In this document: positions 1 to 64,000 of the stretch, piece after piece
Numbering within the stretch: position 1 is the stretch's first letter
Layout of the letters: each line of letters opens with the position of its first letter
NCBI GenBank assembly: GCA_028749115.1
Contig: JAQURD010000005.1
Span: 81,826-145,825, forward strand
Direction: 5' to 3'
DNA from: Acidobacteriota bacterium
GTDB taxonomy: Bacteria > Acidobacteriota > Aminicenantia > Aminicenantales > Saccharicenantaceae
Length of the DNA stretch: 64,000 nucleotides
Made by a program: the position numbers and the translations under genes
The notes under the pieces: model-generated
Databases searched by the model: none
Seen by the model: only the letters and a program-made list of their open reading frames with translations
Told to the model about the DNA's origin: nothing

Positions 1-974
1 TTAAGATAGAATTTGAGCCTGGCCAGCAGGGTCTCAGGTTTGAAGTCTTTTTCCAGGATGACTTCTGCTCCCCCGGCCTGTTCGAGTTCTCTGGCATTTA
101 ATTCCTGATGATTATCAGCGGCTGCCGCAAAGGGAACCAGAATGGCTGGCTTGCCCGCGGCTATCAATTCGGCACAGGTTGTCGCCCCTGCCCGGCATAA
201 AACAAGATCAGCCATGGCAAAATATTCAGACATAGGTGAAAAATAGGAGCTAACCGTCACCCGGTCAAAGCCAGCCTGTCTATAGGCTTCTCTGACCCGG
301 TTAAAATCTCTTTCGCCTGTCTGGTGATAGATAATCAGTGAATTTTTCAACTGGCTGAGGGAGGGCAGGCTATCAATTATTCTTTCATTTAAAAATTTTG
401 ACCCCTGACTCCCGCCAAAAATCAACAGGGTTAATGTATCTTCGTGCCGCTTTTCAGGCATCCGGTAGAATTCAGGCCTGACCGGATTGCCTAGCAGTAC
501 TCCTTTTCCTTTGAAATACTGAAGAGAGGAAGGGAAAGATACGGCAGCCCGGCCGGCAAAGCGGCTCAGCAGGCGATTGGTGAAACCGGGCAGAGCATTT
601 TGCTCAAGTATTAGCGCCGGCGTTTTCATCATTGAGGCCAGCATAACTATGGGTCCTGAACTGAACCCCCCGACTCCGATGACCAGAACTGGTCTGTATT
701 TGCAGAGAATAAGAAACGACTTGAGAAAAGCCAGCGGCAAGAGAACGAAACCTCTAAGCTTTTTCCAGCCCCGGCCCTTAAGGCCTTCCACTGGCAGAGT
801 TAGATACCTTAAAGATTGCTCGGCCATAATCTTTTTCTCAACTGCTCTCTGGCTGCCGACATAAATCAATTCGATGTCAGGCTTCAGCTCTTTTAATTTC
901 TGGCCGAGAACCACAGCCGGGTAGAGATGTCCACCTGTCCCTCCGCCGCTGATGATCACTCTCATCTTTTTCAT
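1..974 (-). CDS. murG: MurG, UDP-GlcNAc:lipid I N-acetylglucosaminyltransferase (3' part outside the window)
   Basis: Transfers GlcNAc from UDP-GlcNAc to undecaprenyl-PP-MurNAc-pentapeptide (lipid I) to give lipid II, at the inner face of the cytoplasmic membrane. The N-terminus shows the glycine-rich loop ISGGGTGGHLYPA. Further on are the conserved VGGFSSGP and LEQNALPGFTN stretches, then the C-domain motif GGSQGSKFLN and the donor-site pattern CRAGATTCAELIAAGKP. About 324 codons are visible against roughly 360 for the family, so only the extreme C-terminus is missing. The start at 974 overlaps the ftsW stop as ATGA; a second ATG nine bases further in (965) is also possible. It is the last visible gene of the division and cell wall cluster, and translational coupling to ftsW is likely. 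Identification is secure. Confidence 0.95.
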   Translation of the reverse strand, partial: MKKMRVIISGGGTGGHLYPAVVLGQKLKELKPDIELIYVGSQRAVEKKIMAEQSLRYLTLPVEGLKGRGWKKLRGFVLLPLAFLKSFLILCKYRPVLVIGVGGFSSGPIVMLASMMKTPALILEQNALPGFTNRLLSRFAGRAAVSFPSSLQYFKGKGVLLGNPVRPEFYRMPEKRHEDTLTLLIFGGSQGSKFLNERIIDSLPSLSQLKNSLIIYHQTGERDFNRVREAYRQAGFDRVTVSSYFSPMSEYFAMADLVLCRAGATTCAELIAAGKPAILVPFAAAADNHQELNARELEQAGGAEVILEKDFKPETLLARLKFYL

Positions 975-2083
975 AGAACGGGCTTAGCCTCCGCCTTTCT
1001 CTGAGAGATATTTAAAAGCAGACCGACGGCCAGTAGATTGCAAAGTAAGGCTGAACGCCCATAAGAAATAAGGGGCAGGGGAATACCGGTGACGGGACCG
1101 AGACCAAGGACAACGCTAATATTCAAAAGAGCCTGAATCGAGATGCTGATGGTCAGCCCATAGGCGATGAGCTGGTAATTCTGATGGGGAGCCCGGTCAG
1201 CAATTTTTAACCCCCGGAGAAGAAAAATAAGAAACAGGCTAATAATGATGAGAGAACCAGCCAGCCCGGTTTCTTCGCCAGCGATGGCAAAGATAAAGTC
1301 AGTGTGGGCACAGGGCAAAAAATAAAGCTTTTGAGTCGAGGCTCCCAGACTAACTCCCAGCAAGCCGCCTGCCCCGATGGCCAGTTTTGATTGCCTCACC
1401 TGGAAAGTCCGGCCGAGCTGATCCTGCTGGGGAGTAAGAAAGCCATGAACCCGGTTAAGCCGGTAGCTGGCCGAAAAAAGGAAAAAACCAAACATCAAGC
1501 TGGCCAGCAGCCCGGGGATAATAAAATATTTGAGTTTCACACCACCCAGGAAAAGCATGATGGCTGAAATTAGGCATAGGAAGATAGCGGTACTGTAATC
1601 AGGTTCAAGCAAGACAGCCAGAACAAAGACCAAAATGACGGTTACCGGTACAAGCAATGTTTTCCAGCGGTTAAGACTTTGAGCCTTTTCCGAACAATAA
1701 TTGGCTAGAAAAATAATCAAAATAATTTTAGCCAGCTCTGATGGCTGAAAACGGAGACCGAAAAATTGAAGCCAGCGGTGGGTTCCTGCCACTGGAGGCA
1801 TGACCAGGCAAAAAAGAAGCAGCAGCAAGGTGAAACCCGTGGCCAGGTTAACCAGCCGGTTTAAGGTAAAGAATGGATGCCGGAAATTAGCTATAAACAT
1901 CATCAGAATCAAACCGGCAATGGCCGCGATAATTTGCTGAGTTAAAAAATAGAAACTTTGATGATATTTTTCCCCGGCCAGAATAGCTGATGAGCTGAAA
2001 ACCATTATGATGCCTGTAAGCAGGAGAAGGAGGGTGATAATTAACAGGGCCTTATCAAAAGAATAGCGCCTGAAAACTTCCAT
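971..2083 (-). CDS. ftsW: FtsW, lipid II polymerase of the divisome (SEDS family)
   Basis: A polytopic SEDS protein of 370 residues, the usual FtsW length, with about ten hydrophobic segments. SEDS proteins polymerise lipid II into glycan strands together with a class B penicillin-binding protein, here the ftsI product of the same cluster. Visible family features are the WLQFFGLRFQPSELAK stretch near residue 105, with the Pro-Ser-Glu motif, and the C-terminal GIPLPLISYG motif followed by a serine/leucine-rich helix. The gene starts in a TAATG overlap with the murD stop and has an AGGAG ribosome site. FtsW is preferred over RodA because of its place between murD and murG; sequence alone would not separate the two. 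Confidence 0.95.
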   Translation of the reverse strand: MEVFRRYSFDKALLIITLLLLLTGIIMVFSSSAILAGEKYHQSFYFLTQQIIAAIAGLILMMFIANFRHPFFTLNRLVNLATGFTLLLLLFCLVMPPVAGTHRWLQFFGLRFQPSELAKIILIIFLANYCSEKAQSLNRWKTLLVPVTVILVFVLAVLLEPDYSTAIFLCLISAIMLFLGGVKLKYFIIPGLLASLMFGFFLFSASYRLNRVHGFLTPQQDQLGRTFQVRQSKLAIGAGGLLGVSLGASTQKLYFLPCAHTDFIFAIAGEETGLAGSLIIISLFLIFLLRGLKIADRAPHQNYQLIAYGLTISISIQALLNISVVLGLGPVTGIPLPLISYGRSALLCNLLAVGLLLNISQRKAEAKPVL

Positions 2084-3444
2084 TATTTTTTCTCCTGCAA
2101 CTTTCTGGCCAGGCGGTTGACTTCCTTTTTAAACAACCTGCCACGTTCTTCAAAACTGCTGAACATATCCCAGGAAGTACAGGCCGGAGCCAGAAGAACT
2201 ACGTCTCCAGGGCTGGCCGCCAGATATGCCCGTTCTACCAGTTGTCTGAAGGTGGCAGCTTCCTCTACCGGGCGGATCCCTTTTATAGCCTGTCTGATTT
2301 TTTTTCGGGCTTCACCGATCAACAGAACCTGTTTAACTTTTCCTTTTAAGGCGCGGCGAAGAGGGGAGAAGTCACTCCCTTTATCGCGTCCTCCCAGAAT
2401 AAGAATAATCGGTTGTTCAAAACTTTCGATAGCTTTAATCGTTGCTTCCACAGTTGTGGCTTTGGAGTCATTAACGAATAAGACTCCTTTTATTTTTCTA
2501 ACTTCTTCCAGCCGGTGTTCAAGTCCGGTGAACTTTTTGATGGTTGTTCTGATTGAAGACAGGCTAGCCCCGGCTAAACGGGTGGTCAGGATGGCAGCCA
2601 TCACATTTTCCTGGTTATGAACCCCCCGCAACTTAATTTTCTGGACATCCATAACTGGAATTTCTTCCTTCAGTTTCAGAATGATTTTTGTTCCCTGAAG
2701 GTAGCAGCCCAGAGGAACTGAGTGCTTCCGGCTGAAAGCATAAAATTCATGTTTTTCTTCCTGTCTCCATGACCAGAGACATGGGTCATCACGGTTGACG
2801 ATTACTTTATCGGCCGCTTGCCGATGGTCAAAAAGCTTCTTCTTGGCCTGGAGATAGTGGTCAAAAGTCTTATGCCAGTCGAGATGATTCGGAGAGATAT
2901 TAAGAAATACAGAAATATCTGTCCGGAACCTTTCCGTGAATTCCAGTTGGAAGCTGGAGAGCTCAGTCACGACTATATGACCGGGTTTAACTTTCTTGAT
3001 AAAAGAGATCAGCGGCTGCCCGATATTACCTGCCAGGTGAACTCTAAAACCGGCCTTTTTCAAAATAGAATAGATCAGGGTGGCAGTAGTTGATTTGCCA
3101 TTTGAACCGGTGATGCCTATAAGTTTTCCTCTCAGATAAGGATAAGCCAGCTCTATCTCTGAGATGACTTTGATGCCTTTGTCCCTGGCTACCAGCACTT
3201 CCGGCAGGGGAGGGACGCCAGGACTTAGAACTATCAGATCAGCTTGCGTCAAGACTTCCGGCCGGTTGGCGCCGGTATCAAAATGAACACCTTTAGCCTT
3301 ATAAAGTTCGACCTTGCTCAGTTCGGATTCCGGTTTTTTATCAGAGACTATGACTGAGGCCTGCTGGCCAAGGAGAAAACCACAAACAGCCTGACCGGTC
3401 CGGCCAAAACCGACAACTACAACTTTTTTGTTTTTAAACTCCAT
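2083..3444 (-). CDS. murD: MurD, UDP-MurNAc-L-Ala:D-Glu ligase
   Basis: Cytoplasmic ATP-dependent ligase adding D-glutamate to UDP-MurNAc-L-alanine. The N-terminal nucleotide-sugar domain begins with VVVVGFGRTGQA. The Mur-ligase ATP loop GITGSNGKSTT lies near residue 110, followed by the central domain pattern NISPNHLDWH. The C-terminal domain carries NDSKATTVEATIKAIES and ILGGRDKGSDF, both typical of MurD. Length is 453 residues, normal for the family. It follows mraY by three bases, has a GAGGT ribosome site before its ATG, and overlaps ftsW. Nothing unusual was seen. Confidence 0.96.
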   Translation of the reverse strand: MEFKNKKVVVVGFGRTGQAVCGFLLGQQASVIVSDKKPESELSKVELYKAKGVHFDTGANRPEVLTQADLIVLSPGVPPLPEVLVARDKGIKVISEIELAYPYLRGKLIGITGSNGKSTTATLIYSILKKAGFRVHLAGNIGQPLISFIKKVKPGHIVVTELSSFQLEFTERFRTDISVFLNISPNHLDWHKTFDHYLQAKKKLFDHRQAADKVIVNRDDPCLWSWRQEEKHEFYAFSRKHSVPLGCYLQGTKIILKLKEEIPVMDVQKIKLRGVHNQENVMAAILTTRLAGASLSSIRTTIKKFTGLEHRLEEVRKIKGVLFVNDSKATTVEATIKAIESFEQPIILILGGRDKGSDFSPLRRALKGKVKQVLLIGEARKKIRQAIKGIRPVEEAATFRQLVERAYLAASPGDVVLLAPACTSWDMFSSFEERGRLFKKEVNRLARKLQEKK

Positions 3445-3447
3445 TAG

Positions 3448-4536
3448 CTACCTCAATTTCAAAGTGGTCAGGCTGAACAGGGCAAAAATAATGCCGATGA
3501 TCCAGAAACGTATGACGACTTTTTCCTCTGGCCAGCCGGCCAGTTCAAAGTGGTGATGCAACGGGGCCATGCGGAAAATTCGTTGTCCGCCGGACAGTTT
3601 GAAATAAATAACCTGAAGAAGAACCGAAAGAGCCTCCAGAATAAAAACTCCGGCGACGGTCAGAAGTAAAAATTCTTGTTTGATCAAGATGGCTAACAGA
3701 CCGAGTGTTCCACCCAGCGATAAGGCACCGACGTCGCCCATAAAAATTTCTGCCGGATGGCAGTTAAACCAGAGAAATCCAAGACAGGCTCCAGTCAGAG
3801 CACCAGCAAAAACTGTCAGTTCAGCAGCCAGGGGTACCCTTAGTATATTCAAGTATTGAGACCAGACGGCATGACCGGCGACATAAGTCAGGGCGGTCAA
3901 GGCTGCGGCTGAAATCAAAGTTAGGCCAATAGCCAGCCCGTCAAGGCCATCAGCCAGATTAACGGCATTGGATGAACCAACTAAAATAAATAGAATCCAG
4001 GGCAAATATATCCAGCCTAGATAAAGAGTCCATTCTTTGACAAAAGGAAAAGTTAAATGGAGATCAAATTTACCTTTTAAGCCAATAAGAACCAGAACCA
4101 GACCGATCAGGCCGGAGACCAGAATTTGAAAAACAAGTTTCTGCCTGGCCGTCAGCCCCAGAGAGCGGCGAGCTCGAAACTTTAAGACATCATCAGCCAG
4201 GCCAATGAATCCAAAAAAGCACATCCCGGCGAGACCCAGCCAAACATAAGCATTGCCAAGATTGCCCCAGAGGAGAGTAGAGATTAACGTGGCTCCGATG
4301 ATCATTACTCCACCCATGGAGGGTGTCCCTTTTTTGGCTAAATGACTCGCCGGGCCTTCTTCTCTTATTTCCTGACCGACCTGGTGTTTTTTAAGCAGCT
4401 TGATAAAAGGATGAGTAAAGATAAAGACAAACAGCAGGGCGGTCGTCCCAGCCAGAGCTGTTCGCACTGTGATATAACGAAAGACGTTAAAGAAAAACAG
4501 GTATTTTCTAAGTGGGACCAGCAACCAGTATAGCAC
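3448..4536 (-). CDS. mraY: MraY, phospho-MurNAc-pentapeptide transferase
   Basis: Integral membrane enzyme that moves phospho-MurNAc-pentapeptide from UDP to undecaprenyl phosphate, forming lipid I. It has 362 residues with about ten membrane segments. The catalytic aspartate pair is visible in GLADDVLKF. The Mg/uridine-binding stretch SSNAVNLADGLDGLA and the C-terminal histidine-rich loop APLHHHFEL are intact. The start codon is GTG at 4536 with a GGAG site seven bases upstream, immediately after the murF stop. The order murF-mraY-murD is the classical arrangement of this cluster. Confidence 0.96.
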   Translation of the reverse strand: MLYWLLVPLRKYLFFFNVFRYITVRTALAGTTALLFVFIFTHPFIKLLKKHQVGQEIREEGPASHLAKKGTPSMGGVMIIGATLISTLLWGNLGNAYVWLGLAGMCFFGFIGLADDVLKFRARRSLGLTARQKLVFQILVSGLIGLVLVLIGLKGKFDLHLTFPFVKEWTLYLGWIYLPWILFILVGSSNAVNLADGLDGLAIGLTLISAAALTALTYVAGHAVWSQYLNILRVPLAAELTVFAGALTGACLGFLWFNCHPAEIFMGDVGALSLGGTLGLLAILIKQEFLLLTVAGVFILEALSVLLQVIYFKLSGGQRIFRMAPLHHHFELAGWPEEKVVIRFWIIGIIFALFSLTTLKLR

Positions 4537-4537
4537 C

Positions 4538-5926
4538 TCAGTTCTCCAGCTCTTTTTTTAGATAGTCGACTATCGTCTCGAGGCTCAGGCCTCTTGAACC
4601 TTTGACCAGGACCAGATCTCCGGCTTGCAAAAAGGGTTTAAGCCAGAAAGCTGCCTGATTTGACCGGTCAAAGGATTGAATTTTTGATGGATTAAAATCG
4701 CAGCTTATAGCTCCTTCAGCTATAAATCTTGCTCTTGGCCCAATGGTGACCAGGTAATCCCAGCCATAGCTCTGGATTTTCGTTCCTATTTCTTGATGGA
4801 ATTGATTTTCAGCTGGGCCCAGTTCAAGCATATCGCCAAGAACAGCAATTTTCCTGCTGGCCGGAAGGCGGCCTAAACTTTTCAGAACTTCTTCCAGAGC
4901 CACAGGGTTGGAGTTATATGAGTCGTCATAGAGCCGTAACCCATTTTTAAATCTTATCAACTGCCCCCGGTGGCTGAGCTCTGGGAGGTTCTGAAAAGCA
5001 GGTATAACCTCAGCCAGAGTAAGGCCAAAATAATAGGCCACGCTGCAAGCAGCTAACAGGTTGGTAATAAGCCCTTCATTTAGGAACGGAAGCTGAACTC
5101 TGGCTTTCTCCTGGCCAAAAACAAGATCAAAGCTCAATCCTGCCCAGCCTTGATGTTCAATGGCCTCCGCTCTGACGGGATATTTATCATGCCGGCCAAA
5201 ATAGATTATTTTATCTGGCGAAAAATCAGAAGCTATATCTCTAATGAGTGGATCGTCGCCATTAAGGACAGCCGTGGCACCGGACCTGGCACCCATCAGG
5301 ATTTCTTTTTTAGCCAGAGCAATATCTTTTAGACTGTTGAAAAATTCCAGGTGAACCGGGGCCACCCGGGTAATGACGGCCACTTCTGGAGGAGCTGTTT
5401 CAGTCAGTTTTTTGATCTCGCCGGCCCGGCTCATGCCCATTTCCAGCACAGCGATTTGATCAGCACCGGTCACGGAAAGAATTGTCATCGGCAGTCCGAT
5501 CTGATTATTATAATTTCCCTGAGATTTAAGCACTCTAAACCTGGTAGAGAGAAGGGAGGCAGTAAATTCTTTGGTTGAAGTCTTGCCGATACTGCCAGTT
5601 ATACCAACCACTCTGATCTGGCTTTCGGCCAGGATCTGAGCTGCCAGCCGCTCCAGGGCAGTCAGGGTGTCATCTACCCGGACCAGGCCAAAGCTAGCTG
5701 GTAAACCTGAGACTGCCCGGGAAACACAGGCGGCCAGGGCCCCCTGATGTCTGGCATCAGAGATATAATGATGGCCGTCTCTAATTCCTTTAAGAGCGAA
5801 GAATATAGAACCAGGGGTAGTGTTCCTTGAATCAAAAGTGTAGGCTGTCACCAGAGTATCTGGCTGGCCCTGAATTATTTTTCCGCCCGTCAGTTCAGCT
5901 ATCCGGGCAAGAGTCAGAGAAGCCAT
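4538..5926 (-). CDS. murF: MurF, UDP-MurNAc-tripeptide:D-Ala-D-Ala ligase
   Basis: Cytoplasmic ligase adding the D-Ala-D-Ala dipeptide to UDP-MurNAc-tripeptide. The N-terminal domain has the pattern TYDSR-type substrate loop (here TAYTFDSRNTTPGSIFFAL). The ATP loop GITGSIGKTSTKEF sits near residue 108, followed by GNYNNQIGLP and the C-domain DDSYNSNPVALEEVL typical of MurF. Length is 462 residues. The start is an ATG with a GGAGGAG sequence upstream, and only one base separates it from the murE stop. Secure assignment. Confidence 0.96.
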   Translation of the reverse strand: MASLTLARIAELTGGKIIQGQPDTLVTAYTFDSRNTTPGSIFFALKGIRDGHHYISDARHQGALAACVSRAVSGLPASFGLVRVDDTLTALERLAAQILAESQIRVVGITGSIGKTSTKEFTASLLSTRFRVLKSQGNYNNQIGLPMTILSVTGADQIAVLEMGMSRAGEIKKLTETAPPEVAVITRVAPVHLEFFNSLKDIALAKKEILMGARSGATAVLNGDDPLIRDIASDFSPDKIIYFGRHDKYPVRAEAIEHQGWAGLSFDLVFGQEKARVQLPFLNEGLITNLLAACSVAYYFGLTLAEVIPAFQNLPELSHRGQLIRFKNGLRLYDDSYNSNPVALEEVLKSLGRLPASRKIAVLGDMLELGPAENQFHQEIGTKIQSYGWDYLVTIGPRARFIAEGAISCDFNPSKIQSFDRSNQAAFWLKPFLQAGDLVLVKGSRGLSLETIVDYLKKELEN

Positions 5927-5927
5927 C

Positions 5928-7400
5928 CTATTTTTTCTCCTCCATTTTTTTTATTATTTCAGATGCCGTCTCAAAATCACTAAACGGCAATGTTCTATCT
6001 TTAAAAATTTGATAGGTCTCATGACCCTTGCCGGCGATGACCACAAAATCTCCTGGTGCTGCCATGGTTAGAGCTTTTTTAATCGCCGGCTGGCGATCAG
6101 CCATCTTTTCATAATTCCGGCTGCCGTCTTTTAGAAATCCCTGCTCGATATCCTCGATAATTTTTTCAGGTTCTTCCGAGCGAGGGTTATCAGAGGTAAT
6201 TATTGTCCAGTCAGCCAGGCGGGCGGCTACTTCTCCCATCCTGGAGCGCTTGCTGCGGTCACGGTCACCGCCACAGCCAAAAATCAGGATAATCCTGGCC
6301 GGCTCAAGACTTTTCACCGTTTGCAGGAGATTCTCCAGGGCATTATCTGTATGGGCATAGTCAACGATTACTCTGAATCCAAGAGAATTAGGAACAAATT
6401 CTAACCGGCCCGGAATGGAATGAAGCTGGCTTATTCCTTTAATAATAGCTTGAGGGCTGACCGAAAAAGCCAGGGCGGCTGAGATGGCTGCCAGAAAATT
6501 ATAAAGGTTGTGCCGGCCAATTAACTTTGTTTTGAAGTTCAACTGGCTGCCGGGATAAGAGACCTGGGCTTTCATCTCATCCCCTTCAATGGCAAAATTT
6601 TCAGCCCGGATGAGAGCTTCTGGACTAAAACCAAAGGTAATAGTTCTCATTGGAAGTTCGGTAATTAACTTCTGCCCCCACTGGTCATCTATATTAACAA
6701 TTGAAGCCTGCCTTTTATGATTAAGAAAGAAGAGCTTCTTTTTAGCTTCAAAATAATTCTCCATCGTCTGGTGGTAATCAAGATGTTCGCCGCTCAGGTT
6801 GGTAAAGATGGCCAGGTCAAAACCGATGCCCAGAACTCTCTTCAGCTCAAGAGAATGAGAAGAAACCTCCAGAAGGCAATGAGTCACCTGTGATTCAGCC
6901 ATTTGCTTTAATATTTTCTGAATATCCGGGGCTTCTGGAGTCGTTCTGGCTGCCGGAACTCGCTGGTTATTCCAGCGATATTCAATAGTTCCTATAACAC
7001 CAGGATTCAATCCGGCAGCCTGGAGAATGGACTCGAGGATATAACTGACTGTCGTCTTCCCCTTGGTTCCGGTAATCCCTACCGTCTTAAGCTTAAGGGC
7101 AGGATGATCATAAAAAGCGGCAGAGGCCAGGGCCAGAGCTTCACGGGCATCAACTACCTGAACCCAGGTAATGCCGGCTAATCCCTCAGGTTTCTGACGT
7201 TCTGAAATGATAGCTGCTGCTCCCTGTTTTATCGCCTGAGGCAGAAAATCATGTCCGTCTGTTTTAAGACCTTTGATAGCCACAAAGACATTTTCTGGCT
7301 CAACCTGGCTTGAAGAATAAGTAATACCTGAGATGTCGAGGTCAGCCTGACCTGAAATATTTACTACTTGCGTCCCGGCCAGAAGTTCAATGAGTTTCAT
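5928..7400 (-). CDS. murE: MurE, UDP-MurNAc-L-Ala-D-Glu:meso-diaminopimelate ligase
   Basis: Adds the third residue of the peptidoglycan stem peptide in the cytoplasm. The ATP loop GITGTKGKTTVSY is near residue 110, and ARTTPEAPD follows. The C-terminal domain has DNPRSEEP, the motif that marks enzymes selecting meso-diaminopimelate rather than lysine, and GKGHETYQ. So the wall is predicted to be of the mDAP type, as in diderm bacteria. Length is 490 residues, normal. An AGGAGTG site lies nine bases before the ATG, and the gene starts one base after the ftsI stop. Confidence 0.96.
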   Translation of the reverse strand: MKLIELLAGTQVVNISGQADLDISGITYSSSQVEPENVFVAIKGLKTDGHDFLPQAIKQGAAAIISERQKPEGLAGITWVQVVDAREALALASAAFYDHPALKLKTVGITGTKGKTTVSYILESILQAAGLNPGVIGTIEYRWNNQRVPAARTTPEAPDIQKILKQMAESQVTHCLLEVSSHSLELKRVLGIGFDLAIFTNLSGEHLDYHQTMENYFEAKKKLFFLNHKRQASIVNIDDQWGQKLITELPMRTITFGFSPEALIRAENFAIEGDEMKAQVSYPGSQLNFKTKLIGRHNLYNFLAAISAALAFSVSPQAIIKGISQLHSIPGRLEFVPNSLGFRVIVDYAHTDNALENLLQTVKSLEPARIILIFGCGGDRDRSKRSRMGEVAARLADWTIITSDNPRSEEPEKIIEDIEQGFLKDGSRNYEKMADRQPAIKKALTMAAPGDFVVIAGKGHETYQIFKDRTLPFSDFETASEIIKKMEEKK

Positions 7401-7401
7401 G

Positions 7402-9189
7402 TCAGTCAGTCACTCCTGTTTTTTTTGGATTCTGGTTGGCGATAGCTAGCTTTTCCGGCAGCTTTGATGGCTGCTGGTGATAATAAAGCAGGACTTTTCT
7501 GGCTATTTCCCTGAAGACTGGAGCAGCCACCTGGCCGCCATATTGTTCTGCCCCTTGCGGTTCATCAATGACGACAATCATCGAGATGACCGGATGGTCA
7601 GCAGGAGCAAAGCCGACAAAGGAAGCCACATGTTTAGATTGAGAATAAGCTTTCCTGGCGTGATCAAATTTTTGGGCCGTGCCTGTTTTGCCGGCTAGTT
7701 CATAGCCGTCTATTTTCGCCTCGCTGCCAGTTCCTCTTTCTATGACTTGTTTGAAGACTAGATTGACCAGCTCCAGAGAAGTTTTTTCAGAAATTACCGG
7801 CTGACGATCGGCCTCGGGCTGCCGGCTGGCTTCCAGGGTCAGGCTGGCTGGACCGGGGGCATCTAAATTAACTTTTGGCCTGACCAGATATCCGCCAGTT
7901 GCATAGACATTCATAGCCTGCAGGATCTGCAGGGGGGTAGCGGCCAGTTCATAGCCAATAGCTACCCGCAGAGATGATTTTGTCCATTTTTCTACCGGAT
8001 GAATAATTCCAGCTTCTTCACCTGGAAGATCAATGCCGGTTTTTTCTCCGAATTTAAAAGCTTTAAACATGCGGTAGAGATTTTGCTCGCCAATAGTCTC
8101 AGCCATCATGATTGAGCCAACATTCGAAGAATGGATATAGACATCCGGAAAACTCAGAATGCCCATCCGGACATGGTCTCTGACTGTCGAACCACCAAAG
8201 GTAATGGAGCCAGCCCGGCAATCATAATAAGTTTTATAACTGATACCGACCAGCTCTCTGGCGGCGGCCGCGGTAACGATCTTGACTGTTGAACCAGGTT
8301 CATAAGTATATTGAATCGCCCGGTTAACCATGGCTTCTTCCGGCGGCGGGAAATTATTGGGATCATAATCCGGATAACTGGCCATGGCCAGAATTTCACC
8401 GCTGTCCGGAGCCATGATAACGACTGTTCCACAATTTGCCTTGAATTTTTCTATCGCCAGCCTTAGCTCTTTTTCAACCAGATACTGGATATTGATATCT
8501 ATGGTCAGATAAATGTCCCGCCCTGGTTCCGTTTCTTTAATTGTCTCGATATAATATTGCTTCCGGCGGGCATCTTTCATAATAAGCTGCTGGCCCTCCC
8601 GGCCCCGCAGTGCCGAATCATAATAGTATTCCAGGCCAGCCAGTCCGCCATCATCTATGTTGACACCGCCCAGAACCTGAGCAGCCAGCCGGCCCTGGGG
8701 ATAAAAACGCTTATTTTCACTTAGAAGATAAATTCCACTAAGCTTGAGCTTTTTGATTTTTTCAGCCAGTTCTAATGGAATTTTTCTTTTTACCCAGGTG
8801 AATCTTTTCTTTTTTTCAATAGAATTTACAATCCGGTTAATCTCCGTTCCCGAGAGATTCAAAAGGTCTTTTAGCTGGTAGATAGTTAGCAGTTGTTCTT
8901 TTAGAGGCTCACCTGCGACTGGTGAGAAAAAAACGGATTCAACTGGCAAGCTTCTGGCTAAAATCCGGCCATGACGATCAAAAATTGTGCCTCTGGTTGG
9001 CAAAATAGCAATCAAATCCTGATTTTGTTCAACAACTTCCTGTTTTAATTTTTTATGTTCAAAGACCTGAAGATCTATCAATCTGAAAGTAATGATGAGA
9101 AACCAGAAGAGTAAAAGGGCAAAGACCAGCTTGGCTTTCTTCCGGTTTTGACCGGAAAGGACTGGACGGTTATCAATTAAGAGTTTCAT
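7402..9189 (-). CDS. ftsI: FtsI/PBP2-like class B penicillin-binding protein (division transpeptidase)
   Basis: Periplasmic D,D-transpeptidase anchored by one N-terminal helix (about residues 20-40). It cross-links septal peptidoglycan as the partner of FtsW. After a pedestal domain beginning with the conserved RGTIFDRHGRILA, the transpeptidase domain shows all three active-site motifs: STVK (nucleophile serine) in YEPGSTVKIV, SSN in HSSNVGSI, and KTGT in ELAGKTGTAQ. Length is 595 residues, and no PASTA repeats are visible at the C-terminus. The start overlaps the ftsL stop as ATGA. Its position between ftsL and murE fixes it as the division-specific enzyme rather than the elongation PBP2. 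Confidence 0.95.
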   Translation of the reverse strand: MKLLIDNRPVLSGQNRKKAKLVFALLLFWFLIITFRLIDLQVFEHKKLKQEVVEQNQDLIAILPTRGTIFDRHGRILARSLPVESVFFSPVAGEPLKEQLLTIYQLKDLLNLSGTEINRIVNSIEKKKRFTWVKRKIPLELAEKIKKLKLSGIYLLSENKRFYPQGRLAAQVLGGVNIDDGGLAGLEYYYDSALRGREGQQLIMKDARRKQYYIETIKETEPGRDIYLTIDINIQYLVEKELRLAIEKFKANCGTVVIMAPDSGEILAMASYPDYDPNNFPPPEEAMVNRAIQYTYEPGSTVKIVTAAAARELVGISYKTYYDCRAGSITFGGSTVRDHVRMGILSFPDVYIHSSNVGSIMMAETIGEQNLYRMFKAFKFGEKTGIDLPGEEAGIIHPVEKWTKSSLRVAIGYELAATPLQILQAMNVYATGGYLVRPKVNLDAPGPASLTLEASRQPEADRQPVISEKTSLELVNLVFKQVIERGTGSEAKIDGYELAGKTGTAQKFDHARKAYSQSKHVASFVGFAPADHPVISMIVVIDEPQGAEQYGGQVAAPVFREIARKVLLYYHQQPSKLPEKLAIANQNPKKTGVTD

Positions 9190-9482
9190 TTTTCTGTCTG
9201 ATCCTCAAAAACAATCTGATCTGGTTTAATCTCCTGTAAATTCAACTCACTTCTGGCCAGCCGGTCGATCCGGTCAAGGGAAAGTAAGGATTCCTTTCTG
9301 GCCTCCAGTTGTTTAATTTCTTCTTTGAGTTTCTCTGCCTGGTTTTCCAGATCATGAATCTTATAACCAAGCCTGATCGATTCACTCTGGTACCAGATAT
9401 AAAAGGTTAAATTGCCAAGAAAAAATATGACCAGGCAGGCGACGAGAATAATTTGTCTCCAGGAATATTTTTTCCTGACCAT
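9186..9482 (-). CDS. ftsL: FtsL-like division protein (small bitopic coiled-coil protein)
   Basis: A protein of 98 residues with a short basic cytoplasmic tail, one membrane helix (about residues 9-31) and a periplasmic heptad-rich stretch (ENQAEKLKEEIKQLEARK). This is the architecture of FtsL/FtsB-type divisome regulators. Sequence conservation in this family is very low, so the name rests on topology and on position between rsmH and ftsI. An in-frame TTG at 9488 would add two residues, but the ATG at 9482 has an AGAGAGG site and lies just after the rsmH stop, so it is preferred. Confidence 0.8.
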   Translation of the reverse strand: MVRKKYSWRQIILVACLVIFFLGNLTFYIWYQSESIRLGYKIHDLENQAEKLKEEIKQLEARKESLLSLDRIDRLARSELNLQEIKPDQIVFEDQTEK

Positions 9483-9484
9483 GG

Positions 9485-10387
9485 TCAAATCCTCTCTGCT
9501 GCCCGCAGTTTGGCTGAGTGGCTGCGAGAGTTAGCCTCAATTTCTTGACGGGCAGGGGTGACCGGTTTCCTGGTTAAGATTTTCACCACAGGTTGACCGG
9601 TCAGGGGAGCGGCTAATTGCTGCCAGGCCCTCTTAACCAGCCTGTCTTCTAATGAATGAAAGGAAATGACGGCCAGCCTGGTTTCCGGAAAACATATCCT
9701 GGCGAGTTTTTCCAGGAAGTCACCCAGGCCAGTCAGTTCCTGGTTGACTTCAATTCTTAAAGCCTGAAAAACTTTGGCGGCAGGATGAATGCGGTTTTTC
9801 TGTGGCACCCAGTGACAGGTCTCTTCGACTACTTTCCTTAAATCAACAGTGGTTTTTATAAGCCCGAGTTTTCTCAGGCTGACAATCTTGCGGGCGAGAA
9901 GTTTAGCGTGATGCAGCTCTCCATATTCTTTAAATATCCCTGCCAGCCGGTCTTCCGGATAGGTCATTAAGATTTTTTCAGCAGTGATTTTCTGCCTGGT
10001 GTCCATTCTCATATCGAGCGGCCCTTCCTGGTTAAAGCTAAAACCCCGGGCTGGATTATCCAGTTGAAAAGAAGACAGCCCGAGATCAAACAACACACCT
10101 CTGACTTCCGCCCAGGGAACCAGGCCTTCAAACTCCACTAGCTGGCGGAAATCGGCCTGATAAAGACTTACTCTGGAGGAAAAGCTACCCAGGCGGCCGG
10201 CTGCTGTCTGAAGAGAAGCCTCATCATGATCGAAGCCAATTATCCGGGCGGAATCATTCCTCCTTAAAATTTCCAGGCTATGTCCTCCCAGACCAAAAGT
10301 GCCATCCACATATACCCCCGGCCTTGAGGCCTGAAGAAAGAACAGGGTTTCTTCAAGCAGAACCGGCGTATGCCCGCAGCCTTTCAT
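9485..10387 (-). CDS. rsmH: RsmH (MraW), 16S rRNA m4C1402 methyltransferase
   Basis: SAM-dependent N4-methyltransferase acting on cytidine 1402 of 16S rRNA in the decoding centre. The N-terminus HTPVLLEETL and the SAM loop YVDGTFGLGGHS are typical. They are followed by DLGLSSFQLDNPARGFSF, the substrate-side DMRMD, and the C-terminal VISFHSLEDRLVK. Length is 300 residues, normal. The start forms an ATGA overlap with the mraZ stop, so the two are likely co-translated from the mraZ promoter. Confidence 0.96.
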   Translation of the reverse strand: MKGCGHTPVLLEETLFFLQASRPGVYVDGTFGLGGHSLEILRRNDSARIIGFDHDEASLQTAAGRLGSFSSRVSLYQADFRQLVEFEGLVPWAEVRGVLFDLGLSSFQLDNPARGFSFNQEGPLDMRMDTRQKITAEKILMTYPEDRLAGIFKEYGELHHAKLLARKIVSLRKLGLIKTTVDLRKVVEETCHWVPQKNRIHPAAKVFQALRIEVNQELTGLGDFLEKLARICFPETRLAVISFHSLEDRLVKRAWQQLAAPLTGQPVVKILTRKPVTPARQEIEANSRSHSAKLRAAERI

Positions 10388-10866
10388 TCAGTCTTTCCTC
10401 GGGGGACAAGACGGGCAATACTTTCAAAATCCTGCTCACTCAGTGGTTTTTCCTCAATGACTGAATTAAGGACATCTTTATTCCAGATTTCTAAATGATT
10501 ATTCAAGCCGATGACTTCCACTTCGTTATTCAGCCTGGCTTTCTCTCTTAGTGTCTGGTTAATCAGTAACCTACCTTTGGCATCAATTTGGTGATGGCTG
10601 CCTTTTAGATTTACTCTTAACAGGAATTTTCTAACATCAGGGCGAAGATGCAGTGCACCTTCACTGGCGACGCTGGTCATCTCTTCCCACACTGAGAGGG
10701 GATAAATCTGGATAGCTTCATCGGTGAGAGAAGTAACAAAAACATCCTGGCCATAAGATTTTTCTATTATGTCGCGAAATTTCTCGGGGATCTTCAATCT
10801 TCCGCTATGGTCGAGGCGGGCAGAATAGCTTCCGATCAACTGTTGGCTAGGGGCTTCTTTTCCCAT
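10384..10866 (-). CDS. mraZ: MraZ, transcriptional regulator of the division and cell wall cluster
   Basis: A double SpoVT/AbrB-fold DNA-binding protein that controls its own operon in studied bacteria. The first repeat begins IGSYSARLDHSGRLKIPEKF and the second contains HHQIDAKGRLLINQTL; both keep the D-x-x-G-R-L core. With the ATG at 10866 it has 160 residues. An open frame continues upstream to 10917, but that stretch holds the -10 and spacer of a good promoter, so the longer form is rejected. No strong ribosome site precedes 10866 because three operator-like repeats fill the leader. It is the first gene of the cluster and overlaps rsmH. Confidence 0.93.
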   Translation of the reverse strand: MGKEAPSQQLIGSYSARLDHSGRLKIPEKFRDIIEKSYGQDVFVTSLTDEAIQIYPLSVWEEMTSVASEGALHLRPDVRKFLLRVNLKGSHHQIDAKGRLLINQTLREKARLNNEVEVIGLNNHLEIWNKDVLNSVIEEKPLSEQDFESIARLVPRGKTE

Positions 10867-10885
10867 TTTATCCCGTTTTATCCCG
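10861..10885 (-). promoter_or_regulatory. Three tandem MraZ boxes over the mraZ start
   Basis: Read on the minus strand, the pentamers CGGGA (10885-10881), CGGGA (10875-10871) and TGGGA (10865-10861) recur with an exact 10-base period. E. coli MraZ is known to bind direct TGGGN repeats separated by five bases. The last box overlaps the ATG, so binding could block transcription elongation or translation as well as initiation. Autoregulation is an inference from this match. Confidence 0.8.
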
Positions 10886-10895
10886 TTTTGAGTTA

Positions 10896-10924
10896 AATAT
10901 AGGCAAGAAAAATACAAAAGTCAA
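10896..10924 (-). promoter_or_regulatory. Sigma-70-type promoter of the mraZ cluster
   Basis: Minus strand: -35 TTGACT (10924-10919), a 17-base spacer and -10 TATATT (10901-10896). The start of transcription is expected near 10889, just before the first MraZ box, leaving a leader of about 20 bases. This is one of the best promoter matches in the window and the only evident one for the ten downstream genes. Confidence 0.8.
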
Positions 10925-10980
10925 GAAAAAAGATGTTGAAAATAAAATATTTTAAAGGGGGAAAGTTAGGGGAATAAAGA

Positions 10981-11715
10981 CTACCGGTCTGTCCTGGAAG
11001 TAGTATAGTCTTCCAGGAGCTCTCTTGCCCGGTCGAAGTCTCTTTTTAAAACCAGGATCAGGGTTTCTCCCAGCCCATCCATAGTAAAAGGATATATTGA
11101 ATGAACAATTTGACCTTTGAGCAAACACATCAGGCCATTACTTCCCAGAAAACTTTTTATAACTTCAGCTTCGGCCAGGCTCCAGACACGGGTTAATTCC
11201 ACCAGATTCTCTTCCTGGAGTTCATTGGCCTCCTCATTGGCTTCCCTAGATAACGGTTTCTGGTTTCCGCCTGGAAAGCTGTTGTCTGGGATTTTTTCCT
11301 GACTGGCCTGCCAGGCAAAATAATCTTCCAGGATCTGACTATGGTCGAAGGCCAGCGGGAAAGTTATCTCTTCCCGACTGAATATTCTGGCCTGGCCAGC
11401 ATCATCGCCGCCCTGCGGCTGGCCATCAGCCATCGCTAAAAAGACAGTTGATATCGTATGAAATCGCGGATCGCGGCCCGGATCAGAATAGGAATGGAAT
11501 TGCTGAACCAGCCGGACATCAAGCGATGTCTCTTCCCTGGCTTCTCTAATAGCGGCTTGCTCGAGTGTTTCACCGTATTCAACAAAGCCCCCGGGCAAAG
11601 CCCAGCCTGGTGGCGGATTTTTCCTTTCAATTAAAACATAACCTGTCTGGCCGCCAGCCAGCCTCATTTCTATAATTAAATCAACGGTCGGAAAAGGATG
11701 TTTTCTTTCACTCAT
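10981..11715 (-). CDS. Nudix hydrolase fused to a DUF2007-like domain
   Basis: Residues about 1-140 form a Nudix hydrolase. The complete Nudix box runs from [18 protein letters not shown] through REETSL, with all conserved glycine, glutamate and arginine positions. The fold and the early position of the box recall ADP-ribose or NTP pyrophosphatases, but the substrate cannot be read from sequence. After an acidic, glutamate-rich linker (about 145-170), a C-terminal domain of about 70 residues ([19 protein letters not shown] to DFDRARELL) looks like the DUF2007 putative signal-transducing domain. It lies 48 bases downstream of the FBP aldolase/phosphatase gene on the same strand and probably shares its transcript. 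The mraZ promoter begins just beyond its stop. Confidence 0.82.
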
Positions 11716-11763
11716 GATACTGGCCAGCCTTTGAAGTTAAAATACAGACCGGGTCAGAAAAAG

Positions 11764-12864
11764 TCAATCAGAGATAACGAATCTTTTTTCCAGTTGTTTG
11801 AGCTTCTCTACTACCCCGCCATATTCAAGTTCGGAGTAGGGAAGCATCGACGGGCCACAAAATCCCTGCCGGCGTATTTCGGTTGCTTTCCTGGCAACAT
11901 CAAATCTGACGGCTTCCCAGTAAGGATGATCAAAAACATCTGCCGGTTCCGACAGCTTACCGTCTTTCATGGAGAAAGCTGCACCGGTTACAACTGGCGG
12001 GCCATCAAAATAGGAAATTGTTGCATTTAACGGACAGGGCATCAGAGGGCCAATATGGCTGCCTCGCATAAACCCGGCGACATAATGACCGATGTTGAAG
12101 GGAGCCAGGACTTCACCGGTGGCCGGGAACTCGCCCTGAACCCTGACCAGGGCCACCGGGTCGTCTTTCCCCGTGTATTTGCCGGCGATATTGTGCAGCC
12201 TCTGAGTCGAGATGGCTACTGCCTGGCTGCCTGTGCAGCGCGAATAAATACTTTCAATGACGTACTTTTCGGTATCTCTGAGCAGAGCAGCCAGATCATA
12301 CAGGCCTTCAGGGATATTGAGCTCGATGGTCTTATTCTTTTCGGTAAAGCCAACATCCATGATCCGGAATTTAAATCCCTGGCTCATTTTTGGACTCAAA
12401 ATCAGGCCGGAACAATACATGGGATCAGCAAAGCCCAAATAAAAGGGAAGATTATAAGCTCCCGGATCAGTTTTATCAGCAGCAAAGAAAATAAAAGCTT
12501 CATTTTCCCGCTCTTCAATTTCCAGTTCAGCTACGGCTGGACCCATTCCCTTAACATTTCCTGAAAAAGAATCTTTTAATAAGTCCTGGCCTGCCCCATA
12601 AAGTCCGGTCTTTCTGGCTATCTCTGTTCCTGCCAGAAAAGCTTCCCAGGCTAAGCGGTGAATCTCAGAATCTCCTGCCCCTCTGGTATGAGTACATAAA
12701 ATGGCGATATCATCTCCGGTAGAGCTCAGATAGTAATCAATCAACAGGCGTTTTGCCTGTGAATCTACATATTTCCTGACTGCTTCTAATACCTGGCGGC
12801 TGGGTTTTATATGACCGCCGATGCTTCCAATATCAGCTTTTAAAACACTGATAGTTATTTTCAT
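11764..12864 (-). CDS. fbp: Fructose-1,6-bisphosphate aldolase/phosphatase (class V FBPase)
   Basis: Bifunctional gluconeogenic enzyme known from archaea and deep-branching, mostly thermophilic or anaerobic bacteria. It condenses dihydroxyacetone phosphate with glyceraldehyde-3-phosphate and then removes the 1-phosphate, giving fructose-6-phosphate. Key residues of the family are in place: the start KADIGSIGGH with Asp11 and His18 as metal ligands, the aspartate pair in STGDDIAIL, KTDPGAYN, the YTGKDDP stretch with the Schiff-base lysine and metal-binding aspartates, and the C-terminal tyrosine in MLPYSELEYGG. Length is 366 residues, as expected. A strong AGGAGGT ribosome site precedes the ATG. 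The Nudix gene follows. Confidence 0.95.
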   Translation of the reverse strand: MKITISVLKADIGSIGGHIKPSRQVLEAVRKYVDSQAKRLLIDYYLSSTGDDIAILCTHTRGAGDSEIHRLAWEAFLAGTEIARKTGLYGAGQDLLKDSFSGNVKGMGPAVAELEIEERENEAFIFFAADKTDPGAYNLPFYLGFADPMYCSGLILSPKMSQGFKFRIMDVGFTEKNKTIELNIPEGLYDLAALLRDTEKYVIESIYSRCTGSQAVAISTQRLHNIAGKYTGKDDPVALVRVQGEFPATGEVLAPFNIGHYVAGFMRGSHIGPLMPCPLNATISYFDGPPVVTGAAFSMKDGKLSEPADVFDHPYWEAVRFDVARKATEIRRQGFCGPSMLPYSELEYGGVVEKLKQLEKRFVISD

Positions 12865-13042
12865 AAATGACCTCCTGGTATTTTTTCTGACAGAAAAGAT
12901 TTTAAACGGACGGGGGTAAAAAAGTCAACCTGAAATTTAATGCCGGGGAGAATTGCTCCATAGATAAGTTGCCGGAAAGATTTGTATTTGATTTACCTGA
13001 AAGTCTTTGTTATTCAGACTTTAAGCTCTAAAGATGGCTCTC

Positions 13043-14290
13043 TTAATAAAAGGTAAATAAAGGCAGCGGATATAATAGTAATTGTTTGATATCTGTAACC
13101 TGCTGGTTGAATAGTGACCGGTATTTTTCAGGTAGGGGTTCGGCCGGTTGGAATTTCCAGCCGACAGGGTTGACATACCGCCCGTGATAAAGGAGGCGGT
13201 AATCCAGGTGGGGGCCTGTTGATTCACCGCTTGACCCAACATAGCCGATTATTTGCCCGCCTTTTACTCTGGCTCCTTGATATATACCTGTGGCCAGGCG
13301 GCTCAGATGCAAATACATCGTTTCATAAAAGTGATTGTGCTTGATTTTTACCATTCTACCTGCCCCTCCGTTCCAGCCTCCAAAAGTGACCACTCCATCG
13401 GCTGTAGCCTGAACCGGTGTTCCAATTGGAGCAGCAAAATCAACTCCATAATGAGGCCGGTATATTTTACGGATTGGATGCAAACGACTGGAACTGAATC
13501 GTGATGATATCCGGGTATATTTTAACGGTGATTTCAAAAATTCCCGGCGAAGCGAATTCCCCTTTGAATCAAAGTAATCTATCTCGCCCGAATCGGGACA
13601 GGTAAAACGGAAAGCTTCCTCTAGGCGGCCCTGGTTTAAAAAATAAGCGGCCAGGATCTGCTCATAACTGGCAAAGCGGCCATTGATATATTTTTTTTCA
13701 ACCAGAAGCCTGAAGACATCTCCTTTTCTAAGGTCAATATAGAAATCAATCTCCCAGCCAAAAATGTCGGCCAGCATCAGAGCCAGCAGATCCTCCTCTC
13801 CAGCTTTGTTGATGGCTGCTATCAAAGAATCTTCAATAACTCCTTCCAATAAGACCAGTTTTTTTTCTACCGGATAATTTATTATTCTGGCATCCGCCTG
13901 GCCATCCTTTAGATTTATATCAAGATAGCGTTCAGGATCCAGGTCGAGTTGAAGCCCGGTAAAATGCCCTCCCTGCTTTAGCAGCCTTAGCTCTTTTCCA
14001 GCAGGAATACGGGCAAGGTCATAAACCGGCTTGACCTGATTCCTGATTTCAAGTATCCGTGAGACAGTAAACCCCCGGGTGGCTAAGAGTTCCGTGACCG
14101 TTTTGCCCGGGCCTATTATGATATTTTCTGTTTCGACTGGGGGCTCGGCATTTATCACATTAACCGGCTGAAGGCTGTTTTCAGACACGGGTTTTTGTCC
14201 TTTGTGATCGTTAGAAAAGATTAAGATGAGGATGATGGCGGCCAGAAGGGAAAAAGTTAAAGCTAATCGCCTGACTTTTCTGTAATTCAT
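13043..14290 (-). CDS. M23-family peptidoglycan endopeptidase, membrane anchored
   Basis: A protein of 415 residues with an N-terminal membrane helix or signal anchor (about residues 8-24). A LysM/OapA-like segment follows (GPGKTVTELLATRGFTVSRI, about 60-105), then a middle domain typical of periplasmic M23 enzymes. The C-terminal lysostaphin-type metallopeptidase domain starts near residue 285 (HYGVDFAAPIGTPV). Zinc-site motif HxxxD is present, as is the YLHLS histidine. The last motif reads GPHLDYRL, so the usual HxH is HxD. It is predicted to cut peptide cross-links in the periplasm. It lies 23 bases after pssA on the same strand, with a GGAGAAG site. Confidence 0.88.
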   Translation of the reverse strand: MNYRKVRRLALTFSLLAAIILILIFSNDHKGQKPVSENSLQPVNVINAEPPVETENIIIGPGKTVTELLATRGFTVSRILEIRNQVKPVYDLARIPAGKELRLLKQGGHFTGLQLDLDPERYLDINLKDGQADARIINYPVEKKLVLLEGVIEDSLIAAINKAGEEDLLALMLADIFGWEIDFYIDLRKGDVFRLLVEKKYINGRFASYEQILAAYFLNQGRLEEAFRFTCPDSGEIDYFDSKGNSLRREFLKSPLKYTRISSRFSSSRLHPIRKIYRPHYGVDFAAPIGTPVQATADGVVTFGGWNGGAGRMVKIKHNHFYETMYLHLSRLATGIYQGARVKGGQIIGYVGSSGESTGPHLDYRLLYHGRYVNPVGWKFQPAEPLPEKYRSLFNQQVTDIKQLLLYPLPLFTFY

Positions 14291-14313
14291 CTTCTCCGTT
14301 AAGTCCAGAAAAA

Positions 14314-15090
14314 TTAATGGTTTAAATCAGTGGCTGATAGAGATTTTTTGGCATCCTTTTTTTTAAACAAATTTTTTTTGATGATAAATGCTAAATAATT
14401 AACCGGTCCAGAAAGAGCATTAAGGGTAAAACAAATGAGAATAAGATATTTCGGCTTGAAAAGTAAACCGCCGATGATAATGGCCAGGGCCAGGGCGCTC
14501 TTAATATCAATTGGTCTATTGACGAAATAGGATATGAAATTGCGATAGCGAATAGTACTGACCATTAAAAGGCTGATGATGACAACGATAACTGCCAGAT
14601 AAAAAGCCATAACCCGGCCATAGTTCGGGGCAGGGTGAAAGATGACTAAAGAAGCAATAAAAACAGAAGCCGAAGGGACAGTCAAACCCTGGTAGAATCT
14701 TTTGTCAGGGGCGCTTTTAGTTTTTACATTGTATCTGGCCAGTCTTAAAAGACCAGCGGCAGCGAAGAGAAAACTGAAGAAAGCTCCAGCATAGCCGGCT
14801 GGCTTCAGAGCCCAGAAGTAAATAAGAATTGAGGTCGAAGTAGCAAAAGAAACCGCATCGGCCAATGAGTCAAGCTGGAGGCCAAAATCGGATGAACTTT
14901 TGGTTGCCCGGGCTACCAGTCCATCAAGGCCATCAAGGCAAGCTGCGAAAATTATCCACATAGCTGCCCAGCGGTATTTGCCGTAAAAAGTGGAAGTTAA
15001 GCTGAGAAAGCCAAAAAAGAGATTAGTCAGCGTGAACAAGCTAGGGATAAAATAAATTTTTGGCACTGACTGTTTAATTTTTACTCTCAT
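14314..15090 (-). CDS. pssA: PssA, CDP-diacylglycerol-serine O-phosphatidyltransferase
   Basis: Integral membrane enzyme making phosphatidylserine from CDP-diacylglycerol and L-serine. The CDP-alcohol phosphotransferase signature D-x2-D-G-x2-A-R-x8-G-x3-D-x3-D is complete in LDGLDGLVARATKSSSDFGL and the following QLDSLADA. Length is 258 residues with about seven hydrophobic segments. The serine-specific (Bacillus/archaeal-type) assignment is supported by the adjoining psd, whose product uses phosphatidylserine. The two frames overlap by 17 bases, and a GGAGAG site lies within the psd end. Confidence 0.92.
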   Translation of the reverse strand: MRVKIKQSVPKIYFIPSLFTLTNLFFGFLSLTSTFYGKYRWAAMWIIFAACLDGLDGLVARATKSSSDFGLQLDSLADAVSFATSTSILIYFWALKPAGYAGAFFSFLFAAAGLLRLARYNVKTKSAPDKRFYQGLTVPSASVFIASLVIFHPAPNYGRVMAFYLAVIVVIISLLMVSTIRYRNFISYFVNRPIDIKSALALAIIIGGLLFKPKYLILICFTLNALSGPVNYLAFIIKKNLFKKKDAKKSLSATDLNH

Positions 15091-15715
15091 TTTTGATCTC
15101 TCCTATTATTGTCAAACCGCCCTTCACCTTCTGTCCTGGACTGATCTTTAGTTCAATATCAACGGGCAGATATAGCTCAACCCGGGAGCCAAAATACATC
15201 AGTCCAATTTTCTGTCCGGTTTGAACTCTGTCTCCCGGTTTAACATAACATTTAATCCGCCGGGCAGCAATTCCAACTATTTGCCTTAAAAACAGATCGC
15301 CGGCTGCAGTTCTTAAAACCAAGCTATTTGATTCATTCTGGCTGCTAGCTTCCTGGCGATAGGCCGGAAAAAATTTACCGGGTTGATAAGCAACTTTAAC
15401 AATTTCAGCCGCCAGGGGAGAACGGGTGAAATGGACATCAAACAGGGAGAGGAAAATGCTAATCTTGTGCCCCGGGCCAGTCATCTCTGGCTGTTCGCTA
15501 AAATCTTCTATATTCACCACCAGCCCGTCAGCCGGTGACAGAACAAGTCTCTGACCAGCAGGTGGTATTCGTCCGGGGTCACGAAAAAAAAAGGCGAAGG
15601 CCGCGGCCAGCAGAAAAAAAAACAAACTTCCAGCCCACCAGCCTGGAATGAGCATGAAAATTGACAGACAAAGCGGCGGCAGAAGAAAGGCCCAACCCTC
15701 TCTAGCTAGTTTCAT
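15074..15715 (-). CDS. psd: Psd, phosphatidylserine decarboxylase proenzyme (short type)
   Basis: Decarboxylates phosphatidylserine to phosphatidylethanolamine. Length is 213 residues, matching the short archaeal/Bacteroidetes-type Psd rather than the long E. coli form. Two N-terminal hydrophobic segments (about 8-45) are followed by FFRDPGR, SPADG, FLSLFDVHF and the C-terminal YFGSRVELYLP. The serine of that Phe-Gly-Ser triplet is the expected self-cleavage site and pyruvoyl precursor. The ribosome site is weak. Psd and PssA form a compact phospholipid pair, preceded by the M28 peptidase gene 32 bases upstream. Confidence 0.92.
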   Translation of the reverse strand: MKLAREGWAFLLPPLCLSIFMLIPGWWAGSLFFFLLAAAFAFFFRDPGRIPPAGQRLVLSPADGLVVNIEDFSEQPEMTGPGHKISIFLSLFDVHFTRSPLAAEIVKVAYQPGKFFPAYRQEASSQNESNSLVLRTAAGDLFLRQIVGIAARRIKCYVKPGDRVQTGQKIGLMYFGSRVELYLPVDIELKISPGQKVKGGLTIIGEIKNESKN

Positions 15716-15747
15716 CTTTCTTTTTCTTTATTTACTTTCAGCTTATA

Positions 15748-17232
15748 TTATATTACCTGATTATTGGCCAGGTAGTAAATAGAAAGAAATGAAACCCGGG
15801 CAATAGCTCCCATAATTTCAGGGTTAAGGCGATAAATGGTATCTCCTGTACCGTGATAGGCTAGATGAGGTCCATTAGAACCAAGGCTGGCGAAGGGTAT
15901 GCTTTTCAGGAAGAAGGGTGTAAAATCTGATCCCCGGACTCCGGCTCGCTTGACGACACTAATTCCTCTGATTATCCCTATTTCTTTGTTAGCTTTTTCA
16001 ATTGACTCCCTGATAGCTGGGGGTTCGGCGCTCAGCCCGCACCAGGCACCATCACCTTCACCTTCCATGTCAAAATTAAACATAGCCATGACCTGAGTGA
16101 GGCCGGCAGGCAAGTGTTCAACAAAATAAGTTGAGCCCTGCAGTCCCATTTCTTCACCACCAAAAAGGACAAACATAATTGATCTTTCAGTCTTGAGTTT
16201 ATTGGTGCTAAAAGCTCTGGCCAGAGTCATAACGACCGCTGATCCGCTGGCATTGTCATCGGCGCCTGGAAAGAGCAGCCCGAGATGCCGGCCACAATGG
16301 TCAAAATGCCCACCGACTATGATTAATTCCTTTTTGAGCTTTGGGTTTGAGCCTTCCACCCAGCCAGCAATGTTATAACCAGTTGCTTCCGGAAAATGTC
16401 TCGATTTGACAGAATAAGCCAGCCTTGATTTCAAAGGAAAGGATATGGGCCGCTGGTAAGTCTGAAGAGCTTTTTTCACATCAGCAGCCGTTGAGTTAAT
16501 CTCTTTAAAGATCTGTCCGGCTACTTTCTCGCTAATCATAGCTGGCATAAAGCCAGAGAGCCAGTCGCCATTAGGATTGGCCTGAACATCAGGGTAAATA
16601 TAAATCAAGCCGAGAGCCCCCTTATCTCTGGCCGTTTTCATCCTGGTCCGGTGTTCGTCATAATATTGGAATTCAGCCCTGCCTGGCTCAGGGGTTCCGC
16701 GGAAGCAAAGAACATATTTGCCTTTGACTTCCAGACCAGCATAGTCATCATAGTTTAGCTCCGGAGCAGAAATACCCCAGCCGGCGAAAACCAGCTCGCC
16801 AGTCTTATCTCCGCTGTCTGAGAAGAGAAGAGGCAGGAAGTCTTTTTCAGGTTCTAATTCGATTTTCTGGTAGGATAGCTGCCCGTCCGTTCCTGTCTTG
16901 TCCGGCAGGTAAAGAGTTATGGCTGCCTCATCAATAAGAGTGTATGGAGAAGGATAGGGCTGAAGGTAACCGGTTTTGGCCGCCAGAGGCTTGAGCCCCC
17001 AGTCCTTAAATTTTTCGGCTGCCCATCTGGCAGCTTTTGTGTAGCCTTCATCTCCTGTTAACCGCCCGGCAAATTCAGGCGAGGCCATAGCCCGGGCCAG
17101 TTGATAGGGGAGAATAGGATCAATGGAGGCCACGGCTTTTTTCAAGCTGGCTGGTGTCTCACCGGCCAACAGGTAAGCTACCGGCCAGATTAAAATTAAA
17201 CAAGATAAAATTATTCCCGTTTTTTTATTCAT
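15748..17232 (-). CDS. Secreted M28-family zinc aminopeptidase (paralogue 1)
   Basis: Signal peptide at residues 1-23 (ISCLILIW-type hydrophobic core ending in LLAG). A PA-like insert (about 130-250) lies within a di-zinc M28 exopeptidase. Metal and catalytic positions are visible: GGHFDHCG (His and Asp), PGADDNASGSA (bridging Asp), FGGEEMGLQGS (catalytic Glu pair), FNFDMEG (Asp) and YHGTGDT (His). Length is 494 residues. Predicted to trim N-terminal amino acids from peptides in the periplasm or outside. It resembles the protein at 19261-20841 along its length, so the two are diverged copies. The start has an AGAGGT site. Confidence 0.88.
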   Translation of the reverse strand: MNKKTGIILSCLILIWPVAYLLAGETPASLKKAVASIDPILPYQLARAMASPEFAGRLTGDEGYTKAARWAAEKFKDWGLKPLAAKTGYLQPYPSPYTLIDEAAITLYLPDKTGTDGQLSYQKIELEPEKDFLPLLFSDSGDKTGELVFAGWGISAPELNYDDYAGLEVKGKYVLCFRGTPEPGRAEFQYYDEHRTRMKTARDKGALGLIYIYPDVQANPNGDWLSGFMPAMISEKVAGQIFKEINSTAADVKKALQTYQRPISFPLKSRLAYSVKSRHFPEATGYNIAGWVEGSNPKLKKELIIVGGHFDHCGRHLGLLFPGADDNASGSAVVMTLARAFSTNKLKTERSIMFVLFGGEEMGLQGSTYFVEHLPAGLTQVMAMFNFDMEGEGDGAWCGLSAEPPAIRESIEKANKEIGIIRGISVVKRAGVRGSDFTPFFLKSIPFASLGSNGPHLAYHGTGDTIYRLNPEIMGAIARVSFLSIYYLANNQVI

Positions 17233-17272
17233 TAGCTACCTCTTTTATTTTTATCTATCGATCACTCCTGAG

Positions 17273-17299
17273 TATATACACACACATATAAATATATAT
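17273..17299. repeat. Short TA/CA dinucleotide tract
   Basis: A 27-base run made only of TA, CA and AT steps lies about 40 bases upstream of the M28 gene start. Such tracts mutate in length easily, and this one may contain the -10 region of the M28 gene on the minus strand. Confidence 0.6.
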
Positions 17300-17330
17300 C
17301 ATGCTGGCTACTACTTTCAGCTCATTTTAT

Positions 17331-17546
17331 CTAGGATGTTTTTTTAGGACGGGCAGGCTTCTTTTTTTTCTTCTTTATTTCTTTAAGAACTGCCTGGTGA
17401 AGGACCAGGAAATAATAAGCTGCCAGAAAAGCCAGCAGCATTAAGCCGGCTGCCCACTGCCCCTGGAGTAAAGAATAAATTGCATAACCTAGCAGACCGA
17501 AGTACAGAAGAAAATGAACCAGAGCAAAAATCCAGTTAAACATCAA
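17331..17546 (-). CDS. Small two-helix membrane protein, unknown function
   Basis: A protein of 71 residues with two hydrophobic segments (about 5-25 and 31-53) and a strongly basic C-terminal tail with a run of six lysines, expected to face the cytoplasm. No family was recognised. The reading frame ends 98 bases from the divergent-looking dinucleotide tract and begins 62 bases downstream of the cyclophilin stop on the same strand, so it may be co-transcribed with it. The protein-like hydrophobic pattern supports it being real, but there is no independent evidence. Confidence 0.55.
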   Translation of the reverse strand: MMFNWIFALVHFLLYFGLLGYAIYSLLQGQWAAGLMLLAFLAAYYFLVLHQAVLKEIKKKKKKPARPKKTS

Positions 17547-17608
17547 GAACGGCAGCTAAGGCAACTCTTTTGGCTTTATCAGCCAGTTCAGCGGTATCAT
17601 AAAAAATA

Positions 17609-18181
17609 TTACCTGACAGGGCTGACTGAAATAATGGTGACCGTTTCCACTGGAACGTCCCGGTACATGCCTTTGGTAGTGGTCTGAATATTGCCGATAG
17701 CATCAACCACATCCAAACCCTGAATCACCTTGCCAAATACAGCATAGCCGAAACTGGAGGCGTCGCCAGGCACATGATCAAGGAAAGCATTATCGACGAG
17801 ATTTATAAAGAACTGACAGGTGGCGCTATTTATATCAGCTGTTCTGGCCATGGCGATAGTGCCACGCAGGTTTTTTAAACCGTTATCAGCCTCATTTTTA
17901 ATGGGTGGTCTTTTTTCTGCTTTGGTTTTCATCTCAGAGGTCAGGCCGCCGCCCTGGATCATAAAACCCTTGATCACCCGGTGGAAAATTGTCCCGTCAT
18001 AAAATTTATCATTGACATAAGCCAGAAAATTCTCAACGGTCACCGGGGCCTTTTCAGGATAAAGCTCAATGACAATATCGCCTTTAGATGTTTTCATTAA
18101 AACCTTAGGGTTAGCAGCTAAAGCTGGTATGGTCAGAGCCAGGGTCAAAAAGCTAATCAAAATGAGAGTCCATTTATTCAT
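17609..18181 (-). CDS. Secreted cyclophilin-type peptidyl-prolyl cis-trans isomerase
   Basis: Signal peptide of about 22 residues (hydrophobic core [15 protein letters not shown], cleavage after ALA), then a single cyclophilin domain. It begins [20 protein letters not shown] and carries [14 protein letters not shown], the catalytic arginine region, [18 protein letters not shown] and FGYAVFGKV. Length is 190 residues. It speeds proline isomerisation during folding, here most likely in the periplasm, where it could serve the neighbouring outer-membrane and secreted proteins. A strong GGAGGTG site lies a few bases before the ATG. Confidence 0.93.
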
Positions 18182-18298
18182 GGTACACCTCCAATTTTCA
18201 GTCTAAAATAACAAATTAAAAGAAAATAATCAACTCCAGTATCTCCGTGATGATGGTAAAAAACGGGGAAATGCTAGACAAGGAGAAGACAGGGATGT

Positions 18299-18351
18299 AA
18301 GAAAGGAGCCAGGAAGCCTGGTGGCTTTCTTATCCTTGACATCCAGGATAA
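18299..18351 (+). promoter_or_regulatory. Two abutting stem-loops upstream of the beta-barrel gene
   Basis: The first inverted repeat spans 18299-18331: a 7-bp outer stem, a small internal mismatch, a 6-bp inner stem and loop AAG. The second, TTATCCT with its complement AGGATAA, spans 18330-18351 with an 8-base loop. The loop and arm of the second contain the -35 TTGACA of the promoter below, so it could be an operator rather than an RNA structure. Confidence 0.5.
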
Positions 18352-18365
18352 GGGGTAAATAAAAT
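18336..18365 (+). promoter_or_regulatory. Promoter of the beta-barrel gene
   Basis: -35 TTGACA (18336-18341), an 18-base spacer and -10 TAAAAT (18360-18365), about 30 bases before the ATG at 18397. The -35 is a perfect consensus match and lies inside a palindrome. Confidence 0.7.
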
Positions 18366-18396
18366 AGGACGTGCTGCTGACTATGGAGTTTGAGTT

Positions 18397-19218
18397 ATGA
18401 GAAAATTTAGATTTTTCCCCCTGGTCTGGATGGTATTCGTTCTGGTTGGGCCCCTGCTGGCTGATGGCCATCTGGAATTCAGTTTTCACTATTCACGCTG
18501 GACTTTAAATCTAGCCAGAGGCCTGCTAGATAATATGGTCAGTGATGTTCTGGAAAGCGATCTTAAGGATAGATTTACAACCCGGATTCAAAATGATTAT
18601 CCAAATCTGGTAGAAAATGGCTATAGCCAAAAAGTAACCTTTGATGCCCCGGGAGATAATATCGGCTTTGAATTAAGGTATTATCCAGGGGGGCATCAGG
18701 GGGCCTTTAGCCTGGGGCTGGCGGTGGAACAAAGTTCCATGAGAGTTACCTTTCCCGAGGTCATAGCCAATCTTGATTTAGAGGACCCGGATCTCAAGCA
18801 AACAGCAAATTTTAGAGGCCTGGCCCAGGCGAACTTCAGGATCAAACCACTATCTTTTCATGTCAATTTACGCTGGGAATTGCTACCTTCAAAGGTTATT
18901 TCTCCTTATTTAACTCTTGGTGCCGGGCTCTCGACGGGGAAGAGCTTTTTTGATGCGAGTTATCAATATTCCTATTCCGGGACATTGACCTTACCTGATA
19001 GCTCAACTAAAGAATATACTGAGTCGGCCACCAAGACTCTTCGTCAGATAAAAGATGAAAGATTGGCGGCTGGTAAGAGTTTTGCCCTAAACTTTTTACC
19101 GATTGTCCAGATGAATTTCGGTCTCAGGGCCAAAATCTCAAAAATGTTCAACTTCTATTTTGATGCCGGTGTATTTGATGGCTTCTTGTTCCGGGCTGGC
19201 CTGGGTATGAGAATTTAA
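18397..19218 (+). CDS. Predicted outer-membrane beta-barrel protein, unknown function
   Basis: Signal peptide of about 22 residues (hydrophobic FFPLVWMVFVLVGPLLADG). The mature part has alternating hydrophobic/polar strands such as GFELRYYPGGHQGAFSLGLAVEQ, SFHVNLRWEL, ISPYLTLGAGL and MNFGLRAKI. The C-terminus FNFYFDAGVFDGFLFRAGLGMRI is typical of outer-membrane barrels, though it lacks a terminal aromatic. Length is 273 residues. No named family was recognised. An own promoter and a GGAG site precede it, and the second M28 peptidase follows 42 bases later, so the two may form an operon. Confidence 0.7.
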   Translation: MRKFRFFPLVWMVFVLVGPLLADGHLEFSFHYSRWTLNLARGLLDNMVSDVLESDLKDRFTTRIQNDYPNLVENGYSQKVTFDAPGDNIGFELRYYPGGHQGAFSLGLAVEQSSMRVTFPEVIANLDLEDPDLKQTANFRGLAQANFRIKPLSFHVNLRWELLPSKVISPYLTLGAGLSTGKSFFDASYQYSYSGTLTLPDSSTKEYTESATKTLRQIKDERLAAGKSFALNFLPIVQMNFGLRAKISKMFNFYFDAGVFDGFLFRAGLGMRI

Positions 19219-19260
19219 GTCAGGCTAGAAGTTAACTGTCTGGTCAAAAGGAGATGAAAG

Positions 19261-20841
19261 ATGAAGCACAAGCCTGTCAAATATTATTATCAAAGAGCTG
19301 GACTCCTGCTGTTTATTTTTCTTTGGCTGGCGCCGGCTTCCAGCCGGTTGCTGGCTCAAAATAGAGCGGGATTAGATCAAACCAAATGGCTTAAGGTTCT
19401 TCATGAGATAGCCAGCCAGCCGCTTTATGACCTTGTTAGCGAATTTAGCTCCGAAAAATATCATGGACGCCTGTCGGGGACAGACGGTTATAATCAGGCT
19501 GTTGCCCGGGTGGCCTCTCTGCTGGAAACCTGGGGTCTGGAGCCAACCGGGGATAATGGTTCTTATCTGCAGGCTTTTCCTGACCCCTATACTCTTGTCC
19601 TTGAACGGGGGGAAGTCTCGCTTCATTTGCCGGTGACAGCGCCTGGTTCAAAAAAGCCAGGTGAAATAAAAAAGTTTTACCGTTATGAAGATGAGTATTT
19701 CCCCGGAGGCACTTCCGCTTCGGGAGAGATCACGGCGGAAGTGGTTTATGCCGGCTTCGGGATCACCGCTCCTGAACTGGGCTATGACGACTATAAGGGC
19801 ATTGATGTCCGGGGGAAAATAGTCTTAATCGAGAATGAAGTGCCGATCAGCCCGGATAAAGATCCAGAAACATTTAAGAAATGGCGTCAATATTCTTTCC
19901 ATCAATATAAACTTCAAAATGCGGCGGCTCACGGAGCTAAAGGGTTGCTATATTATTATGGACCGATAGTAAATCCTAATAGCGATTATATTGATAGTTT
20001 CATTTACAGCTATGTCGGCCAGAGTGTTGTTGATGATATTTTTGCGGGCAGCGGAAAAACTTACCAGGAAACAGTGGCCGCCATAAAAAAGAACCTGAAA
20101 CCTCAGTCTTTTAAGACCGGGAAAGTTTTTACCATCAAAAACAAGACAGAACACCATCCGGAAGGACAGAGTTATAACCTGCTGGCCCGGGTGAAAGGTG
20201 TAGATCCTGTCCTCAAGGAGGAGGTAATAATTATTAGCGGCCATCTTGACCATGTGGGCAGTTGTCCCGATTTGATGCCCGGCGCTAATGATAATGCCTC
20301 GTCTGTGGCGGTTATGCTCGGAGTGGCTCAAGCTCTGATGAAAGGCGAAATAGAGGCGAAAAGAACTATTCTCTTTGCTTTCTTCGGGGCAGAAGAACAG
20401 GGCGTTAAGGGCTCCGAGTTTTATTTAGAACATCCTGTTTATCCTCTGGAAAAAACAATCGGGCTGATTAATCTGGATGGAGTAGGTTCGGGTGATAAGA
20501 TTCTTGTTCTGGCTGGTAAAAATTTCCCCTGGTTATACCAGCCTTTTGAAAAAGCCAATAACAACTATATCCACCGCTCGCTGGACACCAATTACTGGCC
20601 TAACCTGACCCGTCCTCGCCTGGATGCAGCCAGATTTATGGAAAAGAATATTCCGGCCCTGTCCTTTTCTGTTTCAGGCCTGGAATTGCCTTATCCAGCT
20701 TACCATAATACCCGTGATAACCTGGCGGTTATTAATCCTGAAATACTTGAGGATGTGGCCAGGCTGCTGTTTCTCGGCGTACTCGAGCTGGCTATGGCCT
20801 CTCCAGAAAAGTTGAAGCCGCAAGCTGCCCTGGTCAAATAA
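19261..20841 (+). CDS. Secreted M28-family zinc aminopeptidase (paralogue 2)
   Basis: Signal peptide (about 1-32, core LLLFIFLWLAPASS, cleavage near LLA). A PA-like insert and an M28 catalytic domain follow. Di-zinc motifs are SGHLDHVG, PGANDNASSVA (Asn where paralogue 1 has Asp-Asp), FFGAEEQGVKGS, INLDGVG and the final YHNTRDN histidine. Length is 526 residues. The order of segments and several phrases (GRLSG-DGY, DYKGIDVRGK, YLQ-F-PYTL) match the protein at 15748-17232, showing common origin. Predicted role: peptide trimming outside the cytoplasm. A GGAGATGAAAG sequence precedes the ATG. Confidence 0.87.
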   Translation: MKHKPVKYYYQRAGLLLFIFLWLAPASSRLLAQNRAGLDQTKWLKVLHEIASQPLYDLVSEFSSEKYHGRLSGTDGYNQAVARVASLLETWGLEPTGDNGSYLQAFPDPYTLVLERGEVSLHLPVTAPGSKKPGEIKKFYRYEDEYFPGGTSASGEITAEVVYAGFGITAPELGYDDYKGIDVRGKIVLIENEVPISPDKDPETFKKWRQYSFHQYKLQNAAAHGAKGLLYYYGPIVNPNSDYIDSFIYSYVGQSVVDDIFAGSGKTYQETVAAIKKNLKPQSFKTGKVFTIKNKTEHHPEGQSYNLLARVKGVDPVLKEEVIIISGHLDHVGSCPDLMPGANDNASSVAVMLGVAQALMKGEIEAKRTILFAFFGAEEQGVKGSEFYLEHPVYPLEKTIGLINLDGVGSGDKILVLAGKNFPWLYQPFEKANNNYIHRSLDTNYWPNLTRPRLDAARFMEKNIPALSFSVSGLELPYPAYHNTRDNLAVINPEILEDVARLLFLGVLELAMASPEKLKPQAALVK

Positions 20842-21172
20842 TCCCGGGAATAATGCCAGGACCCCGGTGACATGATAGAAAATCCTAAGAAGATAAGCTT
20901 TTGGACCAGCCAGTATTTGACCGCTGACGGCGGGCTCTAAGGCCTCTGCACGCCAGCCTTCAGAGCTGGCTGGACGAGGGGCTAATTTGAGGCTGTCTGG
21001 CATGACTTAAATAGAATATTCTGGGCCAGGCCCTTCTTTTCTTTTAGTAAAATAATGGCCAAAACGGCCGAAAATCTCTAATTTTGGCTGAAGCTATTCA
21101 GGTGCCTAGATAAGTTATTGATATTAAAGCTATTAGCAAGCGAAATTTTACACTTTTTATGACAGTTTTTTC
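20842..21172. other. Gene-free stretch before gyrB with several inverted repeats
   Basis: No coding frame here looks real. Visible structures are a 6-bp stem-loop (20952-20970, GCCAGC and its complement), a short GGGC/GCCC hairpin followed by a T/C-rich run near 21025-21048 that might end transcription from the M28 gene, and a longer imperfect hairpin with arms GCCGAAAAT and ATTTTGGC near 21071-21092. None is convincing alone. Confidence 0.4.
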
Positions 21173-21201
21173 TTTACTTTTAGAGTGATTTAAGCTATAA
21201 T
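21173..21201 (+). promoter_or_regulatory. gyrB promoter
   Basis: -35 TTTACT (21173-21178), a 17-base spacer and a perfect -10 TATAAT (21196-21201), preceded by a T-rich stretch. It would give a leader of about 70 bases before the gyrB ATG. Confidence 0.7.
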
Positions 21202-21270
21202 CAAAAAATAAGAATGGCCTCAGCGATAAATGGTTTTTTGGTCATTTAAATTCAGGATTTATTCTTATAG

Positions 21271-23667
<2,397 letters not shown>

Positions 23668-23706
23668 TAAGAGCGGGGCAGGGATAGGTCAGAAAGGTTT
23701 AAAATA

Positions 23707-26256
23707 ATGGCCCGGAAAAAAGAAGAAAAGGGAAAAGCCCCACAAAAAAAGAAACCTGAACTGGTCAGCGATCAAAAGCCTAAACCTGAAGAAAGCAGCC
23801 AGACCGCAAACAGGACAGAAGGGAATCCTCCACCGGTAGCTAAGAATCTTTCAGTGGTCAGCCTGGAAGAGGAAATGAAGAGGTCCTACCTGGATTATGC
23901 CTTGAGTGTCATTATTGGCCGGGCCATACCTGATATCAGAGATGGCTTGAAGCCTGTCCACCGCCGGGTTCTGTATGCAATGTGGGAGACCGGCACGCTC
24001 CACAATAAACCCTTTAAGAAGTCAGCCAGGATTGTTGGTGATGTTATTGGAAAATATCATCCTCATGGAGATGCTGCCGTTTATGATGCGCTGGTCAGGA
24101 TGGCCCAGGATTTCAGTCTGCGCTATCCGCTGGTTGATGGCCAGGGTAATTTCGGCTCGGTTGATGGCGACCCGCCAGCGGCTATGCGTTATACCGAAGT
24201 CAGAATGACTCGACTGGCCGAAGAACTCCTGGCCGATATTGACAAAGATACAGTTAATTTTGTTCCTAATTATGATGAAAGCTTATTAATGCCAGAGGTC
24301 CTTCCCTCCAAGTTTCCTAACCTGCTGGTTAACGGCTCGTCTGGAATTGCAGTGGGCATGGCCAGCAATATACCTCCTCACAATCTGGCTGAGGTTTGTG
24401 ACGGGTTGATTTACCTCATTGATCATCCCCAGGCATCAGTTGATGACATTATGAAATTTATCCCAGGCCCTGATTTTCCAACTGGCGGCTATGTTTTTAA
24501 CAGTCAAAATATCCGCCAGGCTTATCTGGAAGGTAAGGGCGTTGTCCACATGAGAGCCAAGTCCACGATTGAACGGGCCGATAAAGGGGAAAAAGACAGA
24601 ATTGTGATTACCGAGATTCCTTATGGCATCAATAAGGCCAGGTTGCTCGAAAATATGGCTGAACTCGTTAACACTAAAAAAATAGAAGGTATAGCTGATC
24701 TCAGAGATGAATCAGATCGGGAAGGAATCAGGGTGGTGGTTGAACTAAAAAGAGGAGAGCTGCCGGAGATAATCCTTAATAACCTTTACAAGCATACAGC
24801 TTTGCAGACTTCTTTCGGAATAATTATGCTGGCCATTGTTGATAAACAGCCCAAGCTGCTCAACCTGCCTGAAATGATGAATTATTTTCTGGCTCACCGG
24901 CAGGAAGTCATTGTCAGAAGAACCCGCCATGACCTGAAAAAAGCTGAACAACGTTCCCATATTCTAGAAGGTTTGCTGATTGCTCTTGATTATCTTGATG
25001 CCGTTATCAATCTGATCAGATCATCTAAAACAGTAGAAGAAGCCAGGAATGGCTTGATAACCAAATTTAAACTAACGTCTGTCCAGGCCCAGGCTATCCT
25101 TGAGATGCAATTACAGCGGCTGACCGGCCTGGAAAGGCAAAAAATAGTGCAGGAGCACCAGGATCTGAAAGAACTGATTAAAAAGCTTAAGCTTGTTCTG
25201 AGAAATCGTGATATGGTGCTGCAGATCATTAAAGACGAACTAAAGGAATTAAAAGAACAATACCAAGATCCCAGGAGAACAGAGATCCGGGATGAGGTCA
25301 TAACTGAAATCAAAGCCGAAGATCTGATTAAGGAAGAAGACGTGGCCATCGTTTATACGAAGTCAGGCTATATAAAAAGAACTTCTCTTAACTCTTACCG
25401 CTTTCAGAGCCGCGGCGGCAAGGGCCGCAAGGGCATAGACATGAAGGCGGAAGATGTGGTTGATAATCTTTTTACCGGTTCAACTCATTCCTATTTACTG
25501 GTCTTTACCAACAAAGGGCGTCTCTACTGGTTAAAAGCACTGGATGTGCCTGATGTTGGGCCGTCAGGCCGTGGGAAAGCTATTGCTAACTTGCTGGAAT
25601 TTCAGCCGGAAGAGCGGGTCCAGTCTATTCTGGCTGTTAAAGAATTCAGGCCTGATCAGTATGTTGTCATTCTGTCCGATCGCGGTCTGATCAAAAAGAC
25701 CAAACTCAGTGATTTTCAGCATGTTCGCAAAGGCGGCATTATTGCCATGAGCCTGAAGCCAGGAACCAATCTCTTTACGGCGGCACTGACCAGCGGGAAA
25801 AATGATATTATCATCGGGACGAAAATGGGTAAGGCGATCAGATTTAAAGAAAGCCAGGTCCGGCCGATGGGCCGCCAGGCAGCTGGAGTTAAAGCTATTA
25901 CCCTTAAGCCCAAGGATAGAGTCATCAGTATGATTGTCGTCGGGGAAGATGATAAATATATCTTCACGGCATCTGAATATGGCTATGGCAAAAAAACTCC
26001 GGTTAAAGATTACCCCGTTCACCGCCGGGGCGGTCAGGGAGTAATCAATTTAAAAATAACTAATAAGATCGGTCCGGCCCTGGCCATGGTTGATGTTAAT
26101 GAAGATGATTTGCTGGTCATCACCATTAGCGGCAAAGTGATCAGAATAAAAACTACTGATTTCAGGCCATTAAGCCGGGCGACCCAGGGTGTTAAGGTCA
26201 TCAATCTTGACGAAGGTGACCGGGTCTGCTCTATTGCCAAGGTCAGAGAAGACTGA
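23707..26256 (+). CDS. gyrA: DNA gyrase subunit A
   Basis: DNA breakage-reunion and wrapping subunit of gyrase. An unusual charged, low-complexity N-terminal extension of about 50 residues (rich in K, E, P, Q) precedes the normal core. The core starts [24 protein letters not shown]. The winged-helix domain has [12 protein letters not shown], and the catalytic tyrosine is in AMRYTEVRM (Tyr162). The C-terminal pinwheel domain includes a GyrA-box-like SRGGKGRKG, which supports GyrA rather than ParC. Length is 849 residues. At the place of E. coli Ser83 there is alanine (Ala123 here), while the Asp87 equivalent is kept. Probably co-transcribed with gyrB. Confidence 0.95.
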
Positions 26257-26318
26257 GGCCTGAATTCTCCTGCTCTCCCTGCTAAATTTAATTGCTTTCC
26301 TTCTCCGGCTTGCCTAAA

Positions 26319-26337
26319 ATAGGATTTATTATCCTAT
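26319..26337 (+). promoter_or_regulatory. Perfect 7-bp inverted repeat in the leader of the acyl-CoA ligase gene
   Basis: ATAGGAT, five bases, ATCCTAT. It sits directly before the AGGAG ribosome site of the gene at 26352. It could be a regulator site or an RNA hairpin that masks the ribosome site; there is no T-run, so it is not a standard terminator. Confidence 0.45.
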
Positions 26338-26351
26338 CAGGAGCGTAAAAT

Positions 26352-28175
26352 ATGTGTGAAACACTGGCCCAGATGTTTCTTAAAACGGTAAGCAGCTATC
26401 CAAAAAATGACTTCATGTTTTTTAAGCAGGATGGCGCCTACCGGTCGCTATCAACTTCTGAATTTGAAAAAAAGGTGATTCATCTGGCTCTGGCTTTGAA
26501 CCAGTTAGGCCTGGCTAAAGGAGAGAAACTAATTCTCCTGGCTGAAAACCGTCCGGAGTGGGTGATAACTGACCTGGCCACTATCTGTAACGGGGCTCTG
26601 ACGGTCCCTGTTTATACCTCTCTAACTGCCTCTCAGATTGCCCATATTATTGGGGATTCGGACGCCTCGCTGGCTGTTGTCTCTAATGAAGAGCAGCGTT
26701 TAAAAATTCAAGCAGTTAGAGACGGATTAAAGAACATCAGACATTTTATTACCATGGAAGATAAGCCGATTGATGGCTACCTGACTCTGGCTAATTTGCT
26801 GGCCGCCGGGGAGAGGATCGAAGCGGAACAACCCTTGAGGTTTAAAGAACTGGTAAATCAGATCAGTCCTGGTGATGAAGCTTCCCTGGTATATACCTCA
26901 GGGACAAGCGGAGTGCCCAAGGGAGTTATACTGACTCACTGGAATTTTATGAGCAATGTCAAAACCTGTGTCTCTATATTCAATATCTCTGAACGGGATA
27001 CTGTCCTGTCTTTTCTGCCTCTCTCCCATGTTCTCGAGCGCATGGTGATGTTCGCTTACCTTTATGCCGGGGCGACCATTGCTTTTGCTGAAAGCCTGGA
27101 GACGGTTGCTCAGAATTTGATCGAAATTAAGCCGCAGATTATGGTCAGTGTTCCCCGGGTGTTTGAGAAAATTTATGCCGGGGTGATAGATACAATTTTA
27201 AGTAGTTCAAGGCTGACCAGAAAAATATTTTTCTGGGCCCAGAAAACAGGCAAAAAATGTGCCAGTTGTGAACTGGCCGGAAAACCAGTGCCGGCGGGAT
27301 TAAAGCTAAAACGCCAGCTGGCTCACCGTCTGGTTTTCAGTAAAATAATTGAGAAAACTGGCGGGGGAGTCAGGTTCTTTATTTCTGGTGGAGCTCCCCT
27401 GGCGAAAGATATCGCCGAGTTTTTCTATTCAATCGGACTGACTATCTATGAAGGCTACGGCCTGACTGAAACCGCGCCTGTTTTGACTGTCAACCAGCCT
27501 GGCGCTTTAAAGTTCGGAACAGTCGGGAAGCCTATCCCCGGAGTTGAAATCAAAATTGCTGCTGATGGTGAAATTCTGGCCAGAGGGCCAAATGTGATGA
27601 AAGGCTATCATAAAAGAAAGAAGGAGACAGAGGAAGCTCTGGCCAGTGGCTGGTTCCATACAGGGGATATCGGGCATCTCGACCAGAATGGCTTCCTGGT
27701 GATTACTGACCGGAAAAAGGATCTGATTATTACCTCGGGTGGGAAAAATGTGGCTCCTCAGGCCATTGAGAACCTGCTGGCTACCTGCCCCTACATCAGC
27801 ACGGTGGTGGTAATTGGAGACAGGCGCCGCTTTATTTCTGCTCTGGTTGTGCCTGATTTTGGCCAGGTAGAAGGACTGGCTAAAAGCCGGGGAATTCAAT
27901 TTACCAGCCGGCAGGAGCTGGTCAATAACCAGGAGATAGTATCATTTATCCTGGCCGAAATAGACCGGGCCACGGCTGGTCTGGCTTCCTATGAAAAAAT
28001 TAAAAAAATCGTTTTGCTTGATCATGATTTTGAAATTGATAAAGAAGAAATTACCCCGACGCTTAAAGTCAGGCGAGCGACGGTTGAAAACCGTTACCGG
28101 GAATTAATCGAAAATCTTTACCGGGAAGAGCCTTCCTCATCCCTGGCAGGTTCTTCAGCCGGCGGTTCGAAATAA
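26352..28175 (+). CDS. Long-chain fatty acid-CoA ligase (AMP-forming)
   Basis: ATP-dependent activation of fatty acids to acyl-CoA through an acyl-adenylate. The ANL-family motifs are clear: P-loop-like YTSGTSGVPKGV near residue 182, YEGYGLTETAP near 370, the hinge ITDRKKDLIITSGGKNV near 455, and the conserved WFHTGDIGHLD. Length is 607 residues with the eukaryote-like ACSL/FadD15 layout. An AGGAG site lies eight bases before the ATG. Its 3' end overlaps the convergent zinc-ribbon gene by 58 bases, which is long for neighbouring genes. It could serve uptake of external fatty acids or recycling of membrane lipids. Confidence 0.93.
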   Translation: MCETLAQMFLKTVSSYPKNDFMFFKQDGAYRSLSTSEFEKKVIHLALALNQLGLAKGEKLILLAENRPEWVITDLATICNGALTVPVYTSLTASQIAHIIGDSDASLAVVSNEEQRLKIQAVRDGLKNIRHFITMEDKPIDGYLTLANLLAAGERIEAEQPLRFKELVNQISPGDEASLVYTSGTSGVPKGVILTHWNFMSNVKTCVSIFNISERDTVLSFLPLSHVLERMVMFAYLYAGATIAFAESLETVAQNLIEIKPQIMVSVPRVFEKIYAGVIDTILSSSRLTRKIFFWAQKTGKKCASCELAGKPVPAGLKLKRQLAHRLVFSKIIEKTGGGVRFFISGGAPLAKDIAEFFYSIGLTIYEGYGLTETAPVLTVNQPGALKFGTVGKPIPGVEIKIAADGEILARGPNVMKGYHKRKKETEEALASGWFHTGDIGHLDQNGFLVITDRKKDLIITSGGKNVAPQAIENLLATCPYISTVVVIGDRRRFISALVVPDFGQVEGLAKSRGIQFTSRQELVNNQEIVSFILAEIDRATAGLASYEKIKKIVLLDHDFEIDKEEITPTLKVRRATVENRYRELIENLYREEPSSSLAGSSAGGSK

Positions 28176-28873
28176 AGAATCCGGCCGCAGCTTTCGCACA
28201 GATAGAGTTTTGACCTATCCTTTATTTCATTGAGCATCTGAGGACGGATTCTCATCTGGCACATCGAGCAAAACTCGTCAATAACTTTGGAAAGTGCTAT
28301 CCCGCCTCTTTTTCTGGCAATGCTCAAATATTGCTGTAATTGAGCCCTGGGAATGGCCGGTAATAATTCATTCTTCTGTTTATTTAAGACTGCTTCCTGT
28401 TCCTCAAGCGATCTTCTACGCTGATTCAAGACCCCAATTTCCTGTTTTAGATGCTCTGATTCATCCTTTTGTTTGAGTAGAGCAGCTCTTATTTCTTCTT
28501 CTATTTCATCAGCTGCCAGAAGTTCTTTGATTATTTCTTCTTCAAATGCATCAATTTTGCTCTGGGTCTCCTGAATTTCTTTCAGAAAAGAGGTGTATTC
28601 CTTGTTGGTTTTGACTTCATTTAATTGATGCTTGAGCCTGGAGAGCTGGGATCTGAGATCCTTGACCTCCACCTCCAGGTCACGCCGCTTCTTTTGATTC
28701 TTGCTCAGAAGGTCCTGGGCATTGATAACATGATCAGAACCTGCCTGGATTTTTTTTTCGATGGCGGCTATTAAACCGGGAATATCAGATAGTTCAGTCT
28801 GCACCTGCTTCAGACACATATCCAGCTCCTGGAGCTGGATTAGTTTTTCAAAGTCAACATCTTCTCCGTCCAC
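28118..28873 (-). CDS. C4-type zinc-ribbon coiled-coil protein (DUF164 family)
   Basis: A protein of 251 residues with a long antiparallel coiled coil (about residues 10-185, many K/E/Q/L heptads). A C-terminal zinc ribbon follows with the four cysteines CSMC and CESC (about 203-230). This is the layout of the CT398/DUF164 family, implicated elsewhere in flagellar or secretion sigma-54 regulation but without a settled function. The start is GTG at 28873 with an AGAGG site. It lies 32 bases downstream of a tRNA gene and probably shares transcription with rpoD. The last acidic residues overlap the 3' end of the acyl-CoA ligase gene on the other strand. Confidence 0.85.
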   Translation of the reverse strand: MDGEDVDFEKLIQLQELDMCLKQVQTELSDIPGLIAAIEKKIQAGSDHVINAQDLLSKNQKKRRDLEVEVKDLRSQLSRLKHQLNEVKTNKEYTSFLKEIQETQSKIDAFEEEIIKELLAADEIEEEIRAALLKQKDESEHLKQEIGVLNQRRRSLEEQEAVLNKQKNELLPAIPRAQLQQYLSIARKRGGIALSKVIDEFCSMCQMRIRPQMLNEIKDRSKLYLCESCGRILYFEPPAEEPARDEEGSSR

Positions 28874-28905
28874 TTTGCCTCTCGAACTAACTGACGATTT
28901 TAAAA

Positions 28906-28977
28906 TGGGCCTACCAGGATTCGAACCTGGGACCTGCCGGTTATGAGCCGGTAGCTCTACCGCTGAGCTATAGGCCC
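28906..28977 (-). tRNA. tRNA with anticodon CAT, probably tRNA-Ile2 (lysidine type), otherwise elongator tRNA-Met
   Basis: The minus strand folds into a full cloverleaf of 72 bases: acceptor stem GGGCCTA/TAGGCCC (7 perfect pairs), D-stem GCTC/GAGC, anticodon loop CTCATAA and T-stem CCAGG/CCTGG with loop TTCGAAT. The discriminator is A and no CCA is encoded. The anticodon is CAT. The three G-C pairs of an initiator are absent, so it is not tRNA-fMet. The acceptor stem resembles bacterial tRNA-Ile more than tRNA-Met, which favours the isoleucine tRNA whose C34 becomes lysidine. The first anticodon-stem pair is an A-C mismatch. Confidence 0.93.
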
Positions 28978-29027
28978 ATGTGCTTTTTTATATCAGATAA
29001 TCTGCAGTTAGTCAATTAACAGCCAGG

Positions 29028-30704
29028 TCAGAAGCTGTTGGTAAAGGATTTGAGCTTCCGGCTGCGGGTGGGATGTTTAAGTTTGCGCAGGGCTTTGGCT
29101 TCAATCTGTCGGATGCGCTCTCTGGTGACTTTAAATTGCTGTCCGACTTCCTCTAAGGTATGCTCATTGCCGTCGCCCAGGCCAAAGCGCATCTTCAGAA
29201 CACGGCCTTCCCGGTCGGTCAGTGATTTCAGGGCTTCATCAATATGTTCCCGCAGACTCTGGTGGATAACTGCCTCTGGCGGGGAGGGCAGGATTTTATC
29301 TTCAATGAAATCTCCCAGATGGCTATCTTCTTCTTCCCCGATGGGTGTTTCCAGTGAGATTGGTTCCTGTGCGATTTTAATGATTTTCCTGACCTTGCTG
29401 ACCGGCATATCCATTTTTTTGGCGATTTCTTCACAGGTTGGCTCCCGGCCAAGCTCCTGCACTAACTGCCGGCTGACTCTGACCAGTTTGTTTATCGTCT
29501 CAATCATGTGAACAGGGATCCTGATCGTCCTGGCCTGGTCAGCGATGGCTCTGGTAATAGCCTGTCTGATCCACCAGGTAGCATAAGTAGAAAATTTATA
29601 ACCGCGGCGATACTCAAACTTATCAACGGCCTTCATCAGGCCCATATTACCTTCTTGAATCAAGTCAAGAAATTGCAGACCGCGGTTACTGTATTTTTTA
29701 GCGATTGACACCACCAATCTCAAATTGGCTTCCACCAGTTGTTTCTTGGCCTGTTCACTTGTACTCTTGCCCATCATGATAGTCCTGACTGCCTTTTTTA
29801 GAGCAGGTGAATCAAGTCCAACTTCTTTCTCCACTTTTTTTATCTCCAGGTTTACATTTTTTATTTCGTTTTCTATTGTTTTCTTCTTCTGGGCTGCTTT
29901 GGCGGTGGTTTTTCGGGCGTGTTTGCTTTTTCCTTTGACCCGGCTGGCCGCTTTCTTCCGGCTTAATGCATTTTTAAGCTGTTCCCTTCTGTATTCAAAT
30001 TCGTTCATTTCTCTTAAGCGGTCTTTAAGCTGTTCAATCACTACTTCTCTGAGGTTTGGCTGGAGACTTAATTCTCCAATCATCTGGCTTAGCCTGACAA
30101 TAATCCGGCCGCGGGCTAAATTATATTTTCTACTCTTGGGCAGGGCATCTACTTCCCGACTGAGGCCCTGTATGCTTTTTATCTTATCAATCAATTCTTT
30201 CTGCTTTTCGGGTAGCTTATCTTCGGCCAGTTCTTCATCATTGAAATCAAAATATTTTTGAATCGTTTCCGGATAATCTGATATTCTTTGCTCTATTTCG
30301 ATCAAGCAATTAAGAACCAGCCTGGTTCTAGACAGGGTTTTGATGATGGCTTTCTCTCCTCTTTCTATCTCTCGGGCAATGGAAATCTCTCCTTCTCTGG
30401 TCAGCAGGGGAATGTTCCCCATTTCCCGCAGATACAATTTCACCGGGTCAGTTGTTCTTTCCAGGCCATGAAGGTAGGCCGCGCTTTTTTTGTGAGCAAA
30501 GGTTAAAATTTCCCTCTGCTGCGAGTCGAGGATCTTAATGCCATAACTATCCATTGATGATAAAAAATTATTAAAATCATCTTCTGGACCGACTTCTTCT
30601 GCAAAAGTCTGATCGATTTCTTCCCAGGATAAGAAACCCTGCCTCTTTCCTTTGGAAATTAATTGGACGATTTCATCTTTCTGGTATTTTTCATCAGATG
30701 CCAA
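29028..30704 (-). CDS. rpoD: RpoD, primary sigma factor
   Basis: Housekeeping sigma-70 subunit of RNA polymerase. Region 1.2 reads [21 protein letters not shown]. Region 2 carries [34 protein letters not shown] and [19 protein letters not shown]. Region 3 has [13 protein letters not shown], and region 4.2 has [28 protein letters not shown] lysine-rich insert (about residues 250-275) lies in the non-conserved region. Length is 558 residues. The start codon is TTG at 30704 with an excellent AGGAGGT six bases upstream; no ATG fits. dnaG lies 51 bases upstream on the same strand, as in the macromolecular synthesis operon of other bacteria. Confidence 0.95.
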
Positions 30705-30755
30705 TTTGAAACCTCCTGGCGCCAGCCGGCAGCTTATTTTTTATATTTAAACCAA

Positions 30756-32483
30756 TCATAAAGTTAATATTTGCCTGGTAATTTCATGCTTCTCGTAAAG
30801 AAGGGCAGTTAGCCTTTCTTTATCTCCCTTTTTTTCGCTCAGGCTAATTTCTTTCTGGATGTCTTTGAGCTTTTTCTGCAGGCCTACTTTCTTCAGGGTA
30901 TTCAAACAATCTAGAGCTTCGCCCAGAGAGCCTGGTGGCACCTCTTCCTGCAGGGTTCTCGCTAAGTTAGCCAGAAGGCGTGGTTTAATTGACTCCCGAA
31001 GCTGACTGAAGTCCCAGACCTGGCCTTTTTTAATACATTCCTTCAGGCACTGGAAGACAGGTTCACTGGGCAGTCCCTGGAAACATTCAGACTCCAGTTC
31101 ATTGGCTAGTGGCAGCAACAATTCTGGCTGATTTAATAAAAGCTGCAACAACCGCTTTTCTGCCGGGCAGAATATCCCTTCGTCTTCCCGGCTGGCTTTT
31201 TCCTGGCCTCTTCCCGGGCTGTTCACTAATATTTTTCTGAGCAGGGGCTCTTCGATTTTTAAGAATTCAGCCGCTTGCTGAAGATATTCATTTTGAACCA
31301 GGGCATCCGGCAGGCGCTTTATCTCTTCGACTACCATTCTGGCCAGGCGGCTCTTTTCTTCAGGAACATTCAAGTCAACATTTCTGGTGTGGCGAAGAAG
31401 CAGGAAGCGAAAGCCATCGTGAGCCCTTTTGATCAATGACCGGTACCTGTCTGCCCCGTATTTTCTTAAAAATCCATCCGGATCAAGCTTTTCCGGTAAA
31501 ACTACTACCCTTGTTTTCAAGCCATTTTCCAGGCAAATAGGCACCGCCCGCAGAGCGGCTTTAATTCCAGCTTCGTCTCCATCATAATTAATGATGATGC
31601 TCGGAGCATAACGCCTGGCCTGGGCTATCTGTTGAGCTGTCAGGCTGGTTCCCATTGAGGCCGCCACATTCTGGATACCTGCCTGATACAACGAGGCAAA
31701 ATCGGCATAACCTTCGACTAGAATCAGCTCGCCAGCTTTTCTGATTTCTTCTTTGGTGAAGTTAAGACCATAAAGCAAGCTGCTTTTGCTAAAGGTTTGA
31801 GTCTCAGGCGAGTTTAGATACTTGGGCTGGGCATCAAAAAATGTCCGCCCGCCAAAGGCTACCACCCGGCCAGTCAGAGTGAAAATCGGGAAGATAATTC
31901 GCCCCCGGAAGCGGTCACGGAATTCACCGGCTCTCTGGCCGGGGATAATAAGCCCGGCTTTTTCCAGGTCCTGTGGGCTATAGCTAGTTTTGAAGGCATT
32001 ATAGAGTGAATCCCAGGAATTAAGGGCATAGCCCAGTCTCAATTTTTTTATTGTCTCGCCTGAAAATTGTCGGCTCTGGAGATAGCCTAGAGCCTTCTGG
32101 CCTTCATCTGTTTTAAATAAGTTGTTTCTGAAATGACTCAGCGCCTTTTCATTTATTTCAAAGATTTTTTCTTCCAGCCGTGTCTGGCCGGCAGACTGAC
32201 GGCTATCCTGCCAGGGAAGATGATATTTTTCGGCCAGAAACCTGATAGCTTCAGGGAATGTCAGGTTTTCCTTTTCCATGACCAGTGAAAAAAGATCGCC
32301 GCCGGCTCCACAGCCAAAACAGTGAAATAGTTGCTTTTCTTCATCAACCGTAAAGGAAGGGGTTTTTTCAACATGGAAAGGGCACAGCCCTAGCCACTTT
32401 TTTCCTCTTTTTTTCAGGGTTGTATACTGGGAGGCTATCTCGATTATAGAAGCAACTTGTTTTATCTTGTCGGTTATTTCCAT
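30756..32483 (-). CDS. dnaG: DnaG, replicative primase
   Basis: Makes RNA primers at the replication fork. The N-terminal zinc finger (CHC2) shows CPFHVEKTPSFTV and FHCFGCGAGGD near residues 34-64. The catalytic core has GRVVAFGGRTF, and the TOPRIM motif contains VEGYADFASLYQAGI and NYDGDEAGIKAALRA with the metal-binding acidic residues. The C-terminal part is a helical helicase-interaction domain, weakly conserved. Length is 575 residues. No clear ribosome site precedes the ATG. It forms a pair with rpoD, but rpsU is not present on this side. Confidence 0.94.
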   Translation of the reverse strand: MEITDKIKQVASIIEIASQYTTLKKRGKKWLGLCPFHVEKTPSFTVDEEKQLFHCFGCGAGGDLFSLVMEKENLTFPEAIRFLAEKYHLPWQDSRQSAGQTRLEEKIFEINEKALSHFRNNLFKTDEGQKALGYLQSRQFSGETIKKLRLGYALNSWDSLYNAFKTSYSPQDLEKAGLIIPGQRAGEFRDRFRGRIIFPIFTLTGRVVAFGGRTFFDAQPKYLNSPETQTFSKSSLLYGLNFTKEEIRKAGELILVEGYADFASLYQAGIQNVAASMGTSLTAQQIAQARRYAPSIIINYDGDEAGIKAALRAVPICLENGLKTRVVVLPEKLDPDGFLRKYGADRYRSLIKRAHDGFRFLLLRHTRNVDLNVPEEKSRLARMVVEEIKRLPDALVQNEYLQQAAEFLKIEEPLLRKILVNSPGRGQEKASREDEGIFCPAEKRLLQLLLNQPELLLPLANELESECFQGLPSEPVFQCLKECIKKGQVWDFSQLRESIKPRLLANLARTLQEEVPPGSLGEALDCLNTLKKVGLQKKLKDIQKEISLSEKKGDKERLTALLYEKHEITRQILTL

Positions 32484-32583
32484 CAGCAGAAGAATAGCCT
32501 GCCTTTTTTATATAAAATAGTTTCGAGACTGGCACTTGTCAAGAAGCGGGCCTCAAATAAATTATTTTTTTCCATGAGTTTCA

Positions 32584-33327
32584 TTATAAGTGGTTAATCA
32601 GGCTGGCCAGATAACCAGCCCCAAAACCATTATCAATATTCACCACTCCTACACCGCCTGGACAGGAGTTGAGCATGGCCAGCAGGGCAGACAGCCCATG
32701 GAAGCTTGCTCCATAGCCAGTGCTGGTCGGAATAGCTATAACTGGAGCATTAACCAGCCCGGCGACTACACTCGGCAATGCACCTTCCATACCGGCGGCC
32801 ACAATAATAACTCTGGCTTGCCTCAGTTGCCGGTAATAACCTAAAAGGCGGTGTAAGCCAGCTACTCCCACATCATAAATCTGCCTGACTTCGTTGCCCA
32901 AAAAATTACAGGTGACAACCGCTTCTTCGGCTACTGGTATATCAGACGTGCCGGCGGTCAGAATGGCCACCTGGCCGCGGCCAGCGGCCGGCCGTTTTTT
33001 TATAAGCGTCAGGCAGCGGGCCAGCTGGTGATATTTTCCTCCTGGTAATTGCTTTTTCAGGCTTTTATAAACTTCTGGCGAAAGCCTGGTGATTAGCAAG
33101 TTGTTATCCTTTTTGAGAATAGACCTGGCAATCCGGCTGATCTCCCTGGCTGTTTTTCCCTGGCCAAAAACGACTTCAGGCGAGCCTCTTCTTAGCTCGC
33201 GGGCATGGTCAACTTTAGCAAAACCAAGGTCTTCATAGGGGAAATCTTTAAGCTTTTGAAGGGCTTTTTCTGGAGTTATTTTGTGGCGATAAAGACTCTC
33301 TAATATTTCAGCCAGAATAGCTTTCAC
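32584..33327 (-). CDS. larB: LarB, pyridinium-3,5-biscarboxylic acid mononucleotide synthase (PurE-related)
   Basis: LarB carboxylates and hydrolyses nicotinic acid adenine dinucleotide in the first step of nickel-pincer nucleotide synthesis, the cofactor of lactate racemase. The N-terminal segment (LESLYRHKITPEKALQKL, then ARELRRGSPEVVFGQGKT) and the C-terminal PurE-like domain (VAILTAGTSDIPVAEEA, VGVAGLHRLL, VIIVAAGMEGALPSVVAGL, IPTSTGYG) are typical. Length is 247 residues. The start codon is GTG at 33327 with no good ribosome site. Neither larC nor larE is in the window, so the partner genes must be elsewhere if the pathway is complete. Confidence 0.9.
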   Translation of the reverse strand: MKAILAEILESLYRHKITPEKALQKLKDFPYEDLGFAKVDHARELRRGSPEVVFGQGKTAREISRIARSILKKDNNLLITRLSPEVYKSLKKQLPGGKYHQLARCLTLIKKRPAAGRGQVAILTAGTSDIPVAEEAVVTCNFLGNEVRQIYDVGVAGLHRLLGYYRQLRQARVIIVAAGMEGALPSVVAGLVNAPVIAIPTSTGYGASFHGLSALLAMLNSCPGGVGVVNIDNGFGAGYLASLINHL

Positions 33328-33457
33328 TTTTTAATTTTATCACAAAAAGAGCCAAATGGTAGGCTATCGCCAATTTTTCCTATCAGGACGGTTAAAAAAC
33401 GGGGGAAACGGCCTGAATTTGCCTCTAATCTGCTGAATTGTTCCTTACAGCGGAAAC

Positions 33458-33486
33458 TTGTCAAAGTTCTTTCTCTATTGTAAAAT
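33458..33486 (+). promoter_or_regulatory. Promoter of the TPR/GlmU-like pair
   Basis: -35 TTGTCA (33458-33463), a 17-base spacer and -10 TAAAAT (33481-33486), about 37 bases before the GTG start at 33523. Confidence 0.6.
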
Positions 33487-33522
33487 AGCTCAGATTTAAG
33501 CTTTAATGGTCAGGAGAACAAG

Positions 33523-34026
33523 GTGAGTGAACTCAAGAAAAAAGATGATTATCAGAAAGCACTTAGCCTCTATGGTCAAGGGATAAAGGACTTCCGGCGG
33601 CGGGAATATGATAAAGCAGTTTCTTCTTTCGAGAGTTTGATCGAAAAATTTCCAGAAGAGCACGAACTGGTTGACCGGGCGCGGGTTTATTTGACTATCT
33701 GCCAGAAGGGTCAAAAAAGGGAATCAGCTTCTCTCAAGACAGTTGAAGATTACCTTTTTTATGCTCAAATGAAAATTAATCAAGGGGATTATGAAGGTGC
33801 TTTGAAACTTCTGGACAGGGCTCTGGAATTTAAGAAAGATGAAGGCAGAATTTATTATCTGATGGCCACAGCTTATGTCCAGGAGAACCGGCTGGATGAT
33901 AGCCTGGAAGCATTAAAAAAAGCTATTCAAAAAGATAGGGCCCAGGCCATTCTGGCTCAAAATGAAACTGATTTTGAACCCTTATGGGAAGATAAAAGAT
34001 TCAAAGTTCTGGTTAAGCTTTCATGA
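33523..34026 (+). CDS. TPR-repeat protein
   Basis: A protein of 167 residues without signal peptide, made mostly of tetratricopeptide helices: residues 6-40 ([20 protein letters not shown]), 72-106 ([20 protein letters not shown]) and 107-140 ([20 protein letters not shown]). It ends in the phrase [14 protein letters not shown], often seen at the end of bacterial TPR proteins. TPRs mediate protein contacts; the partner is unknown. The start is GTG with AGGAG six bases upstream. The stop overlaps the start of the GlmU-like gene as ATGA, so the two proteins are made together and may act together. Confidence 0.82.
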
Positions 34027-35345
34027 AAAAGAAGGTTCAGGTAATTATCAGTCAGATCAGACTCGAACGAAATACAGAAAAGAAACTGCCAGTCCTGCTT
34101 TCGCCAGAAGCCAGGCTGAATCATTTGATCAGCACCTCATTTAAACTCCAGCCAGAAAAAGTAACCGTTATTTCCAGGCCATTTCAGCTCTATTCTCCAG
34201 TCAGAAAAACTGATCGTCTGATTATTGTTCAGCCGGAAGAAGCTCTGGCTGGAAGCCATCAAGCAGGCAGCCTGTCCAGGCTGAGGCTGGAGGGAGATGT
34301 GCTGCTTTTATCTACAGAGTTTTTCCCGTTTAGTGAGGCCGTCTGGCTGAGAGCTCTGGAAGCTCATCAGAAATCAGATTATCGCTTGACTTTTCTGGCT
34401 GGCAAGCAGAGGGCAGAAAACACTCAAGCTCATCAAGATTATTTTGTTTATCCAGGCCTGGCGGTAATCAGCCTGAAGGGAGAGAGACGGAACTTTGAGG
34501 CTCTAAAATTTTTTAAACCTTCTGGCGAGCTGGATGTAGTCGGGCTAACTGATTATCTGGAACCTGATTTTAAAGGTCTGGGCTTTGACTGGGTGACTGA
34601 TAAAGATCAAAGGGATTTTCTCATTATTTCAAAATCAGAAGATTGGAGTCAAGCTGCCTCAATTCTGCGTCAAATAAAAGTAGCCAAACTCGAAGAAACG
34701 GGGACATTTTTCTTATCTCCTGATGAGTCCTGGATTGATCCTCAGGTTCAAACAGGCCGCGGTACTGTTATCTATCCTTCTGTTATAATTGAAGGCCAGA
34801 CCAGGCTGGGCAAGGACTGTGTGATCTATCCTCATTGCCATATTATTGACAGTCAGATTGGCGACCGGGTAAAAGTTTTTGGTTCGACGGTTGTAGAGGG
34901 CTGCCGGATTGAAAACGATGCTCAGATCGGGCCATTTTCCCGCCTGCGGCAGGAAACGAAAATAAAAGCTGGCAGCCGGGTAGGTAATTTTGTTGAAATG
35001 AAAAAAACAGCTTTTGGGCCGGAATCCAAGGCCATGCATCTTAGCTATCTGGGAGATGCCATGGTCGGAGCTAAAGTAAATATTGGAGCAGGCACCATTA
35101 CCTGCAATTATGATGGCGAGAAGAAGAATAAAACTATCATCGGCCCGGAGACTTTTGTGGGATCAGGCACAGAGCTGGTAGCACCAGTCAGAGTAGGCCG
35201 TGGAGCTTATATTGCTGCTGGTTCAACCATTACTGACAATGTCTTGCCAGGCTCTCTGGCCATAGCTCGCTCACGCCAGGTTGAAAAAAAGGGCTGGGCC
35301 AGAAGGCGAAAAGAGCTCATAGAACTAAGAAAGAAGCGAAAATAA
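34023..35345 (+). CDS. GlmU-like protein with intact acetyltransferase half and degenerate uridylyltransferase half
   Basis: GlmU normally acetylates glucosamine-1-phosphate (C-terminal left-handed beta-helix) and then joins it to UTP (N-terminal domain). Here the C-terminal half (about residues 230-440) is well preserved: the hexapeptide coils, RLRQE arginine, VEMKK lysine, MHLSYLGDA with His339 and the tyrosine, [13 protein letters not shown] and KKNKT. The N-terminal half has the right length and a recognisable outline, but it lacks the glycine-rich LAAGxGTRM loop, the GD metal site (TEFFP instead) and the INxR asparagine. It probably works only as an acetyltransferase, or as a related enzyme on another sugar phosphate. 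Total 440 residues. Confidence 0.85.
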
Positions 35346-35359
35346 AAAAGGGAAGAATA

Positions 35360-35386
35360 AGCCAGATCAAGGCTGGCTATTTTTTT
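35360..35386. terminator. Bidirectional terminator between convergent genes
   Basis: Inverted repeat AGCCAG (35360-35365) and CTGGCT (35373-35378) followed on the plus strand by ATTTTTTT. On the minus strand the same stem is followed by a T-rich run. It ends the GlmU-like transcript; its right arm lies within the last codons of the convergent phosphatidyltransferase gene. Confidence 0.75.
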
Positions 35387-36059
35387 GCTCTTTCTCTTGC
35401 CGGTAGACAAAGGCTATCCTCTGAATCGCGGTAAGATTGGAGGCCACAGCCAGAATAATAACAGTGATTATCATGACTTGATTGAAACTATTAATAATCA
35501 GGCCAATCAGGGTGCCTAAAATTAAAAGGACAAGCCTTTCGGCCCGCTGCATTATTCCCAGCTGGCATGGAATACCCAGTCCTTCTGCTCTGGCTTTGGT
35601 GTAACTGACCATCATAGAACCAAGAAAAGCTAGAGCCAACACCCAGAGAATCCAGTGATAGCGGAAATGAAAGCCGAGGCCAAGATAGATGGCAAATTCT
35701 GAATATCTGTCGAGGCTGGAATCAAAAATAGCTCCAAAGCGGGTTTTCCTGTTGCCGTTAGTCGCTACCTTGCCGTCAAGGATGTCCATCATGCCAGAAA
35801 GCATGAGGAAAATTAAAGCCCAGACTGGCAGATGAAAGGCATAAAAAAGTCCAACCAGTATCCCGCAGACGAGGCCAGCCAGGCTCAGGTAATTGGGATT
35901 AATTTTTAGTTGAACAAAAAAAATAGATAGATGGTCAAAAATTGTCAGAGTAAAGACAATTAGATTCTTGGGTAAAAATCTAAAGCCTTTATTCTCATAG
36001 GTGACCATGGCAAAGAGATTATAGAAGGTCAGAGGCTTAATATCAATATCTTTCTTCAA
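35367..36059 (-). CDS. CDP-alcohol phosphatidyltransferase, probably phosphatidylinositol-phosphate synthase
   Basis: An integral membrane enzyme of 230 residues with about six hydrophobic segments. The family signature is present in MMDILDGKVAT and FGAIFDSSLDR, although the arginine of DGxxAR is replaced by threonine. The following YTKARAEGLGIPC and GIMQRAERLVLL resemble the inositol-phosphate-using branch of the family. Its gene lies head-to-head with inositol-3-phosphate synthase, which makes the likely acceptor. Predicted product: phosphatidylinositol phosphate from CDP-diacylglycerol and inositol-3-phosphate. The acceptor choice is an inference; a glycerol-phosphate enzyme is the main alternative. 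Confidence 0.8.
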   Translation of the reverse strand: MKKDIDIKPLTFYNLFAMVTYENKGFRFLPKNLIVFTLTIFDHLSIFFVQLKINPNYLSLAGLVCGILVGLFYAFHLPVWALIFLMLSGMMDILDGKVATNGNRKTRFGAIFDSSLDRYSEFAIYLGLGFHFRYHWILWVLALAFLGSMMVSYTKARAEGLGIPCQLGIMQRAERLVLLILGTLIGLIINSFNQVMIITVIILAVASNLTAIQRIAFVYRQEKEQKNSQP

Positions 36060-36232
36060 CTTAGCAGCAATTTTTACTTCCGGCCGCTTTTCTTCTTAAC
36101 CAGCCTGGATGAGACGGCCGGGATGTATTATGTCGCAAAGCCGGCCTGACTGGAAAAAAGTGAGGATGGATAAATAGATTATCTAGATTCAAGGTTCCGG
36201 CTTGCTTAACGGGCTGGAAACCTGGTTTTAAG

Positions 36233-36261
36233 TTGAAGAAAAGATGAGGCTGTGATATGTT
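36233..36261 (+). promoter_or_regulatory. Candidate promoter of inositol-3-phosphate synthase
   Basis: -35 TTGAAG (36233-36238), a 17-base spacer and -10 TATGTT (36256-36261) in the 250-base divergent region. A moderate match only. Confidence 0.35.
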
Positions 36262-36309
36262 TTTCATCTGGTTACTGGCCGATAGAATCTTAACTATGAG
36301 GAGATAGCT

Positions 36310-37623
36310 ATGAAAAATAAAATTGAAATTAAAAAACCGGAGGGCAGGCTAGGTGTCTTGATTCCCGGGCTGGGAGCGGTAGCTACAACTTTTATAGCAG
36401 GGACGATGCTGGTTAGGAAAGGTCTTGGCCAGCCATTTGGTTCACTCACCCAGCTGGGCACCATCAGGCTCGGGAAGAGAACTGATAAGCGTGTCCCGAA
36501 GATAAAAGATTTTATTGAGCTGGCAGATCTAAAAGATCTGGTTTTTGGTGCCTGGGACATTTTTCCTGATAATGCCTATGAATCGGCCCTGAAAGCCGGT
36601 GTCCTGAGAAAAGAGCATCTTGAACCGGTTAAAGAAGAACTGGAAAAGATTAAACCCTGGCCGGCTGTCTTTGACCAGAATTATGTTAAAAAACTTGACG
36701 GACCTAATAAGAAGAAGGGGGCCAATAAATATGATCTCGCCCGGCAGTTGATGGATGATATACAAAAATTCAAACAGGAAAACAAGCTTGAACGCCTGGT
36801 GATAATCTGGTGTGCTTCGACTGAAATTTTTATGAAACCAGACCCGGTTCACCAGACGATTGAATCCCTGGAAAAAGCGATGAAAGAAAATCATCCAGCG
36901 ATTGCTCCGAGCATGATTTATGCGTATGCTGCTCTCCAGTCAGGTATTCCCTTTGTCAATGGTGCGCCCAATTTAACAGTTGATATTCCGGCCATGGTTG
37001 AACTGGCCAAACAGCATAATCTGCCGGTAGCAGGTAAAGACTATAAAACGGGGCAGACGCTGATGAAAACCATTATTGCTCCCGGTTTAAAAGCCAGATT
37101 GATCGGTCTGAATGGCTGGTTTTCAACCAATATCCTGGGCAACAGGGATGGAGAGGTGCTGGACGACCCTGAATCTTTCAAAACCAAGGAAGAAAGCAAA
37201 CTTGGTTCACTTGAATATATTCTCCAACCCCAAGTTTATCCAGAGCTCTATGGCCAGTTTTATCATAAGGTGCGCATAAATTATTATCCCCCCCGTGGTG
37301 ATAATAAAGAAGGCTGGGATAATATTGACATTTTTGGCTGGTTGGGCTATCCGATGCAGATAAAAGTAGATTTCCTTTGCCGCGATAGTATTCTGGCCGC
37401 TCCCATTGTCCTGGATCTGGTTTTGTTTATGGATTTAGCTCAACGGGCTGGTTTTCGCGGGATTCAGGAATGGCTGTCATTTTATTTTAAGAGTCCCATG
37501 TGTGCTCCCGAGCTTTATCCGGAACATGATCTCTTCATTCAATTAATGAAGCTCAAAAATACACTGCGCTATATGAAGGGTGAAGAGCTGATCACTCATC
37601 TGGGCCTTGAATATTATGACTGA
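36310..37623 (+). CDS. ino1: Inositol-3-phosphate synthase
   Basis: NAD-dependent conversion of glucose-6-phosphate to 1L-myo-inositol-3-phosphate, the first step of inositol synthesis. The Rossmann loop is in LIPGLGAVATTFIAG at the N-terminus. The catalytic region shows FVNGAPNLTVDIPAMVELA, GKDYKTGQTLMKT and LNGWFSTNILGNRDGEVL, matching the archaeal/bacterial class. Length is 437 residues, somewhat longer than short archaeal forms. A GAGGAG site precedes the ATG. The divergent phosphatidyltransferase suggests that the product is placed into membrane lipids. Confidence 0.93.
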   Translation: MKNKIEIKKPEGRLGVLIPGLGAVATTFIAGTMLVRKGLGQPFGSLTQLGTIRLGKRTDKRVPKIKDFIELADLKDLVFGAWDIFPDNAYESALKAGVLRKEHLEPVKEELEKIKPWPAVFDQNYVKKLDGPNKKKGANKYDLARQLMDDIQKFKQENKLERLVIIWCASTEIFMKPDPVHQTIESLEKAMKENHPAIAPSMIYAYAALQSGIPFVNGAPNLTVDIPAMVELAKQHNLPVAGKDYKTGQTLMKTIIAPGLKARLIGLNGWFSTNILGNRDGEVLDDPESFKTKEESKLGSLEYILQPQVYPELYGQFYHKVRINYYPPRGDNKEGWDNIDIFGWLGYPMQIKVDFLCRDSILAAPIVLDLVLFMDLAQRAGFRGIQEWLSFYFKSPMCAPELYPEHDLFIQLMKLKNTLRYMKGEELITHLGLEYYD

Positions 37624-37712
37624 GAATGAAGGCCAAATCGCCTGCAAATAAGTTCAGGTTTTTTTGAAATTGAAAAGAAGTTGTCTAAATAAAAAAGAGG
37701 GTGAGGTTTAGT

Positions 37713-40700
37713 ATGATCAGCCTAAAAAATTTTAGGGCCGGCAGGCTGGCTGCCTTGTTTTCTGGCTTAGTTTCGTCAATCGTCATCCTTTTCCTGTTCC
37801 TGGCATTTCCAGTTCAGGCTCAAACCAATCCGGATCTCAGCCGTGAAAAAATTCTGTTTACTGTTGGCTATGCTCATCTTGATACTCAATGGCGCTGGGA
37901 CTATCAGACAACTATTAGAGAATACCTCTGGAAGACAATGGTTGATAATTTTTCTCTTTTTGAAAAATATCCTCATTATGTTTTCAATTTCAGCGGAGCC
38001 AATCGCTACCGGCTGATGAATGAATATTATCCAGAAGAATATAAAAAAGTTAAAGATTATGTGGCTCAAGGCAGGTGGTTCCCGGCTGGTTCTTCTCTTG
38101 AAGAAAATGATGTGATGGCCCCTTCAGCTGAATCAATCATCAGGCAGGTTCTCTATGGGACGCATTATTTCCGCCAGGAATTTGGCTTTAGCAGCCGTGA
38201 ATATATTCTGCCTGATTGTTTTGGCTTTCCGGCTTCCCTCCCGTCAATTCTGGCCCACTGCGGACTTAAAGGCTTTTCTACCCAGAAGCTTTCCTGGGGT
38301 TCAGCTATTGGTATCCCTTTTAACCTTGGCATCTGGAGCGGGCCGGATGGACAGTCAGTCGTGGCTGCTCTAAATCCGGGTGATTATGTCAGCAAAATAA
38401 CTGGTGATTTAACCAGGAATGAAACCTGGATGAACCGGGTAAAGGAAAATGGCCAGAAATACGGGGTGTATGCTGATTATATGTATTACGGTACCGGCGA
38501 TGTGGGCGGCGCTCCGGATGAAAATTCAGTGATCAATCTGGAAAAGAGCCTGGCCAGCAATCAGGAAAGTGAAATCAAAATAGCTGCCTCTAAAGCCGAA
38601 GATCTCTTTGTGTTACTAACGGCTGAACAGAGGAATAAACTTCCTGCTTACCAGGGAGAGTTCCTTCTGACCAATCACTCGGCTGGTTCGATCACCTCTC
38701 AAGCGGCTATGAAACGCTGGAATAGAAAAAATGAATTCCTGGGCTATGCGGCTGAGGCTGCTGCCGTTATGGCTGCCTGGTCAGGTGCCGGACAATATGA
38801 TCAGGCCAGACTGAATGAAGCCTGGCGCCTGGTTCTAGGTGCTCAATTTCACGATATTCTACCTGGAACAAGTGTTCCCCGGGCTTATGAATTTTCCTGG
38901 AACGATGAAATTCTGGCTGCCAATCAATTTGAGCAGGTTCTTAAATATTCAGCCGGGGCCGTTATCTGCCACCTTGACACGCGGGTAACTGGGCGACCGC
39001 TGGTTGTTTATAATCCACTGGCTTTTAGCCGGGAAGATATAGTTGAAGCTGAAGTAGAATTTCCCGGGGAAATTCAGGCCTGCCGGGTTTTTGGGCCAGA
39101 TGGCCTGGAGGCTCCCTCCCAGATAAAAGAAATTGAAGGAAATAGAATTAAAATAGTTTTTCTGGCCAAAGTCCCGCCGGTTGGTTACAGTGTCTATGAT
39201 GTCAGGCCATCGGCAGAAGCCTGCAGTCTGAGTACTGGCTTAAAAGCCGGGAAAAACAGCCTGGAAAACCTGCGCTATGTAGTGAAGATTAACCGTGATG
39301 GGGATGTCTCCAGTATCTATGATAAAAAAGCCAAAAAGGAACTGCTGGTTTCCCCGGCCCAATTATCTTTTCATCAGGAAAAGCCGCAGCAATGGCCTGC
39401 TTGGAATATGGATTGGGAAGATAGAATGAAACCCCCGGCTGGATATGTGGAAGGCCCGGCTGAGGTATCAATAGTTGAAAATGGACCCGCCCGGATAGCC
39501 ATCAAAGTGGAACGGGAATCAAAGCATTCAAAATTTGTTCAAATTATCAGGCTGTCAGCCGGCGAGGCAGGTGACCGGCTGGAGTGGAACAATCAGATTG
39601 ATTGGGCGACGCCTGAATCATCTCTCAAAGCAGTCTTCCCGCTGACGGTAGCCAATTCGGTTGCTACCTATAACTGGGAAGTTGGCACGATAAAGAGGGG
39701 CAATAATGATCCGAAAAAATTTGAGGTTCCCTCCCATCTGTGGTTTGACCTGACAGATAAAAGTTCTTCTTATGGGGTTTCAATTCTGGAGGATTGTAAA
39801 TACGGGTCAGATAAACCGGCTGACCACCTCGTCCGTCTGACCCTTCTTTATACACCCGGGGTAAGAAGCTGGCCGAAAGAACAGGCCACTCAGGATTTTG
39901 GCCGGCATGAAATTCTTTATGCCCTTTATGGTCATCAGGGTGACTGGCGTCAGGCCGGAACAAATGAGCAGGCCTTAAGACTCAATCAACCGCTGATAGC
40001 TTTTACTGCTCAATCTCAAGCCGGTGTTCTGGGCAAGAACTTTTCATTTCTGACTGTCGAACCAGAAGGGCTAAGGGTTCTGGCCATAAAAAAGGCCGAG
40101 AATTCTAAAGAGATTATAATCAGGGTGGTTGAGACTAGAGGCCGGGCCGTAAAGAAGGCCATCCTAACTTTTGCTTTTCCGATTAAATCGGCCAGTGAGG
40201 TTAACGGGGTTGAGGATCACCTGCGCTCCGCTCAATTCAAGGGTAATAAATTGACATTTGATCTTGAACCTAATGGCCTGAAAAGCTTTGCTCTGGACAT
40301 TGAACCATTCCAGAAAAAGTTAGCTCCAGCTGTCTCCAGGCCGGTTGATCTGCCCTATAATCTTGATGTCTTCAGTTTTGATCACGACCGTTCTGATGGC
40401 GCCTTCGAAGCTTCTGGCTGGACTTACCCAGCTGAGTTGATTCCTGATTCAATTCTAGTCGGGAACCAGACTTTCCAGCTTGGCCCAAAGTTTGACGGAG
40501 CAAAAAATGCAGTTGCCTGTGAGGGTCAGGTGATCAGCTTGCCTCCGGGGAATTTTAATCGCCTCTATCTTCTGGCGGCGGCTTCAGAAGAAAACCAGAA
40601 AGGACTCTTCAAGATTGGCCAGAGAGAAGAAGAGTTTTCAGTCGGCTACTGGTCAGGCTTTATCGGCCAGTGGGATAACAGGCTCTGGGCGGAAGGCCCC

Positions 40701-41756
40701 GCGGCCAGCCTGGATTTTGACCGGGATAGTTTTACTTATAGCGGTCTGATTCCAGGCTATATCCGGGGCGATGAGCTGGCTTGTTGTACCACGCATCTTC
40801 ATCAGTCTTTAACTGGTCCTGAGGGTAATGAACCTTATATCTACGGCTATATTTTTAAGTATGAAATTAACCTGCCGCCAGGTGCTAAAGAAATTGTTCT
40901 ACCCAGTAATAAGGCGATAAAAATTTTTGCTCTGGTGGTTGCTTTTAATGAAAGCGATGAACCGGAGCCGGCTCAAAATTTATTTGACACACTTGTCCGG
41001 CAACCTGTAGATATGGAAAGATGGGCGGTCGTCCCGCCGCCTGTTATCACTCCAGCTACAGCTTATGTCAGCCCATCCCAGCCGGCCTCAGTCTCAATGA
41101 CGGTTCCACTAAAAGGTGCAGAAATCCATTATACCCTTGACAGCAGCGAACCAACGGTCAAATCGCTGGTTTACCGGGATGCCCTGAGTATAGGTGAGAG
41201 TAAAGTTCTCAAAGCAAGGGCTTTTCATCCAGTGAGATTGCCGGGACCGGTAGCTACTGGCTATTATAGCCAGTCTTTGCCGGTTGTTGACATCATCTAT
41301 TTCAACCCGCCAGCTAAAAACAGGGAAGGTGCAGGTGAAGAGAGAACATTAATTGACCTGATTAAAGCCAGCGAGGATGTTGCCGATAAAAACTGGCAGG
41401 GTTTTGAGGGCGAAGATCTAAAAGTGGTGCTTGATCTTGGCCAAAAAAAGGATGTTTATGAGCTGGAACTTAGTTGTGCCGAGAATAATAATGCCCGGAT
41501 CTTTCTGCCAGTGGCGGTGAAAATCGAGCTTTCAGTGGATGGCCAGAAATTTGAGACAATGGTTGATCAAAGATTACCGGTTCCGGCAGCTAAAAAACCT
41601 CAGGGGCCGGCGATCAAAAGGCTGGACTTCAGCCTGAAAGGCAGGGAGGCCCGCTATATCAGGTTGACAGCAGCCAGTGTTGGCCGGGTGCCGGAAGGCT
41701 TTCATGAAGCTGGCCAGAAAGCCTGGCTAGTCCTGGATGAAATTTATGTTAGATAG
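37713..41756 (+). CDS. Secreted GH38-family alpha-mannosidase-like glycoside hydrolase with C-terminal accessory domains
   Basis: Signal peptide of about 38 residues (core LVSSIVILFLFLAFPVQA). The GH38 catalytic domain begins with VGYAHLDTQWRWDY, which has the zinc ligands, and carries the nucleophile aspartate in LPDCFGFPASLP (about residue 168). A middle all-helical and beta-sandwich region follows, ending near residue 860. The C-terminal 330 residues include a chitobiase/FN3-associated segment (ITPATAYVSPSQPASV, IHYTLDSSEPT) and a discoidin-like segment (VVLDLGQKKDVYELELSCAEN). Total 1347 residues. The ATG at 37713 has AGG six bases upstream; an in-frame GTG at 37701 is possible. It is predicted to release mannose-type sugars outside the cytoplasm; exact specificity is unknown. 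Confidence 0.88.
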   Translation: MISLKNFRAGRLAALFSGLVSSIVILFLFLAFPVQAQTNPDLSREKILFTVGYAHLDTQWRWDYQTTIREYLWKTMVDNFSLFEKYPHYVFNFSGANRYRLMNEYYPEEYKKVKDYVAQGRWFPAGSSLEENDVMAPSAESIIRQVLYGTHYFRQEFGFSSREYILPDCFGFPASLPSILAHCGLKGFSTQKLSWGSAIGIPFNLGIWSGPDGQSVVAALNPGDYVSKITGDLTRNETWMNRVKENGQKYGVYADYMYYGTGDVGGAPDENSVINLEKSLASNQESEIKIAASKAEDLFVLLTAEQRNKLPAYQGEFLLTNHSAGSITSQAAMKRWNRKNEFLGYAAEAAAVMAAWSGAGQYDQARLNEAWRLVLGAQFHDILPGTSVPRAYEFSWNDEILAANQFEQVLKYSAGAVICHLDTRVTGRPLVVYNPLAFSREDIVEAEVEFPGEIQACRVFGPDGLEAPSQIKEIEGNRIKIVFLAKVPPVGYSVYDVRPSAEACSLSTGLKAGKNSLENLRYVVKINRDGDVSSIYDKKAKKELLVSPAQLSFHQEKPQQWPAWNMDWEDRMKPPAGYVEGPAEVSIVENGPARIAIKVERESKHSKFVQIIRLSAGEAGDRLEWNNQIDWATPESSLKAVFPLTVANSVATYNWEVGTIKRGNNDPKKFEVPSHLWFDLTDKSSSYGVSILEDCKYGSDKPADHLVRLTLLYTPGVRSWPKEQATQDFGRHEILYALYGHQGDWRQAGTNEQALRLNQPLIAFTAQSQAGVLGKNFSFLTVEPEGLRVLAIKKAENSKEIIIRVVETRGRAVKKAILTFAFPIKSASEVNGVEDHLRSAQFKGNKLTFDLEPNGLKSFALDIEPFQKKLAPAVSRPVDLPYNLDVFSFDHDRSDGAFEASGWTYPAELIPDSILVGNQTFQLGPKFDGAKNAVACEGQVISLPPGNFNRLYLLAAASEENQKGLFKIGQREEEFSVGYWSGFIGQWDNRLWAEGPAASLDFDRDSFTYSGLIPGYIRGDELACCTTHLHQSLTGPEGNEPYIYGYIFKYEINLPPGAKEIVLPSNKAIKIFALVVAFNESDEPEPAQNLFDTLVRQPVDMERWAVVPPPVITPATAYVSPSQPASVSMTVPLKGAEIHYTLDSSEPTVKSLVYRDALSIGESKVLKARAFHPVRLPGPVATGYYSQSLPVVDIIYFNPPAKNREGAGEERTLIDLIKASEDVADKNWQGFEGEDLKVVLDLGQKKDVYELELSCAENNNARIFLPVAVKIELSVDGQKFETMVDQRLPVPAAKKPQGPAIKRLDFSLKGREARYIRLTAASVGRVPEGFHEAGQKAWLVLDEIYVR

Positions 41757-41810
41757 GTTTTAAGCCGTTAGTGGCTATAAGACAGTGGATTTTCCCTTGA
41801 ATTCTTGCGA

Positions 41811-43361
41811 TTAAAGCTCTGGCTGTAAGATTTCTCCCACGGCTGGCCTGTTTTCCTGGAGCATCTCCCTGTAAAGGCCCAGGATCTGTTCAAAAATAGC
41901 CAGCTCATAATCATTAAGGAGTTTTTGAGCTGCTTTTTTGTCTGTAGAGAATAGAGAAGAAAATTTGGTTTCAAATAGCTGGCTGCTGTCAAGATATTGC
42001 TTCTCAACCGGCTCCAGTTTTTTCCTGACCTGTTCGATCATCTGCCCATAATTAGCTTCAACCAGATGTTCATACTGGCGGACACTGGTAGATAGAAGTC
42101 TGCCCTTGTCTGCCTTGATGTCTCCCGGATTAAAATGCTGCTCATAAAGCTGTTCATAATCATGAGAGTTTGAACCAGAACCGGCGGCAGGAGGGAGGGC
42201 TTCCAGGCCATAATAGATGGGCAGGTAAATAGTTGTATCAGGCTTACCAAAAGCCAGCCAGGTTAAGATGGAAACAGGTTCTGGCTTCTGTCCATTTAAG
42301 CACGTCACGAAAGAATTGATGGTCGAAGCGGTGCAAATTGTTCTGAATTTGGTTTTATTCGGGCTGCCCTGCTGATAACCAGAGGTTGCATCATATGCTG
42401 TGCCTTCATAATGGTCGCGGAGAAGAGCCATCAACATTTTCGGGGTTATCTTACAGGCCGGCTTAAAAGAAAAAGGATAATTTCCATCTATCTCCCATTT
42501 TTGCCTGCTGAGAAGGCTCAAACCGCGCCACATTCTCAGTGTGTTGCCATCAAAGACTGGCTGGCGGTAGCCCGGGCGGAAAAAGGTTTTCTTAAAATCA
42601 AACGGGCCATCTCTCTTTTCATCATACCAGCCGTTTTTTATAGCATAATCTATAATATCCAGGCTGCCCATAAAGTTTTCTGGATCATCAAAGCGAATCT
42701 GTCTTATGGTATAAAAGTTAGGAATGATGGCTACTTCTGCGTCAGGCACTCTCTGGGCAAACCAGTGCCGGCCTCTGATCACGGCCATCATCCAGGCTTC
42801 ATTCTTATCTGCTATCGAATAGGTGCGGCCGGAACTCCGGTAGCCATATTTTTCGATTAGTTCCCCAGCCAGCCTGACAGCTTCTCTCGCGCTGCCGGCT
42901 TTCTCGGCCAGAATTCTTCTTAACATATAACCCAGACCGCCATCGGTTAGATCTTCCCGTTCCTCCCGGGAAGGGCAGCTATTTGAGGTGATAACCACCC
43001 CATAATCATTAATGAAACTGTCAGCAAATTCCTGACCGGTAGCTTCAATCCAGAGGAAGCCATTGGTCTGGCCCTCAGTCTGGTAGAATCCTCCATGTCC
43101 AAGATTTATTTTAACTTCCGGGCCATAATTTCTCGGGGCTATTTTTCTGACGTTAACTATTATGTCGTCGTAATCATCTTCGTTATGGGCAATGATGACC
43201 GAGCCATCAGTACTGGCTTTCTTACCGACCAGAATCGTATAGCAATTTAGCTGACTCTGGCCAGAGTCTCTATTATTTGCTGCTTCGTATGAAAAAATAA
43301 AAGAAACGAATAAGACAAAAGAAAAGATAAAAACCAGTCTTACTTTTGTAATGCCTTTCAT
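41811..43361 (-). CDS. Secreted C69-family dipeptidase
   Basis: N-terminal nucleophile hydrolase of the peptidase C69 (dipeptidase A) family. A signal peptide (about 1-22, core VRLVFIFSFVLFVSFIFS) is followed by a short propeptide and the nucleophile cysteine in NCYTILVGKKASTDGSVIIA. The family phrases AHNEDD, NDYGVVITSNS, TDGGLGYMLRRILAEKA and ADKNEAWMM are visible. The start is placed at the ATG 43361, which has AGGAG seven bases upstream, rather than at an upstream frame extension to 43397. It converges with the GH38 gene, 54 bases apart. Predicted to cleave dipeptides in the periplasm or outside. Confidence 0.9.
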   Translation of the reverse strand: MKGITKVRLVFIFSFVLFVSFIFSYEAANNRDSGQSQLNCYTILVGKKASTDGSVIIAHNEDDYDDIIVNVRKIAPRNYGPEVKINLGHGGFYQTEGQTNGFLWIEATGQEFADSFINDYGVVITSNSCPSREEREDLTDGGLGYMLRRILAEKAGSAREAVRLAGELIEKYGYRSSGRTYSIADKNEAWMMAVIRGRHWFAQRVPDAEVAIIPNFYTIRQIRFDDPENFMGSLDIIDYAIKNGWYDEKRDGPFDFKKTFFRPGYRQPVFDGNTLRMWRGLSLLSRQKWEIDGNYPFSFKPACKITPKMLMALLRDHYEGTAYDATSGYQQGSPNKTKFRTICTASTINSFVTCLNGQKPEPVSILTWLAFGKPDTTIYLPIYYGLEALPPAAGSGSNSHDYEQLYEQHFNPGDIKADKGRLLSTSVRQYEHLVEANYGQMIEQVRKKLEPVEKQYLDSSQLFETKFSSLFSTDKKAAQKLLNDYELAIFEQILGLYREMLQENRPAVGEILQPEL

Positions 43362-43528
43362 CTCTAATCTCCTGCTGGCGGTTATTCGCCTGATCATTTT
43401 ATCTTCTATCCTTCCGACTGACTTAATATACTATCCAGCTGGCTAATTATTCAAGCCGGAAGAAGATTTATGACTGGTTCCCTGTTAGATAGATTCCCGT
43501 TGGCGGCTAGCCAGAATGAGGATCACGC

Positions 43529-43558
43529 TTGGCAGGGGGCCCGCCTTCTCTGTATAAT
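43529..43558 (+). promoter_or_regulatory. Promoter of the OsmC-family gene
   Basis: -35 TTGGCA (43529-43534), an 18-base spacer and perfect -10 TATAAT (43553-43558), about 35 bases before the ATG at 43594, which has an AGGAGG site. Confidence 0.72.
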
Positions 43559-43593
43559 AAAACTAGTCAAAAAAACCAGGAGGCAAGGCTGAG

Positions 43594-44055
43594 ATGAATG
43601 AGGATAATAAGCTATCAATTACTGCCGACTGGCTGGAAGGGCTGTCTTTTGCTGCCACGGTTGGCGAACACAAAATTATCATGGATTCTGTGCCTGAAGC
43701 AGGAGGTAAAGCACTTGGCCCGCCACCCAAGCCGCTGATGCTGGTTGCCCTGGCTGGCTGCACCGGGATGGACGTCATCTCGCTTCTGGGGAAAATGAGG
43801 ATTAAGGTAGAAAACTTCAGGTTGACAGTTGAAGGTAATCTGACTTCTGATCATCCCCGGCAGTTCTATAAGATGCATGTAATATATGAGTTCACAGGGA
43901 ATAATTTGCCGCTGGAAAAATTGAAAGAGGCTATAGAGCTTTCTCAGGAAAAATACTGCGGGGTCAGTGCCACTTATAAGAAGGCGTTAGAGATCACCTG
44001 GGAGATAAAAATAGACGGCTCAACCTGGCCAGGCCAGGAAGAGAAAGCAAAATAG
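43594..44055 (+). CDS. OsmC-family peroxiredoxin-like protein
   Basis: A protein of 153 residues with the OsmC/Ohr fold. The two conserved cysteines are in LAGCTGMDV (about residue 58) and KYCGVSATY (about 129), the reactive pair used for reduction of organic hydroperoxides in characterised members. The family phrase GPPPKPLMLVALAGC is typical of the YhfA-like branch, whose substrate is less certain. Cytoplasmic. It has its own promoter and precedes the DUF456 gene by 70 bases. Confidence 0.88.
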   Translation: MNEDNKLSITADWLEGLSFAATVGEHKIIMDSVPEAGGKALGPPPKPLMLVALAGCTGMDVISLLGKMRIKVENFRLTVEGNLTSDHPRQFYKMHVIYEFTGNNLPLEKLKEAIELSQEKYCGVSATYKKALEITWEIKIDGSTWPGQEEKAK

Positions 44056-44125
44056 ATTGGCCGGCTTTATCTGGAGGCTGGCCGGTAGTGAAAATGGTAG
44101 CATAATGTTTTCTGGTAAGTAAGAC

Positions 44126-44611
44126 ATGCTTGAAATTGTTTTGCTGGTGGCAGGTTCTTTCCTTCAGCTGCTAGGTTTGGCCGGAAGCATTTTACCCGTT
44201 CTGGCCGGGCCTCCCTTTAATTTTCTGGGCCTTATTCTGCTGTGCCTGGCCAGGGGCTGGGATACTTTCAGCCCGCGGTTATTGCTCGGCCTGGCTGCCC
44301 TGACTATTATCTCTGCCTTTCTTGATTATTTTCTCCCGCTCAGGGGAGCCAAAAAATATGGTTCAACCAGGTGGGGTAGCTGGGGTGCTTTTTTCGGCAT
44401 GGTTATTGGCATCTTTTTATTTCCGCCTTTTGGGTTGATCCCCGGAGCTCTGGCCGGGGCAATAATTGGCGAGCTGCTGGCTGGCAAAGGAGAGACGGCC
44501 GCTATGAGAGCTGGCTGGGGAGTTTTTCTGGGCTATTTTGTCTCTCTCCTCATAAGATTAGTTTCTTCTGGCCTGATGACTTTTTTTTATTTTAAGGCCA
44601 TTTTTTATTAG
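44126..44611 (+). CDS. DUF456 family membrane protein
   Basis: A protein of 161 residues with four to five membrane helices. The pattern GSILPVLAGPPFNFLGLILL, then FLDYFLPLRGAKKYGSTRWGSWG and GLIPGALAGAIIGELLAGK, is typical of DUF456, a family without known biochemical function. It contains glycine-zipper-like stretches. The start ATG lies after a weak ribosome site. Two exact copies of the 11-mer TTAGATAGTAG (44608-44629) follow and include the stop codon. Confidence 0.8.
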   Translation: MLEIVLLVAGSFLQLLGLAGSILPVLAGPPFNFLGLILLCLARGWDTFSPRLLLGLAALTIISAFLDYFLPLRGAKKYGSTRWGSWGAFFGMVIGIFLFPPFGLIPGALAGAIIGELLAGKGETAAMRAGWGVFLGYFVSLLIRLVSSGLMTFFYFKAIFY

Positions 44612-44837
44612 ATAGTAGTTAGATAGTAGATAATTGTGGACGTGAACTTTTGGCTGATTCAGTGACCGAATACTTCACTGTCAACCAGCCTCTCAAGAAG
44701 GCATTTAAAAGAATTACCGATCTTGAGACAACTTGCTCAACCCGGCTCAAGGCCTGTCTGGCTTCATAAATTACCAGCCTTCTAAGTCAATAACTGCCTG
44801 GCGCTAACCAGTAAAACCAGCGGCAGATAAGAGTTGA
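44612..44837. other. Gene-free stretch after the DUF456 gene
   Basis: Contains the second copy of an 11-base tandem repeat and a short plus-strand frame of about 40 codons that has no convincing start. With the truncated GlsB-like frame next to it, this looks like a region of gene decay. Nothing functional was identified. Confidence 0.4.
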
Positions 44838-45011
44838 TTAGCGGGTTTTTCTCCTTAATAGGCTGATGATGAAAAGGATGATTAGAGCTCCGATTATGGC
44901 TCCGATAAAGCCGGCGGTCTCTCCTGGCTGATAAATGTTCAGAGCCTGGCCCAGATAAGTTGATAAAAATGAGCCAGCTATACCTAGCAAAGCCGTCATG
45001 ATCCAGCCCAT
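44838..45011 (-). pseudogene. GlsB/YeaQ/YmgE-like protein remnant, N-terminally truncated
   Basis: The minus-strand frame encodes 57 residues from ATG 45011: MGWIMTALLGIAGSFLSTYL, then GQALNIYQPGETAGFIGAII and a final hydrophobic helix with RRK tail. This matches the second and third helices of the transglycosylase-associated (GlsB/YeaQ/YmgE) family of about 82 residues. The frame can be read upstream for 14 more codons (GKEN-type turn of the family) to a stop near 45054, but the first membrane helix is missing. It may be a decayed gene or a short functional form. Confidence 0.6.
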
Positions 45012-45151
45012 GTTTTCTTTGCCAGTAATATTTTGTTCAATCCAGAATTGCTTTTATAATTTGGACTTTATCTGTTACAATAATTCAAACTTAGAACAAC
45101 GGCGATGACGATTTACATAGCCGTCAGACAAACAAGAACCGGTTGGTGAGG

Positions 45152-45745
45152 ATGGCTAGATTCAAATCAACCAAGCCAGAAAGCCTGGTTAGTGGAGCCA
45201 ATCTGATCACTCTTCTTCGACTGCTCTTCTCACTTCTTTTTTTCTGTCTGGCCGCTGTCTATCACCGTGAATTATACAATTATCTCGGTCTTGGCCTTCA
45301 CTGGCTGGGTGATTGGCTGGATGGCTTCTGGGCGAGAACTTTTAAACAGAGAACAATTCTTGGGGCAGAGATTGACATTATTGCTGATAGAGTGGAAAGC
45401 CTCTTTTTCTTTATCAACTTCATCTTCTTTCATCCCGGGTTGGTTTTGCCCGTTGCTCTCTACATGATAAACTTTGCTTTTGTTGACTTTTATCTAAGCT
45501 ATCAATTTATCAAGTTTGATCTAATTTCAGTTGATTTTTTTTATCTGGTTGATCAAAAAGTCTTTAAGCTTAATTTCAGTCTGGCTGGAAAGTTCTTTAA
45601 TTCAACTGTTATTCCACTTCTGCTTATCTTTTTACCGGACTGGTGGCCGCTAACGCTTGTTCTAACTGCTGGGCTAATCGGAGTAAAAATTAATTCTATC
45701 TTTATCTTAAGAAGAAAGGAAAGGCCGGATAGACCTGCCAAATAG
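45152..45745 (+). CDS. CDP-alcohol phosphatidyltransferase family protein
   Basis: An integral membrane protein of 197 residues with about five hydrophobic segments. The complete family motif D-x2-D-G-x2-A-R-x8-G-x3-D-x3-D is seen in GDWLDGFWARTFKQRTILGA and EIDIIADR. The N-terminus SGANLITLLRLLFSLLFF is typical of the family. The acceptor alcohol cannot be inferred; it is the third member of this superfamily in the window after PssA and the inositol-type enzyme. The start is uncertain: ATG 45152 is chosen, but TTG 45143 and GTG 45146 are in frame. It converges with the phosphatase-superfamily gene. Confidence 0.8.
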   Translation: MARFKSTKPESLVSGANLITLLRLLFSLLFFCLAAVYHRELYNYLGLGLHWLGDWLDGFWARTFKQRTILGAEIDIIADRVESLFFFINFIFFHPGLVLPVALYMINFAFVDFYLSYQFIKFDLISVDFFYLVDQKVFKLNFSLAGKFFNSTVIPLLLIFLPDWWPLTLVLTAGLIGVKINSIFILRRKERPDRPAK

Positions 45746-45881
45746 ATTAAATATAAATTTCCATCTGTGGACAAAAAACACAAAGATCATAAAATTTAAC
45801 CTGCTGGCTGTTTTTTAGTAGGCTCGTTTTAGCGACGCTGAATTCGGATGTCAGCCTGGCCAAGGATCAGCCTTTTCTCTG

Positions 45882-47900
45882 TCAGTCAATGTAGCCGAGA
45901 GACCTTAGCTTTTCCTTTTCGGACGGGCTGATCCAACGGCGCTGACTTTTAAACATCTTTTCTTCTGCCCTGGTAATTATCTTCTGGAGAGAAATTAGCA
46001 ATTGTTCTTTTTCTTTAGGACAAATGACAGATAGATCGTTCTTTTCTTGAGGGTCATCAGCCAGGTTATAAAGCTCTGTCACTTCTTCTGAACTAAAAAC
46101 TGAATGGATGATCTTCCACGGATAATTAATCAGAGACTTAGACCGCCGTGAACCCTGAGTAAGTTCTAAACAGATAGGTTTTTTATTTATTGGTTCTTTT
46201 TTCTGGACAAGTGCCTGGCTAAGGTCTTCTCCTTCTAAAGTGTAGGACAGACTAAGCACTTCATTCATGCCTAACAAATGATATAAGGTTGGAAATAAAT
46301 CTAGCATGGAAATCGGTCCTTTGATCCTTAGGCCGGTTGGTAACAAGCCTTCGCCGGCCATGATGAGTGGAACATGAGTCAGCTCCTGGTAGAGAGAATG
46401 TCCATGCCCCCAGCCGCAATGATCATAGAATTCTTCGCCATGATCAGCCGTGACCACCAGAAGCGTATCTTTTAATCTCCTTTCCTCTTGCAGAAATTCA
46501 ATCAGCTGGCCGAGCCAGTAATCATGATAAAGAATCTTCGCGTCATAAAGAGCTAACATCTTTTGCCTGTCAGCTTCAGCTACCGCTGGACCTTCTCTAA
46601 ATGGTAAAAATAGCCCGAGGCTTTGAGGGAAGGTGATTGGCCAACTTTCGGCTTCTGGCAGGTTTTCTTCTGGCCAGAACCTTTTAACGAAGGCAGGCGG
46701 AGCCAGATAAGGAGCATGCCCTCCTTCTAGATGAGCCAGAAGGAAAAATGGCTTCTGGGCATGGTTTTTAATCCAGTTCATCATTCTTTTAGTCATTGTT
46801 TCCGGGTCAGTCGAGGCCAGTTCAGTTTCTCCAAAGCTCAGAGTCGAAAGCCTCTGGCTTAGAAGATAAATAGGCTTGAGTACCTGGTTAACAACTGCCA
46901 GGCGAGTAGAGCGGTCAAGAATATGGCCAAAAATCGTTTTATAAGCTTTTATGGAAAATTCATCAGGTGCAAAAAAACGATCGATTCCCTGATCATATCC
47001 ATAGGCAGGTGAAAAGTATGGATTAAAAGAAAAAGCAACCGTATTGTAGCCAAGAGCCTTAAAAACCTCAGGAATGATAATTAGATCGGAAGGAAGATAA
47101 GAAGTAATGTCATTCATCTGGTGGGATGAGGAAAGGGTGGAGGAGAGCAAAGAAGGCACTGATTCGACTGTATGAGAGGAGGCGGCCATAGCCTGCTCAA
47201 ATATCACACCCTGATTGGCCAGGCTATCCAGAAAAGGAGAGGTCTTCAGAGGATAACCATAGCAGCTCAAATGATCAGCTCGAACTGCATCCCAGATAAC
47301 CAGAATAACATTTTTAGATGAATCGCCGGTAACCAGTTTTAAAACCGGCTCTTCATTCGCCAGTTTGTCTTTCCGGACGTCAGACGGACTTAGAAGCACA
47401 ATCAAGCCGGCTAGAAGAAGAGCTAAATGAATGGTTAGATAACTTTTCCAGAAGGGATTAAAAGAAGGTGCCTTTTGTCTAAAAGATCGTAAGAGTAATA
47501 TCAAGCCGGCCAGCGCCAGGCCAAAAAAAATAACATTGATGATGAGGCCTGACTGGTTGAAGATGCCAGCAAAGACATAGGTATTGATAAAACCCTGGCC
47601 AAGAATCCAGGCAGCAAAATAGCTGAAAATAATAAACCAGACTAAAAAATCTACCCTCACCGGCTTCTTTCTGGCGGCCAGCCAGACAGTCCAGACCAGG
47701 CCTGCGGCCAGGCCGATGACCAGCCAGAGCAGACCATGCCAGATAGAAATGCCGGGCAGATCTGAGAAATTAAAAATTGATTTCCCCTTAAGCATCTCCA
47801 GAAGAACATTCCATTCACCCAGGAATACTCCACTTAACGAAGCGCTTAAGGGACCGATGAGGAGAGGAATGAAACCTGTCCGTTGCCGCTTTTGAGCCAT
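45882..47900 (-). CDS. Membrane-anchored alkaline phosphatase superfamily (sulfatase-like) hydrolase
   Basis: N-terminal membrane region with about five helices (residues 10-175), then an external catalytic domain of about 480 residues. It begins VILVIWDAVRADHLSCYGY with metal-binding aspartate. The nucleophile region is MAASSHTVESVPSLLSS, and the second metal site is VVTADHGEEFYDHCGWGHGH. The C/S-x-P-S-R signature of formylglycine sulfatases is not complete (leucine at the arginine place), so a phospho-transferase or phosphodiesterase role is as likely as sulfatase. The architecture recalls LTA synthase and phosphoethanolamine transferases. It is transcribed away from the giant Tat gene at 48095. 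Confidence 0.82.
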   Translation of the reverse strand: MAQKRQRTGFIPLLIGPLSASLSGVFLGEWNVLLEMLKGKSIFNFSDLPGISIWHGLLWLVIGLAAGLVWTVWLAARKKPVRVDFLVWFIIFSYFAAWILGQGFINTYVFAGIFNQSGLIINVIFFGLALAGLILLLRSFRQKAPSFNPFWKSYLTIHLALLLAGLIVLLSPSDVRKDKLANEEPVLKLVTGDSSKNVILVIWDAVRADHLSCYGYPLKTSPFLDSLANQGVIFEQAMAASSHTVESVPSLLSSTLSSSHQMNDITSYLPSDLIIIPEVFKALGYNTVAFSFNPYFSPAYGYDQGIDRFFAPDEFSIKAYKTIFGHILDRSTRLAVVNQVLKPIYLLSQRLSTLSFGETELASTDPETMTKRMMNWIKNHAQKPFFLLAHLEGGHAPYLAPPAFVKRFWPEENLPEAESWPITFPQSLGLFLPFREGPAVAEADRQKMLALYDAKILYHDYWLGQLIEFLQEERRLKDTLLVVTADHGEEFYDHCGWGHGHSLYQELTHVPLIMAGEGLLPTGLRIKGPISMLDLFPTLYHLLGMNEVLSLSYTLEGEDLSQALVQKKEPINKKPICLELTQGSRRSKSLINYPWKIIHSVFSSEEVTELYNLADDPQEKNDLSVICPKEKEQLLISLQKIITRAEEKMFKSQRRWISPSEKEKLRSLGYID

Positions 47901-47952
47901 TATCTTTTATAAATAGCAGAACTTTTTAAAAGAGACAAATCTAAAAAAAATT

Positions 47953-47983
47953 TTTACTTGACTTTGCTTAAGATTTATATAAT
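47953..47983 (+). promoter_or_regulatory. Candidate promoter of the giant two-gene unit
   Basis: -10 TATAAT (47978-47983) with a TTTACT (47953-47958) 19 bases upstream. An overlapping TTGACT (47958-47963) would pair with AATAAA at 17 bases. A leader of about 100 bases follows, with a small TGCAG/CTGCA stem-loop and a GGAGGG ribosome site before the ATG at 48095. Confidence 0.5.
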
Positions 47984-48094
47984 AAAGAAGCCAGAGATTT
48001 AGTCAAATGCAGGCTTTTATCTGCAGGAAGGGTGTTTTCCAAATCAATTAAGAAGCAAAAGGCTTTGCCTATCTTATGAGCAAAGGAGGGTAGC

Positions 48095-51000
48095 ATGTCT
48101 GATTCTCATCCGGGAAATCCTGGTGAAAAAAATAGTGAACCGAAGAAATCGGCTATATCCAGAAGGAAATTTTTATCATATGCAGGCCTGCTGGGAGTTG
48201 CTCCACTTGTTGGACAGCTCAAAACAGTTCAGAGGAAAATAATTCCTCAGGCTAAGTTACCGGTAGTATTACCAGCTGGATTAACCTTTAACGTCCTGAG
48301 GCCAGATGATTTGCTCTGTCTGGATTTTGAGTTTATTAATATGAAATTAACTGGCCTGGCCGGGAGCCAATATCTGGTCAAAGAAAATCGCAGCCGGCCG
48401 GCTTATATGATTGTTCATTTTCCGCCACAGAGTGTGGTGGAAGAAGCTTTCTACGAAAGGACTCCAGAGCTAAATGATTTGCTTACTATGGAACCGCTTA
48501 AACCCCCACCGGTCTTTTCCAGAATATCGGGGCCCAGCCGCCTGAGCTTTATCATCCCGGATGAAATTGATAAGGTTCCCCTCACTCTGGAATCACTTTT
48601 AGCCTGGCAGCTTTATCAACCCAGCCTGGTACCGGTGGCTCTGCCGCCAGCAATTTCCGGGCCGGCACCCAGCAGACCAGGGCTAGCCAGGACAGGAACT
48701 TCAACAACTAATTACAGATCTCTCGTTACCTCAATCGGTCCGTCAGGTCAGAATCTTTATCTTCAACAAAACCGGCTGGCTCAGGCTCAGATCAAACAGA
48801 TAAACAGGTCTCTTCTCAAGCCGGGGCCACCTGAAAAATATCAGACGGCCATAGAGATGCCCTACCGGCTGATTCTTTCGCCTAACATCTATAATGTCTG
48901 GGTTCATACTGCTAATCCTTTATCTATGAATGGCTGGACAGAGCTCTGGCACACCAGATTGGCTGCTTTGAATCAGGATGGCTCAGTCAGCGAAACAGAT
49001 AATCCAAATTTGGCCGTCCGGGCCGTCTGGTCACCTGATGTGGACCTTGACAAGCTAATTGGCCCTTACCCTGAAAATCTTAGCAAACCGCGACTTTCCC
49101 TGAGTCCGAATCACCGGCATCAGATTGTTCATCTCACCAGTAATTTCACTTTAAAAAATCCAAATAGAACCTCTTATGAGCCTCAACCGGTCTGGATAAA
49201 TAATATGATGCTGAGCCCGCTTGGTGCCTGGCTGGATTCCATCGGCAATTGGCCGGCTAATTCGCCCATGTTAGGTGCGGGTGCAGCACCGGTCATCACC
49301 TGGCAGCACATGGCTGCAATGGGAAGAGATTATTATGTTAAGGTAGCTACGGCCGGCTATCTTTTGCCCTTTGGTCACCGGGCTTCTTTGGTCACTGTCA
49401 CAGAAAGGAAATTCTTCAAAACCCAGGAAGGCCAAAATATTGCCTATCTTTTCCAGAAAAAATATATCATGGTACGTGATCCTGAGAGGGTATTTCCCGC
49501 GCCTTATCAGCCTGTCAAAGGAGGAATGAAGATTCCTTTTACCAGAGTTAAACTGACGACTCTGGTTACTCCGCCGATTGCTCCCCCCAGTACTTCTCCT
49601 CTGATTTCAGGCGCAGGTGAGCTGGCTTTCTGGCCGATGGTCAGCAATCAGGATTTTATCTTTCAAGCTCTAGGTACTGATGTTGAAGGTCATGAAGTCC
49701 AATTTAAGATGCCCATGGCCTATATAGCTGGGAGTTATGCTTTTGAAAATGTGGGACAGAGTGTTGATGCCTATAAGTTAGCCTCCAGACAGAGAAGGCA
49801 GCCGGATTTTCTAGGTCAGACTATTTCTTTTGCCCAAGAAAACAAAGCGGGAGACACTTCTTTTGAAGTTGAATCCATAAGTTGGCTGCTGGAAGTGGTT
49901 GAGCAGAATCAACTAGCAGCTTTTCAGACACAGGATCAACCGATGTGTTTTCCAGTCATGGAAAGTGCGTCAATTAATATTCCAGCCCTGAAGAACCTGG
50001 TTGGCTTTGACAATACTCTGGTTAAATATGCAGATGTTTATATCAATCAGGCTTTTAAGGCATCGCAAAATAGAGGCGAAGTTTTCTTTCAGATACTGAA
50101 TCCGCCCCTACTCGATTTTGCCGCCGGAGGTAAAGCCGAAAAATCTGGCGGCATAGCTACTCCCAGCTTTTCTATAGTTGGCCTCTCCAGAATTCTCGGT
50201 CCGGTAGGAGCCAATCTTAGTTCTACCTCGTCCGAACCGCAGCCTGAAGCCGGTTCTGGCCCATTAGCAGAGCCTGACGAAGAGGCAATAACCGATGCTC
50301 TGCAGGATGCCATCTCAGGGAAATTTGACCCGAAAAAATTCTTTACCGATAAAGCCAAAATTTTAGGCGGTATTCTTCTTCAGGATGTCATCGATCAAGT
50401 TAATGACTTTACCAGTCCTGCTAACAGCGACCGGGCCCTGAATATCAAAACCGAGCAGCTTTATGAAGACGACGGGAAAACACCGGTCGGAGTTAAAACT
50501 CTGCTCAAGTGGACTCCTGGCGTCCGTGATGTCCTGTTTTTTGTGGCTAATAGGGGTAGCACCAAATCTACCCTGACTCTGGATGTGGAAGCTGCTGCTT
50601 ACTACGACGGGAGAGAAGCTACTTACAAGGTCAAGGGCGAATTGACTGATTTCACTCTTGACCTGATTAAAGGAATTACTACCTTTGTGCTGCTCAAATT
50701 TTCTAAATTTACCTTTACAACTGAAAAGGGCAAAAAAACTGATGTTGACCCGAAGATTGCTTCGATCGAATTCAAGGGTCCCCTAAAGTTCATTAAGGAG
50801 TTGCTGGACAAGATCCCGCTCCCGGGTGGTTCCAGCGATGCTGACGGCGGATTTGGCGGCAAGCCCATTGTTAAAGTCGATGCGGCCGGAGCTAAACTTG
50901 GATATGCTCTGACCATACCGGATGTTTCCTTCGGTGTTTTTACTATGCAGAACCTCAAGTTTTCTGGTGAAATTTACCTGCCCTTTAACGGAGATCCTGT

Positions 51001-51493
51001 CTCTATCAGGTTTGCTTTTAACGAAAAGAATAATCCTTTCTTGTTAACCGTATGCATGTTTGGAGGCGGCGGGTTTTTTGCCATCGAGCTTCAGCCACAT
51101 GGCATCAAACTGGTAGAAGCCTCTCTGGAATTCGGTGGTAGCTTTTCTATGAACCTGGGTGTGGCCAGCGGCGGCGTGACTTTGATGGCTGGTATATATT
51201 TTAAATACGAGGACGATAATATTACCATTTCCGGTTATGTGCGCTGTACTGGAGAACTGGATGTTCTGGGCTTAATCAGCATTTTTGCCGAGTTCTATCT
51301 CTCACTGACTTACGAAGAGGCTGGCAATAAAGTGTGGGGACAGGCTTCACTGACCGTTAAGATTAAGATCGTCTTCTTCAGCATCAAGGTAACTTTAAAA
51401 GTGGAAAGGGAATTCGGACATTCACCAGCTCCGTTATTTTGCGATCTGATGGAAGAGACAGACTGGCAATCTTACTGCCAGGCTTTTGCCTGA
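48095..51493 (+). CDS. Giant Tat-exported protein of unknown function (first of a pair)
   Basis: A protein of 1132 residues. The N-terminus has a twin-arginine signal with SRRKFL at residues 22-27 and a mild hydrophobic stretch YAGLLGVAPLVGQL; no clear AxA cleavage site is seen, so it may stay anchored. The first 700 residues are a mixed beta-rich region with phrases such as YRLILSPNIYNVWVHTANP, GWTELWHTRLAAL, AVRAVWSPDVD, MMLSPLGAWLDSIGNW, GRDYYVKVATAGYLLPFGHR and ASLVTVTERKFF. An acidic, Ser/Pro-rich linker lies near 705-735. The last 230 residues alternate glycines with hydrophobic strands, as in a barrel or beta-solenoid, and end with DWQSYCQAFA. No catalytic motif or named family was recognised. 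The second giant gene starts 14 bases after the stop. Confidence 0.75.
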   Translation: MSDSHPGNPGEKNSEPKKSAISRRKFLSYAGLLGVAPLVGQLKTVQRKIIPQAKLPVVLPAGLTFNVLRPDDLLCLDFEFINMKLTGLAGSQYLVKENRSRPAYMIVHFPPQSVVEEAFYERTPELNDLLTMEPLKPPPVFSRISGPSRLSFIIPDEIDKVPLTLESLLAWQLYQPSLVPVALPPAISGPAPSRPGLARTGTSTTNYRSLVTSIGPSGQNLYLQQNRLAQAQIKQINRSLLKPGPPEKYQTAIEMPYRLILSPNIYNVWVHTANPLSMNGWTELWHTRLAALNQDGSVSETDNPNLAVRAVWSPDVDLDKLIGPYPENLSKPRLSLSPNHRHQIVHLTSNFTLKNPNRTSYEPQPVWINNMMLSPLGAWLDSIGNWPANSPMLGAGAAPVITWQHMAAMGRDYYVKVATAGYLLPFGHRASLVTVTERKFFKTQEGQNIAYLFQKKYIMVRDPERVFPAPYQPVKGGMKIPFTRVKLTTLVTPPIAPPSTSPLISGAGELAFWPMVSNQDFIFQALGTDVEGHEVQFKMPMAYIAGSYAFENVGQSVDAYKLASRQRRQPDFLGQTISFAQENKAGDTSFEVESISWLLEVVEQNQLAAFQTQDQPMCFPVMESASINIPALKNLVGFDNTLVKYADVYINQAFKASQNRGEVFFQILNPPLLDFAAGGKAEKSGGIATPSFSIVGLSRILGPVGANLSSTSSEPQPEAGSGPLAEPDEEAITDALQDAISGKFDPKKFFTDKAKILGGILLQDVIDQVNDFTSPANSDRALNIKTEQLYEDDGKTPVGVKTLLKWTPGVRDVLFFVANRGSTKSTLTLDVEAAAYYDGREATYKVKGELTDFTLDLIKGITTFVLLKFSKFTFTTEKGKKTDVDPKIASIEFKGPLKFIKELLDKIPLPGGSSDADGGFGGKPIVKVDAAGAKLGYALTIPDVSFGVFTMQNLKFSGEIYLPFNGDPVSIRFAFNEKNNPFLLTVCMFGGGGFFAIELQPHGIKLVEASLEFGGSFSMNLGVASGGVTLMAGIYFKYEDDNITISGYVRCTGELDVLGLISIFAEFYLSLTYEEAGNKVWGQASLTVKIKIVFFSIKVTLKVEREFGHSPAPLFCDLMEETDWQSYCQAFA

Positions 51494-51507
51494 AAAGGGG
51501 GATAAAC

Positions 51508-54500
51508 ATGCCAAAATCAACAATTATGTGGACTGTGTGCCCTAATGGAATTAAGGATGGAAAACTGCAATTTTCGGCTGCCGTTTCGATCCGTCTAGAA
51601 GACGAAAGTAGTGGAAGAACACCACGCCTGAGTCTATTCCCGGATATCATGAACTGGCCTGAAACAGTTCGAGCTCTTAATTTCCAGATCATCTATGATA
51701 ATCAAAAGGGCAGGAAACCGTTGGGGGTAAGAAGAGTCTCAGCCGATCCGGAACAGGAACTCTGGCAGGCGATCTTCAAATTAGAGTCGCCAGTTTTTTC
51801 CTACAAGATGGCTGATCTGAGCAATAATCTGGTGGTTTCCTTTCCAGTGAAAAATGTTATGACTTTTGTCGCTTCTGAATATATGAATGTGGTGGCTGAA
51901 TCTCCCGAGGAGCCCCCGCCAATAGAAAAAGTATTCCACACTGATGGACTGGCCCAAATTCGTCTTAAGCCGATTACTGATGTGCGCTTTGCCAAAACTG
52001 TTGAGCTTAAGGCCACTCAGCCGGCCATGGCTCAAACCGTCAGAAAAGAAGCAGAAGGCCAGAAAGTCAAAGCGGTCCAGGTTTCGCCCATACCCCAACC
52101 GCCGAAGGATTTTTACCTCCTGAGAGAATTCTACAAGCCAAAAAATAAAGTAATACAGGATCTGAAAACTAAGAAGCCTATAGTTCAGAGAGTTCCAATC
52201 ACTCAGCCCCAGCTTGATTTTCACCAGGCCCTGGCTTTTCTGACCAGCTATCCGACACTGATGAGAATGCTCGGTCTAACCATAGATTTTGAACTGGAGA
52301 TCCCGGCTGATTTCCCGACCAGCGGCTGGATAAAATTAATTCCAGGCGGTAGAAGCGATGAAACACCGAGGACTGCCTATAACTATGACCTGTCCAGAAA
52401 AGTGTTTGAAGCAGCTAATAAAAAACCAGCGGAAGTGATTAATGGCTTTCTAAACCTGGCTGACGAGGAACTCTATGACCTGGTGCAACTGGATGTAGAT
52501 TCTATTGCTCTGAAGACAGCCGAGCTGGCTGATACGGCTGAAACCAAAGAAAAAGCCGAGCTCCCGGCTCTACGCTCAAGTGGCCTGGGAGTCATCAGGA
52601 ATGATCAGGCCAAAAATATAGCTGAAGTACTGGTTAAAGCTAAAGAACTTAATGATGACCTGGTCAGGAAAAAAGAAATTACCCTTTATGCTGAAGACCT
52701 GGTTCAGGGCTACCGGATTGATGTCTGGGACGAAAAATCCAGAAAATGGCACTCGCTCTGCCAGAGAAAAGGAACTTACAGGTTTGTCCGGATTGATAAG
52801 GAAATTACCATTGATGATGAAGGCTTTATCTCGCCGGCTTTTACTCAATCGGCCGATGAATCATCAGATGATATCTTCGCTCATGAATCTCTATTTCACT
52901 GGGACGGCTGGAGCCTGGTGGTTCCCAGGCCGGGAAAAACTATTGATCCGAATGATGAGCCAAAAGCTATTGAGAATCAGGCGCTGACTGATTTCAAGCT
53001 GGAAACCAAATTTAAACCTGTTCCGGGGTCACTCCCGAAGCTGCGCTATGGGGTAGGTTACCGTTTAAGAGCCAGGACGGTTGATCTGGCAGGAAACAGT
53101 CAGCCACTGGAAAATCCTGATAGCAGTCAGACAATTCCAGCTCCATCAAAAGAAGCCTTTACTTTTTCTCGTTTTGACCCGGTGGCTTCTCCGGTAATAA
53201 TTCCCAGAGAAGAGCCAAAGACTGGGGAGACGGTTGACCATGTGGTTATTAAAAGTTTTAATGAATCACTTGAAAAAGATACCGAACCGACTTCTCAGGT
53301 TTCTGACCGCCATCTGGCCCCGCCAAAAATCTCTCAATTTGATAGCGAGCTTCATGGCATGTTTGATAATGATTCTGGCCTTAGACCTGAGGTCTATTCT
53401 TTAATCTGTCAGAGAGATCCAGGCAAATTTAATGAGCTTGAACCGGGAGATCAGATTGAACTTCCTTACTTCCCGGATCCCTGGGCCACAGGAGCCTGCG
53501 TCCGTGGTTTGCCCTATGGAGCGTCCGACCCGATGATGATTGAATTTAATGGTGACTGGCCTGATTTCCGGCCTTTTCGGTTGAGACTGGAAGAAGGCAG
53601 TCAGTTTGCCCGCTGGGATGATTCCTCCCGGGTTTTAACTGTCTATCTCAAAAAGGGAGAGTCGGTCACTCTGCGTATTAGTTCTTACTTTCCTCAAAGA
53701 TTTTTGGGTATCCAGGGGCTCTACCGCTGGCTGGAAAAGCCAGAAAGAGTGCTGCCACAGAAAGTCTTAAAGCCGCCCAGGGGTTTGCCTGAAGGCCAGA
53801 TTAAGACCTTAAAAACTCTTCAAGTCCCGAGGATAGATCTGACCAGGATAAATACCATTTCTGCTCAGGGAAGAAACTGGCTGATGACTCCTTTCCGGGA
53901 AATCACGCTGATTCATGCCACTGTCCAGCCTATCGGCCGGCCAATTAATAAATCATTAGAAGCTCAAAAGAGTTATGGCCAGACCTCAGCTGTACTTTAC
54001 GGCGAATATGAAATTCACGGTCACAGTACTTCCAAGGTTGAACTGATGGCTGACTGGCAGGAGCCCGTGGATTATTTAAGTGATCCTGGTCCAAGAGTGA
54101 TTGACGGCAAAGCTCATGTGCTGGCATTTACCATCACTCCGCAGATGAAATCTATCTCTTTCACTCCAAAGCTGGAGCAGAAGAGGATTCAGAATTCAGA
54201 TAACCAGCAACAGGTACCAAAACAGATGACGGCCACCTTTGAGGCTAGGCCTAAGCTGCCTGTTTACCGCCACGAATTTGGAGATACCAAATTCAGACGG
54301 GTTAACTACAGTCTGATGGCCACAACCAGATATCAGGAACAGTTCCCATCAAACGAACTGCCTGAAGAAACCGGCTATACCAGGACGAGTGATCCTGTAG
54401 AAGTTAAAGTGCTAAATTCTGCTCCTCCAGCCATGCCCAAAATTCTTTATGTCATTCCCTCATTTAAATGGGAGAGGGGTAAGAGAGGCACCCAGATAAC

Positions 54501-55524
54501 CAGCGTCAGGAAAAACGCTCTTCGAGTCTACATCGAAAGACCCTGGTATTCCTCAGGTGAAGGCGAGCTTCTGGCTGTTATTCTGCCACCTGGCCTTCAA
54601 GTAACTCCCAAAAAACGCCAACCAGAAATGGTTACAGGTGTCGTCCGGACGCAAGCCAAGACTACGAGTCAGACACAGATTCAAGCTCAGGCCAGACCTC
54701 AGATTCAGAAGAAAATCGTTTCCCCTGTAGCTTCCATCAGCATCCCGTCAGTAGCTGAAAAATACAAACCCTACGTTACGATGTGGGGAGCTGACCCAAT
54801 CTGGAAGTCAGGAGCAACAGCTCCACCAGAATATCCATTGACCAATGCCTTTCCATCTGCCGTCGAGATAATGGGTGACCTGCCTCTTCTGGAAATGCCA
54901 GAAGAAAAGAAATTCATCGCGGTTGGCCATGAAGTAGCTTATGACGAAGAAAGAGGTCTCTGGTATTGCGACTTAGAGCTTGATTCCGGCCAGGCTTATT
55001 TCCCATTTATCAGGCTGGCTCTGGCCAGATTTCAGCCCGATTCAGTTCCTGGAGCTCATCTTTCGAAGGTAGCGGTGACTAATTTTGCTCAAATTCTCCC
55101 CGAACGGAATTTAGTAGTTACCTTTAATCCGTCTAACCTAACCGAAATTGGCCTGACACTATCTGGCATTTCTTATAACCAGGGGCATGCGGGAAGAGGT
55201 CCGAGCCTGGTGGAAGTCAGCCTGGAAAACAAAAAAATTAACCTGCCTGAAGAAATCGGCTGGGAACCAATGGAAGGAATGACTATAACCCTGAATGCTC
55301 AGAGTACCGGTTCTGGCCAGGGCAGCTCTTTTGTCTGGACAGGTACCATGAAGCTAACCGGGATAGCAAGAATCCGGGATTACCGCCTGGTTATCAGGGA
55401 ATATGAAATTTTTGATACCGATGAGGCAGACGAAACAGCCAGAGCTGTAGCCACGGCGGCGATTCCACGCAAAAAGTACAAACGCTTGGTTTATGCTGAA
55501 ACTATTAAGCTGGTCGACCTGTAA
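51508..55524 (+). CDS. Giant protein of unknown function (second of a pair)
   Basis: A protein of about 1338 residues from ATG 51508, which has a GGGGGA ribosome site; an upstream frame extension into the preceding gene is unlikely to be used. There is no signal peptide or membrane helix. It is beta-rich with phrases such as MWTVCPNGIKDGKLQFSAAV near the start, HESLFHWDGWSLVVPRPGK near residue 460 and YRLRARTVDLAGNSQPL near 515; the last of these resembles an Ig/FN3-like strand pair. A Gln/Thr/Ala-rich linker (TQIQAQARPQIQKK) lies near 1055-1070, before a C-terminal domain of about 250 residues. No enzyme motif was seen. The tight spacing to the Tat protein suggests that both form one complex; export by hitch-hiking on the partner is possible but unproven. 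Confidence 0.75.
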   Translation: MPKSTIMWTVCPNGIKDGKLQFSAAVSIRLEDESSGRTPRLSLFPDIMNWPETVRALNFQIIYDNQKGRKPLGVRRVSADPEQELWQAIFKLESPVFSYKMADLSNNLVVSFPVKNVMTFVASEYMNVVAESPEEPPPIEKVFHTDGLAQIRLKPITDVRFAKTVELKATQPAMAQTVRKEAEGQKVKAVQVSPIPQPPKDFYLLREFYKPKNKVIQDLKTKKPIVQRVPITQPQLDFHQALAFLTSYPTLMRMLGLTIDFELEIPADFPTSGWIKLIPGGRSDETPRTAYNYDLSRKVFEAANKKPAEVINGFLNLADEELYDLVQLDVDSIALKTAELADTAETKEKAELPALRSSGLGVIRNDQAKNIAEVLVKAKELNDDLVRKKEITLYAEDLVQGYRIDVWDEKSRKWHSLCQRKGTYRFVRIDKEITIDDEGFISPAFTQSADESSDDIFAHESLFHWDGWSLVVPRPGKTIDPNDEPKAIENQALTDFKLETKFKPVPGSLPKLRYGVGYRLRARTVDLAGNSQPLENPDSSQTIPAPSKEAFTFSRFDPVASPVIIPREEPKTGETVDHVVIKSFNESLEKDTEPTSQVSDRHLAPPKISQFDSELHGMFDNDSGLRPEVYSLICQRDPGKFNELEPGDQIELPYFPDPWATGACVRGLPYGASDPMMIEFNGDWPDFRPFRLRLEEGSQFARWDDSSRVLTVYLKKGESVTLRISSYFPQRFLGIQGLYRWLEKPERVLPQKVLKPPRGLPEGQIKTLKTLQVPRIDLTRINTISAQGRNWLMTPFREITLIHATVQPIGRPINKSLEAQKSYGQTSAVLYGEYEIHGHSTSKVELMADWQEPVDYLSDPGPRVIDGKAHVLAFTITPQMKSISFTPKLEQKRIQNSDNQQQVPKQMTATFEARPKLPVYRHEFGDTKFRRVNYSLMATTRYQEQFPSNELPEETGYTRTSDPVEVKVLNSAPPAMPKILYVIPSFKWERGKRGTQITSVRKNALRVYIERPWYSSGEGELLAVILPPGLQVTPKKRQPEMVTGVVRTQAKTTSQTQIQAQARPQIQKKIVSPVASISIPSVAEKYKPYVTMWGADPIWKSGATAPPEYPLTNAFPSAVEIMGDLPLLEMPEEKKFIAVGHEVAYDEERGLWYCDLELDSGQAYFPFIRLALARFQPDSVPGAHLSKVAVTNFAQILPERNLVVTFNPSNLTEIGLTLSGISYNQGHAGRGPSLVEVSLENKKINLPEEIGWEPMEGMTITLNAQSTGSGQGSSFVWTGTMKLTGIARIRDYRLVIREYEIFDTDEADETARAVATAAIPRKKYKRLVYAETIKLVDL

Positions 55525-55543
55525 TGGCTGCCGCTTGTCAATA

Positions 55544-58500
55544 TTATTGATATTCTGCCCAGTGCTTGATTTTTAAGTCACTGATATTTTTGGAGACAAA
55601 AGCCTGAACAAAAGCTTCAGCCAGTTGCAAGTTGGTGATAACCGGGAGGCCCAGATCTACGGCCAGCCGCCTCATTCTGTAGTCTGAATCGAATTCTATT
55701 CTTTTTCCGGTATGAGGGATAGAAATTAGAAAATCAATTTTCTTTTCCTTTAAAAAATCTTTAAGGTTGGGCTGGCGGTGCTGATGGATTTTGTACAGCC
55801 AGGTGGTGCTAATTTTATGCCTGCTGAGAAATCTTGAGGTCCCCTCCGTCGCATAGATTTTGAGCCCGGTTTTGGCCAGTTCCCGGGCTGCGGGCAAAAA
55901 TTTTTGTTTATTTTCCTCACCTCCCAGACTGAGAAGAATAGATTTTTCCGGTAGCCGGAAACCAGCGGCCAGCATGGCTTTGAGCAGTGCCTCCTGAAGA
56001 TCATCGCCTAAGCAGGCGACTTCGCCTGTCGAGGCCATTTCCACTCCCAGGCAGGGGTCAGCTCCCTTGAGCCTCGAAAAAGAGAATTGAGGAGCTTTGA
56101 CGCCAACATAATTCAACTCAAAAATTGAACTGGCAACGCTCACTGGAAGTCCCAGCATTGATCTGACCGCCAGCTCAATGAAAGGGATCCTGGAAACTTT
56201 GGAGACAAATGGCAGGGAACGCGAGGCTCGCAGGTTGCACTCAATCACCTTGAGGGCATTGTCTTTGGCCAGGAGCTGAAGATTGAATGGTCCGGTTATA
56301 TTCAAAGCACGGGCAATTTTTTCCCCAATTATTCTTATGCGGCGAACGGTTTCGAGATAAAGCTTCTGCGGCGGAACAACCATGGTAGCATCGCCGGAAT
56401 GAACTCCGGCATTTTCGATATGTTCAATAATAGCTGAAGTTACCATCTTCCCCTTACTGGCCACAGCCTCGAGTTCGATTTCCTTGGCTCCCATAATAAA
56501 TTTGGAAATAACTACCGGATATTCAGATGAGACAAGAGAAGCCCGTTTTAAATATCTATCTAAAAATTTTTCCTCAAACACCAGACTCATGGCTGCACCG
56601 CTCAGAACGTAGGAAGGACGAATGATGACCGGATAACCAGCTTCGTGGCAAAATCTTCTGGCTTCTTCCAGGCTGGTGACTTCTTTCCAGGGTGGCTGGT
56701 CTATCTGCAGTTCGTCTAAAAGCTTTGAGAACTTACGGCGATCTTCGGCCCGGTCAATATCTTCAGGTGATGTGCCCAGAAGGGGCAGGCCGGCCTGATA
56801 GAGTTTCAGGGCCAGATTGTTAGGAACCTGGCCGCCCATGGAAACAATAATTCCAGCCGGCTTTTCCTTTTGATAAATATCGAGGACTCTTTCCAGGCTG
56901 AGTTCATCAAAGTAGAGTCGGTCGCACATATCGTAGTCGGTGGAAACGGTCTCCGGATTGTAGTTAACCATGATGGTTTGATAACCGAGCTGTCTTAGAG
57001 CCAGCGAAGTATTAACAGCACACCAGTCGAACTCAACCGATGAGCCGATGCTGTAAGGCCCAGAGCCCAGAACCATAATTTTTTTCTTCGAACGGCTAAA
57101 ACTCAAGTCATCTTCTGAGCCGTTGTAAGTAAGATAAAGGTAATTGGTTCTGGCCGGGTATTCAGCGGCCAAGGTATCAATTTGTTTGACAGACGGCCGG
57201 AGCTTGAAGCTCTCTCTTTTCTGGCAGACACTTTCTTCCGTGGCCCGGGTAAAAATGGCCAGTTGCTTATCTGAGAAACCTTTCCTTTTGGCTTCCAGGA
57301 GGACATCGGCCGGCAAATCATCTAACTGGTATTTTCTGATTTTTTCTTCTAAATCTACCAGTCCTTTCATTTTATATAAAAACCAGGGATCAATCTTGGT
57401 CAAGCCAGCCACTTTGTCGACTGACCAGCCCTTTTTAAAGGCCTCAGCCAGGCCGAAAAGCCTTTCATCGGTCGGTTGATATAATTCCTTTTCGAGATTT
57501 TTAAACGAATAATTTTCATTGCCGACAAAGCCATACATGCCAACCTGAAGCATACGAATCGCCTTTTGCAGGGCCTCTTCAAAACTCCGGCCGATGGCCA
57601 TAACTTCACCGACGGATTTCATTTCAGAGCCAATCTTTTTGGAGACCCTGGCAAATTTCTTCAAATCCCACCGCGGAATCTTAACGGTGACATAATCAAG
57701 GGCTGGCTCAAAGCAGGCGGTAGTTGTCCCTGTCACCGAATTTTTCAATTCGGGAAGTAAATAGCCAAGCATCAACTTGGCGGCGATAAAAGCCAGGGGA
57801 TAACCTGTCGCTTTGGAGGCCAGGGCTGATGAACGGGATAGCCTGGCATTGACTTCAATTATCCGGTAGTCGCTATTAGCCGGGTTCATGGCAAATTGAA
57901 TATTACATTCTCCAATAATGCCCAGTTGCCTGACGGTTTTGAAGGCAATCTCCCGCAGGCTGTGGTATTCCCGGTTGGTCAAAGTCTGAGAGGGGGCAAC
58001 GACGGCGCTTTCTCCTGTATGAATTCCCATCGGATCAAGATTTTCCATGTTGCATATAGCCAGGCAGTTATCGGCCCGGTCACGGATTATTTCATATTCA
58101 ATTTCTTTCCAGCCCTCTAAGTATTCTTCAATCAGTACCTGATTCGATTGAGAGAGAGCCAGGAAAAGCTTTTCGGCCAGTTCTTGCTGGTTAGAGCAAA
58201 GAGAGCTGCCCTGTCCGCCGAGGGCAAAAGCTGACCTCAGCATCACCGGGAAGCCCAGGCTTTTTGCTGCCTTCAGGCCTTCTTCGAGCGAAGAAACTGC
58301 CTGACCATGGGGAGTCTTAAGAGAGGCTGAGGCGAGAGCCTCGTTAAACAACGCCCGGTCTTCGGTGATTTCTACAGCTTCGAGCGGCGGGCCAAGGACT
58401 TTTATATGATGCCTGTTAAGGAGGCCTTCTTTGGCCAGCTTCAAGCCGCAGTTAAGAGCCGTTTGACCTCCAAAAGACATCAGCAAAGACTGGGGTTTTT

Positions 58501-58732
58501 CTCTTTCTATGATTTTCTCTACAAGCTGGAATTCAACCGGCATGAAATAAACTTTATCGGCCAGGAAGTCTGAAGTCTGAAAAGTAGCAATATTGGGATT
58601 GACAAGCACCACTTCGATTTTTTCTTCTTTGAGAGCTTTAATAGCCTGGCTGCCGGAGTAATCAAACTCGCCGGCTTCACCTATTTTGATCGCTCCGCTG
58701 CCCAGAAGCAGGACTTTTTCAGGCTTTTTCAT
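55544..58732 (-). CDS. carB: Carbamoyl-phosphate synthase large subunit
   Basis: Makes carbamoyl phosphate from bicarbonate, ATP and ammonia delivered by CarA, for pyrimidines and arginine. The first ATP-grasp half starts VLLLGSGAIKIGEAGEFDYS and includes SFGGQTALNCG and VIEVNARLSRSSALASKATGYP. The second half repeats the layout with VLGSGPYSIGSSVEFDW, SMGGQVPNNLALKL and VIECNLRASRSLPFVSKVS. A C-terminal MGS-like allosteric domain follows (SLGGEENKQKFLPAARELA, LLKAM, LISIPHTGKRIEFDSDYRMR). Length is 1062 residues, normal. The start overlaps the carA stop. It converges with the giant gene pair, 19 bases apart. Confidence 0.96.
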   Translation of the reverse strand: MKKPEKVLLLGSGAIKIGEAGEFDYSGSQAIKALKEEKIEVVLVNPNIATFQTSDFLADKVYFMPVEFQLVEKIIEREKPQSLLMSFGGQTALNCGLKLAKEGLLNRHHIKVLGPPLEAVEITEDRALFNEALASASLKTPHGQAVSSLEEGLKAAKSLGFPVMLRSAFALGGQGSSLCSNQQELAEKLFLALSQSNQVLIEEYLEGWKEIEYEIIRDRADNCLAICNMENLDPMGIHTGESAVVAPSQTLTNREYHSLREIAFKTVRQLGIIGECNIQFAMNPANSDYRIIEVNARLSRSSALASKATGYPLAFIAAKLMLGYLLPELKNSVTGTTTACFEPALDYVTVKIPRWDLKKFARVSKKIGSEMKSVGEVMAIGRSFEEALQKAIRMLQVGMYGFVGNENYSFKNLEKELYQPTDERLFGLAEAFKKGWSVDKVAGLTKIDPWFLYKMKGLVDLEEKIRKYQLDDLPADVLLEAKRKGFSDKQLAIFTRATEESVCQKRESFKLRPSVKQIDTLAAEYPARTNYLYLTYNGSEDDLSFSRSKKKIMVLGSGPYSIGSSVEFDWCAVNTSLALRQLGYQTIMVNYNPETVSTDYDMCDRLYFDELSLERVLDIYQKEKPAGIIVSMGGQVPNNLALKLYQAGLPLLGTSPEDIDRAEDRRKFSKLLDELQIDQPPWKEVTSLEEARRFCHEAGYPVIIRPSYVLSGAAMSLVFEEKFLDRYLKRASLVSSEYPVVISKFIMGAKEIELEAVASKGKMVTSAIIEHIENAGVHSGDATMVVPPQKLYLETVRRIRIIGEKIARALNITGPFNLQLLAKDNALKVIECNLRASRSLPFVSKVSRIPFIELAVRSMLGLPVSVASSIFELNYVGVKAPQFSFSRLKGADPCLGVEMASTGEVACLGDDLQEALLKAMLAAGFRLPEKSILLSLGGEENKQKFLPAARELAKTGLKIYATEGTSRFLSRHKISTTWLYKIHQHRQPNLKDFLKEKKIDFLISIPHTGKRIEFDSDYRMRRLAVDLGLPVITNLQLAEAFVQAFVSKNISDLKIKHWAEYQ

Positions 58733-59865
58733 CCGAGCTGCTCCACGAAAAAATTGAAGATGAAGGTTGTGTCAGTCGGGCCCGGGCAGGCCTCAGGGTG
58801 GAACTGAACGCCAAAAAATGGCCGGTGTTTGTGTTTTATCCCTTCATTGGTGCCGTCATTAGCATTGACGAGCCAGGGTTTCCAGCCGGAAGGTAATGAT
58901 TCTTGATCGACAGCAAAACCATGATTCTGGCTGGTCAGGTAGCAACGAGATGTGCCTGTTTCCAGACAGGGCTGATTCTGAGAGCGGTGGCCAAACTTAA
59001 GTTTATAGGTCCTAGCACCAGCGGCCAGAGCCAGAATCTGGTGGCCAAGGCAGATGCCGAGGAGAGGAAGATTTTCTGTCAGCAGGAGTGAGACAGTTTC
59101 AACGGCTGAGCAAAGCTCCGGATTGCCCGGACCATTGGAGATAACCACCCCATCCGGCTTAAAAGACAGAACTTTTTCAGCCGGAGTGTTTTGAGGAACT
59201 CTGATAACACTCAGGCCTCGTCCGGTCAGATGACGGATAATGGCCAGTTTTGTCCCGCAGTCAATGAGCACAATTCTCTTCCTGCAACCAGGCTTATAGA
59301 CATGAATATCAGGGCTCGAGACTTCCGCCACCAGATTTGAAGCATTTGGGTCAGGCAGGCGACTGGCTTCACGGACAAGAGGTGAAAGTTTTAATGGCCT
59401 GTCTGAAACGGCCAGCAGGCCTGGAATCACTCCAAACTGGCGCAAGCGTTTAACCAGCGCCCTGGTGTCGAGGCAGGAAATAGCTGGAATTCGGCTGGCT
59501 TCTAGCCAGCGGTCAATTGACAGGCAGGAAGTATGATGAGATGGCTGGTCAGAATACTCTGAAACAGCATAGCCTTTAATCCAGGGACGGGATGATTCAA
59601 AGAAATCAGGATTGACTCCATAATTCCCGATGAGAGGATAGGTCTGAACGAGGATCTGGCCGTGGTAGGAAGGATCGGTAATTGATTCCACATAACCGAC
59701 CATGCCGGTATTAAAAACAACTTCCCCCCACGTTCTGGCGCAAGCTCCAAATCCCTTACCCTCAAAAACTGTGCCGTCTTTGAGGGCCAGAACTCCGTAT
59801 TTCGTTGTTTTGTCCTTTAAAATTTTTCTGACTTTAGCACATTTTGCCTGTCTAGGCAAGCCCAA
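58729..59865 (-). CDS. carA: Carbamoyl-phosphate synthase small (glutaminase) subunit
   Basis: Hydrolyses glutamine and channels ammonia to CarB. The N-terminal domain has LALKDGTVFEGKGFG, GEVVFNTGMVGYVESITDPSY and PLIGNYGVN. The class I glutaminase domain carries SNGPGNPE, LGICLGHQILALAAG with the nucleophile cysteine, QNHGFAVD and VQFHPEACPGPTD. The start is unclear. No ATG or GTG lies in frame between the upstream stop near 59908 and the conserved sequence, so a TTG at 59865 (or 59859) is the best candidate, without a ribosome site. A 6-bp palindrome (59844-59859) lies in the first codons. About 378 residues. Confidence 0.93.
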   Translation of the reverse strand: MGLPRQAKCAKVRKILKDKTTKYGVLALKDGTVFEGKGFGACARTWGEVVFNTGMVGYVESITDPSYHGQILVQTYPLIGNYGVNPDFFESSRPWIKGYAVSEYSDQPSHHTSCLSIDRWLEASRIPAISCLDTRALVKRLRQFGVIPGLLAVSDRPLKLSPLVREASRLPDPNASNLVAEVSSPDIHVYKPGCRKRIVLIDCGTKLAIIRHLTGRGLSVIRVPQNTPAEKVLSFKPDGVVISNGPGNPELCSAVETVSLLLTENLPLLGICLGHQILALAAGARTYKLKFGHRSQNQPCLETGTSRCYLTSQNHGFAVDQESLPSGWKPWLVNANDGTNEGIKHKHRPFFGVQFHPEACPGPTDTTFIFNFFVEQLG

Positions 59866-60080
59866 ACAGGGTCGGGCTAGCGCCTTTTGCCAATTATCAA
59901 CAAAATATCAATCATAGCTGGAGGTCAGTCGATCTATCCAGGAAACAACTTCTGGATCAACTGATAAAAAACAATGACAGCTTCGGGCTCTTCAGAGAAG
60001 AGAGTATAAGCAGCGAAAATTCTCTCACCTGTTGCTAACTTATTCATAATAAAAGAAATTAGCTGGCCCGGCACCGTTAG

Positions 60081-60109
60081 TTGCCAGGCAGGCAGTGTTT
60101 TTTTATAAT
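60081..60109 (+). promoter_or_regulatory. Promoter of the fructose-type PTS operon
   Basis: -35 TTGCCA (60081-60086), a 17-base spacer and perfect -10 TATAAT (60104-60109). It lies 32 bases before the IIC ATG at 60141 and excludes the longer frame that begins within the -35. Confidence 0.78.
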
Positions 60110-60140
60110 TGATGGGAAAATTCTGATAAAGAAGGTCAAA

Positions 60141-61157
60141 ATGAAAGTGGGCAAATTTCAACAATATCTTCTTTCCGGCGTTTCTTATGCTATTCCTTTT
60201 GTTGCTTCGGGTGGAATACTGATTGCTTTGTCGATTGCTCTGGCCCCAATGGGCCCTCAGGGTCCTGATTTCAGCCGGGCTCCTTTTCTGAAATTAATAA
60301 ATGATATTGGCACGGCCGCTTTTTCTTTATTGGTTCCTGTTCTTTCCGGTTATATTGCTTTTGGCGTTAGTGATCGCCCCGGTCTGGTACCTGGCTTTGT
60401 CGGTGGCTATATCGCCAATCAGGTTGGTGCCGGTTTCCTTGGTGGTCTGATTTCGGGCCTGCTGGCTGGCTTTCTGGTCTTTTTTCTTAAAAAAATCAAA
60501 GTCCCAGGCTATATCCGGCCAGTTATGCCTATCCTGATTTATCCGGTCATCTCCTCATTCATTGTAGGAATCATAATGTATAAAGTCGTAGGAGCACCGA
60601 TTCATGATCTAATGGCCAATATCACTAGCTGGCTGCAAGTCATGCACACCGGAAATAAAATTATCCTGGGGATAATTCTCGGTTCGATGATTGCCTTTGA
60701 TATGGGGGGGCCTGTCAACAAAGTGGCTTTCTTCTTTGGAGCAGCCATGATTCAGCAGGGAAATTATTTTATTATGGGAGCCTGTGCGGCGGCCATCTGT
60801 ATCCCGCCTCTCGGGCTTGGCCTGGCCACCCTTCTCAACCGGAAACTCTGGACAGAGCAGGAACGGGATGCCGGCCTGGCTGCCCTGGCCATGGGCGCCA
60901 TTGGCATTACAGAAGGGGCTATTCCCTTCGCCGCGGCCGACCCCTTCCGGGTTATACCGGTGATCATGGCTGGCTCGAGCCTCGGTTCGGTCCTGGCTAT
61001 GCTGGGTCAGGTTGGAGATCATGCTCCTCATGGCGGTCCAATTGTCCTGCCGGTAGTTGATAACAAGCTGATGTACGTTCTAGCTATAGTCGCGGGCACC
61101 CTGGCTGTGGCAGCTTTAATGACTTTGATTAGATCCAGAAGCAAGAAGAAAACTTAA
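60141..61157 (+). CDS. PTS fructose-type permease, EIIC component
   Basis: Membrane channel of a phosphoenolpyruvate-dependent sugar transport system of the fructose/mannitol class. It has 338 residues with eight to ten membrane segments. It starts KVGKFQQYLLSGVSYAIPFVASGG and contains AFGVSDRPGLVPGFVGG, AFDMGGPVNKVAF and GITEGAIPFAA, the last with the family sugar-binding glutamate, as well as GDHAPHGGPIV. The ATG at 60141 has GAAGG five bases upstream. The IIB and IIA domains, often fused to IIC, are separate here: IIB follows as its own gene and IIA is at the end of the HPr-EI fusion. Confidence 0.94.
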   Translation: MKVGKFQQYLLSGVSYAIPFVASGGILIALSIALAPMGPQGPDFSRAPFLKLINDIGTAAFSLLVPVLSGYIAFGVSDRPGLVPGFVGGYIANQVGAGFLGGLISGLLAGFLVFFLKKIKVPGYIRPVMPILIYPVISSFIVGIIMYKVVGAPIHDLMANITSWLQVMHTGNKIILGIILGSMIAFDMGGPVNKVAFFFGAAMIQQGNYFIMGACAAAICIPPLGLGLATLLNRKLWTEQERDAGLAALAMGAIGITEGAIPFAAADPFRVIPVIMAGSSLGSVLAMLGQVGDHAPHGGPIVLPVVDNKLMYVLAIVAGTLAVAALMTLIRSRSKKKT

Positions 61158-61173
61158 GTTGCTTCTAACTTAA
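61154..61173 (+). promoter_or_regulatory. Stem-loop at the IIC stop codon
   Basis: Perfect 7-bp stem TTAAGTT/AACTTAA with loop GCTTCT, overlapping the stop codon of the IIC gene. It is followed by A residues and not by a T-run, so a role in mRNA stability or processing between IIC and IIB is more likely than termination. Confidence 0.45.
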
Positions 61174-61286
61174 AAAAACTGCCAGCCTGAGATCGAAACA
61201 AAAAAATGAAGTTACTCTTTCAAATTAACCTGTAAATGCTAAAATAAAAAAAGATTATTTAGAGCGTTCAGAATATGGAGGTATTT

Positions 61287-61598
61287 ATGAAACTGGTGGC
61301 AATTACTGCCTGTCCAACGGGCATCGCTCATACCTACATGGCAGCCGAACAGCTCGAGCGGGTGGCTAAAAAGATGGGCCTGTCACTCAAAGTTGAAACC
61401 CAGGGAGCAATGGGTATTGAAAACGAACTCAAGCTGGATGATATCAAAGAAGCAGCGGCAGTGATTTTAGCTGTCGGCATTCCTGTTCAGAAAAGCGAAA
61501 GATTTGAAGGCAAAAAAGTCTTTGAATTTTCTGTCCAGGAGGCCATCAAGAATGCGGATGGGATTTTACAGAAAGTGAAAGAAGAAATTGGCAGTTGA
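61287..61598 (+). CDS. PTS fructose-type EIIB component
   Basis: Cytoplasmic phosphocarrier of 103 residues that takes the phosphate from EIIA on a cysteine and passes it to the incoming sugar. It starts KLVAITACPTGIAHTYMAAE, with the phospho-cysteine at residue 9. The ATG at 61287 has a perfect GGAGG five bases upstream; an in-frame ATG at 61275 overlaps this site and is not preferred. Its stop overlaps the first codons of the HPr-EI-IIA gene. Confidence 0.94.
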   Translation: MKLVAITACPTGIAHTYMAAEQLERVAKKMGLSLKVETQGAMGIENELKLDDIKEAAAVILAVGIPVQKSERFEGKKVFEFSVQEAIKNADGILQKVKEEIGS

Positions 61599-64000
61599 GT
61601 TTACATTTGATTTTCCTCTACCCTTAGGACTTCATGCCCGGCCGGCTGCCTTTATTCAGGAAAAGTGTCAGGCTTTTCCAGGAGACATCGTTCTTAAGAA
61701 TCTCCGCAACGGCCGGCAAGGTGAGGCGAAGAGCATTTTGTCTCTTATTACCTCTGACACGCAATATCGCGATTTATGCCAGGTCGTTATCTCAGGAGAG
61801 GGGGAAAAAGAATTTGCTGCGAGTTTTAAGCGTTTCCTGCTTGAAGATTTGAAATTAAAAGAAGAGAAGGCACTGGAGTCAGTGCCGGTAGCCAGTGCCA
61901 TAATTCCAAGGTTAGTCCTGTCTGAAAAAGAAATGTATCTTACCGGTCAGCCTGCCTCGTCAGGTATTGTTTCTGAGAAAGTTTTTCTTCTAAAAGCTGG
62001 CTTTGACTGGGAAAATCTTCTGGCCGAAGAGGTGAGTCACGAGCCTGCTTCTCCTCAAGCTGAAAAAAAAGCCTTTCGCCAGGCTAGTCTGAAAGTCCAG
62101 CAGGAAATTCAGGGTCTTCTGAAAGAAAAAAAAGGAGTCGAAAGAAATATTCTTCAGACTCACCTGTCAATAATTACTGACCAGGTTTTCATTGACCGGG
62201 TGACAGCACTTATTGAAAAAGATAGATGCCAGGCCAGGCAAGCCATTTATCAGGCAGCTAGGGAATTCAGTCAACTTCTTCTAGGAGCGAAAAGCCAGTA
62301 TCTAAGAGAAAGAGCAATTGATATTCAGGACATAACCGGCCAGCTTTTAGAGCAGCTTGGCGGTCCGAAACTGATCAGGCCGGAAGCCAGTCTAAATCAG
62401 CCAGCTATTGTTGTGGCTGAAGATCTTTTCCCCTCAGATTTTTTGAGTTTCAAGACCGGCTTTATCCGCGGCTTGATTCTTGAAAAGGCCGGGCAAAACT
62501 CTCACACTTTAATTATGGTCAGAAGCCAGGCGATTCCAGCTGTGACCGGTGTTGACCAGGCAAACCGGCGGCTGCGTTCAGGGGAAGAGGTGATTCTTGA
62601 TGGTAACCGGGGGGTGGTTATTATATCTCCCGGCGAAAATGTCAGGAGATATTACAAAAAAGAAATTGAAAGCGAAAACCTCCTGTTGAAACGCCGCCAG
62701 GAGCAAGCCTCTTTACCCGGGATGACAGCCGATGGACGGAAAATAGAAATTGCTGCCAACCTCGGGCGGCCAGAAGAGCTGGAAAAAGCCTGGCGGGATG
62801 GAGCAGAAGGAGTGGGCATTTTCCGCACCGAGCTTTTGCTTTATGGCAAACCGGTACTGCCCACCGAGGAAGAGCAGTATTGGCTCTACAAAAAAATAGC
62901 CGAAGAAGCCGGAGGCCGGCCGGTAATTATTAGAACCTTTGATATAGGCGGAGATAAGCCAATACCTTCTATCAGCCTGCCTCAGGAGCCAAATCCTTTT
63001 CTCGGATTTCGCGGGATAAGAATCTATCAGGAAAATCATGAACTTTTCCGCCACCAGGTCAAGGCTATCCTGAGGGCGGCTCTTTTTGGCCAGCTTAAAA
63101 TTATGTTTCCCATGGTCAGTCTCCTCGAAGAGGTACGCTGGCTTAAAGAAAAAATGGCAGAATTTTCTAAGGAACTTCAGGCAGAGGGCCTGCCTTTTAA
63201 AGAAAAGATTGAAACTGGTATTATGCTGGAAGTTCCATCCGTGGCCTTGCTGGCTGACAAGTTTTCTGAGGAAGTTGATTTTTTTAGTGTTGGCTCGAAT
63301 GATCTTATCCAGTACTTTTTGGCAGCTGACCGAAGCAATCCGAAAGTCAGATATCTCAACCAGCCCTTAAATCCGGCTTTGCTGAGGCTTTTGAAACAGG
63401 CTATTGATCTGGCCCACGCCAAGGGGCGATGGGTTGGACTCTGCGGAGAAATGGCTGGTGATTCTAGCCTGACACCGGTTTTTGCCGGCCTTGGTTTTGA
63501 TGAACTGAGTATGAGTTCTGCATTTATACCGGAGGTGAAAGCAGTTCTGTCCAGCCTCAAAATTGATGACTGCCGGGAGTTAGTGGCTGAGGCCAGAGAA
63601 GCCGCCACTGCCGGTGAAAATGAGGACCTCCTCCAGCGATTTTACCAGGAGCATTTTTCTCAGGAAGTAATTTGTCCTGAGCTCGTTGGTCTTCAGGCAG
63701 AATGTCGGTCGAAAGCAGAAATCATGCAAGAAATAGCTATCAGGCTTCAACTATCCGGGAGGGTAGATAACAGGGCCATGTTTGAACAGGCTCTGTGGAA
63801 AAGGGAAGATGATGTAGCCACTGACATTGGCTTCGGGCTGGCCATTCCTCATTGCCAGTCAGAAGCAGTCAGGACGCCAAGCATCGTGGTTCTAAGGCTG
63901 GCTCAGCCCGTGGACTGGCAATCAAAAGAAGGCCTGCCGGTTGATCTCATTGTCTCTCTGGCCATTCCAGCTGGCGAAAAGATCACTCAAAAACTTGCCC
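61588..64000 (+). CDS. HPr-EI-EIIA multidomain phosphotransferase of the PTS (3' end outside the window)
   Basis: One frame encodes, in order, an HPr domain (about 1-85, LGLHARPAA with His16), enzyme I (about 110-640) and a fructose-type EIIA domain (from about 660, AIPHC with His755). Enzyme I has NSHTLIMVRSQAIPAV with His306, then GVGIFRTELL, FDIGGDKP, the DLIQYFLA site and LCGEMAGD. It passes phosphate from phosphoenolpyruvate down to IIB in the same operon. The start must be TTG at 61588, the only start codon after an upstream stop, overlapping the IIB end. About 804 codons are visible. The known FPr proteins have IIA in front (IIA-HPr-EI type), so this order is unusual. Confidence 0.9.
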   Translation, partial: MAVEFTFDFPLPLGLHARPAAFIQEKCQAFPGDIVLKNLRNGRQGEAKSILSLITSDTQYRDLCQVVISGEGEKEFAASFKRFLLEDLKLKEEKALESVPVASAIIPRLVLSEKEMYLTGQPASSGIVSEKVFLLKAGFDWENLLAEEVSHEPASPQAEKKAFRQASLKVQQEIQGLLKEKKGVERNILQTHLSIITDQVFIDRVTALIEKDRCQARQAIYQAAREFSQLLLGAKSQYLRERAIDIQDITGQLLEQLGGPKLIRPEASLNQPAIVVAEDLFPSDFLSFKTGFIRGLILEKAGQNSHTLIMVRSQAIPAVTGVDQANRRLRSGEEVILDGNRGVVIISPGENVRRYYKKEIESENLLLKRRQEQASLPGMTADGRKIEIAANLGRPEELEKAWRDGAEGVGIFRTELLLYGKPVLPTEEEQYWLYKKIAEEAGGRPVIIRTFDIGGDKPIPSISLPQEPNPFLGFRGIRIYQENHELFRHQVKAILRAALFGQLKIMFPMVSLLEEVRWLKEKMAEFSKELQAEGLPFKEKIETGIMLEVPSVALLADKFSEEVDFFSVGSNDLIQYFLAADRSNPKVRYLNQPLNPALLRLLKQAIDLAHAKGRWVGLCGEMAGDSSLTPVFAGLGFDELSMSSAFIPEVKAVLSSLKIDDCRELVAEAREAATAGENEDLLQRFYQEHFSQEVICPELVGLQAECRSKAEIMQEIAIRLQLSGRVDNRAMFEQALWKREDDVATDIGFGLAIPHCQSEAVRTPSIVVLRLAQPVDWQSKEGLPVDLIVSLAIPAGEKITQKLA

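Follow-up and report, generated by a model that had tools for sequence, protein, structure and literature searches.

A co-inherited pair of giant, strand-rich bacterial proteins with a Tat-type signal in many copies of the first partner

Results

A two-gene unit without a known family

The window, a stretch of 64,000 nucleotides from an Acidobacteriota genome (contig JAQURD010000005.1), carries two genes, here called A and B, whose features are collected in Table 1. The initial annotation had described adjacent genes of 3.4 and 4.0 kb separated by 14 bases, and the two ORFs are placed exactly so; SRRKFL likewise reads as residues 22-27 in the translation of A. By eye, ribosome-binding-site-like sequences precede both genes, AAAGGAGG at 48082-48089 before A and AAGGGGG at 51495-51501 before B. 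The candidate promoter that the unit had been assigned was not established, since a scan of 47800-48200 returned none on the + strand (one candidate on the - strand against 0.7 expected) and the TTGACT-N14-TATAAT found by eye upstream of A, at 47958-47983, has a short spacer.

Table 1. Features of the A-B locus (positions in the window)
Feature	Position	Strand	Description
Gene A	48095..51493	+	ATG ORF, 1132 aa, 124 kDa
Regions of gene A			N-terminus with a Tat-type signal; middle part mixed and rich in beta strands; C-terminal amphipathic beta-meander (family alignment of 49 sequences, AlphaFold2 model)
Tat-type signal of A	48158..48214	+	residues 22-40, SRRKFLSYAGLLGVAPLVG, twin arginine 23-24
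C-terminal beta-meander of A	50441..51415	+	residues 783-1107; strongly amphipathic from about 932
A-B intergenic gap	51494..51507	+	14 bases; holds the ribosome-binding-site-like sequence of B
Gene B	51508..55524	+	ATG start, 1338 aa, 151 kDa; without a visible signal peptide
Fibronectin-III-like C-terminal part of B	53920..55521 (approximate)	+	some three domains, placed by comparison with the Nonomuraea orthologue

The window pair gave nothing beyond noise against Pfam, NCBIfam, PHROGs, PADLOC and PDB sequences, in keeping with the earlier statement that neither protein has a recognisable enzyme motif; B came closest, reaching E 0.06 with an NCBIfam model, well short of that model's cut-off, and E 0.46 with a PHROG. 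No Pfam family was common to two members among 35 A and 34 B proteins scanned at E 0.01, and a narrow search of the open-access literature found no published function for either protein. A phage tail or virion protein was rejected, the pair's only PHROG match being the one at E 0.46, with no support from Pfam; B occurs in 0 of 50,697 phage records, and a pattern scan of IMG/VR returned one locus. No SLH or other known S-layer Pfam domain was found in the window pair, the 35 A or the 34 B, and a surface-layer protein was likewise set aside, as were a defence system (six proteins lacked a PADLOC match) and an origin of A and B by duplication and divergence of a single gene (hhalign E 0.29). The search for a clear match to a phage tail, surface-layer or other known family thus came back empty.

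Among 11 aligned B sequences, including relatives from Streptomyces, Rhizobium, Cupriavidus and Diaphorobacter, 114 columns are invariant, with G, P, W and R making up much of the set. H239, H803 and D1096 are invariant in both this and a 56-sequence alignment, D237 nearly so, and H602 in the 11-sequence alignment only.

A and B are coupled across phyla

A genome scan found 395 stretches that encode relatives of B, from which 78-79 loci were retained. A lies directly upstream of B on the same strand in all 73 loci that include B's start (6 of the 79 lack it and were left out of this count), with a median gap of 14 bases (range -20 to 123; at most 60 bases in 69). Searching from A instead, B was present in 31/31 loci that contain A's end, of which the B scan had already located 19 and 12 were new, and in 3/3 giant pairs (see below). 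Because L143 and L151 are the same DNA as L095 and L062, the new places number 15, giant pairs included, and B follows A in every one. Left uncounted were the fragments L133-L136, L148, L149 and L152, in which A's end falls outside the locus or which are parts of counted genes, while L153-L158 are parts of giant pairs that L197-L199 already represent in the count. Around L133, the wider region encodes a very distant pair, with a B-like score of 26 bits. The check for homologues as adjacent pairs was therefore positive from either gene.

Hosts belong to Acidobacteriota, Chloroflexota, Actinomycetota, Bacillota, Pseudomonadota and other phyla. Cultured, harmless carriers are among them, such as Cupriavidus metallidurans CH34 and laboratory strains of Streptomyces or Sinorhizobium meliloti. 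The pair is sparse, at 1-6% of genomes in each of four phyla, and within its own phylum, Acidobacteriota, A and B occur in the same 7 of 199 genomes. The suspected recurrence of phrases in other phyla was borne out: GRDYYVKV, HESLFHWDGWSL and RARTVDLAGNS fall within conserved family motifs, with the consensus forms GRDHYVRV, HESLFxWxGWSL and RARxVDLAGNS. The idea of a conserved two-part system without a named function also stands, since homologues were not confined to single occurrences and neither protein clearly matched a known family.

Trees of A and B were built from 52 rows (51 loci and the window), after removal of seven Saccharicenans rows that were nearly identical and of loci in which A and B are not both full-length. 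In each tree, 23 of 29 starred splits recur in the other, with two conflicting pairs, and path distances in the two trees correlate at 0.70, a value reached in 0 of 1000 permutations. This agreement shows co-inheritance, not contact. The gene tree mixes phyla at well-supported places, for example with Bradyrhizobium erythrophlei GAS478 within Acidobacteriaceae bins, and relatives are carried on plasmids of Rhizobium, Cupriavidus, Streptomyces and others, which agrees with the proposal that the system was widely transferred. Phylum labels nevertheless cluster on the tree, so much of the descent has also been vertical.

The pair mostly stands alone: a same-strand ORF lies within 150 bases upstream in 11/57 loci and downstream in 14/64. 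Clustering of neighbours yielded mainly genus-level synteny and generic families, and a conserved third gene was rejected; once the window's kin are set aside, the neighbour families shared by 6-8 loci (ABC ATPase, dehydrogenase, response regulator) appear generic on our own reading. Four FCB-group loci have two extra genes, one of which contains RCC1 repeats in both loci whose long copy was scanned.

A Tat-type signal on many A proteins but not on B

The Tat signal ascribed to the first protein is supported, as near its N-terminus A has a twin-arginine motif and, after it, a hydrophobic stretch free of charged residues, yet about half of the full-length relatives of A show no such signal. A fixed rule, applied to 57 of 59 full-length A proteins (two start less than 100 bases from a locus end and were excluded), detected Tat-like starts in 21/57, 12 of these being close kin of the window. 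Adding seven SRR/TRR starts that the rule overlooked and that were recognised by eye (L050, L051, L053, L056, L065, L089 and L094) raises the count to 28/57 and lowers the number without a signal from 36/57 to 29/57; proteins from Neobacillus, Paenibacillus and Halalkalibacter are among the latter. On the A tree the trait requires four changes with rule labels (15/52 rows) or three with by-eye labels (22/52), suggesting that the signal was gained or lost at least three to four times, depending on the labelling. The rule found a Tat-like start in 0/71 B proteins. The window's genome encodes TatC (G000:C39; 231.9 bits, above the cut-off). By eye, an AxA cleavage site is not evident in the window's signal, so that the segment may do no more than anchor A.

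A sub-branch of giant pairs, A' and B', is plasmid-borne and was found in two Sinorhizobium, Agrobacterium, Rhizobium, Ruegeria and three further Pseudomonadota. In seven complete pairs, A' alone amounts to 245-363 kDa and A'+B' to 415-572 kDa. By eye, a Tat-like start is present in all eight A', and AxA-like cleavage sites in several. No Tat-like start was found among the B' proteins; that of L196 fits a bare RR pattern, but within the family's conserved first strand. Searching these loci with S. meliloti TatA located tatA-like genes close to two of the eight pairs and none close to the other six: on S. meliloti pC the gene directly 3' of B' is annotated tatA, and in a second locus a tatA-like gene lies one ORF further past B' (E 2e-16). 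Small, secreted-looking ORFs lie 3' of B' in several giant loci.

Predicted folds

Both proteins had been described as beta-rich, and folding models rich in strands bear this out, for A directly (AlphaFold2, pLDDT 80.6) and for B through its orthologue in Nonomuraea, where the pair measures 967 and 1200 aa (pLDDT 88.6). Folds were compared with the PDB by VIA-align 2 on Foldseek's top 1000, and the resulting lists cover mainly A 901-1130 and B 775-1200, so that absence of a family elsewhere is not evidence. Like fibronectin type III tandem proteins, the B orthologue ends in a region (its last ~425 residues) that aligns with FN3 tandems. A viral fold library gave one match for A (TM <=0.12) and 30 for B (TM <=0.22) at E <=0.001, those of B that are named being mostly envelope glycoproteins C, tail fibres and FN3-type phage proteins; we took them as common arrangements.

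Clusters of DUF6603 (PF20248) are, like the pair, runs of neighbouring giant proteins without an assigned function, and some genomes have both; their partners and gene order differ. Membership looked promising by eye. The DUF6603 profile scored weakly against A's C-terminal sheet (26.1, E 0.02, probability 2.4%; 20 column shuffles gave 11.0-21.4 and reversed profiles 17.3 and 18.9), full-length comparisons gave E 0.05 and 0.24, and PF20248 matched none of the 35 A and 34 B at E 0.01 and, at E 1, neither protein of the window. The signal is not significant and membership was rejected.

Discussion

Our preferred reading, a tentative one to which we give somewhat less than an even chance, is that A and B together form an obligate giant complex of two subunits, inherited as a unit and at work outside the cytoplasm in Tat-bearing lineages. 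Where A has a Tat signal and B has none, as in the window's organism and several other lineages, the most probable course is that A folds and captures B while still in the cytoplasm and is then passed to the Tat translocase; B would be carried across as a hitchhiker on A or left docked at the inner face. Once outside, we infer, the complex would act as a binding or structural assembly in which the amphipathic sheet of A may pack against membrane, lipid or its partner protein, while B may offer a binding surface through its fibronectin-like end.

The closest parallel is the Tat hitchhiker. According to a passage on E. coli PaoABC (PMC4273604), Tat co-transports subunits without a signal, and here too one subunit bears a signal and a partner that lacks one (0/71 B) is co-encoded (73/73). 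The pair also differs from such complexes. A passage of a review (PMC6708511) puts Tat cargo at up to 150 kDa, which joint transport would exceed because A and B together reach 275 kDa in the window and 415-572 kDa in the giant pairs. In addition, A and B matched no cofactor-binding family, about half of the A relatives carry no signal, and co-transport is here hypothetical.

This mass also favours a complex that works inside the cell in many lineages, cytoplasmic or anchored at the inner membrane, where the Tat segment would only tether A in some of them and B would stay inside. We consider this somewhat unlikely, even though the 29-36 of 57 A proteins without a signal, the B proteins that never have one, the window signal without a cleavage site by eye and the repeated gains or losses all point that way, and signal-less A, those of Neobacillus, Paenibacillus and Halalkalibacter among them, may indeed have their working place in the cytoplasm. 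The giant sub-branch argues against it: several A' have AxA-like sites, two pairs lie close to a tatA-like gene, and small ORFs that look secreted follow B' in several loci. The same sub-branch invites a bolder version of the preferred reading, which we regard as unlikely: the pair would represent a new class of giant two-subunit machine that crosses by Tat folded and assembled, by far the largest Tat cargo, and some copies would supply a TatA-like subunit of their own.

The meander in the last quarter of A, long, antiparallel and amphipathic, recalls outer-membrane beta-barrels such as CymA, OmpG and FhaC. That A is such a barrel with B as its surface partner is nonetheless very improbable: the meander is only part of a 1132-residue protein, only part of the barrel aligns, and the pair extends to genera of Bacillota and Actinomycetota (Neobacillus, Paenibacillus, Halalkalibacter, Nonomuraea, Streptomyces) that have no classic outer membrane. 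The strong amphipathicity of the strands and the barrel-like sheet could also suit a two-component secreted effector or pore former in microbial competition, in which the meander of A would enter a target membrane and B serve as binding arm; two giant, paired components and a sparse distribution with transfer and plasmid carriage would fit as well. We hold this improbable in view of the missing common third gene, the six proteins without a PADLOC match and the many residues invariant over great distances in the A and B alignments, a pattern unusual in effectors. Those residues could instead belong to a two-subunit enzyme of a novel class, with the conserved His and Asp of B (H239, H803, D1096, and nearly D237) as a putative active site, and a passage in PMC5936819 describes Tat as exporting cofactor-containing proteins. 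An enzyme has an equally small chance, however, as no enzyme family matches by sequence and the invariant set consists in large part of G, P, W and R, as in structural cores.

Tightly coupled proteins of more than 1100 and more than 1300 residues thus occur in many phyla, have partly spread between them and are absent from the five libraries searched. If the Tat reading is true, the pair would provide a test of the maximum size of folded cargo for Tat; if it is false, the pair remains a widespread two-gene unit.

Results

A single pattern-based scan, which ran the alignment of B, the second of the two adjacent giant-protein genes, against genome contigs, returned 492 stretches, of which 395 encode relatives. 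The best 80 stretches yielded 78 loci; one more, from a scan of viral contigs, brought the total to 79. The start of B is included in 73 of these, and its partner A lies directly upstream on the same strand in 73/73, at a median distance of 14 bases (60 bases or fewer in 69). Starting from A, B is next in 31/31 loci holding the end of A, of which 12 count as new because 17 came from genomes picked for holding the pair and two are identical in DNA to earlier loci. In a separate sub-branch of far larger counterparts (A' and B'), B' follows A' in 3/3, so that the new places total 15/15 and the adjacent homologues expected of the two-part system proposed in the initial annotation are found from either gene. 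One A match is present in 16/17 genomes and two in 1/17.

Within the phylum of the window, B is found in 7/199 genomes and A in the identical seven. The A profile matches 7/246 genomes in the phylum of Nonomuraea and 9/151 in that of a Dehalococcoidales bin (both including fragments or remote matches), and 4/299 in that of a Burkholderiales bin; the known centre genome is part of every count. Among 72,556 plasmid records (E 1e-5), B occurs in 10 and A in 15; for phages, only B was searched, with 0/50,697 records. The B tree places the sole pair-bearing IMG/VR contig with an Acidobacteria bin, and this contig is probably bacterial. In L137, from a genome of the same phylum as Nonomuraea, a very remote B relative (26 bits) neighbours a remote A-like stretch, so the reach of the family may exceed that of the profiles.

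Features of the window and of related loci
Feature	Stretch	Coordinates	Strand	Remark
Gene A	Window	48095-51493	+	1132 aa
Gene B	Window	51508-55524	+	1338 aa; ATG at 51508
Sulfatase-family gene	Window	45882-47900	-	Upstream of A; directed away from pair
1062-aa gene	Window	55544-58732	-	Downstream of B; directed toward pair
GH38 alpha-mannosidase-like gene	Window	37701-41756		1351 aa
Remote B relative	L137	4455-8735		Beside A-like stretch
TatA-like gene	L024	20661-20828		By giant pair
TatA-like gene	L199	4716-4949		By giant pair

In the window (source assembly 2.25 Mb, 41 contigs), the two large genes are indeed 14 bases apart, as initially annotated, each preceded by a ribosome-binding-site-like sequence. 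The candidate promoter also noted for them receives no support from a promoter scan. Given the orientations of the flanking genes, the downstream of which is carbamoyl-phosphate-synthase-like by its motifs, the pair is a stand-alone unit. The GH38-like protein, encoded near the sulfatase-family gene, carries a CHB_HEX_C_1 domain together with an F5/8-type stretch that falls below its cut-off. Most of the closest B relatives (70-76% identical) come from bins labelled Candidatus Saccharicenans or Aminicenantes.

Neither protein of the window gave anything above noise in Pfam, NCBIfam or PHROGs, or a sequence match in PDB. Across diverse relatives of A (35) and of B (34), no Pfam family was common to more than one member, and five matches occurred in a single member each. 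No PDB relative emerged from profiles built on 49 A and 56 B sequences (best for B, one chain at E 0.17), and PADLOC matched 0/6 proteins. Among the libraries searched, the pair thus stands without a known family, in keeping with its description as uncharacterised in the initial annotation. Narrow searches of an open-access library yielded no publication on the family, which may exist elsewhere as an unnamed cluster.

On the B tree (52 rows), 11 phylum labels need 21 changes, against a minimum of 10 and a shuffled mean of 31.0, and 0/200 shuffles reach as few as 21; the labels are therefore clustered, although not cleanly. Phyla are mixed within starred clades; for example, Bradyrhizobium erythrophlei GAS478 falls among Acidobacteriaceae bins, Pseudomonas japonica joins a Syntrophaceae bin, and a bin of Methylobacter groups with one of Chloroflexota. 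Although stray contigs can end up in bins, named strains are present in the first two of these clades, in keeping with the wide transfer initially suggested. The A and B trees, both quick trees without mixture models, share 23/29 starred splits in each direction with two conflicts, an agreement indicating that A and B are inherited together as one unit.

The Tat-type signal initially read in A takes the form, in the window, of SRRKFL ahead of a hydrophobic run. Under a fixed sequence rule, 21/57 full-length A and 0/71 B have a Tat-like start. The 21 comprise 12 close kin of the window, two next nearest, three Dehalococcoidia, a Lentzea, a Symbiobacteriaceae bin, another Chloroflexota bin and a Kapaibacterium. 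Seven further A, mostly from Armatimonadota-like and FCB bins, have an SRR or TRR start by eye that the rule missed (28/57 together). The trait requires three or four changes on the A tree, depending on labelling.

The giant sub-branch comprises seven complete pairs (A' 245-363 kDa, B' 137-209 kDa), carried by plasmids in Sinorhizobium (two), Agrobacterium, Rhizobium and Ruegeria and by two other genomes, and an eighth pieced from two overlapping stretches. By eye, 8/8 A' have a Tat-like start. On S. meliloti pC, the gene directly after B' is annotated tatA, and the eighth genome carries a TatA-like ORF one ORF past B'; such genes are possibly dedicated translocase subunits. In several of the giant loci (L196-L199), B' is immediately followed by small ORFs whose starts, by eye, resemble secretion signals or those of lipoproteins. 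In four FCB-group loci (L054, L065, L066, L089; Kapaibacterium, Balneolales, Ignavibacteria), two extra genes accompany the pair, one encoding a signal-bearing protein of ~640 aa and the other a product ending in RCC1 repeats in L054 and L089.

Genes of DUF6603 (PF20248), a Pfam family of giant proteins, adjoin other giant proteins in most stretches (L164-L166, L181-L192), with a neighbour of ~500-1160 aa, then one of ~1220-2220 aa, and a further ~600-aa gene in five. These clusters form a second, separate and unnamed giant-protein system of several genes, and DUF6603 is not mentioned in the open-access literature searched.

Discussion

The firm part of our reading is that A and B form an obligate two-subunit unit. 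In the lineage of the window, whose own genome encodes TatC, Tat export of A is likely. Co-export of B with Tat-borne A as a hitchhiker is plausible by analogy, Tat hitchhiker co-transport having a precedent (PMC4273604). The A-B sizes, however, lie above the 150 kDa quoted for cargo in a review (PMC6708511), which counts against hitchhiking of B. The A lineages without a signal are the chief evidence against a purely extracytoplasmic role. Neither A nor B belongs to any described family or system among those searched. The mode of export, as read here, would be of a known kind.
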